From NCBI RefSeq assembly GCF_000226975.2, contig NZ_CP019285.1:1550001-1614000 (forward strand): a stretch of 64,000 nucleotides of DNA. The letters are read 5' to 3'. Each line of letters begins with the position of its first letter. The stretch's first letter is position 1. The notes under the pieces are model-generated. The model had not been told where the DNA came from and searched no databases. It saw nothing but the letters and a program-made list of their open reading frames with translations. The translations under genes and the position numbers were made by a program. This document shows positions 1 to 64,000 of this stretch, one piece after another. Origin of the DNA: Halobiforma lacisalsi AJ5. Its GTDB lineage: Archaea > Halobacteriota > Halobacteria > Halobacteriales > Natrialbaceae.

Positions 1-510
1 CGTGTTTTCGGCTCTTACGGCCGCCCCTTCCGATCCCAGGACAGCCGAACCTCTGTTTCGAATCGACGGCCTTCCCACACCGTTACAGCGGCACTCCGGG
101 GTGTGTGTCTCCCTATACAGCGGCACCGAGGGGTGTCGAACGATCCGTTCGACCTCGATGACAAACCTTTTGAATCGATACAGCGGAAATACGGTGTTCG
201 CGCCGCGCTCGAGGTCGGCGATCCGACTTCGCGTCGCCTGTCGCGACGTGGGCGGAAGCTCGTGGAACGACTGGAGACGACCGGAGAGGACACGATACAG
301 CGGCACTCCGGGGTCGGCCGCACCTATACAGCGGCACCGCGGGGTCGGCGGCTATACAGCGGAACCGCGGGGTGCCTGATCCGCCATACAGCGGAAATCC
401 GGGGTCCGTATTCCTATTCAGCGGACGTCAAGATCCGAAAGTCACGCTATACAGCGGAACTTCGGTCCCGAACGCTTAAGTTGAACCCGCGAAACGGTAC
501 TCGTATCTGA
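1..510. other. Candidate replication origin region upstream of orc1/cdc6
   Basis: This gene-free stretch lies directly in front of an orc1/cdc6 gene and is filled with ORB-like repeats, the arrangement known for haloarchaeal origins (ORBs next to an Orc1/Cdc6 gene). The translated open frames running through it only read the repeats and are not genes. No strongly AT-rich unwinding element is visible. The least GC-rich stretch is about 160-182. The window begins inside the locus, so the unwinding element and any opposite-facing ORBs may lie to the left. Origin activity is inferred. Confidence 0.7.
84..468 (+). repeat. Array of nine ORB-like origin repeats in one orientation
   Basis: Nine copies of a 19-bp motif close to TACAGCGGMAMYNCGGGGT start at 84, 116, 179, 296, 327, 355, 387, 417 and 450. 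Copies 1, 2, 4, 5, 6 and 7 keep the terminal GGGGT, the G-string typical of haloarchaeal origin recognition boxes. Copy 3 is slightly altered, copy 8 keeps only the left half, and copy 9 has a changed right end. Start-to-start distances are 32, 63, 117, 31, 28, 32, 30 and 33, so most copies are about three helical turns apart on the same face of the DNA. The last copy lies just before the orc promoter, which suggests autoregulation. Confidence 0.75.
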
Positions 511-1710
511 ATGTCGGATTCGATGGACTATTTCGGGAGCGAGAACGAGATCTTCCGGAACAAGGAACTCCTGCAGGTCTCCCATCTCCCCGACGGCGAC
601 CGTATCATCGGCCGCGAGGACGAACTGTCGAACCTCGCGAACGCGATCAAACCGGCGACGCGGGGCAACACGCCCAACAACGTGCTCGTCTACGGCAAGA
701 CGGGGACCGGCAAATCGCTGTGCTCGAAGTTCATCACGACACAGGCCGTCGAACGGGCAGAGCGCAACGACGTGTCGATCGGCGTCGCCTACGTCGACTG
801 CCTTCAGGAGTCGACCGAGACCCAGGCCGTCCAGTCCGCCGGCCACCAGCTCAACGACGATCCCGAGACCGACATCTCGATCCCCCACTCGGGGTTGAGC
901 ACGTCGGAGTACTACCGGCGGCTGTGGCGGATCATCGATACCCGCTACGACGTTGCCCTCATTATCCTCGATGAGGTCGACAAGATCGAGGACGACGACA
1001 TCCTGATGCAACTCTCGAGGGCCGTCGAGTCCGGCAAACTCACCTCGAGCACCGTTGGAGTCATCGGCATTTCGAACAAGGTCCGGTACAAGGATTCGCT
1101 GGACGAGCGAATCAAATCGAGCCTCTGTGAACGCGAGTACGTCTTTTCGCCGTACGACGCGACCCAGATACGGGAGATCCTGCGGTCGCGCTCGGACGCG
1201 TTCCACGAGGGCGTCCTCGAGGACGGCGTCGTCCCCCGCGTCGCGGCGCTCGCTGCCCGGGAACACGGCGACGCGCGAAAGGCGATCGACATCCTCCGCT
1301 TTGCCGGCGAGATCGCCGAGGAGAACGACCTCGAGACGGTCACCGAGGGCTGCGTCGATCAGGCCCACGAGCGCGAGGAGACAAGCCGGCTGGCGGAACT
1401 GATCTCCAAGAGTCCCAGCCACGCGAAACTCGTGCTCGAGGCGATGGCGCTGTTGACCCAGCAGAAGGAGGGCGACGACGCGCCCGTGACGACCAACGAG
1501 GCCTACGATCTCTACAAGCGCCTCTGCGAGCGGGACCAGTCCGACCACCTGAAACTGCGCCGGGTTCGGGACATCCTCTCGGAACTCGAGTTCCTTTCGA
1601 TCATCGAACAGGAGCGCAAGTGGGCCGGCAAGGGGAAGGGTAACTACATGGAAAACCGGCTGATCGACGATCCGGCGGTTATCCTCGCGGCCTGTAACGA
1701 GTCGGAGTGA
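511..1710 (+). CDS. orc: Orc1/Cdc6-family origin-binding initiator protein
   Basis: AAA+ initiator that binds origin recognition boxes and loads the replicative helicase. The 399-residue protein has Walker A (GKTGTGKS, residues 62-69), Walker B (LIILDEVD, acidic pair D154/E155), a sensor region near GVIGISN, and a C-terminal winged helix (about 315-399). This is the full domain set and usual length of archaeal Orc1/Cdc6. ATG 511 is chosen because a TATA-like CTTAAG lies near 475-480, fitting a leaderless transcript; ATG 523 is an alternative. Repeats start 43 nt upstream of the initiator gene, so it probably acts on this array. Haloarchaea carry many orc paralogues and I cannot say which orc number this is. 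Confidence 0.95.
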   Translation: MSDSMDYFGSENEIFRNKELLQVSHLPDGDRIIGREDELSNLANAIKPATRGNTPNNVLVYGKTGTGKSLCSKFITTQAVERAERNDVSIGVAYVDCLQESTETQAVQSAGHQLNDDPETDISIPHSGLSTSEYYRRLWRIIDTRYDVALIILDEVDKIEDDDILMQLSRAVESGKLTSSTVGVIGISNKVRYKDSLDERIKSSLCEREYVFSPYDATQIREILRSRSDAFHEGVLEDGVVPRVAALAAREHGDARKAIDILRFAGEIAEENDLETVTEGCVDQAHEREETSRLAELISKSPSHAKLVLEAMALLTQQKEGDDAPVTTNEAYDLYKRLCERDQSDHLKLRRVRDILSELEFLSIIEQERKWAGKGKGNYMENRLIDDPAVILAACNESE

Positions 1711-1722
1711 TCCCAGGTCGGG

Positions 1723-2079
1723 TCAGAGGAACTCGCGAACCTCCGAGTACCACATGTCGTGGTAGTCGACGTGGCCCACCCGCCGGGCGATGGCTACTGC
1801 GAGGACGTGCCAGCAGAGGTCCGTCGGATCCTCCGCGTCGAGGTTGTATTCGCTGTCCTTGCAGGTACAGCCGCCGCCCTCGACGATGTACTCGTCCTCG
1901 TAGCCCACGACGATGGTGAAATCGCGATAGGTCTTGACCCGGTTCTCGCTGACGGCGTCGATCGCCCGAATACCCCGGTCCCCGTGCAGGCGGGAGATCT
2001 GTTCGACGATTTCCGGGGTCAGTTCCCCCTCCTCCTCGAGTTGGGCTTGCCACCGCTCGACGGGCGTGGCCTCCGACAC
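1723..2079 (-). CDS. SWIM zinc-finger protein
   Basis: Small protein of 118 residues with a SWIM-type zinc motif, CxC...CxH: C71 and C73 in GGGCTCKD, then C89 and H91 in LCWH. SWIM domains bind DNA or protein partners; no catalytic domain is visible. GTG 2079 is preferred over the longer open frame because the protein then begins with an acidic helix (VSEATPVERW), and an AT-rich TATA-like ATTTTA sits about 25 nt upstream. It is convergent with orc with 12 nt between the stop codons. The role is unknown; position beside the initiator gene makes a replication or repair link possible but unproven. Confidence 0.75.
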   Translation of the reverse strand: MSEATPVERWQAQLEEEGELTPEIVEQISRLHGDRGIRAIDAVSENRVKTYRDFTIVVGYEDEYIVEGGGCTCKDSEYNLDAEDPTDLCWHVLAVAIARRVGHVDYHDMWYSEVREFL

Positions 2080-2190
2080 GACCGAAACTGTGTACCGCAC
2101 TGTAAAATCGGTTTGGTTGTTCCGTCGGGAACTCGCGCGGGGACCGCGCAATCCCGCGGATCGCTGACCGACGGACCCAAAACTCGTCCG

Positions 2191-2643
2191 TTACTCGGCG
2201 TCCGAATCGCCCGTCGCGCCCTCGAGTACGATCGTCACCGTTTCGTCTTCGTCTTCCTCGAGCGTGACGGACTCCTCGACGGTCTCGAACTCGTCGTCGA
2301 CGCTCTCGACGGTGATGGTGTACTCGCCCTCGTAGATGAGGCTCGCACCGGTGATCTCGCCGTCTTGGATGTTGTTCTGATAGTTCGCGGTGAAGTCTTC
2401 TTCCTCGTTCTCGATGGTGACCGCGACCCCGGAGGAGACGGGGTCGCCGTCCTCGTTCTCGAGTCGAATCGTGAGGTCGCCGGGATCGTCGAGTTCGAAG
2501 TCGGCGGAGTCGTCGCTTTCTTCCTGCTCTTCGTCGCCGGTACAACCTGCGAGTCCAACGGCGGCAAGGGCCGTGAGACCTGCACCGAACCGTCGGCGGC
2601 TAAGTGATCGTCGGCTCACATCCTCCCGGAACCCTGCGTTCAC
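2191..2643 (-). CDS. Tat-exported lipoprotein, acidic, beta-rich
   Basis: Protein of 150 residues starting with GTG. The N-terminus carries a twin-arginine signal (RRRFGAG) and a lipobox (AVGLAGC), so it is probably exported folded by Tat and anchored by a lipid on the cysteine. The mature part starts with an acidic linker rich in E, D and S. After it comes a domain with repeated phrases such as DLTIRLEN and EYTITVES, resembling carboxypeptidase-regulatory or transthyretin-like folds. No enzymatic residues are visible. Haloarchaea have many such surface lipoproteins and I cannot assign a function. It is divergent from trm1. Confidence 0.8.
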   Translation of the reverse strand: MNAGFREDVSRRSLSRRRFGAGLTALAAVGLAGCTGDEEQEESDDSADFELDDPGDLTIRLENEDGDPVSSGVAVTIENEEEDFTANYQNNIQDGEITGASLIYEGEYTITVESVDDEFETVEESVTLEEDEDETVTIVLEGATGDSDAE

Positions 2644-2783
2644 AATAAGCGTTCAGATACGGTCGACCAGTGTCTATTGATGACTGTAACCAATGAATGA
2701 ATGTCAACTATGAACAACCGAGGGTCGTGATCGCGGGCGCTCGAGACCACGCCGTTTTTCGCCGTCCCCCGACGAGCGTAGGT

Positions 2784-3902
2784 ATGCGCGTCACCGAGGG
2801 CGGGGTCGAACTCGAGGTCCCCGGCGAGCAGACCGAGGGTGTCGAGGAGTCGGTCTTCTACAACCCGAGACAGGAACTGAACCGCGACCTGACGATCGCG
2901 ACGCTGCGGGCCTACCGCGACCGCGAGGACCGCGCCGAGTACTATCTCGACGCGATGGCGGCGAGCGGCATCCGCGGGGTCCGCGCCGCGGCCGACGGCT
3001 GGGACGTGACCTGTTGCGACGTCGAGGAAGAGGCCGTCGAACTGGCCCGCGAGAACCTCGAGCGCAACGGTTTCGACGAGGCGACCGTCGAACACCGCAA
3101 CGTCAACGCCCTCATGCACGAGGAGGTGTTCGACGTGATCGACCTCGATCCGTACGGGACGCCGATGCCGTTCGCCGACGCGGCGTTCGCCAACTGCCGT
3201 GATCTCGTCTGCGTGACGGCGACCGACACCGCGCCACTGTGTGGCGCTCACTTCAACAGCGGGGTCCGGTCGTACTCCGCCGTCCCCCAGAATACCGACT
3301 ACCACCCCGAGATGGGCGTCCGGATCCTGCTGTCGGCGCTCGCCCGCAGCGCCGCGCGGTTCGACGTCGGCGTCACCCCACTGCTGACCCACGCTACCAG
3401 CCACTACGTCCGGACCTACCTCGAACTCGAGCACCGGGCGACGGCCGCGGACGCCGCGGTCGACGAACTGGGATACATCTATCACTGCGAGGACTGCACC
3501 TATCGCGAGATCGAACCCGGAATGATCGCCGACCCCCTCGAGCGCTGTCCCCACTGCGACGGTGAGCGGTTGCTGACGGCGGGACCGGTCTGGCTCGGGT
3601 CGGTTCGCGACCGCGAGTTCGTCGCTTCGGTGCGCGAGGAGATCCCGGACTCGTTCGGAACCGCCGAGAAAGCGCGGGACCTCTGTGGGACGCTCGAGGC
3701 GGAACTCGACGAGCCGACCCACTACGACCAGCACAAGCTCTGTCGCAACTGGGGGCTGCCGGCGAACGCGATGGACGAGTTCCTCGCGGACCTGCGGGAC
3801 GCGGGATACGAGGCCTCGCGGGCCCACTACGGCGGGACGACGTTCAAGACGGACGCGAGCGTCGGCGAGATCCGCGAGGCGACCGAGGACCGGCTCGTCT
3901 GA
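2784..3902 (+). CDS. trm1: tRNA (guanine-26-N2)-dimethyltransferase Trm1
   Basis: SAM-dependent enzyme that dimethylates G26 of tRNA. From ATG 2784 it has 372 residues, the archaeal Trm1 length. The N-terminal phrase [15 protein letters not shown] is typical of the family. The Rossmann methyltransferase core contains the motif DLDPYGTP around residues 121-128, followed by [18 protein letters not shown] zinc-binding pair HCEDC...CPHCDG lies near residue 240. The upstream part of the open frame (2697-2783) is rejected because ATG 2784 begins the conserved region. The gene stands alone between divergent and co-directional neighbours. Confidence 0.95.
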
Positions 3903-3980
3903 TTGGCGCCGACCACGGTTTCTACTTCCACGTTCGCGACGGAGCCTGCCTATTAGTCCGTCCGCACCGTCAGTTCGTAC

Positions 3981-5372
3981 GTGCTCGATCACAGTTCGGG
4001 GCTCGAGTTCGCGACCCGTACCGTCCGGATCGCGCGCACCCAGCAGCTAACCCTGCTGGCCGCGGGGGTCGCGTTCTACGGGTTCGTTTCGCTGGTACCG
4101 CTCGCGCTGCTCGGGATCGGGATCGCCGCTTCGATCGGGGGTGAGGCGCTCGCGATGCGACTCACGACGGCCGCAAACGACGTGCTCACTCCGGCAGCCC
4201 AGGAGCTACTGGCCGAGACGGTCCTCGACGAGACAGGCCGGCGCAGCGCGACCGTCGTCGGCGCACTCGGCCTGCTGTGGGGTGGTACCCGCGCGCTCCG
4301 TGGACTCGACCGCGCGTTCTCGGCGATCTACGGGACGGTGGCCACGAAGTCGCTGCTGGATACGTTCTGGGACTCGACGATCGCCTTCCTCGCGATCTCG
4401 ATCGGACTCGCGGCGGTCGGCGCCCTCGAGGTGTTGATCCGCCTCGTGCCGGTTTTCCGGATCCCCATCTTCGGTCACGCGTTCGTAGTGCTCGGGCTTG
4501 TCGCGGCGTTCTTTCCGCTGTACGTGCTCTTTCCGGGCGCGGACGTCGGGTACCGGGAGGCACTGCCGGGAACGCTGTTCGCGGCGATCGGCTGGTTCGT
4601 ACTGAGCCGGACGTTCTCGCTGTACGCCGGCCTCGCGGGGGAGTACACGGTGTACGGCGCGCTCGGGGCCGTCTTCTTCGTGCTCGTCTGGCTGTACGTC
4701 GGCGCACTTCTCCTGATCCTCGGGGCGATCGGCAACGCCGTGCTCGCCGACCGTGAAGTGGATCGGCAGCTACAAAGTCCCGGCGCTCGACAGGTTTCAA
4801 CAGGAGCGATGACCGACGACGCCACGGGTGCGGACGACGGGACCGCGGAGGACGCCGGTAGCGGGAACGGGACGAACGGTGTCGACGGTGAGGACCGCGA
4901 GGATATCGGCGTCGATGCCGATCGTGGCGCCGCGACGACCGGCACAGGTACGGGTACGGCTACGGGTACGGCCACGGCCACCGCCCGAACCCGGGACCGG
5001 TCGGCCGACGCCGCGGCGCTTCGAGAGGAGATCGAACGGCTCCGGGACCGCGTCGACTCGTTCGAGTCCGACGTCGAGTCCCGCACCGTCGAGAAGTCCT
5101 CGCTCGAGGGCGAACTCAAACGCTACGTTCGCCGCCGGATTCGCCGGGGCCACGCCCGCGACTGGGGGCCGTACCTCGTCTTGCTGTACGGCACGGCGAT
5201 GACCATCGCGGCGTTTTACTTCCTCCAGGGTGGGTGGGCGATCCTGGCGATGTTCGTCGTCTGGACCTCCACGCTGGGGCTCTACGTCCTGTTCGTGTTG
5301 TTCAGCGCGGGGCTGTCCCTGCTTGGCGTCCCCGGCCGTCTGCGGGATCGCGTCGGCGACTGGCGGTCCTGA
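3981..5372 (+). CDS. YihY/BrkB-family inner-membrane protein with coiled linker
   Basis: Integral membrane protein of 463 residues starting with GTG. Residues 1-260 form a YihY/BrkB-type domain (once misnamed ribonuclease BN) with about six membrane segments and typical phrases such as GVAFYGFVSLVPLAL, LLWGGTRALRGLDRAF and VFFVLVWLYVGALL. An acidic low-complexity linker follows, including a run of Gly-Thr/Ala-Thr repeats encoded by hexanucleotide-like DNA at about 4947-4983. Then comes a coiled-coil stretch (about 345-380) and two more membrane helices at the C-terminus. This C-terminal extension is longer than in bacterial members. Function of the family is not settled. Confidence 0.85.
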   Translation: MLDHSSGLEFATRTVRIARTQQLTLLAAGVAFYGFVSLVPLALLGIGIAASIGGEALAMRLTTAANDVLTPAAQELLAETVLDETGRRSATVVGALGLLWGGTRALRGLDRAFSAIYGTVATKSLLDTFWDSTIAFLAISIGLAAVGALEVLIRLVPVFRIPIFGHAFVVLGLVAAFFPLYVLFPGADVGYREALPGTLFAAIGWFVLSRTFSLYAGLAGEYTVYGALGAVFFVLVWLYVGALLLILGAIGNAVLADREVDRQLQSPGARQVSTGAMTDDATGADDGTAEDAGSGNGTNGVDGEDREDIGVDADRGAATTGTGTGTATGTATATARTRDRSADAAALREEIERLRDRVDSFESDVESRTVEKSSLEGELKRYVRRRIRRGHARDWGPYLVLLYGTAMTIAAFYFLQGGWAILAMFVVWTSTLGLYVLFVLFSAGLSLLGVPGRLRDRVGDWRS

Positions 5373-5527
5373 TCGCGGTTCCGATCGAATCGCCGTCGGG
5401 ACGACACTTTTTCCCTTTTACACTCGAGACACGTCGGTCGCTTTGCACGTCGCTTTCCGTTCGCCGACGGCAACGGGGCCCGCGAAAAAAGACGACGACG
5501 TCGGATACGGACCGGATCGGACGGCGC

Positions 5528-6883
5528 TCAGAACGTCTCGAGGTAGCGGTCGAGTTCCCACTGGGAGACGTCGACCAGGTACTCCTCGAACTCCTGGCGC
5601 TTGGCCTCGACGAACTTCGGCGCGACGTGGTCGCCCAGCGCGTCGTAGACTACCTCGTCGTCCTCGAGGGCGTCGACGGCATCCCCGAGGTTCGAGGGCA
5701 GCGTGTCGATGCCGTACTCCTCGCGTTTCCGTTCGTCGAACTCGTAGATGTTCTCGCGGACGGGATCCGGACACTCGAGGTCGTTCTCGATGCCGTCGAG
5801 GCCGGCGTGGATCATGACGGCGATGGCGAGATAGGGGTTACACGATGGGTCCGGCGAGCGCAGTTCGATTCGGCTCGCCGCGGGGATGCGCGCGGCGGGC
5901 TTGCGGATCAGCGACGAGCGGTTGCGGTCGGACCAGGCGACGTACACCGGGGCCTCGTAGCCGGGGACCAGGCGCTTGTAGCTGTTCACGGTTGGGTTCG
6001 CGACCGCCGTAATCGCCGGCGCGTGCTCGAGGACGCCCGCGAGGAACGAGCGGGCGGTCCCCGAGAGGTCGAACTCGTCGTCCTCGTCGTGGAACGCGTT
6101 CTCGCCGTCCTCGGTGAACAGCGAGATGTGCGTGTGCATCCCCGAGCCGTTGATCTTCGGGATCGGCTTGGGCATGAACGTCGCGTGGTAGTCGTGTTCG
6201 GCGGCGATTGCGCGGACGACGGTGCGGAAGGTGGCGACGTTGTCCGCGGTCGCCAGCGCGTCGTCGTACGTGAAGTTGATCTCGTGTTGGCCCTGGGCGA
6301 CCTCGTGGTGACTGGCCTCGACCTCGAAGCCCATCTCCTCGAGGCCGTAGATGATGTCCCGGCGGACGTCGCTCGCGAGGTCCTTCGGCGCGAGGTCGAA
6401 GTAGCCGCCGGCGTCGTTGGTCTCGGTCGTCGCGCGACCGTCCTCGTCCTCTTCGAAGAGGAAGAACTCGGGTTCCGGCGCGGCGTTGACCGTGTACCCC
6501 AGTTCCTCGGCCCGCTCGAGGGCGCGTCTGAGGACGTACCGCGGGTCGCCCTCGAACGGTTCGCCGGACGACGTATCGTAGACGTCACAGATCATCCGGG
6601 CCGAGCGGCCGTCCTCGCGGTCCCGCCAGGGGAGGATCGCGAACGTGTCCGGGTCGGGAACCAGACGCATGTCCGATTCCTGAATGCGGACGAACCCCTC
6701 GATAGACGAGCCGTCGAAGTAGATCCCCTCGCGGAACGCCTTCTCGGCCTGGCGGGCCGGCACGGAGACGTTCTTGACGGTGCCGAGAATGTCGGTAAAC
6801 TGCAGACGGAGGAAATCGATCTCCTTCTCCTTGATTTCGTCGAGTACCGCCTGTTCGGCGGCACTGATGTTTCCGCTTGTCAT
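5528..6883 (-). CDS. glnA: Type I glutamine synthetase
   Basis: Makes glutamine from glutamate, ammonia and ATP in the cytoplasm. The 451-residue protein has the GS-I signatures: the N-terminal beta-grasp ([14 protein letters not shown]), the DGSSIEGF motif, PEPEFFLFE metal ligands, the ATP-binding region ([18 protein letters not shown]) and [10 protein letters not shown]. The C-terminal region lacks the tyrosine adenylylation motif of GS-I beta enzymes, so control is probably by effectors or transcription, as in GS-I alpha forms. It is divergent from an lrp gene across 126 nt, a conserved haloarchaeal pairing. Confidence 0.97.
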
Positions 6884-7009
6884 CCGTATTGTCGTGGTAC
6901 CCTCGTATCTCGCCTACTAAAACCCTGCTGCTCTGAGCAAATCTTCCCTTCCCAACAAGGAATTGCATATTCGTAAACTTCTAAAGGGTAGCATGAGTCG
7001 TTACAGTTG
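6884..7009. promoter_or_regulatory. Divergent glnA/lrp promoter region
   Basis: This 126-nt intergenic region serves both genes. For lrp a TATA-like TTCTAAAGG lies about 22-31 nt before ATG 7010. For glnA, a GGTTTTAGTAGG element on the minus strand lies about 32-42 nt before the start. The middle (about 6935-6985) is AT-richer than the surroundings and is the likely place for Lrp binding. No clear Lrp palindrome can be picked out by eye. Confidence 0.6.
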
Positions 7010-7471
7010 ATGACGTACGAAAATCTCGATGCGAAACTAGTGAATGCACTTCTCGGCGACGGCCGTGCGAGCCTTCGTAGCCTCGCCGAGGAGCTGGACG
7101 TCTCCGTCACCACCGTCTCCAACCACCTCTCGGATCTCGAGGAGGAGGGCGTCATCGAGGGATATACGCCGCGACTCGACTACGACGCCGTCGGTTACGA
7201 CGTCACCGCCGTCATCCAGTTGCAGGTCGAGGGGAACGCGCTCCCGGACATCACGGACACACTGCGCGATCACCGCCAGATGATCTCGGTGTACGAGGTC
7301 ACCGGCGACTACGACGTGATCGCGATCGGGAAGTTCAAAGATACGGATGGGATGAACGACCAGATCAAGGAACTCCTGACTGATCCGGACATCAAGGCCT
7401 CGAACACGAGCGTCGTCCTCAACGCCGTCAGCGAGAACGAGCAGTTCGAACTCGACGTCGAGGACACCTGA
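7010..7471 (+). CDS. lrp: Lrp/AsnC-family transcription regulator
   Basis: Small one-effector-domain regulator of 153 residues. An N-terminal helix-turn-helix occupies about residues 20-42 ([17 protein letters not shown]), and a RAM ligand-binding domain follows (about 65-150, with [13 protein letters not shown]). ATG 7010 is chosen over TTG 7007 directly before it. The divergent position next to glnA implies that it senses amino acids and controls glnA and itself; this is known for haloarchaeal Lrp proteins in general and inferred here. Confidence 0.93.
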
Positions 7472-7487
7472 GATCTCGGTTTTGCGG

Positions 7488-7529
7488 TCGCTCTCGTTCT
7501 CGCTTTCGCTTTCGGTCTCACTCTCACTC

Positions 7530-7532
<3 letters not shown>
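7488..7532. repeat. Degenerate hexanucleotide microsatellite
   Basis: A pyrimidine-rich run of about seven imperfect six-base units (variants of CTCGCT, CTTTCG and CTCACT) fills the convergent gap between lrp and the ABC exporter and touches the exporter's stop codon. Similar runs appear at 28803-28852 and inside several acidic linkers in this window. It may act as a transcription end region for one or both genes, but it has no stem. Confidence 0.6.
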
Positions 7533-9452
<1,920 letters not shown>

Positions 9453-9529
9453 GCCAGTTTCGTTTCGAAACGTAAGTCTCCGGCGGTTCGCCGCAGTCGG
9501 TACGCTCGAGGGGACCGTTCAGGGGCGGC

Positions 9530-9673
9530 TCAGTGGCGAACGTACAGGAGGGTCGCGCCGAGCGCGAGGAACAGCAGTCCCCACCACAGCGAGTCGCCGG
9601 GCAGTACTTTCAGGACGAGCGTGACGACCCCCGAGGAGATCAGCGACCAGCCGAGCGTTGTCTGGAAGGCCAT
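9530..9673 (-). CDS. 47-residue two-helix membrane protein
   Basis: A short gene starting with ATG 9673 and ending with TGA at 9530-9532. The product begins MAFQTTLGWSLISSG and has two hydrophobic segments, about residues 8-23 and 29-43, separated by a short loop with KVLPGDS. The hydrophobic pattern, good start codon and codon use match a real gene better than the longer open frame on the other strand. It lies just upstream of the ABC exporter and may be co-transcribed with it. I do not recognise a family. Confidence 0.65.
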   Translation of the reverse strand: MAFQTTLGWSLISSGVVTLVLKVLPGDSLWWGLLFLALGATLLYVRH

Positions 9674-9862
9674 AGTCGGCGTACGACGGCGAAGACAAAA
9701 GGTCACCGGCTTGCCAGAAGCAGCGGTGGATTGCTACTCGAACGAATTCAAGTAAAAGTCACAGCAAAACGGGTATATTGCGTGGAATCGCCACTGACAA
9801 ACGTAACGTCGGATATTCTGTCGGCGAACGAGCGGTTCGAAGAACCCGAGTGACGCCGTTCA

Positions 9863-9888
9863 CCGCGAGCGCCGTCAGGCGCTCGCGG
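9863..9888. repeat. Perfect 11-bp inverted repeat
   Basis: Arms CCGCGAGCGCC (9863-9873) and GGCGCTCGCGG (9878-9888) with a GTCA loop form a perfect GC-rich hairpin. It lies about 90 nt beyond the thermosome stop codon, after the larger hairpin. It may be a backup terminator or part of a processed 3' RNA. Confidence 0.7.
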
Positions 9889-9925
9889 GCCAACGAGCGA
9901 CCATCGGGAGCGAGGAGGCTTTTAT

Positions 9926-9976
9926 ACTAAATTTTGCCGAGGGCCGCCTTCGGCGGCCCGCAGAGCAAAATTTAGT
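9926..9976 (-). terminator. Long two-tier hairpin directly after the thermosome stop
   Basis: Outer arms ACTAAATTTTGC (9926-9937) and GCAAAATTTAGT (9965-9976) pair perfectly over 12 bp. Inner arms GGGCCGCC (9941-9948) and GGCGGCCC (9952-9959) pair perfectly over 8 bp with a TTC loop. The structure begins one base after the thermosome stop codon region, so it is most likely a terminator or an mRNA 3'-end stabiliser of this highly expressed gene. The AT-rich outer stem outside a GC-rich core is unusual for a simple archaeal oligo-T terminator. Confidence 0.7.
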
Positions 9977-9977
9977 C

Positions 9978-11645
9978 CTACATCATGCCGCCCATGCCGC
10001 CGCCCATGCCGCCGCCCATGCCGCCGGCACCGGGGGCGCCGCCTTCGTCGTCGCCCTTGTCGGTCGAGAGGTCGCCGGCGGAGATGATGTCGTCGATCTT
10101 GAGGACGAGGTTCGCGGCCTCGGAGGCGGAGCTGACGGCCTGTTCCTTGGCGTGGGCCGGCTCGACGACGCCGGCCTCGAAGGTGTCCTCGATGTCGCTC
10201 GAGAAGACGTTCAGGCCGGCCTTGACGTCGCCGTCCTCGTGGGCGGCGCGGAGGTCGACGAGCGTGTCGATGGAGTCGAGGCCGGCGTTCTCGGCGAGCA
10301 CGCGCGGGACGAGCTCGAGCGAGTCGGCGAAGGCCTCGACGGCCAGCTGTTCGCGGCCGGAGACGGAGTCGGCGAAGTCACGGAGTCGCGAGGCGAGTTC
10401 GACCTCGATCGCGCCGCCGCCCGCGAGGACGCGGCCGTCGGAGACGGTCTGGGCGACGACGTCGAGCGCGTCGTTGACGCCGCGCTCGAGTTCGTCGACG
10501 ACGTGGTCGGTCGAGCCACGCAGCAGGAGGGTGACGCCGTGGGCGTCCTCGCCTTCGACGTAGAACAGCTCGTCTTCCTCGTCGCGGGTGACGTCGCCGT
10601 GGCCGAGGTCGTCGGCGTCGGCGCTTTCGAGGTCGGAGACGATCGCCGCGTCGACGACCTCCGAGAGGAACTCGAGGTCGGACTTCTTGGCGCGGCGGAC
10701 GGCGAGGATGCCCTCCTTGGCGAGGTAGTGCTGAGCCAGGTCGTCGATGCCCTTCTGGCAGAAGACGACGTCGGCCCCGAGGTCGGCGATGCGATCGACC
10801 TTCTCGCGGAGCTGCTGTTCCTCGCGGTCGAGGAACTTCTGGAGCTGGTCGGGGTCCGTAACGGAGACTTCGGTGTCTACGTCGGTCTCCTCGACCTCGA
10901 TGGCCTCGTTCAGCAGCAGGACGTCGGCGTCCTCGGCCTCGACGGGCATGTTGTCGTGGACGGGGTCCTTGTCGACGATGCCGCCCTCGAGGAGGTCGGA
11001 TTCGTCGACGCTGCGGCCCGTCTGGGTCTCGATGTTGAGGAACTCGAGGTCGACGACGTTCTCGCCCTCGTCGTTCTCGACGGTGACCGTGCGGACGGCG
11101 TCGACGATCAGCTGCGAGAGGTGCTCTTTGTTGACCTCGGCGCCCTTGCCGGTCATCGAGGTCTCGGCGGTCTTACGCAGGAGGTTCTCGTCGCTGGTGT
11201 CGATGTCGGTGGCGATGTCGTCGATCTCCTCGCGGGCCTGCTCGGAAGCGAGGTGGAAGCCCTTGATGATCGCCGTCGGGTGGATGTCCTGCTCGAGGAG
11301 GTCCTCGGCGTTTTTCAGCAGTTCGCCGGCGATCGCGACGGCCGTCGTGGTGCCGTCACCCGCCTCGTCCTCCTGGGTTTCGGCGACCTCGACGATCATC
11401 TCGGCCGTCGGGTTGTCGATGTCCATCTCCTCGAGGATGGTGACGCCGTCGTTGGTGATCGTCACCGATCCCATCGAGTCGACGAGCATCTTGTCCATCC
11501 CTTTCGGACCGAGCGTCGAGCGGACGGCCTCGGCGACCGCTCGCGCCGCCGAGATGTTGTAGTCCTGCGCGTCCTTGTCCTTGACGCGCTGGGAGTCCTC
11601 GCTCATCACGATCATCGGCTGTCCCTGCTGCATTCGCTGGCTCAT
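9978..11645 (-). CDS. ths: Thermosome subunit (group II chaperonin)
   Basis: ATP-driven protein-folding chaperonin subunit of 555 residues that assembles into double rings in the cytoplasm. Seen are the N-terminal ATP-binding phrases VRSTLGPKGMDKMLVD, ITNDGVTIL and the catalytic GDGTTTAVAIAGELL, the apical region, and a C-terminal Gly-Met-rich tail (repeats of GGMGG ending in GMM) that lines the ring cavity. Length is normal. The promoter has a clear TATA box for a leaderless mRNA, and the stop is followed by a strong hairpin. Which of the two or three haloarchaeal subunits this is cannot be decided by eye. Confidence 0.97.
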   Translation of the reverse strand: MSQRMQQGQPMIVMSEDSQRVKDKDAQDYNISAARAVAEAVRSTLGPKGMDKMLVDSMGSVTITNDGVTILEEMDIDNPTAEMIVEVAETQEDEAGDGTTTAVAIAGELLKNAEDLLEQDIHPTAIIKGFHLASEQAREEIDDIATDIDTSDENLLRKTAETSMTGKGAEVNKEHLSQLIVDAVRTVTVENDEGENVVDLEFLNIETQTGRSVDESDLLEGGIVDKDPVHDNMPVEAEDADVLLLNEAIEVEETDVDTEVSVTDPDQLQKFLDREEQQLREKVDRIADLGADVVFCQKGIDDLAQHYLAKEGILAVRRAKKSDLEFLSEVVDAAIVSDLESADADDLGHGDVTRDEEDELFYVEGEDAHGVTLLLRGSTDHVVDELERGVNDALDVVAQTVSDGRVLAGGGAIEVELASRLRDFADSVSGREQLAVEAFADSLELVPRVLAENAGLDSIDTLVDLRAAHEDGDVKAGLNVFSSDIEDTFEAGVVEPAHAKEQAVSSASEAANLVLKIDDIISAGDLSTDKGDDEGGAPGAGGMGGGMGGGMGGMM

Positions 11646-11668
11646 AGTCAGGTGGATCTATGTTTGTC

Positions 11669-11684
11669 CTTCTATAAAAATATT
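11669..11684 (-). promoter_or_regulatory. Thermosome core promoter
   Basis: On the minus strand the sequence AATATTTTTATAG contains a TATA box about 27-35 nt before ATG 11645, which predicts transcription starting at or a few bases before the start codon. Haloarchaeal chaperonin promoters are heat-inducible; a dedicated heat-shock element cannot be identified here by eye. Confidence 0.7.
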
Positions 11685-12064
11685 CCCGTCTTCCGCGTTC
11701 ACCGACTCGAACTGCTGCCGAGTAATACTCGCGGAACCGCCGTGCGTAAGGGGGTTCAACCGTTATCGTGTGTGATTGACTGTCGTACAGGTCGGGCCGA
11801 CGAGCCGTGTCACAATCGGCTTTTTTATTTGAGCGATCGGTCCGTCCGGATTGGTCAGATCGAATTGGCAGGCCCCATTAGTTCGATCGGCGGGGAGGTG
11901 GCTCCTCGGTAGTCTGCAGTACCGGTGTTAGTTCGTGACTCGATCGTCCGCTGTACGGAGAATCGGCCGCCAGATCAGACTCCGTCATAATTTACGTCGT
12001 GATAAGTATACATATATCTGGGTAATATAATAATATTTTATTAGTTGGGTTAACTGTTACTCCG
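11685..12064. promoter_or_regulatory. Intergenic region with AT-rich phoD promoter
   Basis: The left part (11690-11985) contains no gene or obvious repeat. The right part (about 11988-12064) is strikingly AT-rich for this genome. It has several overlapping TATA-like runs, the best being TATTTTATTA at about 12033-12042, 23-32 nt before ATG 12065. A promoter for the PhoD-type gene is very likely here. Phosphate-responsive elements are not established for this species and none is claimed. Confidence 0.65.
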
Positions 12065-13948
12065 ATGACAGAACGAAACAGTGCGGCCCAGCACGCAGCG
12101 ACGTCGAACAGACGCGGCTTTCTCGAACGGGTAGCGACGGCCGGTATCGCAAGTGGGATCGCAGCGGTCCTCGGCGAGCGGTCCGTCGCTCAGCGAGTGA
12201 CTGCGAAACCAGCTACGGACCGCGATCCGTTCGAGTTCGATCCGGAGAACGATCCGGACGAGACGTTTCCGCAGTCGATCGCCAGCGGTGGCCCGACGTC
12301 GAACGGCGTCATCCTCTGGACGCGCATCGATCCCGCGGCGTACGAGCCGTCAGAGCCGCTGGCGTTCGAAATTGCGACCGACGAGGCGTTCGAGAACGTC
12401 GTCTCCGACGGTATCGTCGGCGCCGAGTCGATATCCCCCGAGCACGATTACACCGTCAACCTCGATCTCGACGGCGAACTCGAGTCTAACGGCCGGTATC
12501 ACTACCGGTTCGTCTACGACGGGGTTGCGAGTCGGACGGGGCGCTGTCGGACGCTTCCGGCAACGGGAGCCGATCTGGACTCGCTGTCGCTCGCCGTACT
12601 CACCTGTCAGGATTACCAGAACGGCTACTACGGCGCGTACGCTCACCTCGCGGAGTCAGATGTCGACTTCCTGGTTCACATGGGCGATTTCATCTACGAG
12701 TCGGCCGACGGCCAGTACACGTCGCCGACGGCGGACGTGTACGACGGTCGGGAAATCGAGTTACCGAGCGGGAGCCCGCTCGCCGAAACGCTCGACGATT
12801 TCCGGCACCTCTATACCGTCTACCGAGCGGATCCCCTGCTGCAGCGCGGGCTTGAGCAGCACACGCTGATCGCCGGCTGGGACGACCACGAAATCGGGAA
12901 CAACTGGTGGTGGGACGACGAACAGGACGCGCCGCGACTGCCGGAGAAAGACCGCGGCGACGACCCCGAGTTTACGATCGACGTCGCTGCGAACGGCATT
13001 CAGGCCTGGATCGAGTATATGCCGTGTCGCGTCGAGTACGATCCCGACGCCACGGAACTCCACGAACAACTGCAGCTCTGGCGATCGATCGAGTTCGGCG
13101 ATCTCGCGACACTCGTTCGGACGGACGAACGCCTCTACCGTGACGGCCCACCGTGTGGCGAGCAGCGGATCACGTGCGACAACGAGGACGCTCCGAACAG
13201 AACGATGCTCGGGGACGAACAGCGCGAGTGGTTCCTCGAGACGGTGACGACCGACGACGCTCGCTGGACTGTGTGGGCCAACGAGGTGCTGACGACGCCG
13301 ATCACGGCCGGAAAAGGCTACTGGCAGACCGAATTCATCCACGACTCGTGGGACGGTTTCCAGGCCGAGCGCGAAACACTGATGACCACGATCGCGGACG
13401 CCGACGTCCGGAACTTCGTCACTCTCTCGGGAGATCTTCACTGTTCGATCGCCGGCTATCAGCGAACGACGTACAACGAGTGGTGGTGGGTCGACTCAGA
13501 CCCCGTCGGAGTCGAACTCATGACGCCGTCGATTACGAGCGTCAACGCGGCGGACGTCGTGGATTTCCCCGGCGACGTCGACGACGATGCCGTGGCGGGT
13601 CTCGTCCGGTCGAGCAATCCCCACATGGAGTTCGTCAACTGGCACAAGCACGGGTACGCGGTCGTCGAGTTCACTCGTGACGACTGCACGTACACCGTCT
13701 ACGAGGTCGACAAAACGGTCGATAGCGAGGCCGCAGCAAAACGACAGATCGCGGCCTATCGGATCCCCGACGGGAAGATCGACCTCGAGGAACTCGACGT
13801 CCGGGCGGACGCGAACTACATCGACGTCGACTCGGAAGGGAAGGCAGTCACGGTCAACGGAACGGGGGAAACGGGAGTCGAAGCCACGAACGAATCGGAG
13901 ACGGCACCCGATCCTCCCACGGGCGAAGGCTGGCGGGACGACCCGTAA
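12065..13948 (+). CDS. phoD: PhoD-family alkaline phosphatase, Tat-exported
   Basis: Secreted phosphodiesterase/phosphomonoesterase of 627 residues that releases phosphate from organic phosphate outside the cell. The N-terminus has a Tat signal (RRGFLERVATAGIASG). The N-terminal PhoD domain follows (FPQSIASGGPTSNGVILWTR). The metallophosphatase core has metal-ligand motifs MGDFIYES, WDDHEIGNN and SGDLHCS. The C-terminal 40 residues are an acidic linker without a membrane anchor. Domains and length fit PhoD. It stands alone with its own AT-rich promoter; codon choice looks slightly less GC-biased than in its neighbours. Confidence 0.92.
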   Translation: MTERNSAAQHAATSNRRGFLERVATAGIASGIAAVLGERSVAQRVTAKPATDRDPFEFDPENDPDETFPQSIASGGPTSNGVILWTRIDPAAYEPSEPLAFEIATDEAFENVVSDGIVGAESISPEHDYTVNLDLDGELESNGRYHYRFVYDGVASRTGRCRTLPATGADLDSLSLAVLTCQDYQNGYYGAYAHLAESDVDFLVHMGDFIYESADGQYTSPTADVYDGREIELPSGSPLAETLDDFRHLYTVYRADPLLQRGLEQHTLIAGWDDHEIGNNWWWDDEQDAPRLPEKDRGDDPEFTIDVAANGIQAWIEYMPCRVEYDPDATELHEQLQLWRSIEFGDLATLVRTDERLYRDGPPCGEQRITCDNEDAPNRTMLGDEQREWFLETVTTDDARWTVWANEVLTTPITAGKGYWQTEFIHDSWDGFQAERETLMTTIADADVRNFVTLSGDLHCSIAGYQRTTYNEWWWVDSDPVGVELMTPSITSVNAADVVDFPGDVDDDAVAGLVRSSNPHMEFVNWHKHGYAVVEFTRDDCTYTVYEVDKTVDSEAAAKRQIAAYRIPDGKIDLEELDVRADANYIDVDSEGKAVTVNGTGETGVEATNESETAPDPPTGEGWRDDP

Positions 13949-14019
13949 GCGACGCCATCCGGGACGCCCCCCGATCGCGGAGACAACAGGGTTATCCTTC
14001 CGTCGACGAATCCGAAGAC

Positions 14020-14949
14020 ATGACTCTCGCGGATCGATGCGTACTCGTGACGGGCGGTGCCGGGTTCATCGGCTCTCACCTCGTCGAGCGACTGCTGGCT
14101 GAGGGCAGCGACGTAACGGTCGTCGACGACTGCTCGAACGGCGACGCCGACCGGGTCCCCGACGGGGCCGCCTTCGTCGAGGCCGACCTGACCGAACCCG
14201 ACGCACTCGAGGGCGTCCTCGAGGACGTCGACCTCGTCTTCCACCTCGCGGCGTCGAAACACGTCGACACCGACCGGCCGCACGGCCAGTTCGACGACAA
14301 CACGCGGATGACCCGCAACCTCCTCGAGGCGATGGCCGACGCCGGCGTGACCGACCTCGCCTACACCTCCTCGTCGACGGTCTACGGCGAGGCTCCGCGG
14401 CCGACGCCGGAGGACTACGCGCCCCTCGAGCCGATCAGCGCCTACGGGGCGAGCAAACTCGCCGACGAGGGACTGCTCTCCGCGCGGACCCACAGCCACG
14501 ACCTGACGGTCTGGACCTTCCGGTTCGCGAACGTCGTTGGCCCGCGCCTGCGGGGTGCGGTCATCCCCGATTTCATCGAGAAACTCGAGGAGGATCCCGG
14601 GACGCTGACCATCCTCGGCGACGGCCGCCAGGAGAAGTCCTACCTCCACGTCGAGGACTGTCTCGACGCGATGCTCCACGCCATCGAACACGCAGACGAT
14701 GCGACGAACACGTTCAACCTGGGGACGCGCACGACCACGTCGGTCGACCGGATCGCCGCCATCGTCGCCGACGAGATGGACCTCGATCCGGACTTCGAGT
14801 ACACCGGCGGCGACCGCGGCTGGACCGGCGACGTCCCGAAGATGCGCCTCTCGATCGAGAAGCTGTCGGCGCTCGGGTGGGAGCCGACGCTCTCGAGCGA
14901 CGAGGCGGTGCGGCGCGCGACCCGCGAGATCCTTTCGGAACTTCGATGA
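14020..14949 (+). CDS. NAD-dependent nucleotide-sugar epimerase/dehydratase
   Basis: Short-chain dehydrogenase/reductase of 309 residues of the GalE/RfbB type, acting on a UDP- or dTDP-sugar. The NAD-binding motif GGAGFIGSH is near residue 10, the catalytic Ser/Thr region reads YTSSSTVYGE, and the YxxxK pair is in SAYGASK. Length matches epimerases. It starts the row of glycan genes that continues to 21.9 kb, and lies 102 nt before the first DtxR-type operator, so it may not itself be metal-regulated. The exact sugar cannot be told from sequence. Confidence 0.88.
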   Translation: MTLADRCVLVTGGAGFIGSHLVERLLAEGSDVTVVDDCSNGDADRVPDGAAFVEADLTEPDALEGVLEDVDLVFHLAASKHVDTDRPHGQFDDNTRMTRNLLEAMADAGVTDLAYTSSSTVYGEAPRPTPEDYAPLEPISAYGASKLADEGLLSARTHSHDLTVWTFRFANVVGPRLRGAVIPDFIEKLEEDPGTLTILGDGRQEKSYLHVEDCLDAMLHAIEHADDATNTFNLGTRTTTSVDRIAAIVADEMDLDPDFEYTGGDRGWTGDVPKMRLSIEKLSALGWEPTLSSDEAVRRATREILSELR

Positions 14950-15011
14950 CGGGATCGATCGGTTGGCCGAAAAGTCAGCCGAGACGGACGGACGGTGACG
15001 TTCGCACGAGT

Positions 15012-15027
15012 TTTAGGTGGGCTTAAA
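15012..15027. promoter_or_regulatory. DtxR-type operator 1 (flippase-like gene)
   Basis: TTTAGGTGGGCTTAAA matches the local palindrome TTTAGGTNNGCCTAAA at 13 of the 14 defined bases. It is 25-40 nt before ATG 15052 and overlaps the TATA-like CTTAAATA, so a bound regulator would block promoter use. The motif class (TTAGG...CCTAA) is that of DtxR/IdeR/SirR iron or manganese regulators. Confidence 0.75.
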
Positions 15028-15051
15028 TATCTGCGCTCGAGAGGGCGGAGT

Positions 15052-16190
15052 ATGAACGACGGCGGCGAGCGCGACGGGTCAGAGGCCGACGAGGACGGAC
15101 CGACGGGCGGGGGCATCGGTGCCGCCCTGACCCGCCGTCGGCTGACGGTCGCCGGCACGATCCTCGTCTTTCTCGGCCTGGCCGTCGCAGTTCGCGAAAT
15201 CGAACTCGAGACGGTCGTCGCCGAGGTCGCCGGCGCGGACCTGCGGCTGCTCGCCGCCGCTGTCGCCGTCTACCTCGTCTCGTGGCCGCTTCGCGGTCGA
15301 CGGTACGGCGACGTCCTCGCGGCGATGGGACGACGGGTCGGGACGCCGTTTCTCACCGCGGCGATCTTCGTGAGCCAGACCGCTAACCTCGCCGTTCCGG
15401 CGCGGGCCGGCGACGCGACGCGGGCGTACGTTATCGCCCGGCAGGACGTCCCCTACACCGCCGGCTTCGCGTCGCTGACGGTCGAACGGCTCTTCGACCT
15501 GGCGACGATCGCTGCCCTCGCGGGGGTCGCGACCGGCTGGCTGGCGCTGCAGGGCGAGGCCGGGCCGCTCGACCTGGCGACGACCGGCGGTGCCCGGACC
15601 GCGCTCGTCGCGGCCTCGGCAGTCAGCACCGCGACCGTCGGCGTGGGACTCGCGGTCGTCACCTCCGCGCGATCGGAGGTCGGGATCGCACCGTGGCTCC
15701 GTCGCCGCGTCGAGGGATCCCCGCGCCTCGAGGCGGCCCTCGATGCCCTGCTCGAGTTCGTCGCGGACGTCCAGCTCGTCGCCCGGAACCCGCGGGCGGC
15801 GCTCTGGCCGTCGGCGCGACCAGCCTGGTCGTGTGGCTGCTCGACGTGGTGACGGCCGTGCTCGTGCTCGCCGCCCTGGACAGCAGGCTCGCCGTCGGCC
15901 CCCTGCTCGCGGTCGGGACGCTCGCGGTCAGCGTCGGCAACCTCGCGAAGGTCCTGCCGCTGTCCCAGGGCGGCGTCGGGCTCTACGAGGCCGCGTTCAC
16001 CGCGCTCGTGGTCGCGCTGACGCCGATCGGTGCGGGGACCGCGCTGGCGGCCGCGATCGTCGACCACGCGCTGAAGAACGCGGTGACGCTGGTCGGCGGC
16101 GGCGTCTCGGTCGCCGCGCTCGGAATCTCCCTGTCCGATGCCGCCGCTGACGCGTCCGGATCGGGGGATTCCGGCAACTTTTTAGGTTAG
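15052..16190 (+). pseudogene. Flippase-like membrane protein (UPF0104/LPG-synthase TM fold), frameshifted
   Basis: Polytopic membrane protein of the lysylphosphatidylglycerol-synthase TM / AglD-C-terminal class, probably moving a lipid-linked sugar or lipid. The first part (from ATG 15052) reads through RRRLTVAGTILVFLGLAVAV, LVSWPLRGRRYGDVL, QTANLAVPARAGDATRAYV and TVERLFDL up to RAALW. It then runs into stop at 15852. The second part continues in another frame from 15807 (AVGATSLVVWLLDVV, LPLSQGGVGLYEAAFT) to stop at 16190. One added G at 15805-15808 would give an intact protein of about 379 residues. This can be a real inactivation, programmed slippage or a sequence error. The gene has its own DtxR-type operator. 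Confidence 0.8.
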
Positions 16191-16196
16191 CCTAAA
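16181..16196. promoter_or_regulatory. DtxR-type operator 2 (GT75-like gene)
   Basis: TTTAGGTTAGCCTAAA is a perfect copy of the palindrome. It overlaps the last codons and the TAG stop of the flippase-like gene and ends 14 nt before ATG 16210 of the glycosyltransferase gene. A T-rich TATA-like stretch lies at 16178-16184. Confidence 0.85.
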
Positions 16197-16209
16197 AAAT
16201 GACGAGGTA

Positions 16210-17430
16210 ATGAGTCAGGACATCTGCGTCGTCGTTCCGACGATCCGGGAGTACGAATGTATGCGCTCGTACTTCGAGAACGCACGCGAGCACGGTTTCG
16301 ACCTCTCGAGGCTGCACGTCGTCCTCGTGACCGAGGACTTCTGTGAGACCGACGAGATGGAACGGATGCTCGAGGAGGAAGACGTTTCGGGCGAGGTCTT
16401 CGACGGGTCCCGTCGCGAGGAGTGGTACGCCGAGCACGGCGTCGAGGAGTACGAACACGTCGTCCCGGCGGCGAGCCACGCCGAGACGAGCTTCGGGCTG
16501 CTCTACATGTGGGCAAACGACGAGTTCGAGTACGGCTTCTTCATCGACGACGACACCCTCCCGCATCCCGAGGAGGACTTCTTCGGCACGCACATGCAGA
16601 ACCTCGCGTTCGAGGGCGAGATCGAGTCGGTCTCCTCGGACGAGAACTGGGTGAACGTCCTCTACCAGAACGCCGATGAACACGGCCTCTACCCGCGGGG
16701 CTACCCCTACTCGGCGATGGACGAGACCGTCGAGACCGGCACGACCGAGATCGAGGGCGGGCAGGTCGTCGCCTCGCAGGGCCTGTGGACCAACGTCCCC
16801 GACTTAGACGCCGTCCGCATCCTCATGGACGGCGACCTCGAGGGGCAGGCCCAGACGCGCACGACGGCCGACGACTTCGGCGAGGACTTCGTCGCCGAGC
16901 GGGGCAACTACCTCACCGTCTGTTCGATGAACCTCGCCTTCCGCCGCGAGGTGATCCCCGCGTTCTACCAGCTTCCGATGGACGACAACGAGTGGGAAGT
17001 CGGCCGGTTCGACGACATCTGGTCGGGCGTGTTCCTCAAGCGAGCCTGCGACGTCCTCGGCAAGCGCATCTACAACGGCGCGCCGCTGTGTGAACACAAC
17101 AAAGCCCCGCGTAGCACCTTCGACGACCTCAACAACGAGGTGCCGGGGCTCGAGTTGAACGAGCACCTCTGGCGGGTAATTGACAGCGTGGAACCGGAGG
17201 TTCCACGGGCCGCTCAGCCGGCGGAGCCGACTGAGGACGACGCGGGCGAAGACGCCGACTCCTACGCCGATGTCTTCGAGGCAATGGCCCGGGAACTGGC
17301 CGACGGGGACTGGGAGGAGTACAACAACGGTGCGTTCTTCAACTACGTCGGCGAACACATGCTCGACTGGCTCGAGTGCCTCGAGGCGCTCGACCGACCC
17401 GTCGCCGTTGCCGGGAATCGACGCCTATAA
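16210..17430 (+). CDS. GT75/reversibly glycosylated polypeptide-like protein
   Basis: Protein of 406 residues resembling the RGP/UDP-arabinopyranose mutase family (GT75, alpha-1,4-glucan-protein synthase of older annotations). The start reads CVVVPTIRE, the metal-binding motif is DDDTLP, and the family region NLAFRREVIPAFYQLP, FDDIWSGVFLKRACDVLGK, GAPLCEHNKAPRS is clear. Plant members interconvert UDP-arabinose ring forms or glycosylate themselves. The archaeal substrate is unknown. A roughly 50-residue acidic linker precedes the C-terminal helix pair. A perfect DtxR-type operator overlaps its promoter, so expression is probably tied to iron or manganese. Confidence 0.82.
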   Translation: MSQDICVVVPTIREYECMRSYFENAREHGFDLSRLHVVLVTEDFCETDEMERMLEEEDVSGEVFDGSRREEWYAEHGVEEYEHVVPAASHAETSFGLLYMWANDEFEYGFFIDDDTLPHPEEDFFGTHMQNLAFEGEIESVSSDENWVNVLYQNADEHGLYPRGYPYSAMDETVETGTTEIEGGQVVASQGLWTNVPDLDAVRILMDGDLEGQAQTRTTADDFGEDFVAERGNYLTVCSMNLAFRREVIPAFYQLPMDDNEWEVGRFDDIWSGVFLKRACDVLGKRIYNGAPLCEHNKAPRSTFDDLNNEVPGLELNEHLWRVIDSVEPEVPRAAQPAEPTEDDAGEDADSYADVFEAMARELADGDWEEYNNGAFFNYVGEHMLDWLECLEALDRPVAVAGNRRL

Positions 17431-17435
17431 GTGTA

Positions 17436-17451
17436 TTTAGGTGAGCCTAAA
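17436..17451. promoter_or_regulatory. DtxR-type operator 3 (ferric-binding lipoprotein)
   Basis: TTTAGGTGAGCCTAAA is a perfect copy of the palindrome. It sits between the TATA box (TATAAG at about 17426-17431) and ATG 17456, covering the predicted transcription start. This is the classic place for a repressor that acts when metal is plentiful. Confidence 0.88.
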
Positions 17452-17455
17452 ACAT

Positions 17456-18577
17456 ATGAGTAGAGATCGTGACGCGACGGATCGGCGGACGTTCCTCGCC
17501 GGCTCGGCCGCGCTCGGTGCGGCAGGGTTGGCCGGGTGTACCGGCCTCATCGGCGGCGACGACGGAGAGGAAGAGTCGACGGTCTTCGGCCAGATCGGCT
17601 CCGGCCGCGCGGACCGGCCCGAACCCGAAGGGACGAAGATCGAGGACTTGCCCGACCTCGAGGGCGAACTCCACGTCTACTCCGGGCGCGGCGAGTTCCT
17701 CGTCGGCACGCTGCTCGACGACCTCGAGGAGTATTACGAGGACTTCACGATCGAGCCCCGCTACGGCAACTCCTCCGAACTGGTCAACCAGATCGCCGAG
17801 GAGGGTGACGGGACGCCCGCCGACGTCTTCTACACCGTCGACGCGGCCGCGCTCGGCGCGCTGGCCGACGAGGGCCGGTCCCGGGAACTGTCCGACGACG
17901 TCCTCGAGATGGTCCGCGAGGAGTTCCGGACCGACTACTGGATCGGTACCTCCGGGCGTGCGCGGACGATTCCGTACAACACCGACGCCCTCTCCGAGGA
18001 CGACATGCCCGACGACATCCAGGCGTACACCGACTTCGACGGCGACCTCGGCTGGGCGCCGTCCTACGGCTCCTGTCAGGGGTTCGTCACCGCGATGCGG
18101 CTGCTCGAGGGCGAGGAGACCACCCGCGAGTGGCTCGAGGGCATCACCGAGTCGGGTATCACCGCCTACAACGACGAGTTCGCGGTCTGTCAGGCGATCG
18201 CCGACGGCGAGATCGACGCTGGCTTCACGAACCACTACTACATCCAGCGCGTTCTCGACGGCTCGCCGGACGCCCCCATCGCCACTTCGTTCACCGAGGG
18301 TGACGCCGGCGCTGTCTTCGACGTCGCCGGCGCGGCCGTCACCGACGCCGCCGACGATCCCGAACTCGCCGAGAACTTCGTCCGCCACCTCCTCTCGGCC
18401 CAGGCCCAGGAGTACTTCGCCACCGAGACCTTCGAGTACCCGCTGATCCCCGACGTCGAACCGGTGGGCGAACTGCCGACGATCGACGAACTCGACGTGC
18501 CGGACCTCGACCTCTCGCGGCTGTCGGAACTCGAGCCGACGATCGACCTCATGCGAGAGGTCGGTATCGACACCTGA
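17456..18577 (+). CDS. FbpA-like ferric iron ABC transporter substrate-binding lipoprotein
   Basis: Extracellular binding protein of 373 residues that delivers ferric iron to an ABC permease. A Tat signal with lipobox is clear: RRTFLAG at residues 10-16 and LAGC with the lipidated cysteine at 28. The mature part has the periplasmic-binding-protein phrases ELHVYSGRGEFL and FYTVDAAALGAL. The consecutive tyrosines Y261-Y262 in FTNHYYIQ correspond to the iron-binding dityrosine of FbpA proteins. ATG 17456 is preferred to GTG 17441, which lies inside the operator. The permease is at 24202; no ATPase gene is present in the window. Confidence 0.92.
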   Translation: MSRDRDATDRRTFLAGSAALGAAGLAGCTGLIGGDDGEEESTVFGQIGSGRADRPEPEGTKIEDLPDLEGELHVYSGRGEFLVGTLLDDLEEYYEDFTIEPRYGNSSELVNQIAEEGDGTPADVFYTVDAAALGALADEGRSRELSDDVLEMVREEFRTDYWIGTSGRARTIPYNTDALSEDDMPDDIQAYTDFDGDLGWAPSYGSCQGFVTAMRLLEGEETTREWLEGITESGITAYNDEFAVCQAIADGEIDAGFTNHYYIQRVLDGSPDAPIATSFTEGDAGAVFDVAGAAVTDAADDPELAENFVRHLLSAQAQEYFATETFEYPLIPDVEPVGELPTIDELDVPDLDLSRLSELEPTIDLMREVGIDT

Positions 18578-18616
18578 TCGACACCTGAACGACTCCCAAC
18601 TGCCGGTTCTCCCGTA

Positions 18617-20821
18617 ATGTTCGATCGACTCCGTCGTCTCCTCTCGCGTCCGATCCGGAGCGACCGCGTCGATCGGTCCACCCTGTACGCGTTCTGTGTC
18701 GCCGCCCTCGCCGGCGCGGCCGTCTTCGTGGTCGCGACACAGCTGTTTCCCTACCACTCGAGCAACGACGACGAGGCGGTCTATCTCATGCAGGCCGCCA
18801 TGCTACTCGAGGGGCAACTCGAGCTGTACGTCGGCGACCTCGCGGACGCGTTCCGGCCCTGGTTCTTCGTCGAGGACGGCGGTCGGCTCTACCCGAAGTA
18901 CTCGCCGGTGCCCGCGGCGATGTACGCCGCCACGATGGCCGTTTTCGGCGAGCCCCGCGTGACGCTCGCGCTCGTCGCGGCGGGCAACGCCGCGCTCACG
19001 TACGCCCTGGGATCACAGGTCTTCGACCGACGGGTGGGCGTCGTCGCCGCCGCGCTCTTCGCGGCCTCCCCGCTGGCGCTTCTGACGTCGTCGGTCTTTC
19101 TCCCGTACGCGCCGACGACGTTCCTCAATCTCGCGTTCGCCGTCTCGTATCTGCGAGGCGTCCACACCGGGCGGCTCCGCGACGCGGCGCTCGCCGGCGT
19201 TGCGATCGGGCTGGCCTTCTTCGCCAGGCCCTACACCGCCGTCCTGTTCGCCGCGCCGTTCATCGGACACGCGCTGTGGCGGGTGATCGGCACGCTCCGG
19301 CGGGAGTGGGACGGCACGGTCGCGGTCCGGACGCTGCCGAACCCGGTCCGGCGACACGCCGTCACCGGGCTGTTCGGGCTGGCCTTCGTCGGCCTGACGC
19401 TCGCGTACAACGCCCGGGTGACCGGCTCGCCGCTGCTCTTTCCCTACGAGGCGTTCGCACCGCTGGACGGTCCCGGCTTCGGCTACCGCGAGATCCAGGG
19501 TCACTCGATCGAGTACACGCCGGCCCTGGCGCTCGAGGCCAACGGCTACGTCCTGTGGTACTTCGCGACCCGGTGGTTCGTCGCGGGGCCGATCGGGACG
19601 CTCGCGGCACTGGCCGGTCTCGCGCTCGCGCTGAGACGGTGGACGCCGCCGACGCCGAGCCTCGAGCGGACCCTCGACGGTGACCGAACGGCGGGCATCC
19701 TCCTGGCCGCCCTGTTCGTCACCGTTCCGCTCGGCAACATCGCGTTCTGGGGCAACTTCAACGTCCTCGCGACGATGGACGACCCGACGAACGGACTGAT
19801 CTCGCAGTTCGGCCCCTTCTACCACTTCGACCTGCTCGCGCCGCTGTCGATCTTCGCCGCGTTCGGGTTCGTCGCGGTCTGGCGACGTCTCCGCGACGCT
19901 GCGCTTCGAGAGCGGATCCCGGGACCGACCGCGCGGACCGCCCGTCGCCTGGCGCTCGCCGTCCTCGTCACGAGTGCCCTCGTCGTCGGGGGCGTCAACG
20001 CCGCCCTGCTCGCCGAGCCGGTCGAGCGCAACGCGGCCCACACCGAGCGGTACGAGGCGGCTTACGAACCGTTCGAGCAGCGGGACGTCGAGAACGCACT
20101 CGTCTTCCTGCCGACGCCGTACGGCCAGTGGCAGGGCCACCCCTTCCAGGCGCTTCGCAACGATCCCGGCCTCGACGGCGAGGCCGTCTACGCGCTCGAG
20201 GCCGATCCCGAACACGATTTCGCGGTGCTCGAGGCCTACCCCGACCGGGACTATTACCGGTACGACTACCGCGGCGAGTGGACGGCCGGGCCGGACGAGC
20301 CCGTGATCCCGAAACTCGAGCCGCTCGAGGTCCGTGAGGGCGAGACCCTCGCCGGCGAGACCGTCGTCGGCGTCCCGGAGCGCGTCTCCCGGGCGTCGAT
20401 TCGCCTCGCGAGCAACGGCTCGACGGCCTGGCAGACCGTGGACGATCCGGACGACTCGATCGCAGTCGACTGGGAACTTCGGGCCGGGGCGGGCAACACG
20501 ACTGCCAACGGTACTACGCCCGCCGTCGCTTCCCTCGACGTGCCGGACGACGAAGATGCGAACCCGTCGGTGACGCTCGAGGAGACGGACGAGGTAGTCC
20601 TGACGATCACGCTCGTCCAGCCCGATGGGGGGACGTTCACCTACCGCCAGGCGGCGACGGTTCGGGCGACCGACGAGGGGCTCGCGGTCGTCTGGCCGCC
20701 CGAACGCACCGGCTGTCGACTGGTCACCGAGTGCGGGCGCGAGGGTACGTACCTGCCCGATCGGCCGGACGGCCACCCCGAGTGGGAGCGGTTCGAGACG
20801 CGACTCGAGCCGGTGGACTGA
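18617..20821 (+). CDS. GT-C type membrane glycosyltransferase (GT39/ArnT-like)
   Basis: Large membrane protein of 734 residues starting 39 nt after the ferric-binding gene, so probably in the same metal-controlled operon. The first about 470 residues contain roughly 10-12 membrane helices and an early acidic motif (SSNDDEAVYLMQAA) like the catalytic DE motif of ArnT/PMT enzymes, which use lipid-phosphate sugars as donors. Residues about 480-734 form a soluble beta-rich domain outside the membrane. It likely transfers a sugar to a lipid, protein or polysaccharide on the outer face. Substrate is unknown; assignment to GT39 rather than a related GT-C family is tentative. Confidence 0.8.
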   Translation: MFDRLRRLLSRPIRSDRVDRSTLYAFCVAALAGAAVFVVATQLFPYHSSNDDEAVYLMQAAMLLEGQLELYVGDLADAFRPWFFVEDGGRLYPKYSPVPAAMYAATMAVFGEPRVTLALVAAGNAALTYALGSQVFDRRVGVVAAALFAASPLALLTSSVFLPYAPTTFLNLAFAVSYLRGVHTGRLRDAALAGVAIGLAFFARPYTAVLFAAPFIGHALWRVIGTLRREWDGTVAVRTLPNPVRRHAVTGLFGLAFVGLTLAYNARVTGSPLLFPYEAFAPLDGPGFGYREIQGHSIEYTPALALEANGYVLWYFATRWFVAGPIGTLAALAGLALALRRWTPPTPSLERTLDGDRTAGILLAALFVTVPLGNIAFWGNFNVLATMDDPTNGLISQFGPFYHFDLLAPLSIFAAFGFVAVWRRLRDAALRERIPGPTARTARRLALAVLVTSALVVGGVNAALLAEPVERNAAHTERYEAAYEPFEQRDVENALVFLPTPYGQWQGHPFQALRNDPGLDGEAVYALEADPEHDFAVLEAYPDRDYYRYDYRGEWTAGPDEPVIPKLEPLEVREGETLAGETVVGVPERVSRASIRLASNGSTAWQTVDDPDDSIAVDWELRAGAGNTTANGTTPAVASLDVPDDEDANPSVTLEETDEVVLTITLVQPDGGTFTYRQAATVRATDEGLAVVWPPERTGCRLVTECGREGTYLPDRPDGHPEWERFETRLEPVD

Positions 20822-20947
20822 CCCGGTCCGCCGTACCGGTTTCCCGGCCTGACTGTGGGAGTTCCCGGTCAGGCCGGAACCCCGTAGTCCGCACGAGAAC
20901 CGATCACCGAACCAATACTTTACGTGTCGGCGTTCGTAGTCGGTCGC

Positions 20948-21055
20948 ATGACCGATACCGGGTCCGAGCGCTCGACCGACGAGGAAGAGGAGGAGAGTTC
21001 AGGCTGGTTCGATATCGTGCTCGACGTCGTCCTCGAGTCGCTCCGGTTCTTCTAG
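20948..21055 (+). CDS. 35-residue acidic protein with C-terminal amphipathic helix
   Basis: Very short gene from ATG 20948 to TAG 21053-21055. The N-terminal half is acidic (run of five Glu) and the C-terminal half (WFDIVLDVVLESLRFF) would form a strongly amphipathic helix. A TATA-like AATACTTTACG lies about 25-35 nt upstream, fitting a leaderless mRNA. Its stop overlaps the stop of the convergent GT2 gene in the shared palindrome CTAG. No family is recognised; a peripheral membrane or partner-binding peptide is possible. Confidence 0.6.
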   Translation: MTDTGSERSTDEEEEESSGWFDIVLDVVLESLRFF

Positions 21056-21870
21056 TCCGCCCGGTGTGGCAGCTCCCGAAGCCGCTCCTCGAGCGCGACC
21101 TTGACGATCGAGCGGCCGATCTCGAGGCCGCCCTGGATCGGGTCGAGCTTGGTTTCGCCGGCGCGCTCGCGGTACTCGATCGGGTGTTCGCGGATATCGT
21201 AGCCGCGCATCAGCGGCCGGATCAGGAGCTCGGCCGAGAGACCGGTGTTTTCGGTCCACTCGATCGACTCGACGACCTCGCGGCGGTAGGCGCGCATCCC
21301 CGTCGTGGTGTCGTGCACACGGGTCCCCATCAGGACGCTCGCGGCCGCCGCGAAGAGGTGGTTGCCAAGCCGATTGAACGCGGGCATCGCCTCCGCGCCG
21401 TGGTAGAGCCGGTCGCCGCTGACCACGTCGTACCCCCGGTTGATCAGCTCGAGGAACTCCGGAAGCTGTTCCATCGGGTAGGTGTCGTCGCAGTCGGCCG
21501 TGACGACGATCGGCCGGTCGGGTTCGAGGATCGCCGCGCGGACGGCGACGCCGTACCCCTGGGGCTCCTGTTCGATCACGGTCGCGCCGTGCTCGCGGGC
21601 GATCTCGGGCGTGCGGTCCGAGGAGCCGTCGATGCAGACGACCTCCGCTTTCCCGTCCGTGATCTCCTCGACGTCCGACAGCACCGTGCCGATCGCTTCC
21701 TCCTCGTTGTACGTTCCCATGACGACGCTGACGTCCTCGAACGTGAACCGGTCGCTGCCGGCCCCGTCGGTCGCCTCGGGCGCTGATCCGTCCCCGTCGC
21801 TTGCGTCGTCGTCTGTCGGTGCGATAGCGTCGCGCGTTCCGTCCCCGCCTGATGTGTCCGTACTACTCAT
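21052..21870 (-). CDS. GT2 polyprenyl-phosphate glycosyltransferase (DPM1/AglJ-like)
   Basis: Soluble or membrane-associated glycosyltransferase of 272 residues, GT-A fold, likely forming dolichyl-phosphate-hexose from a nucleotide sugar. After an acidic, low-complexity N-terminus (about 45 residues) comes VVMGTYNEEEAIG, VVCIDGSSDRT, the DxD-type TADCDDTYPMEQLPEF, and the DPM-like region MRAYRREVVESI and RPLMRGYDIREHPIEY. No C-terminal membrane helices are present, as in short DPM1-type enzymes. A DtxR-type operator lies 33-48 nt upstream. Together with the GT-C enzyme and the flippase-like gene it forms a plausible lipid-linked sugar route. Confidence 0.88.
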   Translation of the reverse strand: MSSTDTSGGDGTRDAIAPTDDDASDGDGSAPEATDGAGSDRFTFEDVSVVMGTYNEEEAIGTVLSDVEEITDGKAEVVCIDGSSDRTPEIAREHGATVIEQEPQGYGVAVRAAILEPDRPIVVTADCDDTYPMEQLPEFLELINRGYDVVSGDRLYHGAEAMPAFNRLGNHLFAAAASVLMGTRVHDTTTGMRAYRREVVESIEWTENTGLSAELLIRPLMRGYDIREHPIEYRERAGETKLDPIQGGLEIGRSIVKVALEERLRELPHRAD

Positions 21871-21902
21871 TGACGGTACTCTCGTCCGGTCGCACTTAGG
21901 CT

Positions 21903-21918
21903 TTTAGGTTTGCCTAAA
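21903..21918. promoter_or_regulatory. DtxR-type operator 4 (GT2 gene)
   Basis: TTTAGGTTTGCCTAAA is a perfect copy of the palindrome between the stop of the GMC oxidoreductase gene (21931) and the GT2 start (21870). On the minus strand it lies just upstream of a TATA-like CCTAAGT (about 21895-21900). Confidence 0.85.
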
Positions 21919-21930
21919 ACAAATCGGCGG

Positions 21931-23559
21931 TCAGACCGATTCGAGGACGTGATCCGCCGCCTTCAGCGCCAGCGCGGCGATCGTCAGCGTCGGGTTCATC
22001 GCCCCACCGGTCGGGAAGACGGAACTCGAGGCGATCCAGCAGTTCTCGAGGTCGTGGGTCCGCAGGTCCGGACCGACGACGCTTTCCGTCGGCTCCGTGC
22101 CCATCCGGGTCGTCCCCATGTGGTGGTAGGCCGGGCCGGTGTTCTCGGCGTCGACCTGCCAGGTGATCTCCGCGCCCAGTTCCTCGAGGAGTTCCCGCTG
22201 GATCTCGTTGACGCGTTCGATGGTCCGCAGCGCCCGGTCGCCCACGTTCCAGTGGACGTCCGGCACGGGATTGCCGCGGTCGTCGGTGCGGTCGTAGTCG
22301 AGCGCGACGTAGCTGTCTTCGCGGGGGAGTTGCTCGACTAGCCCGCCCAGGCCGACGTGGTTCCCGTACTCCGAGCGGAGCCGCTCGAGCAGGTCGTCGC
22401 CCCAGTCGTCGCCGGAAAGCGCCATCTCGACCGGCGAGGGGCCGTCGTAGTTGAAGAACTCGAGTTTGAACGGCGCGAACTCCGCGTCGGCCTCGTCGTA
22501 GAACTGGTGGGACTCGCTGGTGAGGAAGCCGACGTGGTTCTGTCGCGTCGGTTCCTCGAGCACGCCGCCCATCCCCGCGAAGAGGTGGTCCATGAAATAG
22601 CGGCCGACCAGGCCGCTCGAGTTCGCGAGTCCGTCGGGGTAGTGGCTCGACTTCGAGAGCAACAGCAGCCGCGGGGTCTCGACGCCGCCGCAGGCGATCA
22701 CGAAGGCGTCCGCCGCCTGGCGGTACTCGCCGTCGGGCGTCGCGTAGACGGCCGCCTCGATCGCATCCGGGCCGTGCTCGAGTCGCTGAACGGGTGCGCG
22801 GTCGATGACCGTCGCACCCTTCCGTTCGGCCCGTTCGACGTGGACCGTCGCGTCGTACTTCGCACCGGAGGGACAGACCGGCTGGCAGGTACCGTAGCCG
22901 ACGCAGGCGCTCCGATCGTCGTAGGATTCGGAGTTGCGGGCGTTGGGGACCGAGTGCATCTCGATCCCGAGTTCGTCGCAGGCCTCGGCGAACAGCCCGT
23001 CGCTGTAGGACGGCGGGAACGCCTCCATCGGGAACGGCTCCTCGCGGGGCGGCGCGAAGGGGTTGTCCTCGCCGCCGGCGACGCCGAGTTCCCGCTCGGC
23101 CTCGGCGTAGTACGGACGAAGGTCGTCGTACTCGAGCGGCCAGTCGACGCCGACGCCGCGGGCCGTCCCGGAGCGGAAGTCGTCCTCGTGCAGGCGCATT
23201 ACCATCCCCTGCCAGTGCAGCGTCGACCCGCCGACGCCTTTCACGCGGGCGTGGTTCAGCGGATAGAACCACTCGCCGCTCGCCGAGTGGGCGTCCCGTT
23301 CGGGATCGCCGTCCCAGACGTCCGGTCGATCGTATGCGGGCCGGATCGCACGCTCTTGCCGGGCGAGCCTGTCGTCGAAGTCGAACCGCGGCCCCGCCTC
23401 GAGGACGACGACCTCGCGGCCGGCCTGTGCGAGTCGCTCCGCGACGATACCGCCGGCCGGTCCCGCGCCGATCACGCAGACGTCGGCGTCCTCGACGGGC
23501 GAACGGTCGGCCGCGCCGTCGGCGGGGCTTGCGGATTCGGCCGGTGGTCGCCCGCTCAC
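21931..23559 (-). CDS. GMC-family flavin oxidoreductase (sugar dehydrogenase-like)
   Basis: FAD enzyme of 542 residues of the glucose-methanol-choline family, large-subunit type as in gluconate 2-dehydrogenase or fructose dehydrogenase. The FAD motif CVIGAGPAGGIVAERLA is near residue 30, the substrate region includes GVGGSTLHWQG, and the catalytic His/Asn pair is in YHHMGTTRMG and AMNPTLTIAALA. The start is GTG 23559, 13 nt after the small-subunit stop, with a G-rich ribosome-binding stretch between. It has no signal of its own; in this family the large subunit is exported with the Tat-bearing small subunit. Its substrate is probably a sugar or sugar acid. Confidence 0.9.
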   Translation of the reverse strand: MSGRPPAESASPADGAADRSPVEDADVCVIGAGPAGGIVAERLAQAGREVVVLEAGPRFDFDDRLARQERAIRPAYDRPDVWDGDPERDAHSASGEWFYPLNHARVKGVGGSTLHWQGMVMRLHEDDFRSGTARGVGVDWPLEYDDLRPYYAEAERELGVAGGEDNPFAPPREEPFPMEAFPPSYSDGLFAEACDELGIEMHSVPNARNSESYDDRSACVGYGTCQPVCPSGAKYDATVHVERAERKGATVIDRAPVQRLEHGPDAIEAAVYATPDGEYRQAADAFVIACGGVETPRLLLLSKSSHYPDGLANSSGLVGRYFMDHLFAGMGGVLEEPTRQNHVGFLTSESHQFYDEADAEFAPFKLEFFNYDGPSPVEMALSGDDWGDDLLERLRSEYGNHVGLGGLVEQLPREDSYVALDYDRTDDRGNPVPDVHWNVGDRALRTIERVNEIQRELLEELGAEITWQVDAENTGPAYHHMGTTRMGTEPTESVVGPDLRTHDLENCWIASSSVFPTGGAMNPTLTIAALALKAADHVLESV

Positions 23560-23572
23560 GCGTCCACCCCCG

Positions 23573-24121
23573 TCACGGCTCCGGCCCCCGCTGGTAGGTG
23601 TCGATCCCGCCCGGGTGTCCCTGCGGGTTCTCGATGCCGACGAGTTCGCCGCCGGTCGGCGAGGCGTACAGCGCCAGCAACAGTTCGTTGACGACGTAGT
23701 ACCGGACCCGCTCGGCGGTCGTCCCGTCGGGGTCCTCGTCGGCCGTATCAGCTCCGACTTCCCGGAGGAACGACTCCCGGCCACCGGTCGAGAGCGTCGC
23801 GAACCGGGCGCCGTACCACGCCTCGGCCAACTCGTCGACTTTTGCGACCGTCTCGTCCAGCGCGGTCGCGTGGGTCGGATCCTCGAGTCGCCCCTCGAGG
23901 AAGGTCCCGACGAACTCCTCGATGCCGGTCACCTCCCGTGGGTAGACGACCTCGGCGGCAGCGAGCAGCGTCTCCCGGATCCGGTCGGCGTCGACGGTCT
24001 CCGCCCGGGCGTCTCCGTCCCCGCTTGCGCCCCAGTCTGACCGGTCGAGGCCGGCCACCGCGGCCCCGCCGACCCCCAGCGCGGCAAGCGCCGCGACCGC
24101 ATCCCGTCGTGTCAGCTCCAT
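23573..24121 (-). CDS. Gluconate 2-dehydrogenase subunit 3-like small subunit, Tat signal
   Basis: Small subunit of 182 residues pairing with the GMC flavoprotein encoded directly downstream. The N-terminus MELTRRDAVAALAALGVGG is a Tat signal that could carry the folded, FAD-loaded complex across the membrane. The core (FVGTFLEGRL, AWYGARFATL, RERVRYYVVNELLLALYASPTGGELVG-like phrases) matches the family; the end reads GHPGGIDTYQRGPEP. A typical third subunit, a cytochrome c, is absent, so the electron acceptor is unknown (a halocyanin or quinone are options). The gene is led by operator 5. Confidence 0.88.
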   Translation of the reverse strand: MELTRRDAVAALAALGVGGAAVAGLDRSDWGASGDGDARAETVDADRIRETLLAAAEVVYPREVTGIEEFVGTFLEGRLEDPTHATALDETVAKVDELAEAWYGARFATLSTGGRESFLREVGADTADEDPDGTTAERVRYYVVNELLLALYASPTGGELVGIENPQGHPGGIDTYQRGPEP

Positions 24122-24129
24122 ACGTTCGG

Positions 24130-24145
24130 ATTAGGCAAACCTAAA
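24130..24145. promoter_or_regulatory. DtxR-type operator 5 (GMC operon and ferric permease)
   Basis: ATTAGGCAAACCTAAA, the reverse complement of TTTAGGTTTGCCTAAT, differs from the palindrome consensus at one end base. For the small-subunit gene (start 24121) it sits between the TATA box (TATAAG on the minus strand, about 24148-24153) and the start, the same layout as operator 3. It lies 57-72 nt before the divergent permease gene and may control both. Confidence 0.85.
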
Positions 24146-24201
24146 CCCTTATACCCGTTGAAACGGGATTTCCGAACACGAACTCACTCCCGACTACCCT
24201 T

Positions 24202-25833
24202 ATGAAATCTCTCCTCTCAGTCCGCCGTTACACGTCGAACGACGAACTGCCGCTCGGGCTGACGCTGCTGTCGGGAGCTATCGCCGCGGCGATGCTGTTT
24301 CCGCTGACGTGGCTCCTCGTCGAGGCCACCCGGGTCGACACCGGCCGCGCGTGGCAGATGCTCGTCCGGGCCGAGACCCTCGAGATCCTCACGAACAGCC
24401 TCCTGCTAATGACCGCGGTGACCCTCTTTTCGGTGTTGCTCGGCGTTCCCCTGGCCTGGCTCACCGTCCAGACGGACCTCCCCTTCCGCCGGTTCTGGTC
24501 CGTCGTCGTCGCCCTGCCGCTGGTCGTCCCCAGTTACATCGGCGCGTTCGCGTTCGTCTCGGCTTTCGGCCCGCGCGGGGAGTTCCAGTCGATCCTCGAG
24601 CCACTGGGCGTCGAACAACTCCCCGAGATCTACGGGTTGAGCGGCGCGACGCTGGTCATCACGCTCTATACCTATCCCTACGTCTACCTGACGACCCGCG
24701 CCGCACTCCTCTCGTTCGATACGACGCTGCTCGACGCCGCCCGGACGCTCAACCACGACACATGGACCGCGTTCCGCCGCGTCACGCTCCCGCAGATCCG
24801 TCCCGCAGTCGTCGCCGGTGCCCTGCTCGCGGCACTGTACTCCGTCTCCGACTTCGGGACGCCCGCGATCATGCAACTCCCGGTGTTTACCCGCCAGATC
24901 TACGTCGAGTTCAACGCCTGGAACCGGGACTACGCCTCGCTGCTTTCCCTCCAACTGCTCGCGATCGTTCTCGTCGTGCTGGCGCTAGAGTGGCAGGTCC
25001 GTCGGGGCGACTCGAGTCGCGGCGGCGGTGGCGGCGAGGGAACGGGCGGCGGCCCGGTCGTCGAACTCGGCGCCTGGCGCTGGCCGGCGATGGCGCTGCC
25101 CGCGGCCGTGACGGGGATCGCACTCGCGGTCCCGCTGTGGATCCTCGGGCTCTGGCTGGTTACCGCCGATCCGAACGCCAGGCCCGAACTGGCGTTCGAA
25201 CTCGAGTACGCGATGAACTCCGTGCTGGTCGCGGGCGCGGCCGCGCTGGTGGCGGTCCTCGCCGCTCTGCCGGTGGCGTACTTCGCCGCCCGGAACGACT
25301 CGCTGGTCTCGACCGTGCTCGAGCGGGCGACGTACGTCGGTTTCGCGGTGCCCGGGATCGTCCTGGGGCTGGCGCTGGTCTACTTCGCGACCGGCTACGA
25401 GTCGCTGAACCTCTCGTTTGCCCCGACGCTCTACCAGACGCTGCCGCTGTTGATCTTCGCCTACGTGGTCCGTTTCATGCCACAGGCCGTCGGCTCGATC
25501 CGGACCACGACGCTGCAGGTCGACCCCAAACTGGTCGAGGCCGCCCGCACGCTCGGCGAGACGCCGACCCGGACGTTCCGCAAGATCACGCTCCCGTTGA
25601 TCGCGCCGGGGATGACCGCCGGCGCTGCGCTCGTGTTCCTGACGACGATGAAGGAGTTGCCCGCAACGCTGTTCCTCCGGCCGACCGGCTTCGACACCCT
25701 CGTGACCGTCATCTGGCGGGCCCAGGAGGCCGCCTACTTCCAGTACGCCGCGATCCCCGCGCTCATGCTGCTCGTCGTGTCTGGACTCTCGATGGTCGTG
25801 CTCCTCTCGCAGGGGGGCCGTGAGGGCCTTTAA
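24202..25833 (+). CDS. Ferric iron ABC transporter permease (FbpB/HitB type)
   Basis: Membrane permease of 543 residues with about twelve helices in two homologous halves, as in fused FbpB-type iron permeases. Each half has an ATPase-contact EAA loop: AARTLNHDTWTAFRRVTLP in the first and AARTLGETPTRTFRKITLP in the second. A glycine-rich linker with a run of Gly codons joins the halves near residue 275. It would import ferric iron with the FbpA-like lipoprotein at 17456. The gene is divergent from the GMC operon across 80 nt containing operator 5, and convergent with the SRAP gene (stop codons overlap in TTAA). Confidence 0.92.
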   Translation: MKSLLSVRRYTSNDELPLGLTLLSGAIAAAMLFPLTWLLVEATRVDTGRAWQMLVRAETLEILTNSLLLMTAVTLFSVLLGVPLAWLTVQTDLPFRRFWSVVVALPLVVPSYIGAFAFVSAFGPRGEFQSILEPLGVEQLPEIYGLSGATLVITLYTYPYVYLTTRAALLSFDTTLLDAARTLNHDTWTAFRRVTLPQIRPAVVAGALLAALYSVSDFGTPAIMQLPVFTRQIYVEFNAWNRDYASLLSLQLLAIVLVVLALEWQVRRGDSSRGGGGGEGTGGGPVVELGAWRWPAMALPAAVTGIALAVPLWILGLWLVTADPNARPELAFELEYAMNSVLVAGAAALVAVLAALPVAYFAARNDSLVSTVLERATYVGFAVPGIVLGLALVYFATGYESLNLSFAPTLYQTLPLLIFAYVVRFMPQAVGSIRTTTLQVDPKLVEAARTLGETPTRTFRKITLPLIAPGMTAGAALVFLTTMKELPATLFLRPTGFDTLVTVIWRAQEAAYFQYAAIPALMLLVVSGLSMVVLLSQGGREGL

Positions 25834-26540
25834 ACGGGCTCGAGGGGCTCGATCAGCGACGGCTCGTCCGTCGAGGGATCGTTGACCGCCGTCGAAACCG
25901 GATAGGCCCGCATCCCCTCGGCCGGGTACGGCTCTAACAGGTCGCGGACCTCGTCGCCGTCGCCCTCGAGCCACCGCCGTTCGTCGGGGTCGAGGATCAC
26001 CGCCATCCGGTGGTGTAAGTCCGCGACCAGGTCGTTCGGATCGGTCGTGACGACCGTGAACGTCTCGAGCGGGCCGTCCTCCCGTCCGGCGTCGTCGCTC
26101 CCGCCGCCGAAGGCATCCAGCCCCGCCTGCGTCGTCGCCTCGTCCGGCTCCCACCGTTCCCACAGGCCCGCCATCGCGAACGGTCGGTCGTCCTCGAGGG
26201 CGACGCGGTACGGCTGCTTCCCGTCTGCCGTTTCGACCCACTCGTAGAACCCGTCAGCGGGGACGAGACATCGACGGGACTCGTAGGCCTCACTGAAACT
26301 CGGCTTCTCGTCGACCGTCTCGGCGCGGGCGTTGATGAGTCCGCCGCTGTCGTCGTCAGCCCACGACGGGACGAGTCCCCACTCGAGCCGTCGTGCGACG
26401 CCGGGATCGTCGTCGGTGATCACGGGAAGGCGCTGGCCCGGCGCCATGTTGTATCGCGGGGAGAACGAGTCGGGAGCAGTCGCGTCGAATCGCTCCTCGA
26501 AGTCGTCGCGCTCGAGGGTAAGGGTGTACCGGCCGCACAT
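25830..26540 (-). CDS. SRAP/HMCES-family abasic-site-binding protein
   Basis: Protein of 236 residues of the YedK/HMCES family, which shields abasic sites in single-stranded DNA by a covalent bond through the cysteine after the start Met. ATG 26540 is chosen because it places that Cys at position 2 (MCGRYTLT). Other family residues are visible: SPRYNMAPGQ, the Glu in NARAET, and His in HHRMAVIL. Length is normal. The stop overlaps the ferric permease stop; no functional link to it is implied. Confidence 0.93.
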   Translation of the reverse strand: MCGRYTLTLERDDFEERFDATAPDSFSPRYNMAPGQRLPVITDDDPGVARRLEWGLVPSWADDDSGGLINARAETVDEKPSFSEAYESRRCLVPADGFYEWVETADGKQPYRVALEDDRPFAMAGLWERWEPDEATTQAGLDAFGGGSDDAGREDGPLETFTVVTTDPNDLVADLHHRMAVILDPDERRWLEGDGDEVRDLLEPYPAEGMRAYPVSTAVNDPSTDEPSLIEPLEPV

Positions 26541-26642
26541 ACTATACTCATCGACCGACCGAAACAAAGCGTTGTCCGTTCTTTCCGGTAGGTTCCGACA
26601 CCCTCTCCCCCATCCGAAAACGCCAGAACTGGGATGTCAACT

Positions 26643-27951
26643 GTCCCGACCGAATTTCGGGACTTGTCAGTGAACTCGACCTCTATCGCTACCCGGTAGC
26701 GTACGGGGTGAATGCCCGATTCGGCGTCACCGTTCCTGACTTCAGGGCGAGTTGACTGTCGCCCGTCCGCCGTGACGACTGTAGGCCCCGACGGACGAAC
26801 CGTAACCCGACGTTTTTTGCGGCAACGTAATCTGCATTCGCCGTTTCACCACACTGTTCACACTCGAACTCGGATTGTGTCTTTCTATTCCTTCGACACG
26901 TGTGGTTACATCCGGGGCACCGACGACTCGTGTTTTCGGGGGAGACGAACTCGACGCGAATCCCTTCCGCCTTCGCTTTGTATTCTACCAGATCGACGAG
27001 TTGTCGATGCGCCCACTGATGAAACTGCTTTACTGGCGGCGCACGGTCCCGGATGTGTTTCAGATTTTCGAACGCGATGTACTCACAGTCGTACGTCAGC
27101 GCTTCCTCGACGATATCGTTAGCAACTCGGTGTAATACGTCCCTCACATACCGTGACTCTCGGCCACTCATCCGCCGTACCGTCCGGTAAGCGGACTGTG
27201 TTCCTGTTTCGTAGAGGTTTGAACGAACACGTTCGAATTCACGGTGACGATGCCGAAGCTCTCGACCCGACGCGAAATACGCCGTACTCGTCGTCGCGAT
27301 GTTGACGATCCCGAGGTCGACGCCAAGGACTGTCCTGTCCTCGTCGTCAGACATCTTCTCTGCTCGTGGTGTCGGTTTCGGTTTTCGGAACCCGATATGA
27401 AGGTAGTATCCACCGTCCCGTTTGCTTACTGTCGATTCCGTGATTTCCCATCCATCGTCTCGAAGGTACTGGAACTGATACCCCTCTTCGTCCGACGGTA
27501 ATCCGATATCACACCGGATTCGGTCGTCGGTCGTAGCCAACGACACCGTTTCGTCGTCGAACAGCGTCATCGATCGTGTATCGTACGTTATAGTGTCGCT
27601 GGTGAACGTCGGCCGGGAAACCTCGTAGTTCTCGTCGGCTGCTTCGATCTCTGCGGTACCCTCGAGAGCCGCTGCCGCCTGACGAACAGCGAGTACTACG
27701 TGTTGACTCCCCAGATCAGTGCGCGACCGAATCTCGTCGTATACCATCCCCTGGAGAACCGTCGCTCGTGTTTCGTCGGCCTCCCAGCCGATGCGGCTCC
27801 CGACGTTGCACGCGGTTTTCCACTGACTGATCGTTTCCTCAAGCAACTCTTGCTGTTCGTCGGCAAGTACGAGGCGAGTGATCGCTGTTCTCCGCAAGTA
27901 TTCGTCGGCCACTACCAACCCCTGGCTCCGTTTTCCTATTTAAATAATAGG
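26643..27951 (-). mobile_element. IS1341-type element: solitary tnpB between short hairpins
   Basis: A tnpB gene without tnpA is bounded by possible end hairpins: arms GTCCCGA/TCGGGAC at 26643-26663 beyond the 3' end, and CCTATT/AATAGG at 27935-27951 before the gene. IS200/IS605 elements have subterminal hairpins rather than inverted repeats, and the guide-like omega RNA is expected from the tnpB 3' end through the right end (about 26640-26750). The exact borders are not proven. It lies between the SRAP gene and tRNA-Ser. Confidence 0.65.
26689..27912 (-). CDS. tnpB: TnpB RNA-guided nuclease (IS200/IS605 family)
   Basis: Protein of 407 residues, full length for haloarchaeal TnpB. The RuvC-type catalytic residues are all present: Asp in LGVDLGIVNIA, Glu in YIAFENLKHIRDR, and Asp in GETANADYVAAKNVG. 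A zinc finger CPGC...CEQC precedes the last motif. GTG 27912 (VADEYLRRTAITRL) is preferred to TTG 27918. The intact motifs suggest an active enzyme. Codon choice is less GC-biased than the surroundings, as expected for a mobile gene. Family knowledge: TnpB cleaves DNA guided by RNA from the element's right end. Confidence 0.92.
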   Translation of the reverse strand: MADEYLRRTAITRLVLADEQQELLEETISQWKTACNVGSRIGWEADETRATVLQGMVYDEIRSRTDLGSQHVVLAVRQAAAALEGTAEIEAADENYEVSRPTFTSDTITYDTRSMTLFDDETVSLATTDDRIRCDIGLPSDEEGYQFQYLRDDGWEITESTVSKRDGGYYLHIGFRKPKPTPRAEKMSDDEDRTVLGVDLGIVNIATTSTAYFASGRELRHRHREFERVRSNLYETGTQSAYRTVRRMSGRESRYVRDVLHRVANDIVEEALTYDCEYIAFENLKHIRDRAPPVKQFHQWAHRQLVDLVEYKAKAEGIRVEFVSPENTSRRCPGCNHTCRRNRKTQSEFECEQCGETANADYVAAKNVGLRFVRRGLQSSRRTGDSQLALKSGTVTPNRAFTPYATG

Positions 27952-28002
27952 TCGAGTAACTTCTGTAAACACTACTACCCGGAGTGAAATCAATCGAGAA
28001 GA

Positions 28003-28083
28003 CGCCAGGACAGGGATTTGAACCCTGAATCCCAAAGGGAACACGCTTTCCAGGCGTGCGCCTTACCGTTCGGCCATCCTGGC
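28003..28083 (-). tRNA. tRNA-Ser(GGA)
   Basis: Minus-strand cloverleaf: acceptor arms GCCAGGA and TCCTGGC pair fully, followed by discriminator G. The D arm reads GCCGAACGGTAAGGC, the anticodon loop CTGGAAA gives anticodon GGA, an extended variable arm TTCCCTTTGGGATT marks a class II tRNA, and the T arm is CAGGGTTCAAATCCCTG. All match serine tRNA reading UCC/UCU. No intron is visible and CCA is not encoded. Confidence 0.95.
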
Positions 28084-28110
28084 TCGAGTGCACCTAGCCA
28101 CGTCCGTCGT

Positions 28111-28365
28111 TTAACTCTTACTTTTGTCGTCGCCGTGTGCCTCGGTTTCGCCCCCCACACGTGCCGACCGGGCGGCGAGCCGCGGCTCGAGGACGTACGC
28201 GCTGGCGGTCGTCGCGGCGCCGACGAGCGCGGCCACGGCCGCGCCGCGGGGAAGCGTCAACAGGGGCTCGACGAGCAGGGCGTAGCCCTGGACGAGCACC
28301 AGGAACGTCATGAAGCCGACCGCTCCCCACAGGAGGGCGGATTTGGTACGCGGGTCCATTTCCAT
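28111..28365 (-). CDS. Small two-helix membrane protein
   Basis: Protein of 84 residues from ATG 28365 (MEMDPRTKSALLWG). Two hydrophobic stretches are visible, about residues 9-31 (LLWGAVGFMTFLVLVQGYAL) and 40-58. A charged tail follows. It starts 16 nt after the ridA stop on the same strand and is probably co-transcribed. A longer frame from TTG 28389 is less likely. No function can be assigned. Confidence 0.7.
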   Translation of the reverse strand: MEMDPRTKSALLWGAVGFMTFLVLVQGYALLVEPLLTLPRGAAVAALVGAATTASAYVLEPRLAARSARVGGETEAHGDDKSKS

Positions 28366-28381
28366 CGGACTCGAGGAGCCG

Positions 28382-28762
28382 TCAGTCAAGCGAGGCGATG
28401 GCCTCGATCTCTACGCCGACGCCCTTCGGCAGCGCGGCTACCTCGACGGCGCTGCGAGCCGGCGGCTCGGCGTCGAAGTAGTCGGCGTAGGTTTCGTTCA
28501 TCGCGTCGAAGTCCTCGATATCGTCGAGGAACACCGTCACCTTGAGCACGTCCTCGAGGTCGGCTCCCTCTTCCTCGAGGATCGCCGAGAGGTTCTCCAG
28601 TGCCTGCTCGGTCTGGGCCTCGATGGGGTCGTCGTCGAGCAGGTCGCCGTCGGGGGTCATCGGGATCTGTCCGGCGGTAAAGAGAACGTCGCCGTCGTTG
28701 GTCGCCTGGCTGTACGCGCCGACGGCCGCGGGGGCCGCGTCGGTATCAGTGATGCGTTTCAT
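28382..28762 (-). CDS. ridA: RidA-family enamine/imine deaminase
   Basis: Cytoplasmic protein of 126 residues, standard RidA length, which hydrolyses the reactive 2-aminoacrylate/2-aminocrotonate intermediates released by PLP dehydratases. Family phrases include GAYSQATNDGDVLFTAGQIP, DFDAMNETYADYF, and the active-site Arg in PPARSAVEVAALPKGVGVE. It lies downstream of ilvA on the same strand, separated by a hexanucleotide repeat, which matches its role in clearing the product of threonine dehydratase. Confidence 0.95.
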   Translation of the reverse strand: MKRITDTDAAPAAVGAYSQATNDGDVLFTAGQIPMTPDGDLLDDDPIEAQTEQALENLSAILEEEGADLEDVLKVTVFLDDIEDFDAMNETYADYFDAEPPARSAVEVAALPKGVGVEIEAIASLD

Positions 28763-28802
28763 ACCCGGTACCTTTCGGCGAGTGGGCTTAAAGGCAGGCG
28801 GA

Positions 28803-28852
28803 TCGGAGTCGGAGTCAGAATCGGAATCGGACTGGAACCGGAGTCGGAATCG
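28803..28852. repeat. Degenerate hexanucleotide microsatellite between ilvA and ridA
   Basis: About eight imperfect six-base units of the kind GGAGTC, AGAATC and GGAATC fill the 99-nt gap between the ilvA stop and the ridA start. The same unit type occurs at 38077-38108 inside coding DNA and in complementary form at 7488-7532. Confidence 0.65.
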
Positions 28853-28861
28853 AAGCCGCGC

Positions 28862-30073
28862 TCAGACCAGCACGTCGACGTCGTACCCCTCTTCGCGGAG
28901 ATCCGCGAGGAACTCCTCGACGTGGTCGGGGCCGCGCATCTCGAGTTCGATCTCGACCTCGGTGTCGTTGAGCTCGACGCCCCGCGAGGTTCGGTCGTGG
29001 TGGATCGCGTAGATGTTCGCCTGGTGGGCAGTGAAGATTTCGAGCAAGTCCTCGAGGGCACCGGGTTGATCCGAGAGGACGGTCCGGATCTTCAGGTAGC
29101 GCCCGGTCTCGACGAGGCCGCGGACGATGACGTTGGTGAGGGTGTTGAGGTCGATGTTGCCGCCACACAGCGCCGGGACGATCGTCTCGCCCTCGTCGTA
29201 GTCGAACTTCTCGAAGAGGACGGCAGCAAGCGCCACCGCGCCGGCCCCCTCGACCACCGTCTTCGATCGCTCGAGCAGGTGGACGATGGCCATCGCGATC
29301 TCGGGGTCCGAGACGGTGACCACCTCGTCGACGCGCTCCTGGATGTGCGGGAAGGTCCGTTCGCCGACGCTGCGGGTCGCGATCCCGTCGGCGATCGTGT
29401 CGACGCCCTCGAGCGTGACCCGTTCGCCTTTCTCGAGCGAGGGGGCGGCGCTCGAGGCTCCCTCGGCCTGAACCCCGATCACGCGTGCGTCGGGTTTCTT
29501 CCCCTTGATCGCCGTCGCGATACCGCTGATGAGTCCCCCGCCGCCGATCGGGACGACGACGGTCTCGACCTCCGGACAGTCGTCCAGGATCTCGAGGCCG
29601 ATCGTCCCCTGGCCGGCCATCACGTCCTCGTCGTCGAAGGCGTGGAGGTAGGTGCGACCCTCCTCGCGCTCGATCTCGTGGGCGCGCTCGGCGGCCTCGT
29701 TGTAGTCCGACCCCTCGAGAACGACCTCGGCGCCGTAGTTGCGCGTGGCCTTGACCTTCGAGATGGGTGCGTGCTCGGGCATCACGATCTTCGCGTCGAC
29801 CCCCTGGCGCGTGGCCGCGAGCGCGACGCCCTGGGCGTGGTTGCCCGCGCTCGCCGTCACGACGCCCGCCTCCCGCTGGTCCTCGGAGAGGGTCGCGATC
29901 CGGTTCGTCGCCCCGCGGATCTTGAACGCTCCCGTCCGCTGGAAGTTCTCCAGTTTCAGGTGGACGTCCGCGCCGGTCATCGACGAGTACGTGTGAGAGT
30001 ACTCGAGCGGTGTATGGCGGGACGTCTCCCGTACCCGCTCTCGCGCCTCGAGAATGTCGTCGAGTTCGAGCAT
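28862..30073 (-). CDS. ilvA: Threonine ammonia-lyase with ACT domain
   Basis: PLP enzyme of 403 residues converting threonine to 2-oxobutanoate and ammonia, the entry to isoleucine synthesis. The PLP lysine is in NFQRTGAFKIRGATN, the SAGNHAQGVA loop is present, and the glycine loop VVPIGGGGLISG binds the phosphate. Residues about 325-403 form one ACT regulatory domain (LSDQPGALEDLLEIF), as in the shorter catabolic-like type rather than the 510-residue E. coli IlvA. Followed by ridA on the same strand. Confidence 0.95.
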   Translation of the reverse strand: MLELDDILEARERVRETSRHTPLEYSHTYSSMTGADVHLKLENFQRTGAFKIRGATNRIATLSEDQREAGVVTASAGNHAQGVALAATRQGVDAKIVMPEHAPISKVKATRNYGAEVVLEGSDYNEAAERAHEIEREEGRTYLHAFDDEDVMAGQGTIGLEILDDCPEVETVVVPIGGGGLISGIATAIKGKKPDARVIGVQAEGASSAAPSLEKGERVTLEGVDTIADGIATRSVGERTFPHIQERVDEVVTVSDPEIAMAIVHLLERSKTVVEGAGAVALAAVLFEKFDYDEGETIVPALCGGNIDLNTLTNVIVRGLVETGRYLKIRTVLSDQPGALEDLLEIFTAHQANIYAIHHDRTSRGVELNDTEVEIELEMRGPDHVEEFLADLREEGYDVDVLV

Positions 30074-30409
30074 ACGTCCGAGTATCCGGCCACCCTCGTA
30101 ATATTGTTGGGATTAGACCGACGGCTCGGCGGTAGTGTTACGGAACGGCACCGCTGACGGCACGAATCGCACAAACGGGAAGTTGACGGACGGGAGCGGT
30201 TGACCCGGTCCGTCGGCTGTCGATGTTAGGACAGGAAAGTGCTGCCGGGTGCGGGCAGCACGACAGGGAATACACGGCGTGTGACGTGCGAGTGTAGACG
30301 GGGACGCCGAGACCATAAAACCCATCCCTCCGGACTGGAAGTGAAAGTGCCAGACGGCGTCGGGGTGAACTGCCCGTCTGACGGCCGACAGACGATCGAC
30401 AGACGACCG
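30074..30409. other. 336-nt gene-free stretch upstream of ilvA with a hairpin
   Basis: No credible gene is present on either strand. A strong hairpin has arms GTGCTGCC (30239-30246) and GGCAGCAC (30254-30261) with direct copies of GACAGG on both sides. On the minus strand a TATA-like GTTTTATGG (about 30315-30323) would start a transcript roughly 220 nt before ilvA, so a structured leader or a small RNA is possible. I could not match it to RNase P RNA, SRP RNA or a known riboswitch. Confidence 0.5.
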
Positions 30410-30856
30410 TCATTCGTCACTGTGTATCACGACGTCGGTCCGCTCGAGATACCGCCGAACGCGCGCGGCAAACGGCCCGTTACCCGGCCAGTCGACCCGG
30501 TCGGCGACGCCGAGGCGAGTGGGGTCGCCGACGTAGACCGCGATGTCCGCATCGACCTCCTGGCTTCCGTCCACCGCGCTCGCCGCGTCCGTCTTCCAGG
30601 GGACCGACACCCGGACGTACAACCCGTCCTCGACCCCCTCGTACCGATCCAGGCGCTCGAGCCCTACGTCGTCGACCGCCAGCAGTCGGCCGTCGACGCG
30701 TCCGCCCGGTGCCAGCGTCGGATACCGCCCGTCGACGCGGTGTACCCCCTCGAGGGTTGCTCGACCCTGGAGTTCGTACCTGGCCGGTGGCTCGCCCTCG
30801 AGGACGGCTTCGACGCGGTCGTGATCGGTCAGCGTTCCGTAGACGAAGACGTACAC
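30410..30856 (-). CDS. AIG2/gamma-glutamylcyclotransferase-like protein
   Basis: Protein of 148 residues with the GGCT-like beta-barrel fold. The start MYVFVYGTLTDHDRVEAVLEG holds the conserved YGTL substrate loop, and LDRYEGVEDGLYVRV is the second family block with a Glu in the catalytic region. Members cleave gamma-glutamyl amines or peptides, but haloarchaeal substrates (gamma-glutamylcysteine is their thiol) are not established. It is convergent to nothing and upstream of the leader region of ilvA on the same strand. Confidence 0.85.
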   Translation of the reverse strand: MYVFVYGTLTDHDRVEAVLEGEPPARYELQGRATLEGVHRVDGRYPTLAPGGRVDGRLLAVDDVGLERLDRYEGVEDGLYVRVSVPWKTDAASAVDGSQEVDADIAVYVGDPTRLGVADRVDWPGNGPFAARVRRYLERTDVVIHSDE

Positions 30857-30981
30857 GTTCCCCTATCGAACATCGGGCCACTTGTGTTCGGAGGGTCGAC
30901 CCACGGAGCCGTCGTTTACGTGGCCTCGACCCGTCGTGTCACCACACAAAACACTTATAATATCGGTAGGGAACCACGCTC

Positions 30982-32058
30982 ATGAATCGCGAGCTTGCCC
31001 TGAGCGGTGCCGCGCTCGCCGTCGCAGCCATTGCGCTCGCGACGCTTGCCCTCTCCGGTGCGGTCGCCGACCCCGCCGAACCCGACGCCGAATCGAAAAT
31101 CGAAGGCCACGCGTCGCTGCTGGAGGTGACGATCGCCGCCGACGACGTCTCCGGCGAAACGGTCTCCCTCGAGATCGACAGCTACCTCGAACACCGCGGT
31201 CAGCCGGTCGAGAACGTCACCGTGGTCCACCGGGCCACCGACACGGACACCGACCTCGTCGAGGACCAGACCTACCGCGAGGTCGGGACGCTCGAAGATG
31301 GGAGCGAGACCGTCGCCACCGCGACCGTCGACGTCCCCCGGGAGGGGAGCTACGACCTCGAGACCTTCGTCTACGCCGACGGCACGCGGACGGAATCGGC
31401 CACCCACCGGGTCTACGGCGTCGACGCCCTGACGCCGGCTTACGCCGACTCGAGTCTGGAGTTCCACCGCTTCGGCGGCGAGGACGGTCCCCTCGCGGAC
31501 GTGCCCGCCATCGAGTACTCCGTCGTCGACACGAGCGACGACGGCGAGGCGACCGTCGAGGTGACGGGCTATCTCACCAACGCGGGCGACGACCCCGCCG
31601 ACGACCTCGAACTCGAGCTGAAGGCCCGCCAGATCGACTCGAACGTCGTCGCCGACGCGGATACCGTGTCGGTCCCGGCCGTCGATCCCGGCAAGACCGC
31701 GACGCCGTCGACCGAACTCGAGGTGGCCGACGAGTACGCCTACTACCTCGACGCGGTGCTCTGGCACGACGGAACGATCATCGCGACCGACCGCGCGGTC
31801 GCCGACCTCGGTCCCGATGGGAACGGGACCGACGCGACGTTCGAGACGGCCGACTTCGAGGAGGACGACGGCTTCGAGACGACTGCGGGGGACGTCGACG
31901 ACGGAATGAGCAGCGACGGCGCGGACCAGGCCACGAGCGACGACGAGGACGAGGACCACGGCGGCGACGGAACGCCCGGCTTCGGGTTCGTCGCGACCGC
32001 GCTCGCAGTGTTCGCCGCGATCGCCGTCATCGCAGCGACCCGAACGATCGACCGCTAA
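30982..32058 (+). CDS. PGF-CTERM surface protein (DUF7490-like)
   Basis: Exported protein of 358 residues. The N-terminal segment (ALSGAALAVAAIALATLAL) is a signal peptide or anchor. Two similar beta domains follow (about 45-145 and 160-260). Then comes an acidic Ser/Asp-rich stalk, and a C-terminal TPGFGF followed by a hydrophobic helix and basic tail. This is the PGF-CTERM sorting signal cut by archaeosortase A, which swaps it for a lipid anchor. Several N-x-T/S sites could be glycosylated. The DUF number is from memory and should be checked. The next gene follows after 24 nt. Confidence 0.82.
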   Translation: MNRELALSGAALAVAAIALATLALSGAVADPAEPDAESKIEGHASLLEVTIAADDVSGETVSLEIDSYLEHRGQPVENVTVVHRATDTDTDLVEDQTYREVGTLEDGSETVATATVDVPREGSYDLETFVYADGTRTESATHRVYGVDALTPAYADSSLEFHRFGGEDGPLADVPAIEYSVVDTSDDGEATVEVTGYLTNAGDDPADDLELELKARQIDSNVVADADTVSVPAVDPGKTATPSTELEVADEYAYYLDAVLWHDGTIIATDRAVADLGPDGNGTDATFETADFEEDDGFETTAGDVDDGMSSDGADQATSDDEDEDHGGDGTPGFGFVATALAVFAAIAVIAATRTIDR

Positions 32059-32082
32059 CCGCTACCTGTACCCGCTACTGCC

Positions 32083-32502
32083 ATGACCGATACGCCATCC
32101 ACCACTCCGACGGACCAGACTGCATCGACCGACGCGACCGACGGCGAGAGCGAGACGAGCGAAGTGTTCGACGGCCTCGAGGGCGGAAGCGAGACCGAGA
32201 GCGAGGGCAGGGGAAACGGTGAGCTCCCCCCGAACCCGCCCGAACGCCCGCCCGTCGACGACCGACGCGGCCGCATCGACCTCGAGGCTGCGACGATCCG
32301 GCGCTACCTCGCCTGGGGTGCGCTGGCGGTGTGTTCGGTGCTCGCGGTCGTCGCGACCGTTCGACTCTACGGGAGCGTTACGGCGGCGATCGATCTCTGG
32401 GTGACCGAGCGCTATCAGCCGCTGATGCGAGCCGCGTTCAACGTCGTGGTGTTGCTCGGCTCGCTGACCGGCATCTCACTGGTCCTCCGGGAGCTGAACT
32501 GA
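32083..32502 (+). CDS. Acidic two-helix membrane protein
   Basis: Protein of 139 residues. The first about 70 residues are disordered and rich in Thr, Asp, Glu and Ser, coded in part by six-base repeats (GAGACC/GAGAGC). Two membrane helices follow, about 78-97 (YLAWGALAVCSVLAVVATV) and 115-134. It starts 24 nt after the PGF-CTERM gene and is probably its operon partner. No function is known to me. Confidence 0.75.
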   Translation: MTDTPSTTPTDQTASTDATDGESETSEVFDGLEGGSETESEGRGNGELPPNPPERPPVDDRRGRIDLEAATIRRYLAWGALAVCSVLAVVATVRLYGSVTAAIDLWVTERYQPLMRAAFNVVVLLGSLTGISLVLRELN

Positions 32503-32573
32503 TCCGGGAAGCCGCCGACCACCGGCCGAGAGGAGCACAGGTTTCTTCCGGAAACCGTTCGTTCCGCGGGACG

Positions 32574-33068
32574 ATGGATCCTCGAGAGGACAATGGCTCG
32601 AACGCTTCAGCTGAGGTTTCCGACCCGGTCGTCCGACCGTTCGGATACGTCGAAACGGAGGCAGTCGTCCGCCGTATCGGCGATCGGGACCTCTACCTGG
32701 GCAACAAATTCGCGGCGATTCCCGGGGAACACCCCGAGGAGTTCGACTTCGTGATTTCGGCGACCGACGAGGCGTTCCCCCGGACGACACATCATCGACC
32801 CCTGATCGATGGCTCCGGGAACGAGTGGGCTGATTTCGAGGCCGCGGTCGATACCGCTCGGACGCTGTTCGATGCAGAGGGTCGTTTGCTGATCCACTGT
32901 ACGGCTGGCATCTCCCGCAGCAGTACGCTCGTTGCGACGGCGATAGCGGCCGAAGAGGAACGGCGCTTCCGCGAGGCGCTACGCATCGTTCAGGAGGCCC
33001 GACCGTTTGCGATGCCCAACCCTGCCCTCCACGAGTTGGCAGTCGTGTACCTGGCGGCGAACGGATAG
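32574..33068 (+). CDS. Dual-specificity protein phosphatase-like
   Basis: Cysteine phosphatase of 164 residues. The active-site loop HCTAGISRS fits CxxxxxR(S/T) with catalytic Cys and Arg, and an upstream Asp-containing loop (FVISATDEAFPRTTHHRPLID) can supply the general acid. ATG 32574 is chosen because the conserved part begins soon after; the longer frame overlaps the previous gene. It probably dephosphorylates protein Ser/Thr/Tyr residues or a small phosphate ester in the cytoplasm. Confidence 0.87.
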   Translation: MDPREDNGSNASAEVSDPVVRPFGYVETEAVVRRIGDRDLYLGNKFAAIPGEHPEEFDFVISATDEAFPRTTHHRPLIDGSGNEWADFEAAVDTARTLFDAEGRLLIHCTAGISRSSTLVATAIAAEEERRFREALRIVQEARPFAMPNPALHELAVVYLAANG

Positions 33069-33181
33069 CCAGCCGGTAGCAACCGTCGCAGTGTCGATCG
33101 AAATCCGGCTCTATCGGTCACGTCCGGGCACCAGCGAACTACGACGAAACGGGAGAAAAAACGCTCCGCTCTCGAGGCGCG

Positions 33182-34330
33182 TTACCGCTCTCCCAGCGGG
33201 ACGAACTCCTCGTCCTCGGAGCCCGTATAGCGCGCTCGTGGTCGGATAAGGCGGTTGTCCTCCTGGTACTCGAGGACGTGGGCGATCCAGCCCCCGGCGC
33301 GGCTCATCGCGAAGATGGGCGTGTACATGTCGATCGGGATGCCGAGCTGGTAGTAGACCGACCCCGAGTAGAAGTCGACGTTCGGAGCGATCCCCTTCTC
33401 GACGAGGCCCTTCTCCTCGGTGAGGTAGTCTTCGATCGTGGTCGTGATCTCGTACCACTTGTCGTCGCCGTTGTCGGCGAGTTCCTTGCTGCGTTCCTGG
33501 AGGATCTTCGCGCGGGGGTCTTTGACGTTGTAAACCCGGTGACCGAACCCGGGGATGCGCCGTCCCTCGTCGGTCGCCTCCTCGACCCACTCGAGCGGAT
33601 CCTTGCCGCTCTCGTCGATCTCCATCAGGACCTCCATGACGTCCTGGTTTGCCCCGCCGTGTAGCGGACCGGACAGCGCCGCGACGCCGCCGGTGACCGC
33701 GCTGTAGATGTCGGCCATCGTCGAGCCGATCACCATCGAGGTAAACGTCGAGGCGTTCAGGCCATGGTCGGCGTGCAGGATTAGCGCCTGATCGAACGTT
33801 TCGGCCGCGACGTCGTCCGGCTGTTCGCCGGTCAGCATGTAGAGGAAATTGGCGGCAAGCCCCAGATCGGGATCGGGGTCGACGGGTTCTTCGCCCAGCC
33901 GGTACCGCTCGAAGGCCGCGAGCGCGGTCGGGATCTTGGCGGTGATACGCCGGCCCTTCCGGAGCGTCGCCTCGAGGTCGTCGGGGTCGGCCTCGTCTTC
34001 GGGTTCGTACGCCGAGAACATCGACACGGCCGTTCGAAGCGCCGCCATCGGCCGCTCGTCGGCCTCGGCGAGTCGCTCCATCGTCGCGAGGACGTCGTCG
34101 TCGACCTCGCGTTCGGTCGCCATCGCGTCGGCGAACTCCGCGAGTTCGTCCTCGCCGGGCAGGCGGCCGTGCCAGAGGAGATACAGCACTTCCTCGTAGC
34201 TCGCACCGCGGGCGAGGTCCTCGATCTCGTACCCGCGGTAGATCAGTCGTCCCTCGTCGCCGTCGATCGAGCTAAGATCCGACTCTGCGACTAGGACACC
34301 CTCCAGCCCTTTTTTGAGGTCGTCTGCCAT
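33182..34330 (-). CDS. gltA: Citrate synthase
   Basis: TCA-cycle enzyme of 382 residues condensing acetyl-CoA and oxaloacetate. Short type II-like/archaeal form. Conserved blocks: GRLIYRGYEIEDLA, the active-site His region ILHADHGLNASTFTSM, GPLHGGANQDVMEVL, GFGHRVYNVKDPRA and the late Asp in NVDFYSGSVYYQLGIP. ATG 34330 begins MADDLKKGLEG; a TATA-like GATAATGCTTTT sits about 25 nt upstream, so the 11-codon longer frame is rejected. Confidence 0.96.
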   Translation of the reverse strand: MADDLKKGLEGVLVAESDLSSIDGDEGRLIYRGYEIEDLARGASYEEVLYLLWHGRLPGEDELAEFADAMATEREVDDDVLATMERLAEADERPMAALRTAVSMFSAYEPEDEADPDDLEATLRKGRRITAKIPTALAAFERYRLGEEPVDPDPDLGLAANFLYMLTGEQPDDVAAETFDQALILHADHGLNASTFTSMVIGSTMADIYSAVTGGVAALSGPLHGGANQDVMEVLMEIDESGKDPLEWVEEATDEGRRIPGFGHRVYNVKDPRAKILQERSKELADNGDDKWYEITTTIEDYLTEEKGLVEKGIAPNVDFYSGSVYYQLGIPIDMYTPIFAMSRAGGWIAHVLEYQEDNRLIRPRARYTGSEDEEFVPLGER

Positions 34331-34575
34331 ACTCCGATCTTTCAGTCGCCCATGGAAAAGCATTATCGTTTGCCGTCCGTTTTCGCCCGTTCCGACGCAT
34401 GTCCCGGCATATCAGGAGCGTACTTTCGGACAGGCGTTGGGTCATCGCCCTCTCGAGTGTAGGTCCGTTTCGAAGGGCGTCCGTGCTGGCCAAAGGTGTA
34501 GAATAATTGTGATAGATTCGTCCACTCCGGAACTACTCCTGACGGGGTTGTGCCGCGGGGACGTCCCTGCGACGA

Positions 34576-35247
34576 TTACTTTGCGAGGATCGAGTCCATC
34601 AGTTTCGTCTGGGCGGCCGCCAGGTGTTCGGTGAACGTCGAGCGGGCCACGCCCAGTTCCTCCGCGACGTCCGTCGCGTTCGCCCCCTTCGGGTAGTCGA
34701 AGTATCCCATCTCGTAGGCCGTCTCGATGATCTCCTGCTGGCGGTCGGTCAGCTCCTCCCTGTCGACGATGACCGGGTCACTCGAGGACTCCTCGTGGTC
34801 CTGGGTCAGATCCTCGACGAGGACGCCGTCGAAGCTATCCCGCAACTCGTCGACGATGCCGGCGACCTCCTCGAGCTCGAGGGTGCGAAACGAAAGGAGG
34901 AGGGACCCGTCCTGGGCCCGGACCGAGGAGATCGGGGTCCCGGTCTCCTCGACGATTTCACACGCACAGTCGTTCGACCTGTCGCGCTCGAACCGGTACA
35001 CGGCTTCGTGTTCGCTGGCCTGTACCGACGTCATCTCGACGTCGGTCGGTGCGTCGTCCGCGATGTCCTCGGGCGAGGCGTTCGTCGGGAGTTCGAACTC
35101 CTCGACAACGACCTGGTCTTCTCCCGAGCCGGCGGGAACCCGCGTTCGACTTACCGAGTCGATCGGTTGCTCGGTACTCGCGGAGACGCTCGCGACCGGG
35201 CATTCGGCAGGATCGCGGACGACGACAGTTGCTCGAAAGCCTGTCAT
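34576..35247 (-). CDS. Bat-type HTH_10 transcription regulator
   Basis: Protein of 223 residues of the bacterio-opsin-activator-like family. The N-terminal about 160 residues form a sensor-like domain; the C-terminus has the HTH_10 signature (DRQQEIIETAYEMGYFDYPK, then ATDVAEELGVARSTFTEHL). Such proteins control stress, phototrophy or metabolic genes in haloarchaea. No membrane or PAS domain is evident. The upstream region carries repeated GGGGT/ACCCC half-sites, which hints at autoregulation. Its targets are unknown. Confidence 0.9.
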   Translation of the reverse strand: MTGFRATVVVRDPAECPVASVSASTEQPIDSVSRTRVPAGSGEDQVVVEEFELPTNASPEDIADDAPTDVEMTSVQASEHEAVYRFERDRSNDCACEIVEETGTPISSVRAQDGSLLLSFRTLELEEVAGIVDELRDSFDGVLVEDLTQDHEESSSDPVIVDREELTDRQQEIIETAYEMGYFDYPKGANATDVAEELGVARSTFTEHLAAAQTKLMDSILAK

Positions 35248-35250
35248 ATA

Positions 35251-35299
35251 ACGGGGTACACACGCCGGGAGTATAACCGAACCCCGTAATTCCCGGGGT
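35251..35299 (-). promoter_or_regulatory. Promoter with three GGGGT/ACCCC half-sites
   Basis: Half-sites ACGGGGT (35251-35257), ACCCCGT (35281-35287) and CGGGGT (35294-35299) lie immediately before the HTH_10 gene. The first two form a 7-bp inverted pair and the last two a second inverted pair. Between them, on the minus strand, GGTTATACT gives a TATA box about 25-30 nt from ATG 35247. The layout suggests an operator, probably for the gene's own product; this is inference. Confidence 0.5.
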
Positions 35300-35431
35300 A
35301 TGAAAACAGCCGCTACGAAAGCCGATCATATTCGTTCGGGGGTCAAAAACGGGGTTCGATATCGGCGCCCCTGTGGACCACCAGCCAGCAGACCCGGCGT
35401 TTCGGGACCGGCCGTGACTCGTTTCGCTCTC

Positions 35432-35517
35432 TCATACGGATTGCTGTACCGATGTACCGACGCAACCGCCGCTTGGATCGCGGTTGCGCCGGAACTGACG
35501 GACAGTAACCCGTATCA
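35432..35517. repeat. Palindromic repeat family, copy 1
   Basis: An 86-bp imperfect palindrome beginning TCATACGGATTGCTGTA and ending CCGTATCA, with inner arms CCGACGCAACCGC and GCGGTTGCGCCGG. It ends 18 nt from the sepF stop codon, on that gene's 3' side. Copies 2 and 3 are at 52516-52599 and 63585-63671. This copy is the most diverged. Confidence 0.85.
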
Positions 35518-35535
35518 GTCGACCCTCGAGCCGGA

Positions 35536-35898
35536 TCAGTGCGACTGGCCGAGCTTCTCGCGGCTGATCCGGACGCCCGTCGGCGTGATGATCATCTGGT
35601 CGTCGCCTTTCCGGACGATGTCGCCGTCGACCTCCTGGGCGACCTGTCGCAACTCGTCGACGATGTGTTCGACAGTGCTGTCCTCGGTCCGCAGCCGCGT
35701 GACGTCGGCGATGACGATGTCCCCATCGTAGACTGCGTCCTTGATATCGATCGCGTCGGCCTGGCCGCTAACCTCGGCGATATGTACCTGCATCGTCGCC
35801 GCTGCCGACTCCGACGACACGTCGTCGAGGTCCAGTTCGACGTAGTCCTCGGCGGTGCGTGACTGATCGCCGCCGAGAATTTTGCTCATGAGTCCCAT
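35536..35898 (-). CDS. sepF: SepF, archaeal cell-division anchor of FtsZ
   Basis: Protein of 120 residues. The N-terminus MGLMSKILGG is a short membrane-binding amphipathic helix. The acidic linker (about 11-35) is followed by the SepF core (MQVHIAEVSGQADAIDIKDAVYDGDIVIADVTRL, then VDELRQVAQEVDGDIVRKGDDQMIITP). In haloarchaea SepF is the main membrane tether of the FtsZ ring. Full length is normal. The gene appears monocistronic, with a palindromic repeat beyond the stop. Confidence 0.93.
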   Translation of the reverse strand: MGLMSKILGGDQSRTAEDYVELDLDDVSSESAAATMQVHIAEVSGQADAIDIKDAVYDGDIVIADVTRLRTEDSTVEHIVDELRQVAQEVDGDIVRKGDDQMIITPTGVRISREKLGQSH

Positions 35899-36107
35899 TG
35901 CCAGAAGGGACCGTCGCCGCCAGTATAGTTCTTACGTCAGACGGAACGTCGTCGCGTCGTGACCGTCGTCTCGAGCGACTCGTTCGGTAGCTTCGATCTC
36001 GATCGCAGTCGGCGAAAACACCCCTCACGCCGCTCCGGCGACGGCGACACCCCGACGCGTTCTCCGGGAGACCGACTTTTTTACTCGCCGGTCGCCTGTC
36101 GTCGGAC

Positions 36108-36875
36108 ATGACGTTCAGCATCTGTGTCCACGAGTCCTACGAGACGCCCGACGGGGAGTCCCACGAACGGTTCGGCGTCGCCGTCACGACGCGCCTGCCG
36201 GGGGTCGGCACGCTCTGTCCGTTCGTCAGCGAGAACGCCGCGGTCGCCACCCAGAGCCTGGTCAACGTCAACCTCGGGCGGCGCGGCGTCGAGTACGTCG
36301 ACGACGGGCTGGCCGTCGAGGACGCACTCGAGGCGCTGATCAGCGCCGACGACGGCGCGCCCCAGCGCCAGCTCCATGGGGTCGACGCCGATGGTACGTT
36401 CACCTTCTCCGGCGAGGAGTGCGTCGAGTGGTTCGGCGACCGCGAGGGCGACCACTACACCGTCGCCGGTAACATGCTCACCGGGGAGTCCGTCCTCGAG
36501 GCGACCGCGGAGGCCTACGAGGCGACGGCGGTCCACGGGACGACCGATCCCGTCACGGGTCCCAACGCCGCTCACAGCGACGACGATGACGAGCCGGACC
36601 CGCTCGCGAAACGGCTGATCGACGCGCTGGCCGCCGGCCACCACGAGGGCGGCGACAAACGCGAGGAACTGGCGGTCCAGAGCGCCGCGGTCGTCGTCGA
36701 GTCGACCGAGAGCCACGACATGACCCCGCCGTACAACGACCTGCGGGTCGACGCGAGCGAGACGCCGATCGCGGACCTGCGCGAGACCTACGACCTCGCG
36801 ATGCAGGGGTACGAGGAGACGCTCGTGAAGTACGAGGAGGCCTACGAGGAGGACTCGCTCGCCGGAACGGAGTAA
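36108..36875 (+). CDS. DUF1028 Ntn-hydrolase-fold protein
   Basis: Protein of 255 residues of the DUF1028 family. Typical phrases are FGVAVTTRLPGVGTLCPFVSENAAVATQS, GLAVEDALEALISAD, and YTVAGNMLTGESVLEA. The family adopts an Ntn-hydrolase-like fold and is suspected of amidase activity, but no substrate is established. No signal peptide is seen, so it is cytoplasmic. An acidic insertion of about 25 residues (near 150-175) is a haloarchaeal feature. It has a TATA-like TTTTTTA about 30 nt upstream. Confidence 0.85.
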   Translation: MTFSICVHESYETPDGESHERFGVAVTTRLPGVGTLCPFVSENAAVATQSLVNVNLGRRGVEYVDDGLAVEDALEALISADDGAPQRQLHGVDADGTFTFSGEECVEWFGDREGDHYTVAGNMLTGESVLEATAEAYEATAVHGTTDPVTGPNAAHSDDDDEPDPLAKRLIDALAAGHHEGGDKREELAVQSAAVVVESTESHDMTPPYNDLRVDASETPIADLRETYDLAMQGYEETLVKYEEAYEEDSLAGTE

Positions 36876-36902
36876 CCGGAACCGCCAGCGCTCGAGCGCG
36901 AT

Positions 36903-37382
36903 TTACCCGGAGAACTCGTAGAGTTCGTCGCCGACGTGGTGCAGCGAGTCGACGACCTTCCCCTCGTCGCCGGCCATCTCGTCGCCCGGGACACGGGCGC
37001 GACCGATTGCCAGCACTTTGCCGTGTGACTCCTCGGCGATGACGACCAGATCGTCCGGGTCGATGTCGTCGGTCGCCTCGGTGATCCCTGGCCGCATCAC
37101 GTCGGCCCCGTCGCTGACGAACGAGACCGCACCCGCATCGACCGTCACCAGCCGCCGGTCGGGATCGTAGGCGTTGGCTCCCCGAACCGTCAGGAACGGC
37201 TCGTCGTCGAAGTACGCGACCCGCGGTTCGCCGTCGATGAGCACGACCTCCCAGTCGGTTTCCTCGAACTCGACGAGTTCGTAGGTGTCGCCGTCCGCCG
37301 TGACGCCCAGTCCGTCCTCGAGCGCCGTCTCGAGTTCCGACACGGCGTCACTGCGGAGGTGGTGTCGAGATTTGACGTCCAT
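36903..37382 (-). CDS. PUA-domain RNA-binding protein
   Basis: Protein of 159 residues. The C-terminal half (about 78-155) is a PUA domain: VTVDAGAVSFVSDGADVMRPGI followed by DPDDLVVIAEESHGKVLAIGRA. The N-terminal half matches the pre-PUA domain seen in MCT-1/Tma20-like proteins. In eukaryotes these act in ribosome recycling or initiation; a translation-linked role is likely here but not proven. It is convergent with the DUF1028 gene. Confidence 0.88.
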   Translation of the reverse strand: MDVKSRHHLRSDAVSELETALEDGLGVTADGDTYELVEFEETDWEVVLIDGEPRVAYFDDEPFLTVRGANAYDPDRRLVTVDAGAVSFVSDGADVMRPGITEATDDIDPDDLVVIAEESHGKVLAIGRARVPGDEMAGDEGKVVDSLHHVGDELYEFSG

Positions 37383-37494
37383 ATCGGTGCGTTCTACCGC
37401 CCGTGCCCATTTAAGCGTTGGATTTCACCCTGTGGGACCGGACGAAGGACCCGATCGCCGGAACGCATACCGTCCCGCCCGTCCTACTTGGAGT

Positions 37495-37989
37495 ATGGAA
37501 TCCGTCACCGAGCAGCGTCCGGACGGCTCCGTCAGGGACCTTCTCCTGGCGTTCGCGCTGGTCGTCGTCGTCAACACTCTCGGCGCGTCGCCCGCGGTCC
37601 TGTTCAGTTCCGATACCTCGTGGATCGACCGTCCGTGGTTCTTCCCGCCGGAGGTGGCCTTCCCGATCGTCTGGACGCTGCTGTTTACGCTGCTCGGCGT
37701 CGCGCTCTTTCTGGTCGTCCGGCGCGGCCTCGAGCGCCGCGACGTGCGGGTCGCGATTGCCGCCTTCGCCGGCCAGTTCGCGCTGAACCTCGCGTGGACG
37801 CCCGCGTTCTTCGGACTGCAGCGGCCGGATCTGGGACTGGTCGTGATCGTCGCGCTATGGGCGGCGATCGTGGCGACGATCGTCGCCTTCGACCGGGTCG
37901 ACCGCCGGGCGGCGGTCCTCCTGGTACCGTATCTCGCCTGGGTTTCGTTCGCGGCGGTGCTCAACTACGCGATCTACGCCGGGGTTTGA
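37495..37989 (+). CDS. tspO: TspO/MBR-family membrane protein
   Basis: Membrane protein of 164 residues with five helices, the TspO fold. The conserved region WIDRPWFFPPEVAFPIVWTLLF and the later FAGQFALNLAWTPAFFGLQRPDLGL are diagnostic. TspO proteins bind tetrapyrroles and take part in oxygen or stress signalling. ATG 37495 gives a compact protein with a short N-terminal helix; the longer frame starts inside unrelated DNA. Confidence 0.92.
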   Translation: MESVTEQRPDGSVRDLLLAFALVVVVNTLGASPAVLFSSDTSWIDRPWFFPPEVAFPIVWTLLFTLLGVALFLVVRRGLERRDVRVAIAAFAGQFALNLAWTPAFFGLQRPDLGLVVIVALWAAIVATIVAFDRVDRRAAVLLVPYLAWVSFAAVLNYAIYAGV

Positions 37990-38056
37990 TCGGGGACCGC
38001 GACTCGAGTGCACATGCACGCCGGGGAGTCAACCGTCTCCGACCTGCAGTTGGGCC

Positions 38057-39271
38057 ATGGCTCACCAGCGCGACCTCGATCCGGATTCCGATTCGGATTC
38101 CGATCACGACTCTGCCGGGTCCGCCCCCGCCTACGAGGTGGTCGTCGTCGGCGGCGGCCCGGCCGGACTGACGACTGCGATCTACGCCACCAGGCTCGGC
38201 CACGAGACGGCCGTCTTCGAGAAGGAAGGCGGCCGCCACGCCGCGGTCGAGCACGTCCACAACCTGCTCGGCGTTTCCGAGAACGTCTCCGGGAGGGAGC
38301 TTGCGGCCCACGCCGTCGCCCAGCTCGAGCACTACGGCGGCGATTTCTTCCCGGACGCCGTCGACGCCGTTACCCGGCTGGAGAGCGGCCAGGGCAACGA
38401 ACCCCGGTTTCGACTCGAGGCGGGGCACGCGACCGTCGACGCCGAGCGGATCGTGTTCGCCACCGGGTTCCGTGATCGGGGACCCGACGTGCCCGAGATC
38501 GAACGGTTCGCCGGTCGCGGCCTCCACTACTGTCTGCACTGCGACGCGTACGCGCTGGGGGACGGGCCGGTCTTCGTGCTGGGACACGCCGAGAGCGCCG
38601 CCCACGTCGCGATGACGATGTGCAACTTCACCGCCGAGGTCGATCTCCTGCTGGACGGCCGCGAACCCGAGTGGGACGAGGAGACCGACGAACAGCTCCG
38701 GGCCCACCCCGTCGATCGGATCGAGACGACGGTCGTTTCGGCCTACGAGGACGAGACCGAGCGCGGTGGGTCCGATGAGCCCCCGCGGCTCGGCGGCCTC
38801 TCCTTCGGCGACGGGACCGAACGCGACTACCTCGGCGGGTTCGCGATGTACGGGTCGGCGTACAACGCCGACCTCGCGGCGGACCTGGGCTGTGAACTGA
38901 CCGACGACGGCGCGATCGCGGTCGACGACCGCCGCGAGACGAGCGTCGACGGGGTCTACGCCGTCGGCGACGTTACCCACGGGCAGAACCAGACGACGAT
39001 CGCCATCGGCGACGGCGCGTACGCTGGCCTCGCTGTCCACAAGGACCTGCGGCGGTTCCCGAAGTCCCTCGAGGAGATCCGGGCGGCCGACGGAGCGGAC
39101 GAAAACGGGGGGAAGGCGGGCGAGGCCGAAAACCGGGACGGCTCGTCGCGGATCGAGCCGTCCGATCCGATGGTTCCCGCCGCGTCACCCGCACTACGCG
39201 CCCGGATGCGGCGGGTGCGGGACCTCGACGTCCATCCCGGCCTCCGGGGGCCGTCGCCGGGCCGGGAGTAA
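38057..39271 (+). CDS. Thioredoxin reductase-like FAD/NAD(P) oxidoreductase
   Basis: Flavoprotein of 404 residues. After a short Asp/Ser-rich head coded by six-base repeats (DPDSDSDSDHDS) comes the FAD motif VVVGGGPAGLTTAIYA. The dithiol CLHC (in HYCLHCDAY) sits where thioredoxin reductases have CAxC, and GVYAVGDVTHGQNQTTIAIGDG is the C-terminal FAD block. The C-terminal extension (about 345-404) is charged and disordered. It may reduce a thioredoxin-like or other disulfide partner; the NAD(P) preference is unclear. Confidence 0.88.
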   Translation: MAHQRDLDPDSDSDSDHDSAGSAPAYEVVVVGGGPAGLTTAIYATRLGHETAVFEKEGGRHAAVEHVHNLLGVSENVSGRELAAHAVAQLEHYGGDFFPDAVDAVTRLESGQGNEPRFRLEAGHATVDAERIVFATGFRDRGPDVPEIERFAGRGLHYCLHCDAYALGDGPVFVLGHAESAAHVAMTMCNFTAEVDLLLDGREPEWDEETDEQLRAHPVDRIETTVVSAYEDETERGGSDEPPRLGGLSFGDGTERDYLGGFAMYGSAYNADLAADLGCELTDDGAIAVDDRRETSVDGVYAVGDVTHGQNQTTIAIGDGAYAGLAVHKDLRRFPKSLEEIRAADGADENGGKAGEAENRDGSSRIEPSDPMVPAASPALRARMRRVRDLDVHPGLRGPSPGRE

Positions 39272-39364
39272 CGGCGTCCGTACCGGGCCAGTCGAACGCC
39301 ATGACAGTCCCACCGTACGAAACCTGTGCCAACCGCTAAGTAATAGCACGGTGTCGGAACGACC

Positions 39365-39667
39365 ATGGCCCTGTGGTCCTCTCGGAACCGCACCGAGACG
39401 GTCACCTGTCTCGCCTGCGGGGTCGACGTCGCGCGGTCCGACGCCCGCGAGTACGACAAGCACGGCGACCGCTGGGATCGCGACGACAAGACGTTCGAAC
39501 ACCTCTGTAAGTCCTGCTTCGGCGACCTCTGTCACCAGCCGCGGGACGGCCTCGAGGACCTGCTCGTCGACCTCGAGGCCGGCGAGAACAGTCAGGGCGT
39601 TTTCCTCTCGCAGTACCTCTCGACGGTCGAAGACCGGTACGGGCCGCTCGAGGAAGGCCAGGATTGA
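39365..39667 (+). CDS. Small zinc-ribbon protein
   Basis: Protein of 100 residues with two CxxC-type pairs, CLACG near residue 15 and CKSCFGDLC near residue 48, fitting a zinc ribbon. The rest is acidic and helical. Such short zinc proteins are common in haloarchaea. No function is recognised. It stands between the flavoprotein and an RNB nuclease, all on the same strand. Confidence 0.75.
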   Translation: MALWSSRNRTETVTCLACGVDVARSDAREYDKHGDRWDRDDKTFEHLCKSCFGDLCHQPRDGLEDLLVDLEAGENSQGVFLSQYLSTVEDRYGPLEEGQD

Positions 39668-39788
39668 CTGCGGACTGCGTCGCGGGAACGGGGAGTGTTG
39701 CCGGCGACGCTCGATCCACTCGGCGGTTCGAGCCGAAGGCGGTCCTCGTCCCGACACGACTTTCACGCCCACGTCCGTACCCGTCCCC

Positions 39789-41093
39789 ATGAGCGACGAC
39801 GCAGACGCACAGGCCGAAGCCGGTACGGCCGAAGGCCAGGGCCCCGTCGAGATTTCCGAGGACCTCGCGCGCCACCTCGAGAACAAACGCGAGGAACTGT
39901 TCGAGAAGTTCGAGATTCCGGACGGGTTTCCGCCGGAGGTGCTCGAGGAGGCCGAGGAACGCACGGACGGCGTCCAGGAAGAGATCCAGGAGGAGGTCGA
40001 CGAACGCGAGGACCTCCGTGACCTGACGACCTGGACGACCGACCCGATCGACGCACAGGACTTCGACGACGCGCTCTCGATCGAAGAACGCGAGGACGAG
40101 TACGTTCTCTGGGTCCACATCGCCGACGTGACCCACTACGTCACGCCCGACACGGCGATGTGGGACTCGGCCGTCGAGCGGAGCAACACGGTCTACCTGC
40201 CGGGGTACACGATCCACATGCTCCCGCCGGTGCTGGCCGAGACGGTCTGTTCGCTGGTGCCCAACGAGGACCGACTCGCCCACACCGTCGAGATGCACCT
40301 CGACAAGGAGAACCTGGGCTACGAGAGCATCGACATCTACAAGTCGGTCATCAGGTCCGACGAACGGCTCACCTACACCCAGGCCGAGAACCGACTGGAC
40401 GACCCCGATGCGCCGCTGCACGAGGAGAACAAACTCGTCCACGAACTCGCCGACCGGATGCACGAACAACGCAAGGAGGACGGCTCGCTCGTCCTGAATC
40501 CGGCCCGCGACCGCGCCCACACGATCATCGAGGAGTGTATGCTGAAGGCCAACAAGGCCGTCACGCACACGCTGATGTGGGACCGCGGCGTCGAGGCGAT
40601 GTACCGGGTCCACCCACAGCCGAGCCCCGACGAGTGGTCCGAAGCCCTCCAGGAGATTCAGGACTTAGACGGCGTGTCGATCCCCGGCAGCACGTGGGAC
40701 GACCCCCGGAAGGCTGTCAACGCGACGCTCGAGGAGGCACCGGCCCGGCAACTCGACAAGATCCAGTGGGCCGTGATGAAGGTGATGCCCCGCGCGAAGT
40801 ACATGAACGACCCGTTCGGGGGCCACCACGCGCTGAACTTCGAGATCTACGGCCACTTCACGAGTCCGATCCGCCGACTCTCGGACCTGATCAACCACTG
40901 GATCGTCTACAAGAACGACGTTCCCGAGAACCTCGTAGAACTGTGCGATCGGGCGAGCGACAAGCAGAAAGACGCCGAGCAGTGCGAACGCGAGTACAAG
41001 GGATTCCTCCAGGAGGTCGGCCTCGATCCGACGGCGGTCAACAACCGCGGGATCGAGGTCGTCGACGAGAGCGAGGCCGAGAAGACGCTGTAG
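39789..41093 (+). CDS. RNB-domain ribonuclease (RNase R/II family)
   Basis: Predicted 3'-5' exoribonuclease of 434 residues containing essentially only the RNB catalytic domain. The metal-binding motif is DPIDAQDFDDALSIE (several Asp), followed by WVHIADVTHYVTPDT, LPGYTIHMLPPVLAETVCSLVPNEDR, and YGHFTSPIRRLSDLINHWI. No cold-shock or S1 domains are seen, so it is shorter than bacterial RNase R. ATG 39789 is chosen; upstream frame is unrelated. It is likely involved in RNA turnover or maturation. Confidence 0.9.
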   Translation: MSDDADAQAEAGTAEGQGPVEISEDLARHLENKREELFEKFEIPDGFPPEVLEEAEERTDGVQEEIQEEVDEREDLRDLTTWTTDPIDAQDFDDALSIEEREDEYVLWVHIADVTHYVTPDTAMWDSAVERSNTVYLPGYTIHMLPPVLAETVCSLVPNEDRLAHTVEMHLDKENLGYESIDIYKSVIRSDERLTYTQAENRLDDPDAPLHEENKLVHELADRMHEQRKEDGSLVLNPARDRAHTIIEECMLKANKAVTHTLMWDRGVEAMYRVHPQPSPDEWSEALQEIQDLDGVSIPGSTWDDPRKAVNATLEEAPARQLDKIQWAVMKVMPRAKYMNDPFGGHHALNFEIYGHFTSPIRRLSDLINHWIVYKNDVPENLVELCDRASDKQKDAEQCEREYKGFLQEVGLDPTAVNNRGIEVVDESEAEKTL

Positions 41094-41115
41094 TCGGTCC
41101 CGCGTTCCCGCGCTC

Positions 41116-41664
41116 TCACAGCGACTTCTCGTATACGTGCTCCTCGAGCCCGTCCGCCAGATCCGTCTCCCGGGTTTCGACCCGGTGGAACCCTGCGGAC
41201 TCGTAGAACGACACCCCGACCTCGTTGTCCGCGAGGACGGCCAGACGTAGCCGGTCGAACTCCTCCCGTACTTCGCTCTCGAGGCGCTCGAGCAGCGCCG
41301 TCCCGATGCCCTCGCCCCAGCGGTCGGGGGTGACGTAGAGCCGGACCAGGTAGCCGACGGCCTCGTCCTCGGGCCAGGGGACGACGTGGGCGAAGCCGAG
41401 GCAGTCCTCGCCTCCGATCCCGCCGTCGTTTGCCGGTTCGCGTCGCTCGTCGGACGGCACGGCGACGAGGAACTGGGCGTCGGGCCGGTCGTTGGCGTCC
41501 TCGATGGACGACTCGAGGTCCCCGAGCGCGTACCACTCGTCGACGATCTCGTCGACCCGCTCGGAGCCGAGCACGTCGTCGTAGGCAGCATGCCAGCTCT
41601 CACGCGCCGTTTCGTGGACCGTCCACGCGTCGTCGGTCGTCGCCTGCCGAACTGCTCGAGTCAC
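41116..41664 (-). CDS. GNAT-family N-acetyltransferase
   Basis: Acetyl-CoA-dependent acetyltransferase of 182 residues. Motif A is clear in VRLYVTPDRWGEGIGTALLERLE, followed by LRLAVLADNEVGVSFYESAGF (motif B). GTG 41664 (VTRAVRQATTDD) is chosen because no ATG is available and the domain starts there; a TTG at 41691 is weaker. Substrate is unknown. Convergent with the RNB gene across 22 nt. Confidence 0.87.
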   Translation of the reverse strand: MTRAVRQATTDDAWTVHETARESWHAAYDDVLGSERVDEIVDEWYALGDLESSIEDANDRPDAQFLVAVPSDERREPANDGGIGGEDCLGFAHVVPWPEDEAVGYLVRLYVTPDRWGEGIGTALLERLESEVREEFDRLRLAVLADNEVGVSFYESAGFHRVETRETDLADGLEEHVYEKSL

Positions 41665-41862
41665 GTAGAACCGTATCACGGCGGCGGTCAAAAATCCGGG
41701 GCCGGCCGTCGAACGCCGTTTCCGGCCGCGCCACGGTCTCGGGTAACTCCGTCGGACGACCCTCGTTCTCGAGGACCGGGTCCTCGAGCCGTCTCTACGG
41801 GGTTCAGGACATTCCTGTCCGTCGGCGACGATGTTTAAGCTACCGCTCGGCGTAGATATGGT

Positions 41863-42363
41863 ATGTCACTACGAATCACTGTCATAACCGTTGGCATCGT
41901 CGCCCTGTTCGGACTTCTGTTCGCGCCCCGCGGACCCCTCGGGGCGAGCGTCTGGCCGGAGCCGGCCCACGCGGCCGAACCCGTCGGAATGCAACTCCCG
42001 CTGTTCGTCGTGCTCGGCCTGTTCGAGGCCGTTGCGATGGGTCTCGGCGTCGCGTTCCTGCTGTTCGGCTGGCGATACACGAAGCGGGTCTTCGCCGCGA
42101 CCCCGCGGCTCGCCCCGCCCGCGCACGTCAGCGTCGCGTGGCTGCTCGGGAGCTGGTGGGTCCACGACAACCTGCACATGGTGCTGGGGTCGGAGAACCT
42201 CTCGACCCTGCTCGCCCTCGAGTACGGGTTCCACGTCACGCTGATGATCGCCGGCGGCATCCTCGCCGCGTCGGTGTATGCCCTCGCGCGAGATGCTGGC
42301 CGGTCGCGGCCGGAGGCCCGAGCCGGGTCCGGGGATTCGGGACTCGAGTCCATCAGTGACTGA
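41863..42363 (+). CDS. Membrane protein with conserved-looking histidines
   Basis: Protein of 166 residues with about four hydrophobic segments (residues 4-20, 45-70, 84-105 and 118-140). Two polar signatures stand in or beside helices: WWVHDNLHMVLG and YGFHVTLMIAGG, with three histidines that could bind a metal or heme. The N-terminus has a loop GASVWPEPAHAAEP facing outward. I do not recognise the family. Confidence 0.75.
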   Translation: MSLRITVITVGIVALFGLLFAPRGPLGASVWPEPAHAAEPVGMQLPLFVVLGLFEAVAMGLGVAFLLFGWRYTKRVFAATPRLAPPAHVSVAWLLGSWWVHDNLHMVLGSENLSTLLALEYGFHVTLMIAGGILAASVYALARDAGRSRPEARAGSGDSGLESISD

Positions 42364-42408
42364 TCGCCGTACTGCACCCGACCGCGCTTTTCCGCTATCG
42401 AACGTTTC

Positions 42409-43857
42409 TCACCCGTCGTCCCTGGCTCCGTTCCGCTTCTCGAGTTCGGCCCGCGCCTCGCGAACGAGGCCGTCGATGATCTCCGGCGTCGTGGGGTGGT
42501 ACGCCCGATCGGGGATCTTGCGGACGTCCAGTGTCATCTCGACGGCGAGTTGCATCGTCTTCGCCATCACGTCGGCGTGGAGGTGCAGCCCCTGGTAGCC
42601 CAGCACCGACCCGGTGTCGGCGTCGACGATCAGGGTCGCCAGTCCCTCGGGATGGTTCTTGGTCTTGAAGACGCCGTCGTCGGACGCCTCCCGAGAGACG
42701 ACGATCGCGTCCATCCCCGACTCGGCGACCGTCGCCGGCGTGTGGCCGATCCGGGCGAACGGGTAGACGCCGAGCCCCGAGAAGATGACGTGATGGGGGA
42801 CGTTCGTGTACGGCTCGAGGTCCGTGCCCCGGTGGTGACCGATCACGTTCCGGGCGGCCGCGACCCCCTGTTCCTTCGCGACGTGGAGGATCGGCTCCCT
42901 GGCGTTCGCGTCGCCGACGACGAACACGCGCTCGTCGTCGACCGCCTGCATCGTCGGCTCGACCCAGCCCTCGCCGGCCTCGAGTCGGGTGTGCTCGAGC
43001 CCCAGGCCGTCGAGGTCCGGCCGGCGGCCGGTGAAACAGTAGAGCTGGTCGGCCTCGACGACCCGTTCGTCGCCCGCCTGCTCGGCGTACAGCCGCACGC
43101 CGTCGTCGTCGGTGCGCTCGAGGTGCTTCTCGTCAGTGTTCGTCAGCACCTCGATCCCGAACTCCTCGCGATAGAGCTCGAGGATCGTCTCGCCGTACGC
43201 CGCATCCATCTCGTCGAGCGGGTAGTCGTCGTGTTCGATCACGGTGAGGTCGACGCCGCCGACCTCGCTCAGGTAGGGTGCGAGTTCCAGGCCGATGTAG
43301 CCAAAGCCCATGACGACGCCCGACTCCGGGAACGCGGTCGCGTCGAGGACGTCCGCGCTCGAGTCGAACGACACCTCGTCGATCCCCGGCAGGTCGGGCA
43401 CGTTCAGGGTCGACCCCGTCGCGATCACGACGTAATCGGGCTCGAGTCGTCGTCCCGACCCGGCGAGTTCGAGCACGCGGTCGTCGACGAACCGGGCGGT
43501 GTCGGCGACGAACTCCACGTTCTCCCTGGTTGCCAGGTCGTGCACGTGGTTCCGACGGTGCTCGGCGAACCCCAGGACGTCGTCGTCCTTCCGGGCGACG
43601 ATCGCCTCGGGATCGGGTTCGGGGACCCCCTCGAGGCGGTCGTCGTGGCGGGCCTGGAACCGGTGTTGTCCGGCCGAGAGTACCTCCTTGCTCGGCATAC
43701 AGCCGCGCAGAATGCAGAGCCCGCCGCCGGGGTCGCCGTCGTCGATCAGCGTCAGTTCCAACTCGAGGTCGCTGTCCGGATCGACCTGCTCGAGGAGTTC
43801 GTCGGCGACTGCGACGCCGGCGCTGCCGTATCCGCCGACGATGGCTACATGGACCAT
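42409..43857 (-). CDS. Class I pyridine nucleotide-disulfide oxidoreductase
   Basis: FAD enzyme of 482 residues resembling dihydrolipoyl dehydrogenase and mercuric reductase. The start MVHVAIVGGYGSAG contains an unusual FAD loop (GGYGSAG). The redox disulfide reads CILRGCMPSK, the normal CxxxxC spacing but with ILRG instead of the common LNVG. The NAD motif is VVMGFGYIGLELAPYL, and the dimerisation domain includes GYQGLHLHADVMAKTM. ATG 43857 is favoured by the FAD motif position. The usual C-terminal HPT motif appears as YHPTTPEIID. Substrate is not certain; no 2-oxoacid dehydrogenase genes are adjacent. Confidence 0.9.
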   Translation of the reverse strand: MVHVAIVGGYGSAGVAVADELLEQVDPDSDLELELTLIDDGDPGGGLCILRGCMPSKEVLSAGQHRFQARHDDRLEGVPEPDPEAIVARKDDDVLGFAEHRRNHVHDLATRENVEFVADTARFVDDRVLELAGSGRRLEPDYVVIATGSTLNVPDLPGIDEVSFDSSADVLDATAFPESGVVMGFGYIGLELAPYLSEVGGVDLTVIEHDDYPLDEMDAAYGETILELYREEFGIEVLTNTDEKHLERTDDDGVRLYAEQAGDERVVEADQLYCFTGRRPDLDGLGLEHTRLEAGEGWVEPTMQAVDDERVFVVGDANAREPILHVAKEQGVAAARNVIGHHRGTDLEPYTNVPHHVIFSGLGVYPFARIGHTPATVAESGMDAIVVSREASDDGVFKTKNHPEGLATLIVDADTGSVLGYQGLHLHADVMAKTMQLAVEMTLDVRKIPDRAYHPTTPEIIDGLVREARAELEKRNGARDDG

Positions 43858-43989
43858 GAGGACAATACGCCGCCGCCGCGGTAAAACAGTGTTTGCGCTC
43901 GTGACCGATCGACGCATCACCGGTCGTGAGGATCAGGAGCGGCGACCGGGACCGGTGTCTCCGAGTTGCGACCGGCGTCGAACGTCGGG

Positions 43990-44949
43990 CTACCGGGACA
44001 GTGCCTCGCCGCCCTCGCGGACGACGGCCTCGACCTCCTCCTCGGTGACCTGCGCCACGTCCCCGGGGATCGTCCGTTTGAGCGCCGCCGTCGCCGCCGC
44101 GTACTCGAGCGCGGTCGGGACGTCGTCACCCTCGAGGCGGCGGGCGATGAACGCGCCGGTGAAGGCGTCGCCGGTGCCGATCCGGGAGACGGTGTCGGTG
44201 TCGTAGGCGGGTTGTTCGTGGACGACGCTGTCGTGCCACCCGATCGCGCCCTCGGAGCCGCGGGTGACGACGACGGTCTCGAACTCGTACTGCGAGCCGA
44301 GTTTGTGCGCGAGTTGCCGAGGATCGCCCTCGAACCCGAGGACGGTCCGGGCGTCCCGCGCGGCGATCACGAGCACGTCGATCCCCGGAAAGAGGTGGGT
44401 CATCGTCTCCTCGGCCTCCTCCGGCGACCAAAGCTTGCGCCGGTAGTTGAAATCGAACGCGGTCGTCGTCCCGCCCTCGCGAGCGGCCTTGAGCAGGCTC
44501 GCGGTCGTGTCCCGCAGCGTCGACGAGAGCGCGGGCGTGATCCCCGTGGTGAAAAAGACCCTCGCGTCCTTGATCGTGTCCAGGTCGAGTTCGCGGGCCT
44601 TCGCCGTCGAGACGGCGGTGTTCTCCCGGTCGTAGATGACGTTCGTCCCGCGGGGTTCGCCGGCCCGCTCGAGGTAGTAGGTCCCCTGCCGGCCGCGGTG
44701 GCTCCAGACGACCTCGGTGTCGATCCCGTGCTGGCGGAGTTCGCCGACCGTCCGCCGGCCAAGCGGCGTCTCGGGCACCTTCGACATCCAGGTCGCGGGG
44801 GTGCCGAGCCGCTGGGCCGCGATGGCGACGTTGCTCTCGGCACCGCCGGCCCGGACCTCGAACTCGCGGGCGTCCTCGAGCCGTTCCTGGTCCGGCGGCG
44901 AGAGCCGGAGCATCGTCTCGCCGAAGGTGACGAGGTCGCTCTCACTCAC
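43990..44949 (-). CDS. kdgK: 2-keto-3-deoxygluconate kinase (PfkB family)
   Basis: Ribokinase-fold sugar kinase of 319 residues. The N-terminal LVTFGETMLRLSPPDQERLEDA and AGGAESNVAIAAQRLG bind sugar, and the C-terminal RIGTGDAFTGAFI is the PfkB signature with the catalytic Asp. Similarity to haloarchaeal KDG kinases of the semi-phosphorylated Entner-Doudoroff route is strong by eye. The upstream region (about 44969-45002) has two CGGTACA-like direct repeats flanking an ATATG/CATAT inverted pair, a possible operator. Confidence 0.9.
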   Translation of the reverse strand: MSESDLVTFGETMLRLSPPDQERLEDAREFEVRAGGAESNVAIAAQRLGTPATWMSKVPETPLGRRTVGELRQHGIDTEVVWSHRGRQGTYYLERAGEPRGTNVIYDRENTAVSTAKARELDLDTIKDARVFFTTGITPALSSTLRDTTASLLKAAREGGTTTAFDFNYRRKLWSPEEAEETMTHLFPGIDVLVIAARDARTVLGFEGDPRQLAHKLGSQYEFETVVVTRGSEGAIGWHDSVVHEQPAYDTDTVSRIGTGDAFTGAFIARRLEGDDVPTALEYAAATAALKRTIPGDVAQVTEEEVEAVVREGGEALSR

Positions 44950-45061
44950 GGGTGTCCCCCTCCCGTTCGGTACATATGGCTGTCATATATCGGTACACAA
45001 CCGGGCCGGGTATAAGACCGTTGCTGACCGTCGAACCGTCCTGTCGTCTCCACCGACGCGT

Positions 45062-46147
45062 TCAGTCGAGGAGCGCCGCGCTCGAGTCGACGGAGACGAC
45101 TGGCTCCTCGCCGTCGGCTGCTCGCTCGAGCGTCGTCGGAACGTCGACGGCCTCGAGCAGCGCCCGACTGGTCGCGACGTGGTCCGTTTCCTCGGGAACG
45201 CGGACCCGGCCGCCCGCGAGCGCAAGGAAGACGAGCAGCTGGTCGGCCATGTGGCGGTCGACCGGTGCGGTACCCGCGAGAAAGCGGTTCGCGGCGTTCG
45301 CGGCGTCCTCGCCGACGCGTTCGGCGGGCGTGCCCCGCTCCCCGAGCGCGGTGAAGCCGGCGAGCCCGGTCGCGCCGCCCGGGCCCGCCTCGTACTCGAG
45401 TCGAAGGACGATCGCCGAGCCGGGACAGGCGCTCTCGGCGGTCGTCTCGCAGCGTTCGCGGGCCTCGAGCCCGTCGTCCAGCCGCTCGAGCGCGCCCTCG
45501 GCCTGCCGGAAGGCGACGTCCTGTTCGGACAGCGCCGCAGCCTCCGTCGAGTAGAGCCGCAGGCCGTCGGCTTCACCGCGCGACCGGAGGTCGATCGGCT
45601 CGATCGTCGACGGAGCGAGGTGCAGCGTCGCCCGCCCGCCGCCCGTCGGATAGAAGCCGCGCCGCTCGAGTTCGCAGGCGGCGACGAGCCCGAACTGCCG
45701 CAGGAGGGGGAGTTTGACGTGCCGGACGTAGTCGAGCGGCGGCGACCACTTCACGTCCGTCCCGCCGGTCACGGTCAGCCGCAGCGGGGACTCGAGGACG
45801 GCGGCGAGCGGCAGGACGGCGTCGAACAGCAGCGTCACGCTGCCGGCGGTGCCGATGTCGACCGCGTACCTGCCGCCCTCGAGTCGGGGGTGCCTACTCC
45901 GGGTCTCGAGAGCCGGATCGAACTCGACCGTCTCCGACCCCAGTTCGACGCCCGTCGCGTCGGCGTCGCAGAGTTCGACCATCGTTTCGGCGACCGCCAG
46001 GTGCTGGTGGCGGAGTCCGGGGGTCGATCGGTTCCCGCGGACGTTCTCGATGCGGATCGGCTCGTTCTCGAGGACGGAGAGGGCCAGTGCCGTCCGGACG
46101 AACTGGCCGCCTGCGTCGCTCCCGTCGAGTTCGTACGTCGGGGTCAC
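45062..46147 (-). CDS. rtcA: RNA 3'-terminal phosphate cyclase
   Basis: ATP-dependent enzyme of 361 residues that converts RNA 3'-phosphate ends to 2',3'-cyclic phosphates. Conserved regions: GGQFVRTALALSVLENEPIRIENVRGNR, GLRHQHLAVAE, GGTDVKWSPPLDYV, GFYPTGGGRATL, and PVDRHMADQLLVFLALAGG, where the His after DR is the AMP-accepting residue. Full family length. It may act in RNA repair or tRNA processing. Confidence 0.95.
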   Translation of the reverse strand: MTPTYELDGSDAGGQFVRTALALSVLENEPIRIENVRGNRSTPGLRHQHLAVAETMVELCDADATGVELGSETVEFDPALETRSRHPRLEGGRYAVDIGTAGSVTLLFDAVLPLAAVLESPLRLTVTGGTDVKWSPPLDYVRHVKLPLLRQFGLVAACELERRGFYPTGGGRATLHLAPSTIEPIDLRSRGEADGLRLYSTEAAALSEQDVAFRQAEGALERLDDGLEARERCETTAESACPGSAIVLRLEYEAGPGGATGLAGFTALGERGTPAERVGEDAANAANRFLAGTAPVDRHMADQLLVFLALAGGRVRVPEETDHVATSRALLEAVDVPTTLERAADGEEPVVSVDSSAALLD

Positions 46148-46273
46148 GCGAGGGTCTACGGCCTCGAGGGTCGTAGCAGTACCGTCCCCGCGTTCCCTGG
46201 CGTCGAACGGACGAATCGGTCGCGGTTACCGCTTCGTGAAGGTTTTCGGTGGTCGGCGGAGGATTCCAACCGA

Positions 46274-47668
46274 ATGCGCCCGCGATTCCGATCCGACCCG
46301 CTCCGGCGTCGGTGGCTCCTCTGGGCGACGCTGGGGGTCGTCTTCCTGCTGGTCAACGTCAACCGCCTCTCGACGGCGGTCCTCTCCGAGAAGTTGATGA
46401 TGGCGTTCGGGACGACCGGCGCGCAACTGGGGACGCTCCACGCCATGTTCTTCTGGGTGTACGCGGTCATGCAGATCCCGACGGGCGTCCTCGCCGACCG
46501 GATCGGTCCCCGCCTGACCGCGACCGTCGGCGCGGCGGTGATGAACGTCGGTGCGATCTGGTTTTCCGTCGCCGACGGCTACCTCGCCGCGCTCGTCGCC
46601 CGCGGGCTCGTCGGCCTCGGCGGGAGTGTGATCTTCGTCTGCATCCTCCGGTTTTGCGCGAACTGGTACCGGGCCGACGAGTTCGCGACGATGAGCGGAC
46701 TCACTTTCGCGGTCTCGGGTGTCGGCGGCGTGCTCGCAACGACGCCGCTCGCGATCGCCGTCGAGGCTGCCGGCTGGCGGACCACCGTCGGCTGGCTCGG
46801 GATCGCCGGCCTGGCCTTTACCGTACTCGTGTTCGCCCTCGTGCGGGATACGCCCGTTCGAGCCGGGTTCGAACCGCTCGAGGGCGTCCCCGAGCAGCCG
46901 ACGCCCTCGAACGCCCAGTTGCGCTCCCACCTGGACGGGGTGCTCCGGGATCCGCTGATCTGGGTCGTCAGCGTCATGCTGTTCTGCTCGAGCGGCGTCA
47001 ACCTCACCCTGTTCGGCCTGTGGGGGGTGCCCTACGTCGTCCAGACCTACGACGTGTCGGTCACCTACGCCTCGGTCTTCACGCTGCTGGGTGGCGTCGG
47101 GCTGATGATCGGCCCGCCGGGAATCGGCTGGCTCTCGGACCGCCTCGAGCGACGGGTCGAACTGATGGTGGCGGGCGGGGCCGCGTTCACTACGGCGCTG
47201 GCGGTCATCGCCGTCGTCGGCGACCCGGCCCTGCCCGTCGTCGGAGTTGCGTTCTTCCTCTCCGGGGCGTTGCTCGGCGCGTTCCTGCTCGGCTACGCGG
47301 TCGTCAAGGACCGCCACCCCGACAGCGCGAGCGGTATCTCGACGGGGACGGTCAACGGCGCGGGCTTCTTCGGCGCGGCGACGCTCCCGACGATCATGGG
47401 CTGGGCCCTGGACGCCTACTGGACCGGCGAACTCGTCGGCGGCGTCCGGGTCTACACCGAGGCCGGCTATCGTCTCGCGTTCGGGATCGCCACCGCTGCT
47501 GGTGCGGTGGCGTTCGCCTGTACGGTCTGGCTCTACTACCGCGAGAAGCGGGGGGCGACGAGCCTCGTCGATCCGGACGCCTCGAGCGTCGGGAAGTCGT
47601 CCAATCGGGACGATGAGAAGACTGACGGGGACGCCGACGACGACGGTCGAAGCGTCGCCGAGAAGTAG
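46274..47668 (+). CDS. MFS transporter (anion/sugar-acid-like)
   Basis: Twelve-helix major facilitator of 464 residues. The loop 2-3 motif PTGVLADRIGPRL is visible, and the second-half copy reads GPPGIGWLSDRLERR. The acidic C-terminal tail (about 35 residues) ends in GRSVAEK. ATG 46274 is chosen as the first start next to the membrane domain; the frame upstream is open by chance across rtcA. The last eight codons fall in the left copy of a duplication that brackets acs. The substrate is unknown. Confidence 0.88.
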   Translation: MRPRFRSDPLRRRWLLWATLGVVFLLVNVNRLSTAVLSEKLMMAFGTTGAQLGTLHAMFFWVYAVMQIPTGVLADRIGPRLTATVGAAVMNVGAIWFSVADGYLAALVARGLVGLGGSVIFVCILRFCANWYRADEFATMSGLTFAVSGVGGVLATTPLAIAVEAAGWRTTVGWLGIAGLAFTVLVFALVRDTPVRAGFEPLEGVPEQPTPSNAQLRSHLDGVLRDPLIWVVSVMLFCSSGVNLTLFGLWGVPYVVQTYDVSVTYASVFTLLGGVGLMIGPPGIGWLSDRLERRVELMVAGGAAFTTALAVIAVVGDPALPVVGVAFFLSGALLGAFLLGYAVVKDRHPDSASGISTGTVNGAGFFGAATLPTIMGWALDAYWTGELVGGVRVYTEAGYRLAFGIATAAGAVAFACTVWLYYREKRGATSLVDPDASSVGKSSNRDDEKTDGDADDDGRSVAEK

Positions 47669-47824
47669 AGCGAGCCGAACCTGTCCCGATCCAACTCGCC
47701 GCTCTCGACCGTCGGAATCGGATTCCGAACACGTCGTCGACGGTGGCCAACACCGTCTCTCCCCCATCGGAATCGAGACCGCACATCCCACACTCCGTTC
47801 TCGTCACCGACGCTGGGTTCCGGA
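47645..47824 (-). pseudogene. Decayed 3' fragment of the HTH/zinc-ribbon gene (left duplicate)
   Basis: About 180 nt that align in direct orientation with 50122-50306. Read on the minus strand it still gives a broken version of the C-terminus of the 50160-51107 protein: VTRTECGMCGLDSDGGETV and ATVDDVFGIRF compare with VTGTEPWRCTVSIPIGDESL and VTVDDEFTVRS. The fragment lacks the N-terminal nine tenths of the gene, has a shifted reading frame at its end, and overlaps the MFS stop codon region. Confidence 0.75.
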
Positions 47825-48045
47825 AACTTCGAGAGACGTACTGACAGCCAAGGGGATACCGATGCGGCGAAACCCGATAGCCAGCCCTAAATACCTCATA
47901 TGCGGGTATTTTATACTCTATTTAGGTGGAGTAAATAGATAAGATATAGAATATACGTAGCATTCATATTCAACAAAAACCTATATTTCGAATTCCGATT
48001 CAATTAAAGCGAACATTTATGATAGATCGCTCTCGAAGGGCGCGT
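47825..48045 (+). promoter_or_regulatory. AT-rich acs promoter region with inverted repeat
   Basis: The stretch from about 47885 is very AT-rich compared with the rest of the window. A perfect inverted repeat, CTATTTA (47918-47924) and TAAATAG (47932-47938), with a seven-base spacer, lies about 110 nt before acs. A TATA-like CATTTATGA (48014-48022) stands 24-32 nt before GTG 48046. The palindrome resembles, but does not match, the DtxR-type operators. Confidence 0.55.
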
Positions 48046-50022
48046 GTGAGCGATACCACAGATACGAAACTCGAATCGAGACTCGAGGAACAGGAGACCT
48101 TCGAACCGCCGAAGTCGTTCGTCGAGCAGGCGAACGTCACGGATCCCGCGATTCGTACGGAGTTCGAAGAGAACTGGCCCGAGTGCTGGGAACGCGCCGC
48201 TGAGTTCCTCTCGTGGGACTGGGAGTACGACAGCGTCGTCGATGCTGCCGACGCACCGCAGTACGAGTGGTTCACTGGCGGCCGACTCAACGCCTCGTAC
48301 AACTGTCTCGACCGTCACGTCGAAGACGGTGCAAAGAACCGCGCCGCAATCAAATGGGAAGGAGAACTGGGTGAAACCCGGACGTATACCTACGGCGAGT
48401 TGCTGAACGAGGTAGAAGCGTTCGCCGCGGCGTTACGCGAGATGGGCGTCGAGACAGGCGACGCCGTTACGCTGTATCTGCCGATGGTTCCGGAACTCCC
48501 GGTCGCGATGTTGGCGTGTGCTCGCCTCGGCGCGCCCCACTCGGTCGTCTTTGCTGGATTTTCGGCGGATGCACTGGCGACCCGAATGCGATCGTCGGAC
48601 AGCGAGTATCTCGTCACGTGCGACGGGTACTACCGTCGCGGGGAAGCGCTAAACCACGGGCAGAAAGCCAAGAACGGGCTTCGAAACGTCGACCACGACG
48701 TCGAGTCGATCGTCGTTAATCGGCTCGGCGACGAGTCGGATTCGTCGTTCGGAGACGATGCCCACGATTACGGCGCTCTCGTCGCCGAACACGAGGGAGC
48801 GTCGGTGCCGCCGGTCTCGAGAGACGCCGAGGACGTGCTGTTCCTGTTGTACACGTCGGGGACGACTGGACAGCCGAAAGGCGTCGAGCACGCGACTGGC
48901 GGCTACCTCTCCTACGCTGCCTGGACTGCCCACGCAGTACTGGACCTGGAGCCGACGGATACCCACTGGTGTACGGCGGACATCGGCTGGATCACGGGCC
49001 ACTCCTATGTCGTCTACGGACCGCTGGCGCTCGGCGCGACCACCTTCATGTACGAGGGAACGCCGGATTATCCCGATCGTGATCGGTTCTGGAAACTTAT
49101 CGAAAAGAACCGAGTAGACGTCTTCTACACGGCACCGACGGCGATTCGAGCGTTCATGAAATGGGGCGAAGAGTATCCCGCAACCCACGACCTCTCGAGT
49201 TTGCGGCTGCTCGGATCCGTCGGCGAACCGATCGATCCACACGCCTGGAAGTGGTACTACAAACACATCGGCGACGAAGAGTGTCCGATCGTGGACACCT
49301 GGTGGCAGACCGAAACGGGCGGCACGATGGTCACGACCGTACCGGGGATCGACACGATGAAACCCGGCTCCGCAGGCCCGGCGCTGCCCGGGATCGACGC
49401 TCGTGTAGTCGACGCCGACGGTGACCCGGTTGCGCCCGGGAACGCGGGATATCTCGTGATTCGGAAGCCCTGGCCAGGGATGCTCCGAACGCTCTACCGG
49501 AACGACGAGCGGTTCCGCTCCGAGTACTGGAGCGAGTACTCCGAGCCCGACGAAGACGAGTGGATCTATTTCCCTGAAGACGGCGCGAAGATCGACGATG
49601 ACGGCTATATCACCGTCCTCGGGCGCGTCGACGACGTGATCAACGTTTCCGGCCATCGGCTGGGAACCATGGAGATCGAATCCGCGATCGTCGACGTTGC
49701 GGGCGTCGCCGAGGCGGCCGTCGTCGGCGCTGATCACGACGTCAAAGGCGAGGCCGTTTGTGCGTACGTCGTCTTGAAGAACGGTGAAGAACCGACCGTT
49801 GCAATGCGCGATCGAATCGTTGAAAGCGTCGAGGACGGGATCGGTCCGATCGCACGGCCCGAAAAAGTCGTCTTCACGTCCGAACTCCCGAAGACGCGAT
49901 CGGACAAGATCATGCGACGGCTCCTCGAGAACATCGCGAACGGCGAGGAACTGGGCGACACGTCCACGCTCCGGAATCCTGACGCCGTCGAGACGATCGC
50001 TCGACAAGTGGGAGACGACTGA
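48046..50022 (+). CDS. acs: Acetyl-CoA synthetase
   Basis: AMP-forming acetate-CoA ligase of 658 residues. The AMP-binding core has YTSGTTGQPKG, the acetate-pocket region DIGWITGHSYVVYGPL, and DTWWQTETGG. The C-terminal domain has VLGRVDDVINVSGHRL and PKTRSDKIMRR with the regulatory/catalytic Lys. ATG 48019 in the same frame adds nine residues, but GTG 48046 fits the TATA spacing and the usual start. Codon use (more GAA, CGA, GAT) is clearly less GC-biased than in neighbours. Together with flanking duplication this suggests acquisition or insertion. Confidence 0.94.
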   Translation: MSDTTDTKLESRLEEQETFEPPKSFVEQANVTDPAIRTEFEENWPECWERAAEFLSWDWEYDSVVDAADAPQYEWFTGGRLNASYNCLDRHVEDGAKNRAAIKWEGELGETRTYTYGELLNEVEAFAAALREMGVETGDAVTLYLPMVPELPVAMLACARLGAPHSVVFAGFSADALATRMRSSDSEYLVTCDGYYRRGEALNHGQKAKNGLRNVDHDVESIVVNRLGDESDSSFGDDAHDYGALVAEHEGASVPPVSRDAEDVLFLLYTSGTTGQPKGVEHATGGYLSYAAWTAHAVLDLEPTDTHWCTADIGWITGHSYVVYGPLALGATTFMYEGTPDYPDRDRFWKLIEKNRVDVFYTAPTAIRAFMKWGEEYPATHDLSSLRLLGSVGEPIDPHAWKWYYKHIGDEECPIVDTWWQTETGGTMVTTVPGIDTMKPGSAGPALPGIDARVVDADGDPVAPGNAGYLVIRKPWPGMLRTLYRNDERFRSEYWSEYSEPDEDEWIYFPEDGAKIDDDGYITVLGRVDDVINVSGHRLGTMEIESAIVDVAGVAEAAVVGADHDVKGEAVCAYVVLKNGEEPTVAMRDRIVESVEDGIGPIARPEKVVFTSELPKTRSDKIMRRLLENIANGEELGDTSTLRNPDAVETIARQVGDD

Positions 50023-50121
50023 GCCGTCGTCGCGTCCTGGTGTGATTACGGTCCGCTCGGAACCGGTGCCAGCGCCGCGCTTGTGAGTGCTGTTTGAGGT
50101 CGTCGGGACATCTAATCGGGA

Positions 50122-50306
50122 GGTCGAAGCATCGCCGGGCAGTAGAGCGAACCGAACCCTTACCGATCCGACTCGACAGTCTCGACCGTTACGGACCGGA
50201 CCGTGAACTCGTCGTCGACGGTGACCAGTAGCGACTCGTCCCCGATCGGGATCGAGACCGTGCACCGCCACGGCTCCGTTCCCGTCACTGACGCAGCGTC
50301 CCCGGA
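50122..50306. repeat. Right copy of the duplication flanking acs
   Basis: This segment matches 47645-47824 in the same orientation. It begins with GGTCGAAGCATCGCCG, a relic of the MFS 3' end (compare GGTCGAAGCGTCGCCG at 47645). It continues into the intact 3' end of the HTH/zinc-ribbon gene. The two copies thus each contain an MFS end joined to the HTH gene end, as expected if acs was inserted with duplication of the junction. Confidence 0.75.
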
Positions 50307-51107
50307 GACACACCACTCGAGTTCCCAGAACGGTGTCTCCGAGAGCGACCGACCACGCTCGGCGGCGAACCGGACGACGCGTTCGTGCTCGAGCAGGGCC
50401 AGGCCCGGTCTCGGTCGAATTCGATTGCCACACCGGCGACAGCGGAAGGTCGCGATCACATCGTCCCCGGCGTCCGCGTCGTCGCCGTCTGGGTCGGAAC
50501 CGGCAGTGCCCTCGCCGTCTGCAGTCGTGGGGATCGCGACGTCCATCGGACCCGTACAGGCCGGACAGACCCCGTCGCGGGCGAGCGCCACGTGCGACCG
50601 AACGCGCCGGTCGAACGCCTCGAGGACCGCCGGCAACGAGCGGGACTCGAGCCCGCCCGGCGGGAACGGGTACCTGACGAGTCGGTCGTCGCAGGCGGTG
50701 CACTCGACGGCGAGCCACTCCTCGCGGTACGACGCGACGAGCGCCCTCTCCCCGCAGTGCGGACAGCGGCCGCCGATCTCCGTCGGGCCGAACGCGGCCC
50801 GCCGGTTGTACGTTCCCGCGAGGATCGAGGTCGCCACTGCCCACCCCGCATACCGGAGTTCGTACCCATCGTCGGTGCGCCTGACGAAGTGGCCCGTCAG
50901 CTCCCCGAGGTGGTAGTTGAACTGCGCACTCACCTCCGCACCGACCTGCTCCCGTAGTGTCGAGAACGCCGCGGGGTACTCGCCGCCCGTGCGGCTCTCC
51001 TCGAGAAGGGCCTGCAGGATGTCGACGCGGAGTTCGTGGCCGAGGAGGGAGAACGCGTCGGCGGGGTCGAGGTCGTTCGGCTCCGAGTACTCGCACTCGC
51101 GGTCCAT
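50160..51107 (-). CDS. ArsR-like winged-helix protein with zinc ribbons
   Basis: Protein of 315 residues. Residues about 15-80 form an ArsR-type winged helix (ADAFSLLGHELRVDILQALLEE, then FNYHLGELTGHFVRR). Three zinc-binding CxxC pairs or sets follow: CPHCG near 115, CTAC near 135, CPAC near 180 and CRRCG near 225. The C-terminal about 80 residues form a beta-rich domain. It is probably a DNA-binding regulator; targets and ligand are unknown. Its 3' end is duplicated on the other side of acs. Confidence 0.85.
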   Translation of the reverse strand: MDRECEYSEPNDLDPADAFSLLGHELRVDILQALLEESRTGGEYPAAFSTLREQVGAEVSAQFNYHLGELTGHFVRRTDDGYELRYAGWAVATSILAGTYNRRAAFGPTEIGGRCPHCGERALVASYREEWLAVECTACDDRLVRYPFPPGGLESRSLPAVLEAFDRRVRSHVALARDGVCPACTGPMDVAIPTTADGEGTAGSDPDGDDADAGDDVIATFRCRRCGNRIRPRPGLALLEHERVVRFAAERGRSLSETPFWELEWCVSGDAASVTGTEPWRCTVSIPIGDESLLVTVDDEFTVRSVTVETVESDR

Positions 51108-51230
51108 GACTCCGGAGTCGGTCCGGGATCGCTAAAATCCCGGCGGTGCCGGAGAACTGTCGGTCGCCCAACTAAAACTCGCGTTCGGGAGCGTATTTCC
51201 AGCCGGGACCACACCTGATGGATACGACGC

Positions 51231-52508
51231 ATGTCTCGAGTCCGCGGACGTGGATCGGTGGCTGTCGCCTACTACCTGTACCGGATGGCCGACTCGGTTG
51301 GGTTCATCTGGCCGGTGTTTACGCTCTTTCTGCTGTGGAACGACCTCACGTATGCCCAGATCGGGACGCTGAGTGCCCTCTCTGCGGTCCTCGTCGTCTC
51401 GCTCGAGGTGCCGACGGGGTACGTCGCCGATCGGTACGGTCGCCGGCTCGTCCTCGGAACGGCCATGCTCGCGATGGCCGTCTCGACGGCGGGATTCGTC
51501 GTCGCCGACGCCTTCCTCGAGTTCGCGGCGCTGTACGCGCTCTGGGCGCTTTCGATGGCGCTCCAGAGCGGGACCGCCGACGCGTGGCTCTACGACGCGC
51601 TCGGCGGTGGAACGAAGCGAGACGGCGTGTTCACACGCGTTCGCGGACGGGGTGGGGCCGTCCACCAGTGGACGTCCGCCGTCACGATGATCGGCGGCGG
51701 CTTCCTGTACGTCGTCCATCCCACGTACCCGTTCGTCGCCTCGGCACTGCTCAACGCGGTCGGCGTGCTGGTGGTCGTCGCTATGCCCCAAAACCAGCGG
51801 TTCGAGGAATCGTCTGCGGAGGGCTCGGCCGAGGACCGACTCGGCGTCCGGGAATCGCTGTCGATCCTCGCCGCCCGGCTCGGGGCCCCCGGCCTGCGCA
51901 CGTTCGTCGCGTACGTCGCTCTGTTTTTCGGGATCGTCCACGCGGCCGACACGTACGTCCAGCCGATCACGGTCGACGTCCTCCGGGCGCAGGTCGGGGG
52001 CGCACTCGAGGGCGTGACCGTCGCCGGTATCGCCGTCCAGTCCGAGGCACTGCTCGGGATCGTCTACGCCGGATTCGCCCTCGTCGCCGCCGTCGCCAGC
52101 TACCACGCCGACACCGCGCGACGATGGCTCGGACTTCGGCGCGTGCTTCGATACCTCCCCGTCTGTGTCGCCGTATCCTTCCTCCTGCCGCTGGCAGTGT
52201 CGGCGCTCGCGGTCCCGATCTTCTTCGGTATGAAGGCCGGCCAGGCCCTCTCGAAGCCGCTGGTGGGGCAGTACCTCAACGATCGGACGGGCGATGCCGG
52301 CCGGGCGACGGTGCTGAGCGCGGTTTCGATGGTCTATGCTGCCGTCCGGGCGCCGCTGATGCCGCTCGCTGGCGTCGTCGCGGACGGGACGGCACCGACC
52401 GTCGCCGTCGCCGCGCTCGGGAGCGGCTTCCTCGGGGTCGCCGTCGTCGGGTTCCTCGTCGGCTCGCCGATCGTCGACCCCCCGCCGGGGACGCCGTCGG
52501 AGGGATAA
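51231..52508 (+). CDS. MFS transporter
   Basis: Twelve-helix major facilitator of 425 residues. The loop 2-3 motif appears as PTGYVADRYGRRLVLG, and LWALSMALQSGTADAWLYDAL in helix 4-5 is typical of drug-efflux-like members. No partner genes. It is divergent from the HTH/zinc-ribbon gene across 123 nt, so that regulator could control it. The stop is followed directly by palindromic repeat copy 2. Confidence 0.88.
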   Translation: MSRVRGRGSVAVAYYLYRMADSVGFIWPVFTLFLLWNDLTYAQIGTLSALSAVLVVSLEVPTGYVADRYGRRLVLGTAMLAMAVSTAGFVVADAFLEFAALYALWALSMALQSGTADAWLYDALGGGTKRDGVFTRVRGRGGAVHQWTSAVTMIGGGFLYVVHPTYPFVASALLNAVGVLVVVAMPQNQRFEESSAEGSAEDRLGVRESLSILAARLGAPGLRTFVAYVALFFGIVHAADTYVQPITVDVLRAQVGGALEGVTVAGIAVQSEALLGIVYAGFALVAAVASYHADTARRWLGLRRVLRYLPVCVAVSFLLPLAVSALAVPIFFGMKAGQALSKPLVGQYLNDRTGDAGRATVLSAVSMVYAAVRAPLMPLAGVVADGTAPTVAVAALGSGFLGVAVVGFLVGSPIVDPPPGTPSEG

Positions 52509-52515
52509 CCCGCCA

Positions 52516-52599
52516 CATACGGACTGCTGTAAGTCATTACCGGCGCAACTGCGACTGTCCTGCGGTTGTACCGGTAAACAGTTACAGCAATCCGTATCA
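52516..52599. repeat. Palindromic repeat family, copy 2
   Basis: 84-bp palindrome from CATACGGACTGCTGTAAG to TTACAGCAATCCGTATCA, with inner arms CCGGCGCAACTGC and GCGGTTGTACCGG. It fills the convergent gap between an MFS gene and mutL. Its right end TCA is the reverse complement of the mutL stop codon TGA. Confidence 0.88.
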
Positions 52600-54891
52600 G
52601 CCGCCGTGGCCGGGATAATCCCGCTCGAACCGCTCCTCGATCTCCTGTCCGTCGAACCGGACGATGACGGGCCGGCCGTGCGGACACGCGTAAGGGTTCT
52701 CGCAGTCGTCCAGCTTCGCGAGCAGGTCGACGACCGAACCCTCGGTCAGCGACGTGTTCCCCGTCACCGACGGATAACAGGCAAGATCGCCGAGGAACTC
52801 GTCGGCCAGCTCGTCGACCGTCTCGGCGCCCGCCTCGCGGTCGCCCTCGACGAACGACGTGAGGACGTCCCGCAGGTGTTCGGGCTCGAGCGTCTCCTCG
52901 AGGACGGCGGGGACGGTCGTGACGGCCACCGTTCGGTCACTGACCCGGTCGGCGTAAAAGCCCAGCCGCTCGAGGGCGTCGGCGTACCCGGAGAACGCCT
53001 CGGCCTCGGCGGCGGTGAGTTCGAGTTCGACGGGTTCGGCCAGGGCCTGTGCCGGCGGGTCGTCGGCGAAGGCGTCCCGCAGGCGCTCGTAGTTGACCCG
53101 CTCGTCGGCGGCGTGCTGGTCGACCAGGGCGAGCCCGTCGGGCGTCTCGCAGACGAGGTAGGTGTCGTCGAGCTGGCCCATGACCCGCAGCGGCGGCAGG
53201 GAGTCGAACGCCGTCCGGTCGCCGGTGGCGGGGTCGCCCTCGAGGGTGCGCTGCTCGGAGGGACCGTCGAACTTGCGTTCGGGGTCGTGGGGGTCCCGCT
53301 CGCCCGTGGCGTCCGTCCGGTCCGCGTCCGACCCGTGTTCCCCAGCGGGTCGGACCTCCTCGGTTCCCGACGCGGACTCGAGGGTTGCGTTCCGCCCGGA
53401 ATCGCCCGACTCGTCGGGTTCGGTCGCCCCTCGAGCCGGTTCGCCCCCCTCGGTCGGCGAGCGGTCGGTCGATCCGGTCCGGTCTCGCGTCGGGTCCGGC
53501 GACGTTTCCGGCGGCGACCGCGAACTCGACGCGTCGGGTTCGGACTCGGGGCTGGACTCGTCTCCGGGGGTGGCGGCGCTCGCGGTCGGATTCGCGCTCG
53601 AGCGTTCCGGCTCCGGGGCCGCAGCGGTGTCGTCCATCCCGTCGTCCGCCGTATCGACTTCCCGTGAGTCGAGCGCCGATCCTCCGCGATCCGAGTCACC
53701 GCTCGCATCCGACGCCACCGACTCTGCGCCCCGGCCCGTTACCGTCTCACTGCGGTCGGGTTCGACCCGCGCCTCGCCCGGCGCGGATCGCCCACGGGGC
53801 GCGCGAGAACGCAGGAGCCCGTGCTCGAGCAGCGCGGACTCCACCGCCGCGTCGACCTGCCGGCGGACGGCATCGTCGTCGTCGAACCGCACCTCGCGCT
53901 TGCGCGGGTGGACGTTCACGTCGACCGCGTCGCCAGGCACCTCGAGGAAGAGGGCCACGAACGGGTAGCGGTCGCTTCCCAGTTGCGTCCCGTACGCGCC
54001 CATGATCCCCTCGCGGATCGCGTCCGCGGTCACGGCGCGGTCGTTGACGTAGGTGGCGAGGTACTCCCGGCTCGAGCGGTTCGTTTCGGGATGGCTCACC
54101 AGACCGGAAACGGAGTCGACCGGGCCCGGCGGGAGGTCGTCGCCGTCGGCTTCGACCGGGATCATCGACGAGGCGACCTCGCGACCGTAGACAGCGAGGA
54201 CGGCGGCCTGGAGGTCCCCCTGGCCCGTCGTGGCGAACACCTCCCGGCCGTCGTGGGTCAGCGAGACGGCGACGTCCGGGTTCGCCAGCGCGTACCGCGT
54301 GACGACGCGGTTGACGTGGGCGAATTCCGTCGCGGTCGTCTTCAGGAACTTCCGGCGTGCGGGCGTGTTATAAAAGAGGTCCTCGACCTCGACGACGGTT
54401 CCCACGGGACAGCCCGCGGGTTCGACGCTCGTCACGTCGCCGCCCTCGTAGACGAGTTCCGTCCCCGCCCCGCTCCCGTCGCGGGGCCGCGACCGGATCG
54501 TCAGCCGCGAGACCGAGCCGATCGTGTGCAGGGCCTCGCCCCGGAAGCCCAGCGTGGAGACGCCCGACTCGAGGTCCTCGAGGTCCGCGATCTTGCTCGT
54601 CGTGTGCTGGCGGACCGCGGCCCGAAGATCGGCTTCGGTCATCCCGCGGCCGTCGTCGGCGACCCGGATCAGTTCGGTGCCGCCCTCCTCGACGGTGACC
54701 TCGACGCGGGAGGCGTCGGCGTCGAGGCTGTTCTCGACCAGTTCCTTCACCGCGCTGGCGGGTCGCTCGACGACCTCGCCGGCGGCGATCCTGGCGACGG
54801 TATCCTCGTCCAACTGGTGGATCTCGGTCCCGTCCGCATTCGTCGGCGCTCCGTCGGGTTCGGCTCTCGAGTCGTCGGGTTCTCCGGTCAT
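52597..54891 (-). CDS. mutL: DNA mismatch repair protein MutL
   Basis: Mismatch-repair ATPase of 764 residues. The N-terminal GHKL domain (about 25-350) has VARIAAGEVVERPASAVKELVENSLDAD, DDGRGM and GFRGEAL. A long disordered linker rich in Ser, Asp, Glu and Pro (about 360-560) makes it longer than usual. The C-terminal domain carries DQHAADERVNYE (the metal-dependent endonuclease motif DQHA(X)2E(X)4E) and CPHGRP, so it should nick DNA like MutL of organisms lacking MutH. Its ATG overlaps the stop of the aldolase gene (ATGA), implying coupled translation. Confidence 0.96.
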   Translation of the reverse strand: MTGEPDDSRAEPDGAPTNADGTEIHQLDEDTVARIAAGEVVERPASAVKELVENSLDADASRVEVTVEEGGTELIRVADDGRGMTEADLRAAVRQHTTSKIADLEDLESGVSTLGFRGEALHTIGSVSRLTIRSRPRDGSGAGTELVYEGGDVTSVEPAGCPVGTVVEVEDLFYNTPARRKFLKTTATEFAHVNRVVTRYALANPDVAVSLTHDGREVFATTGQGDLQAAVLAVYGREVASSMIPVEADGDDLPPGPVDSVSGLVSHPETNRSSREYLATYVNDRAVTADAIREGIMGAYGTQLGSDRYPFVALFLEVPGDAVDVNVHPRKREVRFDDDDAVRRQVDAAVESALLEHGLLRSRAPRGRSAPGEARVEPDRSETVTGRGAESVASDASGDSDRGGSALDSREVDTADDGMDDTAAAPEPERSSANPTASAATPGDESSPESEPDASSSRSPPETSPDPTRDRTGSTDRSPTEGGEPARGATEPDESGDSGRNATLESASGTEEVRPAGEHGSDADRTDATGERDPHDPERKFDGPSEQRTLEGDPATGDRTAFDSLPPLRVMGQLDDTYLVCETPDGLALVDQHAADERVNYERLRDAFADDPPAQALAEPVELELTAAEAEAFSGYADALERLGFYADRVSDRTVAVTTVPAVLEETLEPEHLRDVLTSFVEGDREAGAETVDELADEFLGDLACYPSVTGNTSLTEGSVVDLLAKLDDCENPYACPHGRPVIVRFDGQEIEERFERDYPGHGG

Positions 54892-55781
54892 ACTTCGAGC
54901 AGTGCGTCGACGGCGGTTTCGATTCGCGAGCGGTCATCGTCGGGCACCGACACCAGCGGCGGCCGTACGGCGTCGTTCGGGATCACGCCCCGATAGGCGA
55001 GCGCGGTCTTGGTCACCGGCGCGAACCCGTACTCGCCGCAGGCTTCGAACAGCCTCGAGACCGCCGACTGGAGCATTCGGCCCCGCTCCGTCTCGGCGGT
55101 TTCGGACAGTTCGGCGTAGGCCTCGGGGGCGACGTTCGACAGCGCGTTGATGCCGCCGTCGCCACCGGTTCGGAGCGCAGGAACGAGCAGGGCGTCGTAC
55201 CCCTGTAACAGGAGGAACTCCTCGGGGGTGCACTCTCGCGCCGACAGGAAGTACTCGAGGTCGCCGCTCGAGTCCTTCAGGCCGACGAACGACTCGCGTT
55301 CGGCGAGGGCTTCGACGACCTCGAGCGGGATCGACTCGCCGGTACAGGCCGGAATGTTGTACAGCAGCAAGGGTAGCGACGTCTCATCGGCGACCCGGTC
55401 GAAGAACTGCCGGACGCCGTCGGGGTCGTTCGAGGGGTGGAAGTACGGCGACACGACCACTGCGGCGTCGGCACCGATGTCGGCCGCCTCCTCGACGTAG
55501 TCGACCGTCTCCGCGACGCTCGTTGCGGCCGCGCCGGCCAGTACCGGCACCTCGCCGTCCGTGCGATCGACGACGATCTCGACGACCCGTCGCCGTTCCG
55601 CGGGCGTGAGGCTCGCGAACTCGCCGGTCGTCCCGCAGGGAAACAGCCCGTCGATTCCACCCGCGAGCAGGTGATCGACCAGATCGGCGAGTGCACCCTC
55701 ATCGAGGTCCCCGTCCGCGTCCAGGGGCGTCACGAGCGGACACGTAATCCCCTCGAGCGCCCGTCGAAGCCGGAGGTTCAT
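54888..55781 (-). CDS. DHDPS-family aldolase (KDG/KDPG aldolase-like)
   Basis: TIM-barrel Schiff-base lyase of 297 residues. The start GITCPLVTPLDADGDLDEGALADLVDHLL, FPCGTTGEFASLT, the Tyr in LLYNIPACTGES and the Schiff-base Lys in FVGLKDSSGD are all family marks. Haloarchaeal homologues include KDG/KDPG aldolases and dihydrodipicolinate synthases; I cannot decide which, though no lysine genes are near and KDG kinase lies 10 kb away. It overlaps mutL by 4 nt. Confidence 0.9.
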   Translation of the reverse strand: MNLRLRRALEGITCPLVTPLDADGDLDEGALADLVDHLLAGGIDGLFPCGTTGEFASLTPAERRRVVEIVVDRTDGEVPVLAGAAATSVAETVDYVEEAADIGADAAVVVSPYFHPSNDPDGVRQFFDRVADETSLPLLLYNIPACTGESIPLEVVEALAERESFVGLKDSSGDLEYFLSARECTPEEFLLLQGYDALLVPALRTGGDGGINALSNVAPEAYAELSETAETERGRMLQSAVSRLFEACGEYGFAPVTKTALAYRGVIPNDAVRPPLVSVPDDDRSRIETAVDALLEV

Positions 55782-56067
55782 ACGTGATGCTTTCGCGGGA
55801 GTCGCAAAAGCGTATCCACTCCGGACACTCGACCGCCGAGGCCTCGCGGCCGCTCGAGGGGACCACCGGCCCTCCTTTACCGAGACACTAGGACACCGGA
55901 GCGGAAGACTTGCCGAAACCTCCGAGGCACCCCCGGGCCCGCGGTCGCCCCTGGACGGCCGTCCTGACGGCCCAGGCGACGGCTTCCGATACGTCGGCCG
56001 TCATCGGTAGCCCCGCCATTTTCCCCCGTCCCACGCTTGAATACCCGGCGTTCGCAAGGTCGGGGTG
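55782..56067. other. Divergent gap with no recognised element
   Basis: About 286 nt between the aldolase and OsmC genes. Several short GGCC-type inverted stretches occur around 55963-55978 (GGACGGCCGTCC) but no gene, RNA or clear operator. Promoters for both genes must lie at its two ends; a TTGAATA near 56037-56043 is a possible TATA for the OsmC gene. Confidence 0.5.
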
Positions 56068-56517
56068 ATGAGCGACTCAGCACGGACCCAGCGATTCGGC
56101 GTCTCGGCGACGAGCGACAGTCATACGAAGACGACGGTATCGACCCGCGACTTCGAGTTCGTGGTCGACGAACCGCCAGAGAGCGGCGGGACCGACGACG
56201 GCCCGACGCCGGTCGAGTATTTGCTGGGCTCGTGGGCGGGCTGTCTCAACGTCGTCGCCCACACCGTCGCCGACGAGTACGGCTTCGACCTCGAGTCCGT
56301 CGAGATCGACCTCGAGGGCGAGATCGACCCCGCGAAGTTCCTGGGGAAGACCGAGGACGGCCGGGCTGGCTATCGAGGGATCGACGTGACGATCGACGTC
56401 GAGGCCGACGCCGACGAGGATACCATCGAGGCGTGGTTCGCGGAGGTCGAGGAGCGCTGCCCCGTCGGCGACAACATCCAGAACGAGACGCCGGCGACGA
56501 TCGACCTCGAGTACTGA
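56068..56517 (+). CDS. OsmC-family peroxide/thiol-stress protein
   Basis: Protein of 149 residues of the OsmC/Ohr fold. Two cysteines occupy the family positions: GSWAGCLNVVAH and EERCPVGDNIQNETP. OsmC/Ohr proteins reduce organic hydroperoxides with these cysteines; YhfA-like members have other roles, so the exact activity is open. ATG 56068 is chosen over GTG 56065. It is convergent with the PfkB kinase gene. Confidence 0.9.
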   Translation: MSDSARTQRFGVSATSDSHTKTTVSTRDFEFVVDEPPESGGTDDGPTPVEYLLGSWAGCLNVVAHTVADEYGFDLESVEIDLEGEIDPAKFLGKTEDGRAGYRGIDVTIDVEADADEDTIEAWFAEVEERCPVGDNIQNETPATIDLEY

Positions 56518-56546
56518 AGCGATATTTTGGCGGGGAGCAGTTCGGC

Positions 56547-57605
56547 TCACTCGCGCCGGGGCGTCGTCTCTGCGAACGAGCGGAGGGCTGCCGGGTCGCC
56601 CGTCGTCGCCGTCTCGACGTAGTGGGCCGCACAGCAGTTGGCGAGCGCGAGCGCCGTCTCCCACTCCCAGCCACGGGCTCGGCCGACGGTCAGCCCCGCG
56701 CTGAACCGATCCCCGGCCCCGGTCCGCCGTCGCGGCTCCTCGACCGCGAGGTTCTCGAGGGCAACCGTGCCGTCCCGCGTGGCCGCGACCGCCGCCTCGG
56801 TTTCGTGGAGGACGGCGGCCTCGATTTCGGCCGCCGACCGGACCGCTCGGACGTGCTCGCGGTCCTCCGCACCGAGATCGCCGTCGAGCGCCGCGACCGT
56901 GGCCTCGAGTTCCGCCCGGTTGACGCTGTAGACGACGTCCGTCCGCGCGTCGAGGTCGCCCAGCGCCTCGAGAAAGGCCTCGACGGCGTCGTCCGACCGC
57001 GTGCTTACCGGCCCCGGGTCGACGACGACCGTCCCGACGTCGGCCGGGACCGCCCCGTCCGCGAGCGTCGCCATCGCGTCGGTCAGTCCCCTCGCGGACG
57101 CCCAGTTGCCACAACAGAGCGCGTCGGCTTCCAGCGCGTCACCCGGCTCCTCGCCAGCGGCGGCCGCGAGGTCCTCGAGCGTCCAGTCCTCGATCGGGCG
57201 TGCCCGTTCGGCGAGTAACAGGTCGTCGTCGGTGAACGGAAAGACGTCGATCCGTGCGGGCGGGCCCATCGAGACCGTTTCGAACGGCAAGTCCGCGAAG
57301 ACGGGATCCTCGAGGTGACCGTACAGCGTCGTCTCCGCCCCCAGCGCGTGGGTCTGTCGGGCCATGTTGACCGCCTGGCCGGCGGGTTCCCTGGACCGGC
57401 GTTCGATCGGGAACGAGTCGTATTCGCTGCGGGCGATCCGCTCGCCGAACGTCTCGCGCTCGGCGATCCGGTTTCCCTCGCCGTCGTACGCGGCGTAGTA
57501 CTCGTCGACGCTGCCGTCGGGGAAGGCGACGATCCGCGGTCCGTCGGTCGCGGTCGCGTCGTCGCCGCCTCCCGCCAGCCGCTCGACGAGTGCGTCGTAG
57601 CCCAT
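56547..57605 (-). CDS. PfkB-family sugar kinase
   Basis: Ribokinase-fold protein of 352 residues, longer than most members. The C-terminal signature RRRTGAGDRFSAGLTVGRA with the catalytic Asp is intact; the N-terminal part (VAFPDGSVDEYYAAYDGEGNRI) is atypical. The substrate is not clear from sequence. ATG 57605 starts MGYDALVERLAGG; the longer frame runs into mutS DNA. It stands between OsmC and mutS. Confidence 0.85.
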   Translation of the reverse strand: MGYDALVERLAGGGDDATATDGPRIVAFPDGSVDEYYAAYDGEGNRIAERETFGERIARSEYDSFPIERRSREPAGQAVNMARQTHALGAETTLYGHLEDPVFADLPFETVSMGPPARIDVFPFTDDDLLLAERARPIEDWTLEDLAAAAGEEPGDALEADALCCGNWASARGLTDAMATLADGAVPADVGTVVVDPGPVSTRSDDAVEAFLEALGDLDARTDVVYSVNRAELEATVAALDGDLGAEDREHVRAVRSAAEIEAAVLHETEAAVAATRDGTVALENLAVEEPRRRTGAGDRFSAGLTVGRARGWEWETALALANCCAAHYVETATTGDPAALRSFAETTPRRE

Positions 57606-57657
57606 ACCGAGTTCGATACCTCCGCGGAGAAAACTGCGACGGTCGTCGGCGTGGGAG

Positions 57658-60327
57658 CTACTCGCCGCCGTCGCCCTCGAGCCGTCGCTGCAGGTCCTGA
57701 ACCTTCGAGACCAGTTCGATCGGCGGCGTCGTGTTGACGTCGATCTCCTCGAGGTCCTCGAGGACGTCTTTCGCCTCGGGATCGATCGCGGCGTCTGTGG
57801 TTTCGGGCTCCCGTTCGCGTTCACGTTCGCGCTCCCCGCCGTCGGCGCTCGCCTCCCCGCGGAACTGGCCGCTCGAGAGGTCGAACACCGTCTGGACGGG
57901 CTCGCTCGAGCCTCCGCCTTTCGCCTCGATGGCCTTCTCCTCGCGCAGGCGCTCGAGGACGTCCCTGGCCCGGTCGACGACGGGGTTCGGCACGCCGGCG
58001 AGGTCGGCGACGTGGATGCCGTAGGAACGGTCGGTCGGGCCGTCACGGACGGTCCGCAGGAAGGTGACGTCGCCGTCCTGTTCGTCGGCGGCGACGTGGA
58101 CGTTCGCGACGCGAGGGAGTTCCTCCGCGAGCCCCGTCAACTCGTGGTAGTGGGTCGCGAAGAGCGTCTTCGCCCGGACCTCGTTGTGCAGGTACTCCGT
58201 GGCGGCCCAGGCGATCGAGATGCCGTCGTACGTGGCGGTCCCGCGGCCGACCTCGTCCAGGATCACCAGCGAGTCCTCGGTCGCCGTGTGGAGGATGTTC
58301 GAGAGTTCGCTCATCTCGACCATGAACGTCGACCGGCCCTGCGCGAGTTCGTCCAGCGCGCCGACGCGGGTGAAGATGCCGTCGACGAGTCCGATCTCGG
58401 CGTCCCGCGCCGGGACGAAACTGCCGACCTGCGCCAGCAACACGATACAGGCTACCTGGCGCATGTACGTCGACTTCCCGGACATGTTGGGCCCCGTTAC
58501 GACCAGGAAGCCCCGGTCCTCGTCCATCCGCACGTCGTTGGGGACGAACTCGGTCGTCTGCTCGACGACCGGGTGGCGGCCCTGATCGATCTCGAGCCGA
58601 TCCCCGCGGTGGAGGTCGGGCCGAACCCAGCGGTTCTCGGCCGCGTGGGTCGCCAGGCTCGCCAGCGCGTCGACGGTCGCGAGCGCCCGGCCGACGTCCT
58701 GCAGGAGTTCCGCGCGGTCGGCGACCTCCGCGCGGAGTTCCTCGAAGAGTTCGTACTCGAGGTCGCCCCGACGTTCCTCGAGTCGGAGCACCTCCCGCTC
58801 TTTCTCCTCGAGTTCCTCGGTCGTGAACCGTTTCGAGTTCTTGAGCGTCTTGATCTGTTCGTAGCTCTCGGGAACGCCGTCGGCCGCGGACTTGCCGACC
58901 TGGATGTAGTAGCCGTCGGTCTTGTTGCGGTCGACGGTGACGTGCGAGAGGCCATGCCGGGATTTCTCGCGCTCGGCGAGGGTGTCGAGCCATTCCTTGA
59001 TCTCCTCGTGGCGCTCGATCACCTCGTCGAGTTCGTCGTCGTAGCCCCGCCGGAAGAGTCCGCCCTGGGTGACCGTCGACGGCGGCTCCTCGGCCAGCGC
59101 CTCCTCGAGGGTCCCCCGGAGGTCCGCGGCTGCCTCGCGGTCCGGTCGATCGACGATCTCGACAAGCGGCGAGTCGGCAAGGTCGGGGTTCGACTCGATC
59201 GTCTCGAGGAGCGTCGGCAGGACCCCGAGCGTGTCCCGGACCGACAGCAGATCGCGGGCGTCCGCACTGCCGTGGGTCGCCTTCGAGGCCAACCGCGCCA
59301 GGTCGTAGGCCTCGCCCAGCGCATCTTGCAACTCGTCGCGGGCCAGCGCGGCCGTCGAGAGCGCGGCGACCGACTCCTGTCGCCGGCGCAGCGTCTCGAG
59401 CGATCGGCGCGGCCGCTGGAGCCACTCCTTGAGCAGGCGGCCGCCCGCGCTGGTTTCGGTGTGGTCGATCGTCTCGAACAGCGACCCCTCGCTGTCGCCC
59501 TGCATCGTCTCCGTCAACTCGAGGTTGCGCTGTGTGGTCGCGTCCAGCGTGACGTGGTCGTCGCCGTGGTGGGCCTGGATGCGGGTCATCGAGGCCAGCA
59601 CGCCCGCGCCGGTCTCCTCGACGTAATCGAGCGCCGCCCCGGCGGCGGCGATCGCGGGGTCGCCGACCGACAGCCGGTCGACCGTCTCCCGGCCGAACTG
59701 CTCGCCGACCGCGTGGTCGGCCCGCTTGGGTGCGAACGCCTCGGTCTCGTGGAGGGTGAGCGTGGCGTCGATCCGCTCGCGGACGGTCTTGAGCAGGTCG
59801 TCGTCCGCCCGCGCGTCGGGGCCCGGCAGCACCTCGACGGGGTCGAACCGGTACAACTCGGTCAGCGCCTCGTCGGCGTCTGTCGCCTCCGCGACGAGGA
59901 AGCGGCCGGTGGTCACGTCGGCGAACGCGAGGCCGTAGTCGTCGGTCGTCCCGCCGGCGACCACCGCCGCCAGGTACTGTGCGTCGGCGTCGGTCGTCTC
60001 GAGTAGGGTTCCCGGCGTCACCACGCGGACGATCTCGCGGGCGTGGCCGGAGTCGGTCTCGTACTGGTCGGCGACGGCGACCCGGTAGCCGCGCTCGACC
60101 AGCGCCTTGAGATAGGGCGTCAGGTCGTCGACCGGGACGCCGGCCATCGGGTACGACGATCCGTGTGAGGACTTCTGGGATACCTTCAGATCGAGTTCGT
60201 CGGCGACGATCTCGGCGTCTTCGTCGAAGAACTCGTAGAAGTCGCCACACTGCATCGCCAGCAACTCCGCGTCGGTCTCTTCTTTCAGCGAGAGAAACTC
60301 GCCGACGATCCCCGTCGCCTCTGTCAT
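57658..60327 (-). CDS. mutS: DNA mismatch repair protein MutS (MutS1)
   Basis: Mismatch-recognition ATPase of 889 residues. The mismatch-binding motif GDFYEFF (Phe-x-Glu) is near residue 31. The clamp and lever domains are intact. The ATPase has VVTGPNMSGKSTYMRQVA (Walker A), LVILDEVGRGTATYDGISIAWA and ATHYHELTGL. A charged linker EREREREREPE coded by six-base repeats precedes the C-terminal helix-hairpin segment. ATG 60327 (MTEATGIVGEFL) is chosen over the seven-codon longer frame. It lies close to mutL, though not in the same operon. Confidence 0.97.
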   Translation of the reverse strand: MTEATGIVGEFLSLKEETDAELLAMQCGDFYEFFDEDAEIVADELDLKVSQKSSHGSSYPMAGVPVDDLTPYLKALVERGYRVAVADQYETDSGHAREIVRVVTPGTLLETTDADAQYLAAVVAGGTTDDYGLAFADVTTGRFLVAEATDADEALTELYRFDPVEVLPGPDARADDDLLKTVRERIDATLTLHETEAFAPKRADHAVGEQFGRETVDRLSVGDPAIAAAGAALDYVEETGAGVLASMTRIQAHHGDDHVTLDATTQRNLELTETMQGDSEGSLFETIDHTETSAGGRLLKEWLQRPRRSLETLRRRQESVAALSTAALARDELQDALGEAYDLARLASKATHGSADARDLLSVRDTLGVLPTLLETIESNPDLADSPLVEIVDRPDREAAADLRGTLEEALAEEPPSTVTQGGLFRRGYDDELDEVIERHEEIKEWLDTLAEREKSRHGLSHVTVDRNKTDGYYIQVGKSAADGVPESYEQIKTLKNSKRFTTEELEEKEREVLRLEERRGDLEYELFEELRAEVADRAELLQDVGRALATVDALASLATHAAENRWVRPDLHRGDRLEIDQGRHPVVEQTTEFVPNDVRMDEDRGFLVVTGPNMSGKSTYMRQVACIVLLAQVGSFVPARDAEIGLVDGIFTRVGALDELAQGRSTFMVEMSELSNILHTATEDSLVILDEVGRGTATYDGISIAWAATEYLHNEVRAKTLFATHYHELTGLAEELPRVANVHVAADEQDGDVTFLRTVRDGPTDRSYGIHVADLAGVPNPVVDRARDVLERLREEKAIEAKGGGSSEPVQTVFDLSSGQFRGEASADGGEREREREREPETTDAAIDPEAKDVLEDLEEIDVNTTPPIELVSKVQDLQRRLEGDGGE

Positions 60328-60473
60328 ACGCGAGCCGTGGCGTTCCACCCCAAAAACCCTGCGGGATCCGGGGCGAAAGTGATCGACGGGCGAGGGAAAC
60401 GAGAGGATCGATTCGTGTGACTCCTGTCGGGGTACTATTACGGCTCGCGTGGTACGTCGTCACGAGTCAACCG

Positions 60474-61277
60474 ATGGCTGCCCCTCGCTCTCGAGATCAC
60501 CGCGTGCTCGTCCCGGTCGACGTCCTCGGCGGGCAAAGCGTCCCCCGGACGGTCGTCGACGCGTTCGCGTCCGTTCCGGTCACGCTGCTCGCCTACCGCG
60601 AGATTCCCGACCAGATCGCCACCAGTCACGCCCGCGACCAGTACGGCGACCGCGCCCGTGCGGAACTCGAGGAACTCCGGTCCGTCTTCGAGGACGCCGG
60701 CTGCGTCGACGTCTCGACCCGCCTCGTCTTCACGCACGATCGGCTGAAAACCTTCGAGCGGGTCGCGGTCGACGAGGACTGCCACGCCGTCCTGATGCTC
60801 AACCCCGCGCCGAAACTCGAGTCGGTGCTGGTCGCGATCCGTGGCGACGTCAACCTCGAGTACATCGCCGACCTTCTCGGAACGCTGCTGACCGGCACCG
60901 ACCTCGAGGTGACGTTCTTCCGCGTCATCGGCGACGAGAGCGACCGCGACGCGGCCGACGAGTTGGTCGAGACCGCGGCTGACGAACTGGAAGCCGCCGA
61001 CGTCGACCGCGATCGGATACACGCGCAGGTGACGCTCGAGGGCTCGCCAACCCAGGCCATCCTCGCGGCCGCGGCGGAGCACGACATGCTCGTCCTCGGC
61101 GAGAGTCGACCGTCGATCCGCCGGTTCATCTTCCGCGACCGGGCGAAGACCCTGGCCAGGGGAACGGTCGATCCGGTGTTGGTCATCCGCGGGGAGTATC
61201 TCGAGGACGGCGAGGACGGCGAGGAACACGGGAATGAAGGCGCCGAAGCGGACGAAAGTGACGAGAACGGCGGGTGA
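60474..61277 (+). CDS. Universal stress protein (UspA family)
   Basis: Protein of 267 residues, about twice a single Usp domain, starting HRVLVPVDVLGGQSVPRTVVDAFA. The second half has LVLGESRPSIRRFIFRDRAKTLA and PVLVIRG. Usp tandem proteins bind ATP or other nucleotides. The acidic tail has about 25 residues. It is convergent with a second, related Usp gene (4 nt between stops). Confidence 0.87.
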   Translation: MAAPRSRDHRVLVPVDVLGGQSVPRTVVDAFASVPVTLLAYREIPDQIATSHARDQYGDRARAELEELRSVFEDAGCVDVSTRLVFTHDRLKTFERVAVDEDCHAVLMLNPAPKLESVLVAIRGDVNLEYIADLLGTLLTGTDLEVTFFRVIGDESDRDAADELVETAADELEAADVDRDRIHAQVTLEGSPTQAILAAAAEHDMLVLGESRPSIRRFIFRDRAKTLARGTVDPVLVIRGEYLEDGEDGEEHGNEGAEADESDENGG

Positions 61278-61281
61278 GAAC

Positions 61282-62064
61282 TCACTCCTCGGAGCCGTCC
61301 GACAGCAACGGGGTGTCGGCGGCTTCGCCCTCTCCCTCGCCTTCGCCCTCGAGACGCCGAACCACGAGCACCGGCCCGAACGACTCCGCGGCGACCCGTT
61401 CGGCAGCCTCGCCGAAGACCAGCGTTCGCAGCGAGGGGGCCTGTTCGCCCATCACGACGGCATCGTGGTCCGCTGCCGCGTCGATTAAAGCCTCGAGCGG
61501 CGGTTCCTCGAGCGAGAGTTGCGTCCGTACGTCGATCCCCCGCTCGGACAGCGGGCCGGCCGCCGTCTCGAGCAACTCCCGGCCAGCGGACTCGTCGTCG
61601 GTCGCCAGAAAGAGCGTGACGCCGATCTCCCGGTCGCCGATCAGTTCCGCGACGAACGAGACGATCCGCTCGACCGCGACGTCGCTGGTCAGCGTCACGA
61701 GCAGTCGATCGATCGGCCCGGTCGCGCCCGTGATCGCGTAGACGCCCGCTCCCGTGTCCGCAGCGACGCGCTCGATCGTCTGTTCGGCGTCGTGGGTGAA
61801 CACGAGCCGGTAGTCGGCGGTGCCCTCCTCGGCCCCGAACTCCCGGGCGAGGTCCTCGAGCGCGTCGGTTGCCCGGTCCTCGTACTGCAGCCGCGCCTGG
61901 TCGGGCGGCGTCTGCTCCGGCAGGACGTGGTAGCCGAGGACGGTCACGTCAGTCGGCTCGAGCAAGTCGACCAGGCCGGCCGGTACCGATTCCCCCTCGA
62001 GGATTTCCAGCGGGACGAGCGTGCGCGTCCGTCGGTTCGAATCGTCGGTTGGTGAATCTGTCAT
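61282..62064 (-). CDS. Universal stress protein (UspA family)
   Basis: Protein of 260 residues related to the convergent neighbour: compare RTLVPLEILEGESVPAGLVDLLE with HRVLVPVDVLGGQSVP, and VVMGEQAPSLRTLVFGEAAERVA with LVLGESRPSIRRFIFRD. The C-terminus has a Glu-Gly run (LEGEGEGEGEAA). Usp genes often sit with transporters in haloarchaea and may regulate them; the amino-acid permease follows upstream on the same strand (35 nt). Confidence 0.87.
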   Translation of the reverse strand: MTDSPTDDSNRRTRTLVPLEILEGESVPAGLVDLLEPTDVTVLGYHVLPEQTPPDQARLQYEDRATDALEDLAREFGAEEGTADYRLVFTHDAEQTIERVAADTGAGVYAITGATGPIDRLLVTLTSDVAVERIVSFVAELIGDREIGVTLFLATDDESAGRELLETAAGPLSERGIDVRTQLSLEEPPLEALIDAAADHDAVVMGEQAPSLRTLVFGEAAERVAAESFGPVLVVRRLEGEGEGEGEAADTPLLSDGSEE

Positions 62065-62099
62065 GGTAGATCTATCACGGTGGGTGTGAACTCATGGGA

Positions 62100-63521
62100 T
62101 CACAGTTTGCCTTTGAGGTCCACGTCGCGGGCGTAGTAGACGTACCAGCCGGCGGTCAGCAGCATGACTCCGAGGCCGACGATCTGTGAGGCTCGCTGCA
62201 TGAATCCGATCAACGCGAAGCTACTGATGGCCCCCAGAACGGGAACGACCGGGTAGCCGGGCACCCGGAACTCGGGGTCGTACCAGTCGGGTTCGTCGCG
62301 CCGCAGGGCGATCAGCGCCACGCAGATCAGCCCGTACATGATGAGATGGAGGAAGGAGGCGACCTCCGCGAGCAGTTCGACGCGGCCGGTCGCGGTCAAC
62401 ACGAGGATGGGGCCGCCCGCAAGTCCGAGCGCGACGTGGGGCGTCCCGTATCGCAGGTTGATTCGGCTCGCTCCCGCCGGGAGAAGTGCGTCCCTCGAGA
62501 CGGCGTAGATCGCACGGGAGGTGCTCAGTACCGAGGCGTTGGCGCTGGACATCGTTGCGAGCAGCCCGCCGAAGACGATGGCGACGGCACCGGCGGTGCC
62601 GAGGTAGTGGCGGCCGACCTCGACCATCGCCGTTTCGCCGAGGTCCGCGAGGCGATCGCTGCCGAACGCACTCGTCGCGACGAAGACGGTCACGACGTAG
62701 AGGACGCCGACGACCAGCACCGATCCCACCATCGCCAGGGGCAGGTTCCGGCCGGGGGATTTCATCTCGCCGGCGACGGTCGCAACCTGTGCGAAGCCCA
62801 GATACGAGGTGAAGACCAGCGCCGCGGTCGAAAACACGGGGACCGCGCCGAAGGGCGCGAACTGCTCGCGGGCAGCCGGATCGCCGATGAGGCCGGCCGC
62901 GTCCAGCCCGCCGTACGCCAGGAAGGCCACGAGGATCGAGAGCAACAGCGCGACGACGCCGTTCTGGAGCTTCGCCGCGTTTTCGGTCCCCGTGACGTTC
63001 AGGGCGGTAAACCCCGCGCCGAACAGCAACGCCGTCGGGATGACCAACCCCTCGCCGACCGTGATTCCGAGTTCGGCCAGCGTATCGACCGCGTAGTAGC
63101 CGAACCCGACGAGGTAGAACGCGGTCGCGAACACCAGCCCGAACCACAGCGAGAGCCCGACGACGGTCCCGGCGAGGGTCCCCAGCCCGCGGGAGATGAA
63201 GTAGTAGCCGCCGCCGGATTTCGGCATCGCGGTCGCGAGTTCCGAGGCCGGGAGCGCGACCAGCAGCGCCACGACGGCCCCGATGGCGAACGAGGCCGCG
63301 GCCGCGGGTCCCGCGTTGCCGGCCGCCAGCCCGGGGAAGACGAAGATCCCTGCACCGATCATCGTCCCGATCCCGATCGCGAGCCCGCCGGCCAGTCCCA
63401 GGGTCCGCTCGAGTTCGGCCTCGTCGGTGATCGTCGCCTCCTCGGTCTCGACGGTCGGCTCGATCCGGGGCGTTTCCCCTTCCACGTTGGTTCCGCCTGT
63501 CGGGGGCGACGTGTCGCCCAT
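62100..63521 (-). CDS. APC-family amino-acid permease
   Basis: Twelve-helix transporter of 473 residues. The N-terminal consensus [23 protein letters not shown] binds the amino-acid backbone, and [13 protein letters not shown] and [21 protein letters not shown] are typical APC motifs. An acidic N-terminal tail (about 38 residues) precedes helix 1. The gene is transcribed toward the Usp gene 35 nt downstream, so they probably form an operon. The amino acid transported is unknown. Confidence 0.9.
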
Positions 63522-63584
63522 ACTGGCCCCTGTTCCGGCCGGACATATAGCTCTACTGTTGGGTCTAGTCGCGACGACGGCGTC

Positions 63585-63671
63585 TCATACGGTTTACTGT
63601 AAGTCATTTCCGGCGCAACCGTGGCCCGGGGCAGCGGTTGCGCCGGTAAATCGTTATAGCAATCCGTCTCA
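63585..63671. repeat. Palindromic repeat family, copy 3
   Basis: 87-bp palindrome from TCATACGGTTTACTGTAAG to TTATAGCAATCCGTCTCA. The inner arms CCGGCGCAACCG and CGGTTGCGCCGG are perfect over 12 bp. It lies between the APC permease start and the stop codon of the tRNA-binding protein; the last three bases of the repeat supply that stop. Confidence 0.88.
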
Positions 63672-63998
63672 GAAGAGCAGGCCGCCCAGCGGGACCTCCG
63701 CCTCGGGTTCGACCAGCACGGGATACTCGTCCTCGCCGGGGACGCCGACGGTCAGCGCCTCGGATTTGAACCCGGCGATCCGCACCTCGCCGAGGTTCGT
63801 CGCACACAGCACCTGTCGTCCCTCGAGGTCTTCGGGATCGTAGTGGTGATCGAGTTGCGCCGCCGACTGGATCTCGCCGCCCGCCTCGCCGAGGTCGATC
63901 CACAGTTTCGTCATTTTCGGCTTTCTCGCCTCGGTGAACGACTCGGCCTCGAGCACTTCGCCGACGCGAATTTCGACGTCAAACGGGTTCTCGACCAT
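63669..63998 (-). CDS. tRNA-binding OB-fold protein (CsaA/MetRS-beta-like)
   Basis: Protein of 109 residues equal to a single EMAP/CsaA-type tRNA-binding domain. Start MVENPFDVEIRVGEVLEAESF and the motif VLCATNLGEVRIAGFKSEALTVG are diagnostic. Such stand-alone domains bind tRNA or act as a chaperone. The gene is complete at the edge of the window. Confidence 0.88.
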   Translation of the reverse strand: MVENPFDVEIRVGEVLEAESFTEARKPKMTKLWIDLGEAGGEIQSAAQLDHHYDPEDLEGRQVLCATNLGEVRIAGFKSEALTVGVPGEDEYPVLVEPEAEVPLGGLLF

Positions 63999-64000
63999 GA

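What the first reader, a model, noticed from the sequence alone, without database searches (positions are those of the whole stretch)
26640..28083. Intact solitary TnpB beside tRNA-Ser
All three RuvC acidic residues and the zinc finger are kept although no tnpA is present. Candidate hairpins mark both ends, and the element stops about 50 nt from tRNA-Ser(GGA). A live RNA-guided nuclease kept without its transposase may have a host role.
Basis: partly seen in the sequence, partly recalled or inferred. Interest (0 to 1): 0.5.

Follow-up and report, generated by a model that had tools for sequence, protein, structure and literature searches.

The report
TnpB nuclease aimed at rival tRNA
In salt-loving archaea an RNA-guided DNA cutter sits behind a tRNA gene and carries, as its guide, the matching piece of a different version of that same tRNA, while its own neighbouring tRNA is altered so that it should escape; this looks like a natural counterpart of man-made cut-and-rescue gene drives, not yet tested in cells.

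Summary
The TnpB is real, intact and transposase-less at its locus, but the important thing was missed. Its right-end hairpin unit stops at window 26636, and the next nucleotides, by position the guide of its omega RNA, are a second copy of the 3' end of the adjacent tRNA-Ser(GGA); the TAM-equivalent TTCAA is the tRNA T-loop. The guide matches the other T-stem allele, not the linked one: the linked tRNA differs at guide position 6 by a compensated base-pair swap. Across 17 tRNA-Ser loci, nine guides read CCCAG beside CCCTG tRNAs, seven the reverse; the exception has TTCGA. Extended to tRNA-Thr and tRNA-Arg, the rule held: guides read the common allele, linked tRNAs are recoded (12 Thr and 2 Arg loci). 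Copies without tnpB behind tRNA-Ser match their own allele 46 of 49 times. Resident copies lost the left end (26 of 26) but keep RuvC residues, a covarying omega-RNA helix and purifying selection. Two sister species carry reciprocal cassettes between near-identical flanks. Best reading: a resident, self-immune nuclease haplotype that attacks other tRNA alleles, a natural cleave-and-rescue-like element. Cleavage, spread and host benefit are inferred.

The parts
28003..28083 (-). tRNA-Ser(GGA), T-stem allele CAGGG/CCCTG; the inferred antidote
   Evidence: ARAGORN; Rfam RF00005; the only copy found in the genome
28018..28022 (-). TTCAA of the tRNA T-loop = TAM-equivalent
   Evidence: TTCAA precedes the left end in 27 of 36 type II mobile copies and in 8 of 8 type I copies (the type I search demanded TTC); 22 of 66 unresolved
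28003..28017 (-). own protospacer-equivalent ATCCCTGTCCTGGCG; hard mismatch to the guide at position 6, U.G wobble at position 9
28012..28012 (-). tRNA nt 64 (guide position 6), swapped together with nt 50 at 28026
   Evidence: the only two differences between the tRNA-Ser(GGA) of G000 and of G081 or G083
27937..27944 (-). TATA-like TTTAAATA ahead of tnpB
   Evidence: read; inference
26689..27918 (-). tnpB, 409 aa (likely GTG start at 27912)
26750..26756 (-). GTCAACT inside tnpB: 5' arm of the long-range omega-RNA helix
26636..26668 (-). right end: GACAAG, hairpin 26643-26663, AGTTGAC (3' arm of the helix)
26616..26635 (-). guide by position, ATCCCAGTTCTGGCGTTTTC: partial copy of a tRNA-Ser 3' end, CCCAG allele
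25830..26567 (-). SRAP gene, conserved right flank used for the site survey
   Evidence: Pfam PF02586; survey

Best explanation
tRNA-Ser(GGA), tnpB and the guide form one linked haplotype. TnpB with its omega RNA is an active nuclease programmed against the 3' end of the other allele of the neighbouring, probably essential tRNA gene (TAM = T-loop TTCAA, seed in the T-stem). The linked tRNA escapes because one T-stem base pair that the guide seed reads has been swapped, both bases together, which keeps the tRNA foldable; at a few loci the T-loop reads TTCGA instead, which would remove the TAM. When the haplotype meets a chromosome copy with the other allele (cell fusion or other exchange, in polyploid haloarchaea) the tRNA gene there is cut and repair copies the whole haplotype, so the nuclease and its rescue tRNA spread or hold the site together: a natural cleave-and-rescue (home-and-rescue) like element. 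SHOWN by sequence: guide-allele mirror, recoded linked tRNA, same site across genera, cassette exchange between sister species, selection on TnpB and on the RNA helix, loss of the left end. INFERRED: expression, cleavage, repair copying, spread, essentiality.
For: Mirror at tRNA-Ser: nine guides CCCAG on CCCTG tRNAs, seven CCCTG on CCCAG tRNAs, one match but with TTCGA. Prediction met at tRNA-Thr: of 114 genomes with a match among 125, seven have the recoded T-stem CCCGC, five of them with tnpB behind and guides reading the common CCCGG; seven more guides outside the family do the same; 0 of 29 common-allele loci read have a tnpB behind. Met at tRNA-Arg(GCG): CTCCG in 40 of 50 copies, while the two tnpB-linked tRNAs are minor alleles and both guides read CTCCG. 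26 of 26 loci with own TTCAA have a hard mismatch within guide nt 1-12; 4 of 5 with TTCGA have none. Control copies without tnpB: 46 same allele, 3 other; linked guides 1 and 15; Fisher 6e-11, rows not independent. Swap between sisters. Left end lost 26 of 26. Helix covariation. dN/dS 0.10-0.23. Several lineages.
Against: No RNA, cleavage or transfer data. Recoded tRNA-Thr also occurs without tnpB: 2 of 7 in the family, and most class-wide; 9 of 10 minor tRNA-Arg loci read lack it; nine TTCGA tRNA-Ser(TGA) genomes have no tnpB or right end behind. These may be relics or ordinary variation. The Halorubrum tRNA-Thr pair has dN/dS about 0.45 on few changes. Guides at tRNA-Ser carry an extra C-to-T change at nt 9 or 10 (nt 3 in G035) against both alleles. 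Rows are related by descent; the tree forces at least three label changes for tRNA-Ser and three for tRNA-Thr, not 31 events. How the tRNA 3' end came to be duplicated is unexplained.
Confidence: 0.62

Rival explanations
1. Site defence: TnpB serves the host by cutting incoming integrative elements, plasmids or chromosomal DNA that carry the other tRNA 3' end (for example as an attachment site), guarding an essential tRNA locus.
For: Same immunity requirement and guides; the 3' ends of these tRNAs are insertion hot spots, with partial tRNA copies behind many tnpB-less tRNA-Ser genes and none besides the guide found in the occupied loci.
Against: Elements that use the host's own allele as attachment site would not be cut, since the guide reads the other allele. 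Cassettes change between sister species, which fits competition between haplotypes better. Targets in known viruses or plasmids were not searched for.
Confidence: 0.2
2. By-product: recombination or an integrase duplicates tRNA 3' ends, a TnpB happened to sit beside one copy, and allele differences arose by drift or exchange between species.
For: Duplicated tRNA 3' ends without tnpB are common here; recoded tRNAs without tnpB exist.
Against: Neutral copies keep the own allele (46 of 49) while tnpB guides do not (1 of 16 readable); the copy starts exactly at the right end of the TnpB unit; the rule recurs at three tRNAs; TnpB and its RNA helix are under selection.
Confidence: 0.12
3. Regulation: the mismatched guide lets TnpB bind, not cut, its own tRNA gene or flank and tune its expression, as nuclease-dead TnpB repressors do elsewhere (recalled).
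For: The guide keeps 13 of 15 identities to the own tRNA.
Against: RuvC residues invariant in 18; the mismatch falls where another allele matches; TTCGA loci lack the TAM-equivalent.
Confidence: 0.04
4. Ordinary recent IS1341-type insertion moved by a trans-acting TnpA.
For: Four TnpA genes in the genome; many mobile relatives.
Against: No left end in 26 of 26 linked copies; long branches against the short ones of mobile copies; same site in many genera.
Confidence: 0.02

Closest known systems
IS200/IS605-family TnpB (OMEGA) as retention nuclease and gene drive in plasmids (PMC11870625, passages read)
   Same: TnpB, omega RNA at the right end, guide taken from the flank, attacks the site that lacks the element
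   Different: resident behind tRNA genes, no left end, target is a tRNA gene, linked tRNA recoded, guide persists against another allele
Synthetic Cleave-and-Rescue and home-and-rescue drives (PMC7951863, PMC7968924; search listing with abstract openings only)
   Same: RNA-guided nuclease aimed at an important gene plus a linked recoded, cleavage-resistant copy
   Different: natural, archaeal, TnpB not Cas9, rescue by a T-stem base-pair swap or TAM loss in the native tRNA gene
Homing endonuclease genes and tRNA-targeting integrative elements (recalled)
   Same: site-specific, copied by recombination or restoring the tRNA 3' end
   Different: no intron, intein or integrase; RNA-programmed; the target gene stays in the host in recoded form
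TldR, nuclease-dead domesticated TnpB (recalled)
   Same: TnpB kept without TnpA at conserved loci
   Different: here the RuvC residues are intact

Membership tests
TnpB (guided_TnpB, IS200/IS605) | RuvC plus TNB zinc-ribbon domains | tested here: met
TnpB (guided_TnpB, IS200/IS605) | RuvC D, E, D and four zinc cysteines | tested here: met
   invariant in 18 of 18
TnpB (guided_TnpB, IS200/IS605) | omega RNA from the right end with guide beyond it | tested here: inconclusive
   hairpin and covarying helix; no RNA data
Transposable IS200/IS605 element | left and right ends for TnpA | tested here: not met
   left-end motif in 0 of 26 linked copies, 58 of 66 mobile; no tnpA at the locus
TldR | inactivated RuvC | tested here: not met
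Type V CRISPR-Cas | repeat-spacer array beside the effector | tested here: not met
   no regular array in 25800-28800; the wider window was not examined
Cleave-and-rescue type drive | guide matches a gene of non-carriers | tested here: met
   G000 guide against G083 tRNA 19 of 20 nt, the difference a U.G wobble (read)
Cleave-and-rescue type drive | linked copy is resistant | tested here: inconclusive
   mismatch or lost TAM by sequence; resistance itself not measured
Cleave-and-rescue type drive | cleavage, biased inheritance, essential target | not testable with these tools
   needs experiments; single tRNA-Ser(GGA) copy seen

The most novel reading that the evidence does not exclude
Haloarchaea carry natural RNA-guided cleave-and-rescue drives: TnpB haplotypes that kill or convert rival alleles of essential tRNA genes while a linked, structure-preserving recoded tRNA gives immunity, with reciprocal, mutually attacking haplotypes in sister species, and recoded tRNAs elsewhere as scars of lost drives.
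Probability: 0.5. Interest if true: 0.95.

Novelty: new variant of a known kind. Interest (0 to 1): 0.87.

Why it matters
It would be a natural precedent for a gene-drive design known to me only as an engineered one, show that RNA-guided nucleases shape tRNA sequence evolution, explain why TnpB is kept without TnpA, and offer a simple two-allele cleavage test. No paper describing it appeared in the searches (open-licence PubMed Central only).

Tried and rejected
Rejected: a left border 50 nt from the tRNA (no left-end motif); a CRISPR array; nuclease-dead domestication; Rfam match for the omega RNA (none); bacterial promoter/terminator scan (nothing; not suited to archaea); a conserved in-frame TAG in some homologues (it is only the ordinary stop). 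TTCGA in tRNA-Ser(TGA) as a scar of lost TnpB: nine such genomes read, none with a right end. A class-wide right-end pattern search mostly gave chance hits: of 30 loci examined, the tRNA-linked ones were L286-L290, L293 and L295. The general repeat finder does not list the guide/tRNA repeat, because its mismatches break the seeds. tRNA-Gly was not surveyed; no structure was predicted.

Rows dropped: four of 122 genomes with an SRAP match (G016, G021, G094, G122; paralogue-like hits) were not fetched; 24 of 118 fetched regions held no tRNA-Ser(GGA); L312 and L313 (atypical 5' halves) were left out of the 29 common-allele tRNA-Thr loci; G035 is not in the Fisher table because of an indel; L358 could not be read; G146, G297 and G248 were read after the table.

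Full report
Observation. The ORF at 26689-27918 (-) is an intact TnpB, with RuvC D201/E284/D363 and four zinc cysteines invariant in 18 relatives and Cas12f/TnpB chains as sequence matches in the PDB. It lies between tRNA-Ser(GGA) and an SRAP gene, all on the minus strand. There is no tnpA here, though four Y1 transposase genes occur elsewhere in the genome.

Same site in many genera. A blastn of the locus against other TnpB loci showed tnpB between tRNA-Ser and SRAP in several genera. I therefore fetched 118 SRAP regions (of 122 genomes with a match among 125). 94 hold tRNA-Ser(GGA), 17 of them with a tnpB within 600 bp. These TnpBs fall into a 69-100% group (9 loci, one decayed), a group about 50% identical to ours (7 loci) and G013 (53%).

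The guide. In mobile relatives the conserved right end stops at CAGTTGAC or a close variant, after which sequences diverge. In the window the next letters are ATCCCAGTTCTGGCGTTTTC (26635-26616). That is a copy of the 3' end of tRNA-Ser, beginning in register after the T-loop TTCAA. TTCAA is also what precedes the left end in 27 of 36 type II mobile copies and in 8 of 8 type I copies (where the search itself demanded TTC); 22 of 66 stayed unresolved.

The mirror. The nine loci of our group have T-stem CAGGG/CCCTG and guides with CCCAG; the seven loci of the second group have CTGGG/CCCAG and guides with CCCTG; G013 matches its own tRNA but has T-loop TTCGA. Both T-stem alleles are common in tnpB-less loci (49 T, 27 A, one other). 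Copies of the tRNA 3' end that occur without tnpB match the own allele in 46 of 49 cases, against 1 of 16 readable tnpB guides (Fisher 6e-11; rows share ancestry, so this is not a strict probability).

Predictions tested. If the linked tRNA must escape the guide, other tRNA-linked TnpBs should sit behind recoded tRNAs and carry the common allele as guide. tRNA-Thr(GGT): 114 of 125 genomes matched and nearly all read CCCGG; seven read CCCGC with the opposite base swapped too. Five of these seven have a tnpB behind; three guides read the common allele exactly over 14 nt (G003, G005, G030), G011 with one change, and G013 matches the ATTCCGG allele of its genus mate G014 over its first 12 nt. None of 29 common-allele loci read has a tnpB behind. 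Class-wide, 36 of 391 genomes match the recoded pattern; among the loci read outside the family, seven more have a tnpB with a common-allele guide (G249, G168, G297, G146, G208, G133, G147) and G383 has a stub. Two of these, G208 and G133, appear to be the Halorubrum species of L204 and L205. tRNA-Arg(GCG): CTCCG in 40 of 50 copies of 49 genomes (194 searched); Natronomonas gomsonensis (L264, CGCCG) and G248 (CGCTG) have tnpB behind, and both guides read CTCCG. Of ten minor and ten common tRNA-Arg loci read, one and none have tnpB. Own TTCAA goes with a hard mismatch within guide nt 1-12 in 26 of 26 loci, own TTCGA without one in 4 of 5; G146, G297 and G248, read later, also mismatch.

Results that do not help. 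Most recoded tRNA-Thr and minor tRNA-Arg genes have no tnpB behind them, and nine genomes with TTCGA in tRNA-Ser(TGA) show no tnpB or right end there. They may be scars of lost elements or plain variation; I cannot tell which.

Cassette exchange. G000 and G081 are about 97% identical up to the tRNA, whose genes differ only at the two bases of T-stem pair 50:64. The next 1.4 kb (tnpB and guide) are about half identical, and from SRAP on identity is about 95% again. The genera of G026/G027 and G097/G098 also hold both cassette types. G083, of the window's genus, lacks tnpB and carries the allele that the window's guide reads (19 of 20 nt, the difference a U.G wobble; read). The window genome itself has no nearer match to the guide behind TTCRA than its own tRNA.

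Still functional. dN/dS is 0.10-0.23 in nine pairs of tRNA-Ser copies, below that of SRAP in each pair (the Halorubrum tRNA-Thr pair is about 0.45 on few changes). A seven-pair helix joins GTCAACT inside tnpB with AGTTGAC at the right border; it covaries (GTCGACT/AGTCGAT, GCCAACT/AGTTGGT) in linked copies, and the terminal hairpin keeps pairing with different stems in most copies. The left-end motif is gone in 26 of 26 linked copies and present in 58 of 66 mobile ones. In a tree of 92 TnpBs the linked copies sit on long branches in several lineages, with at least three label changes each for tRNA-Ser and tRNA-Thr.

Interpretation. The simplest account is that these TnpBs cut, that a guide equal to the own tRNA allele is not tolerated, and that haplotypes survive only with an escaped tRNA. 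Whether they are kept as a drive, as a barrier against foreign DNA at the site, or both, is open. I prefer the drive-like reading because of the shared site across genera and the reciprocal cassettes in sister species. TnpB as a drive in plasmids has been shown by others (PMC11870625, passages); linking a nuclease to a recoded rescue gene is known to me only from synthetic designs (PMC7951863 and PMC7968924, listing with abstract openings). In the passages of PMC12558985 on archaeal circular omega RNAs that I saw, tRNA targeting is not mentioned.

Noticed in passing
L081, L084, L107, L140, L407 and others, behind tRNA-Ser(GGA), tRNA-Ser(TGA), tRNA-Arg(GCG): In many tnpB-less genomes the tRNA 3' end is followed by units of about 105-160 nt, each ending in TTCRA plus a copy of the tRNA 3' end, sometimes in tandem. 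Nature unknown.
   Followed up: partly
L404 (G015), about 460 nt behind tRNA-Ser(TGA): A right end with a tRNA-like guide but no tnpB match between it and the tRNA: a solo omega-RNA unit or a relic.
   Followed up: partly
L331 (G073), L330 (G033): Recoded tRNA-Thr without tnpB; G073 also has a partial tRNA-Ser copy of the other allele with the guide-like C-to-T change.
   Followed up: partly
L187/L188 and L294: A mobile TnpB copy, nearly the same in two genera, lies within or beside a cluster of tRNA genes.
   Followed up: no
L147 (G013): A tRNA-Ser-linked TnpB whose guide copy extends beyond the tRNA into the flank with high identity, apparently a young duplication; the same genome has a second TnpB behind tRNA-Thr.
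   Followed up: partly
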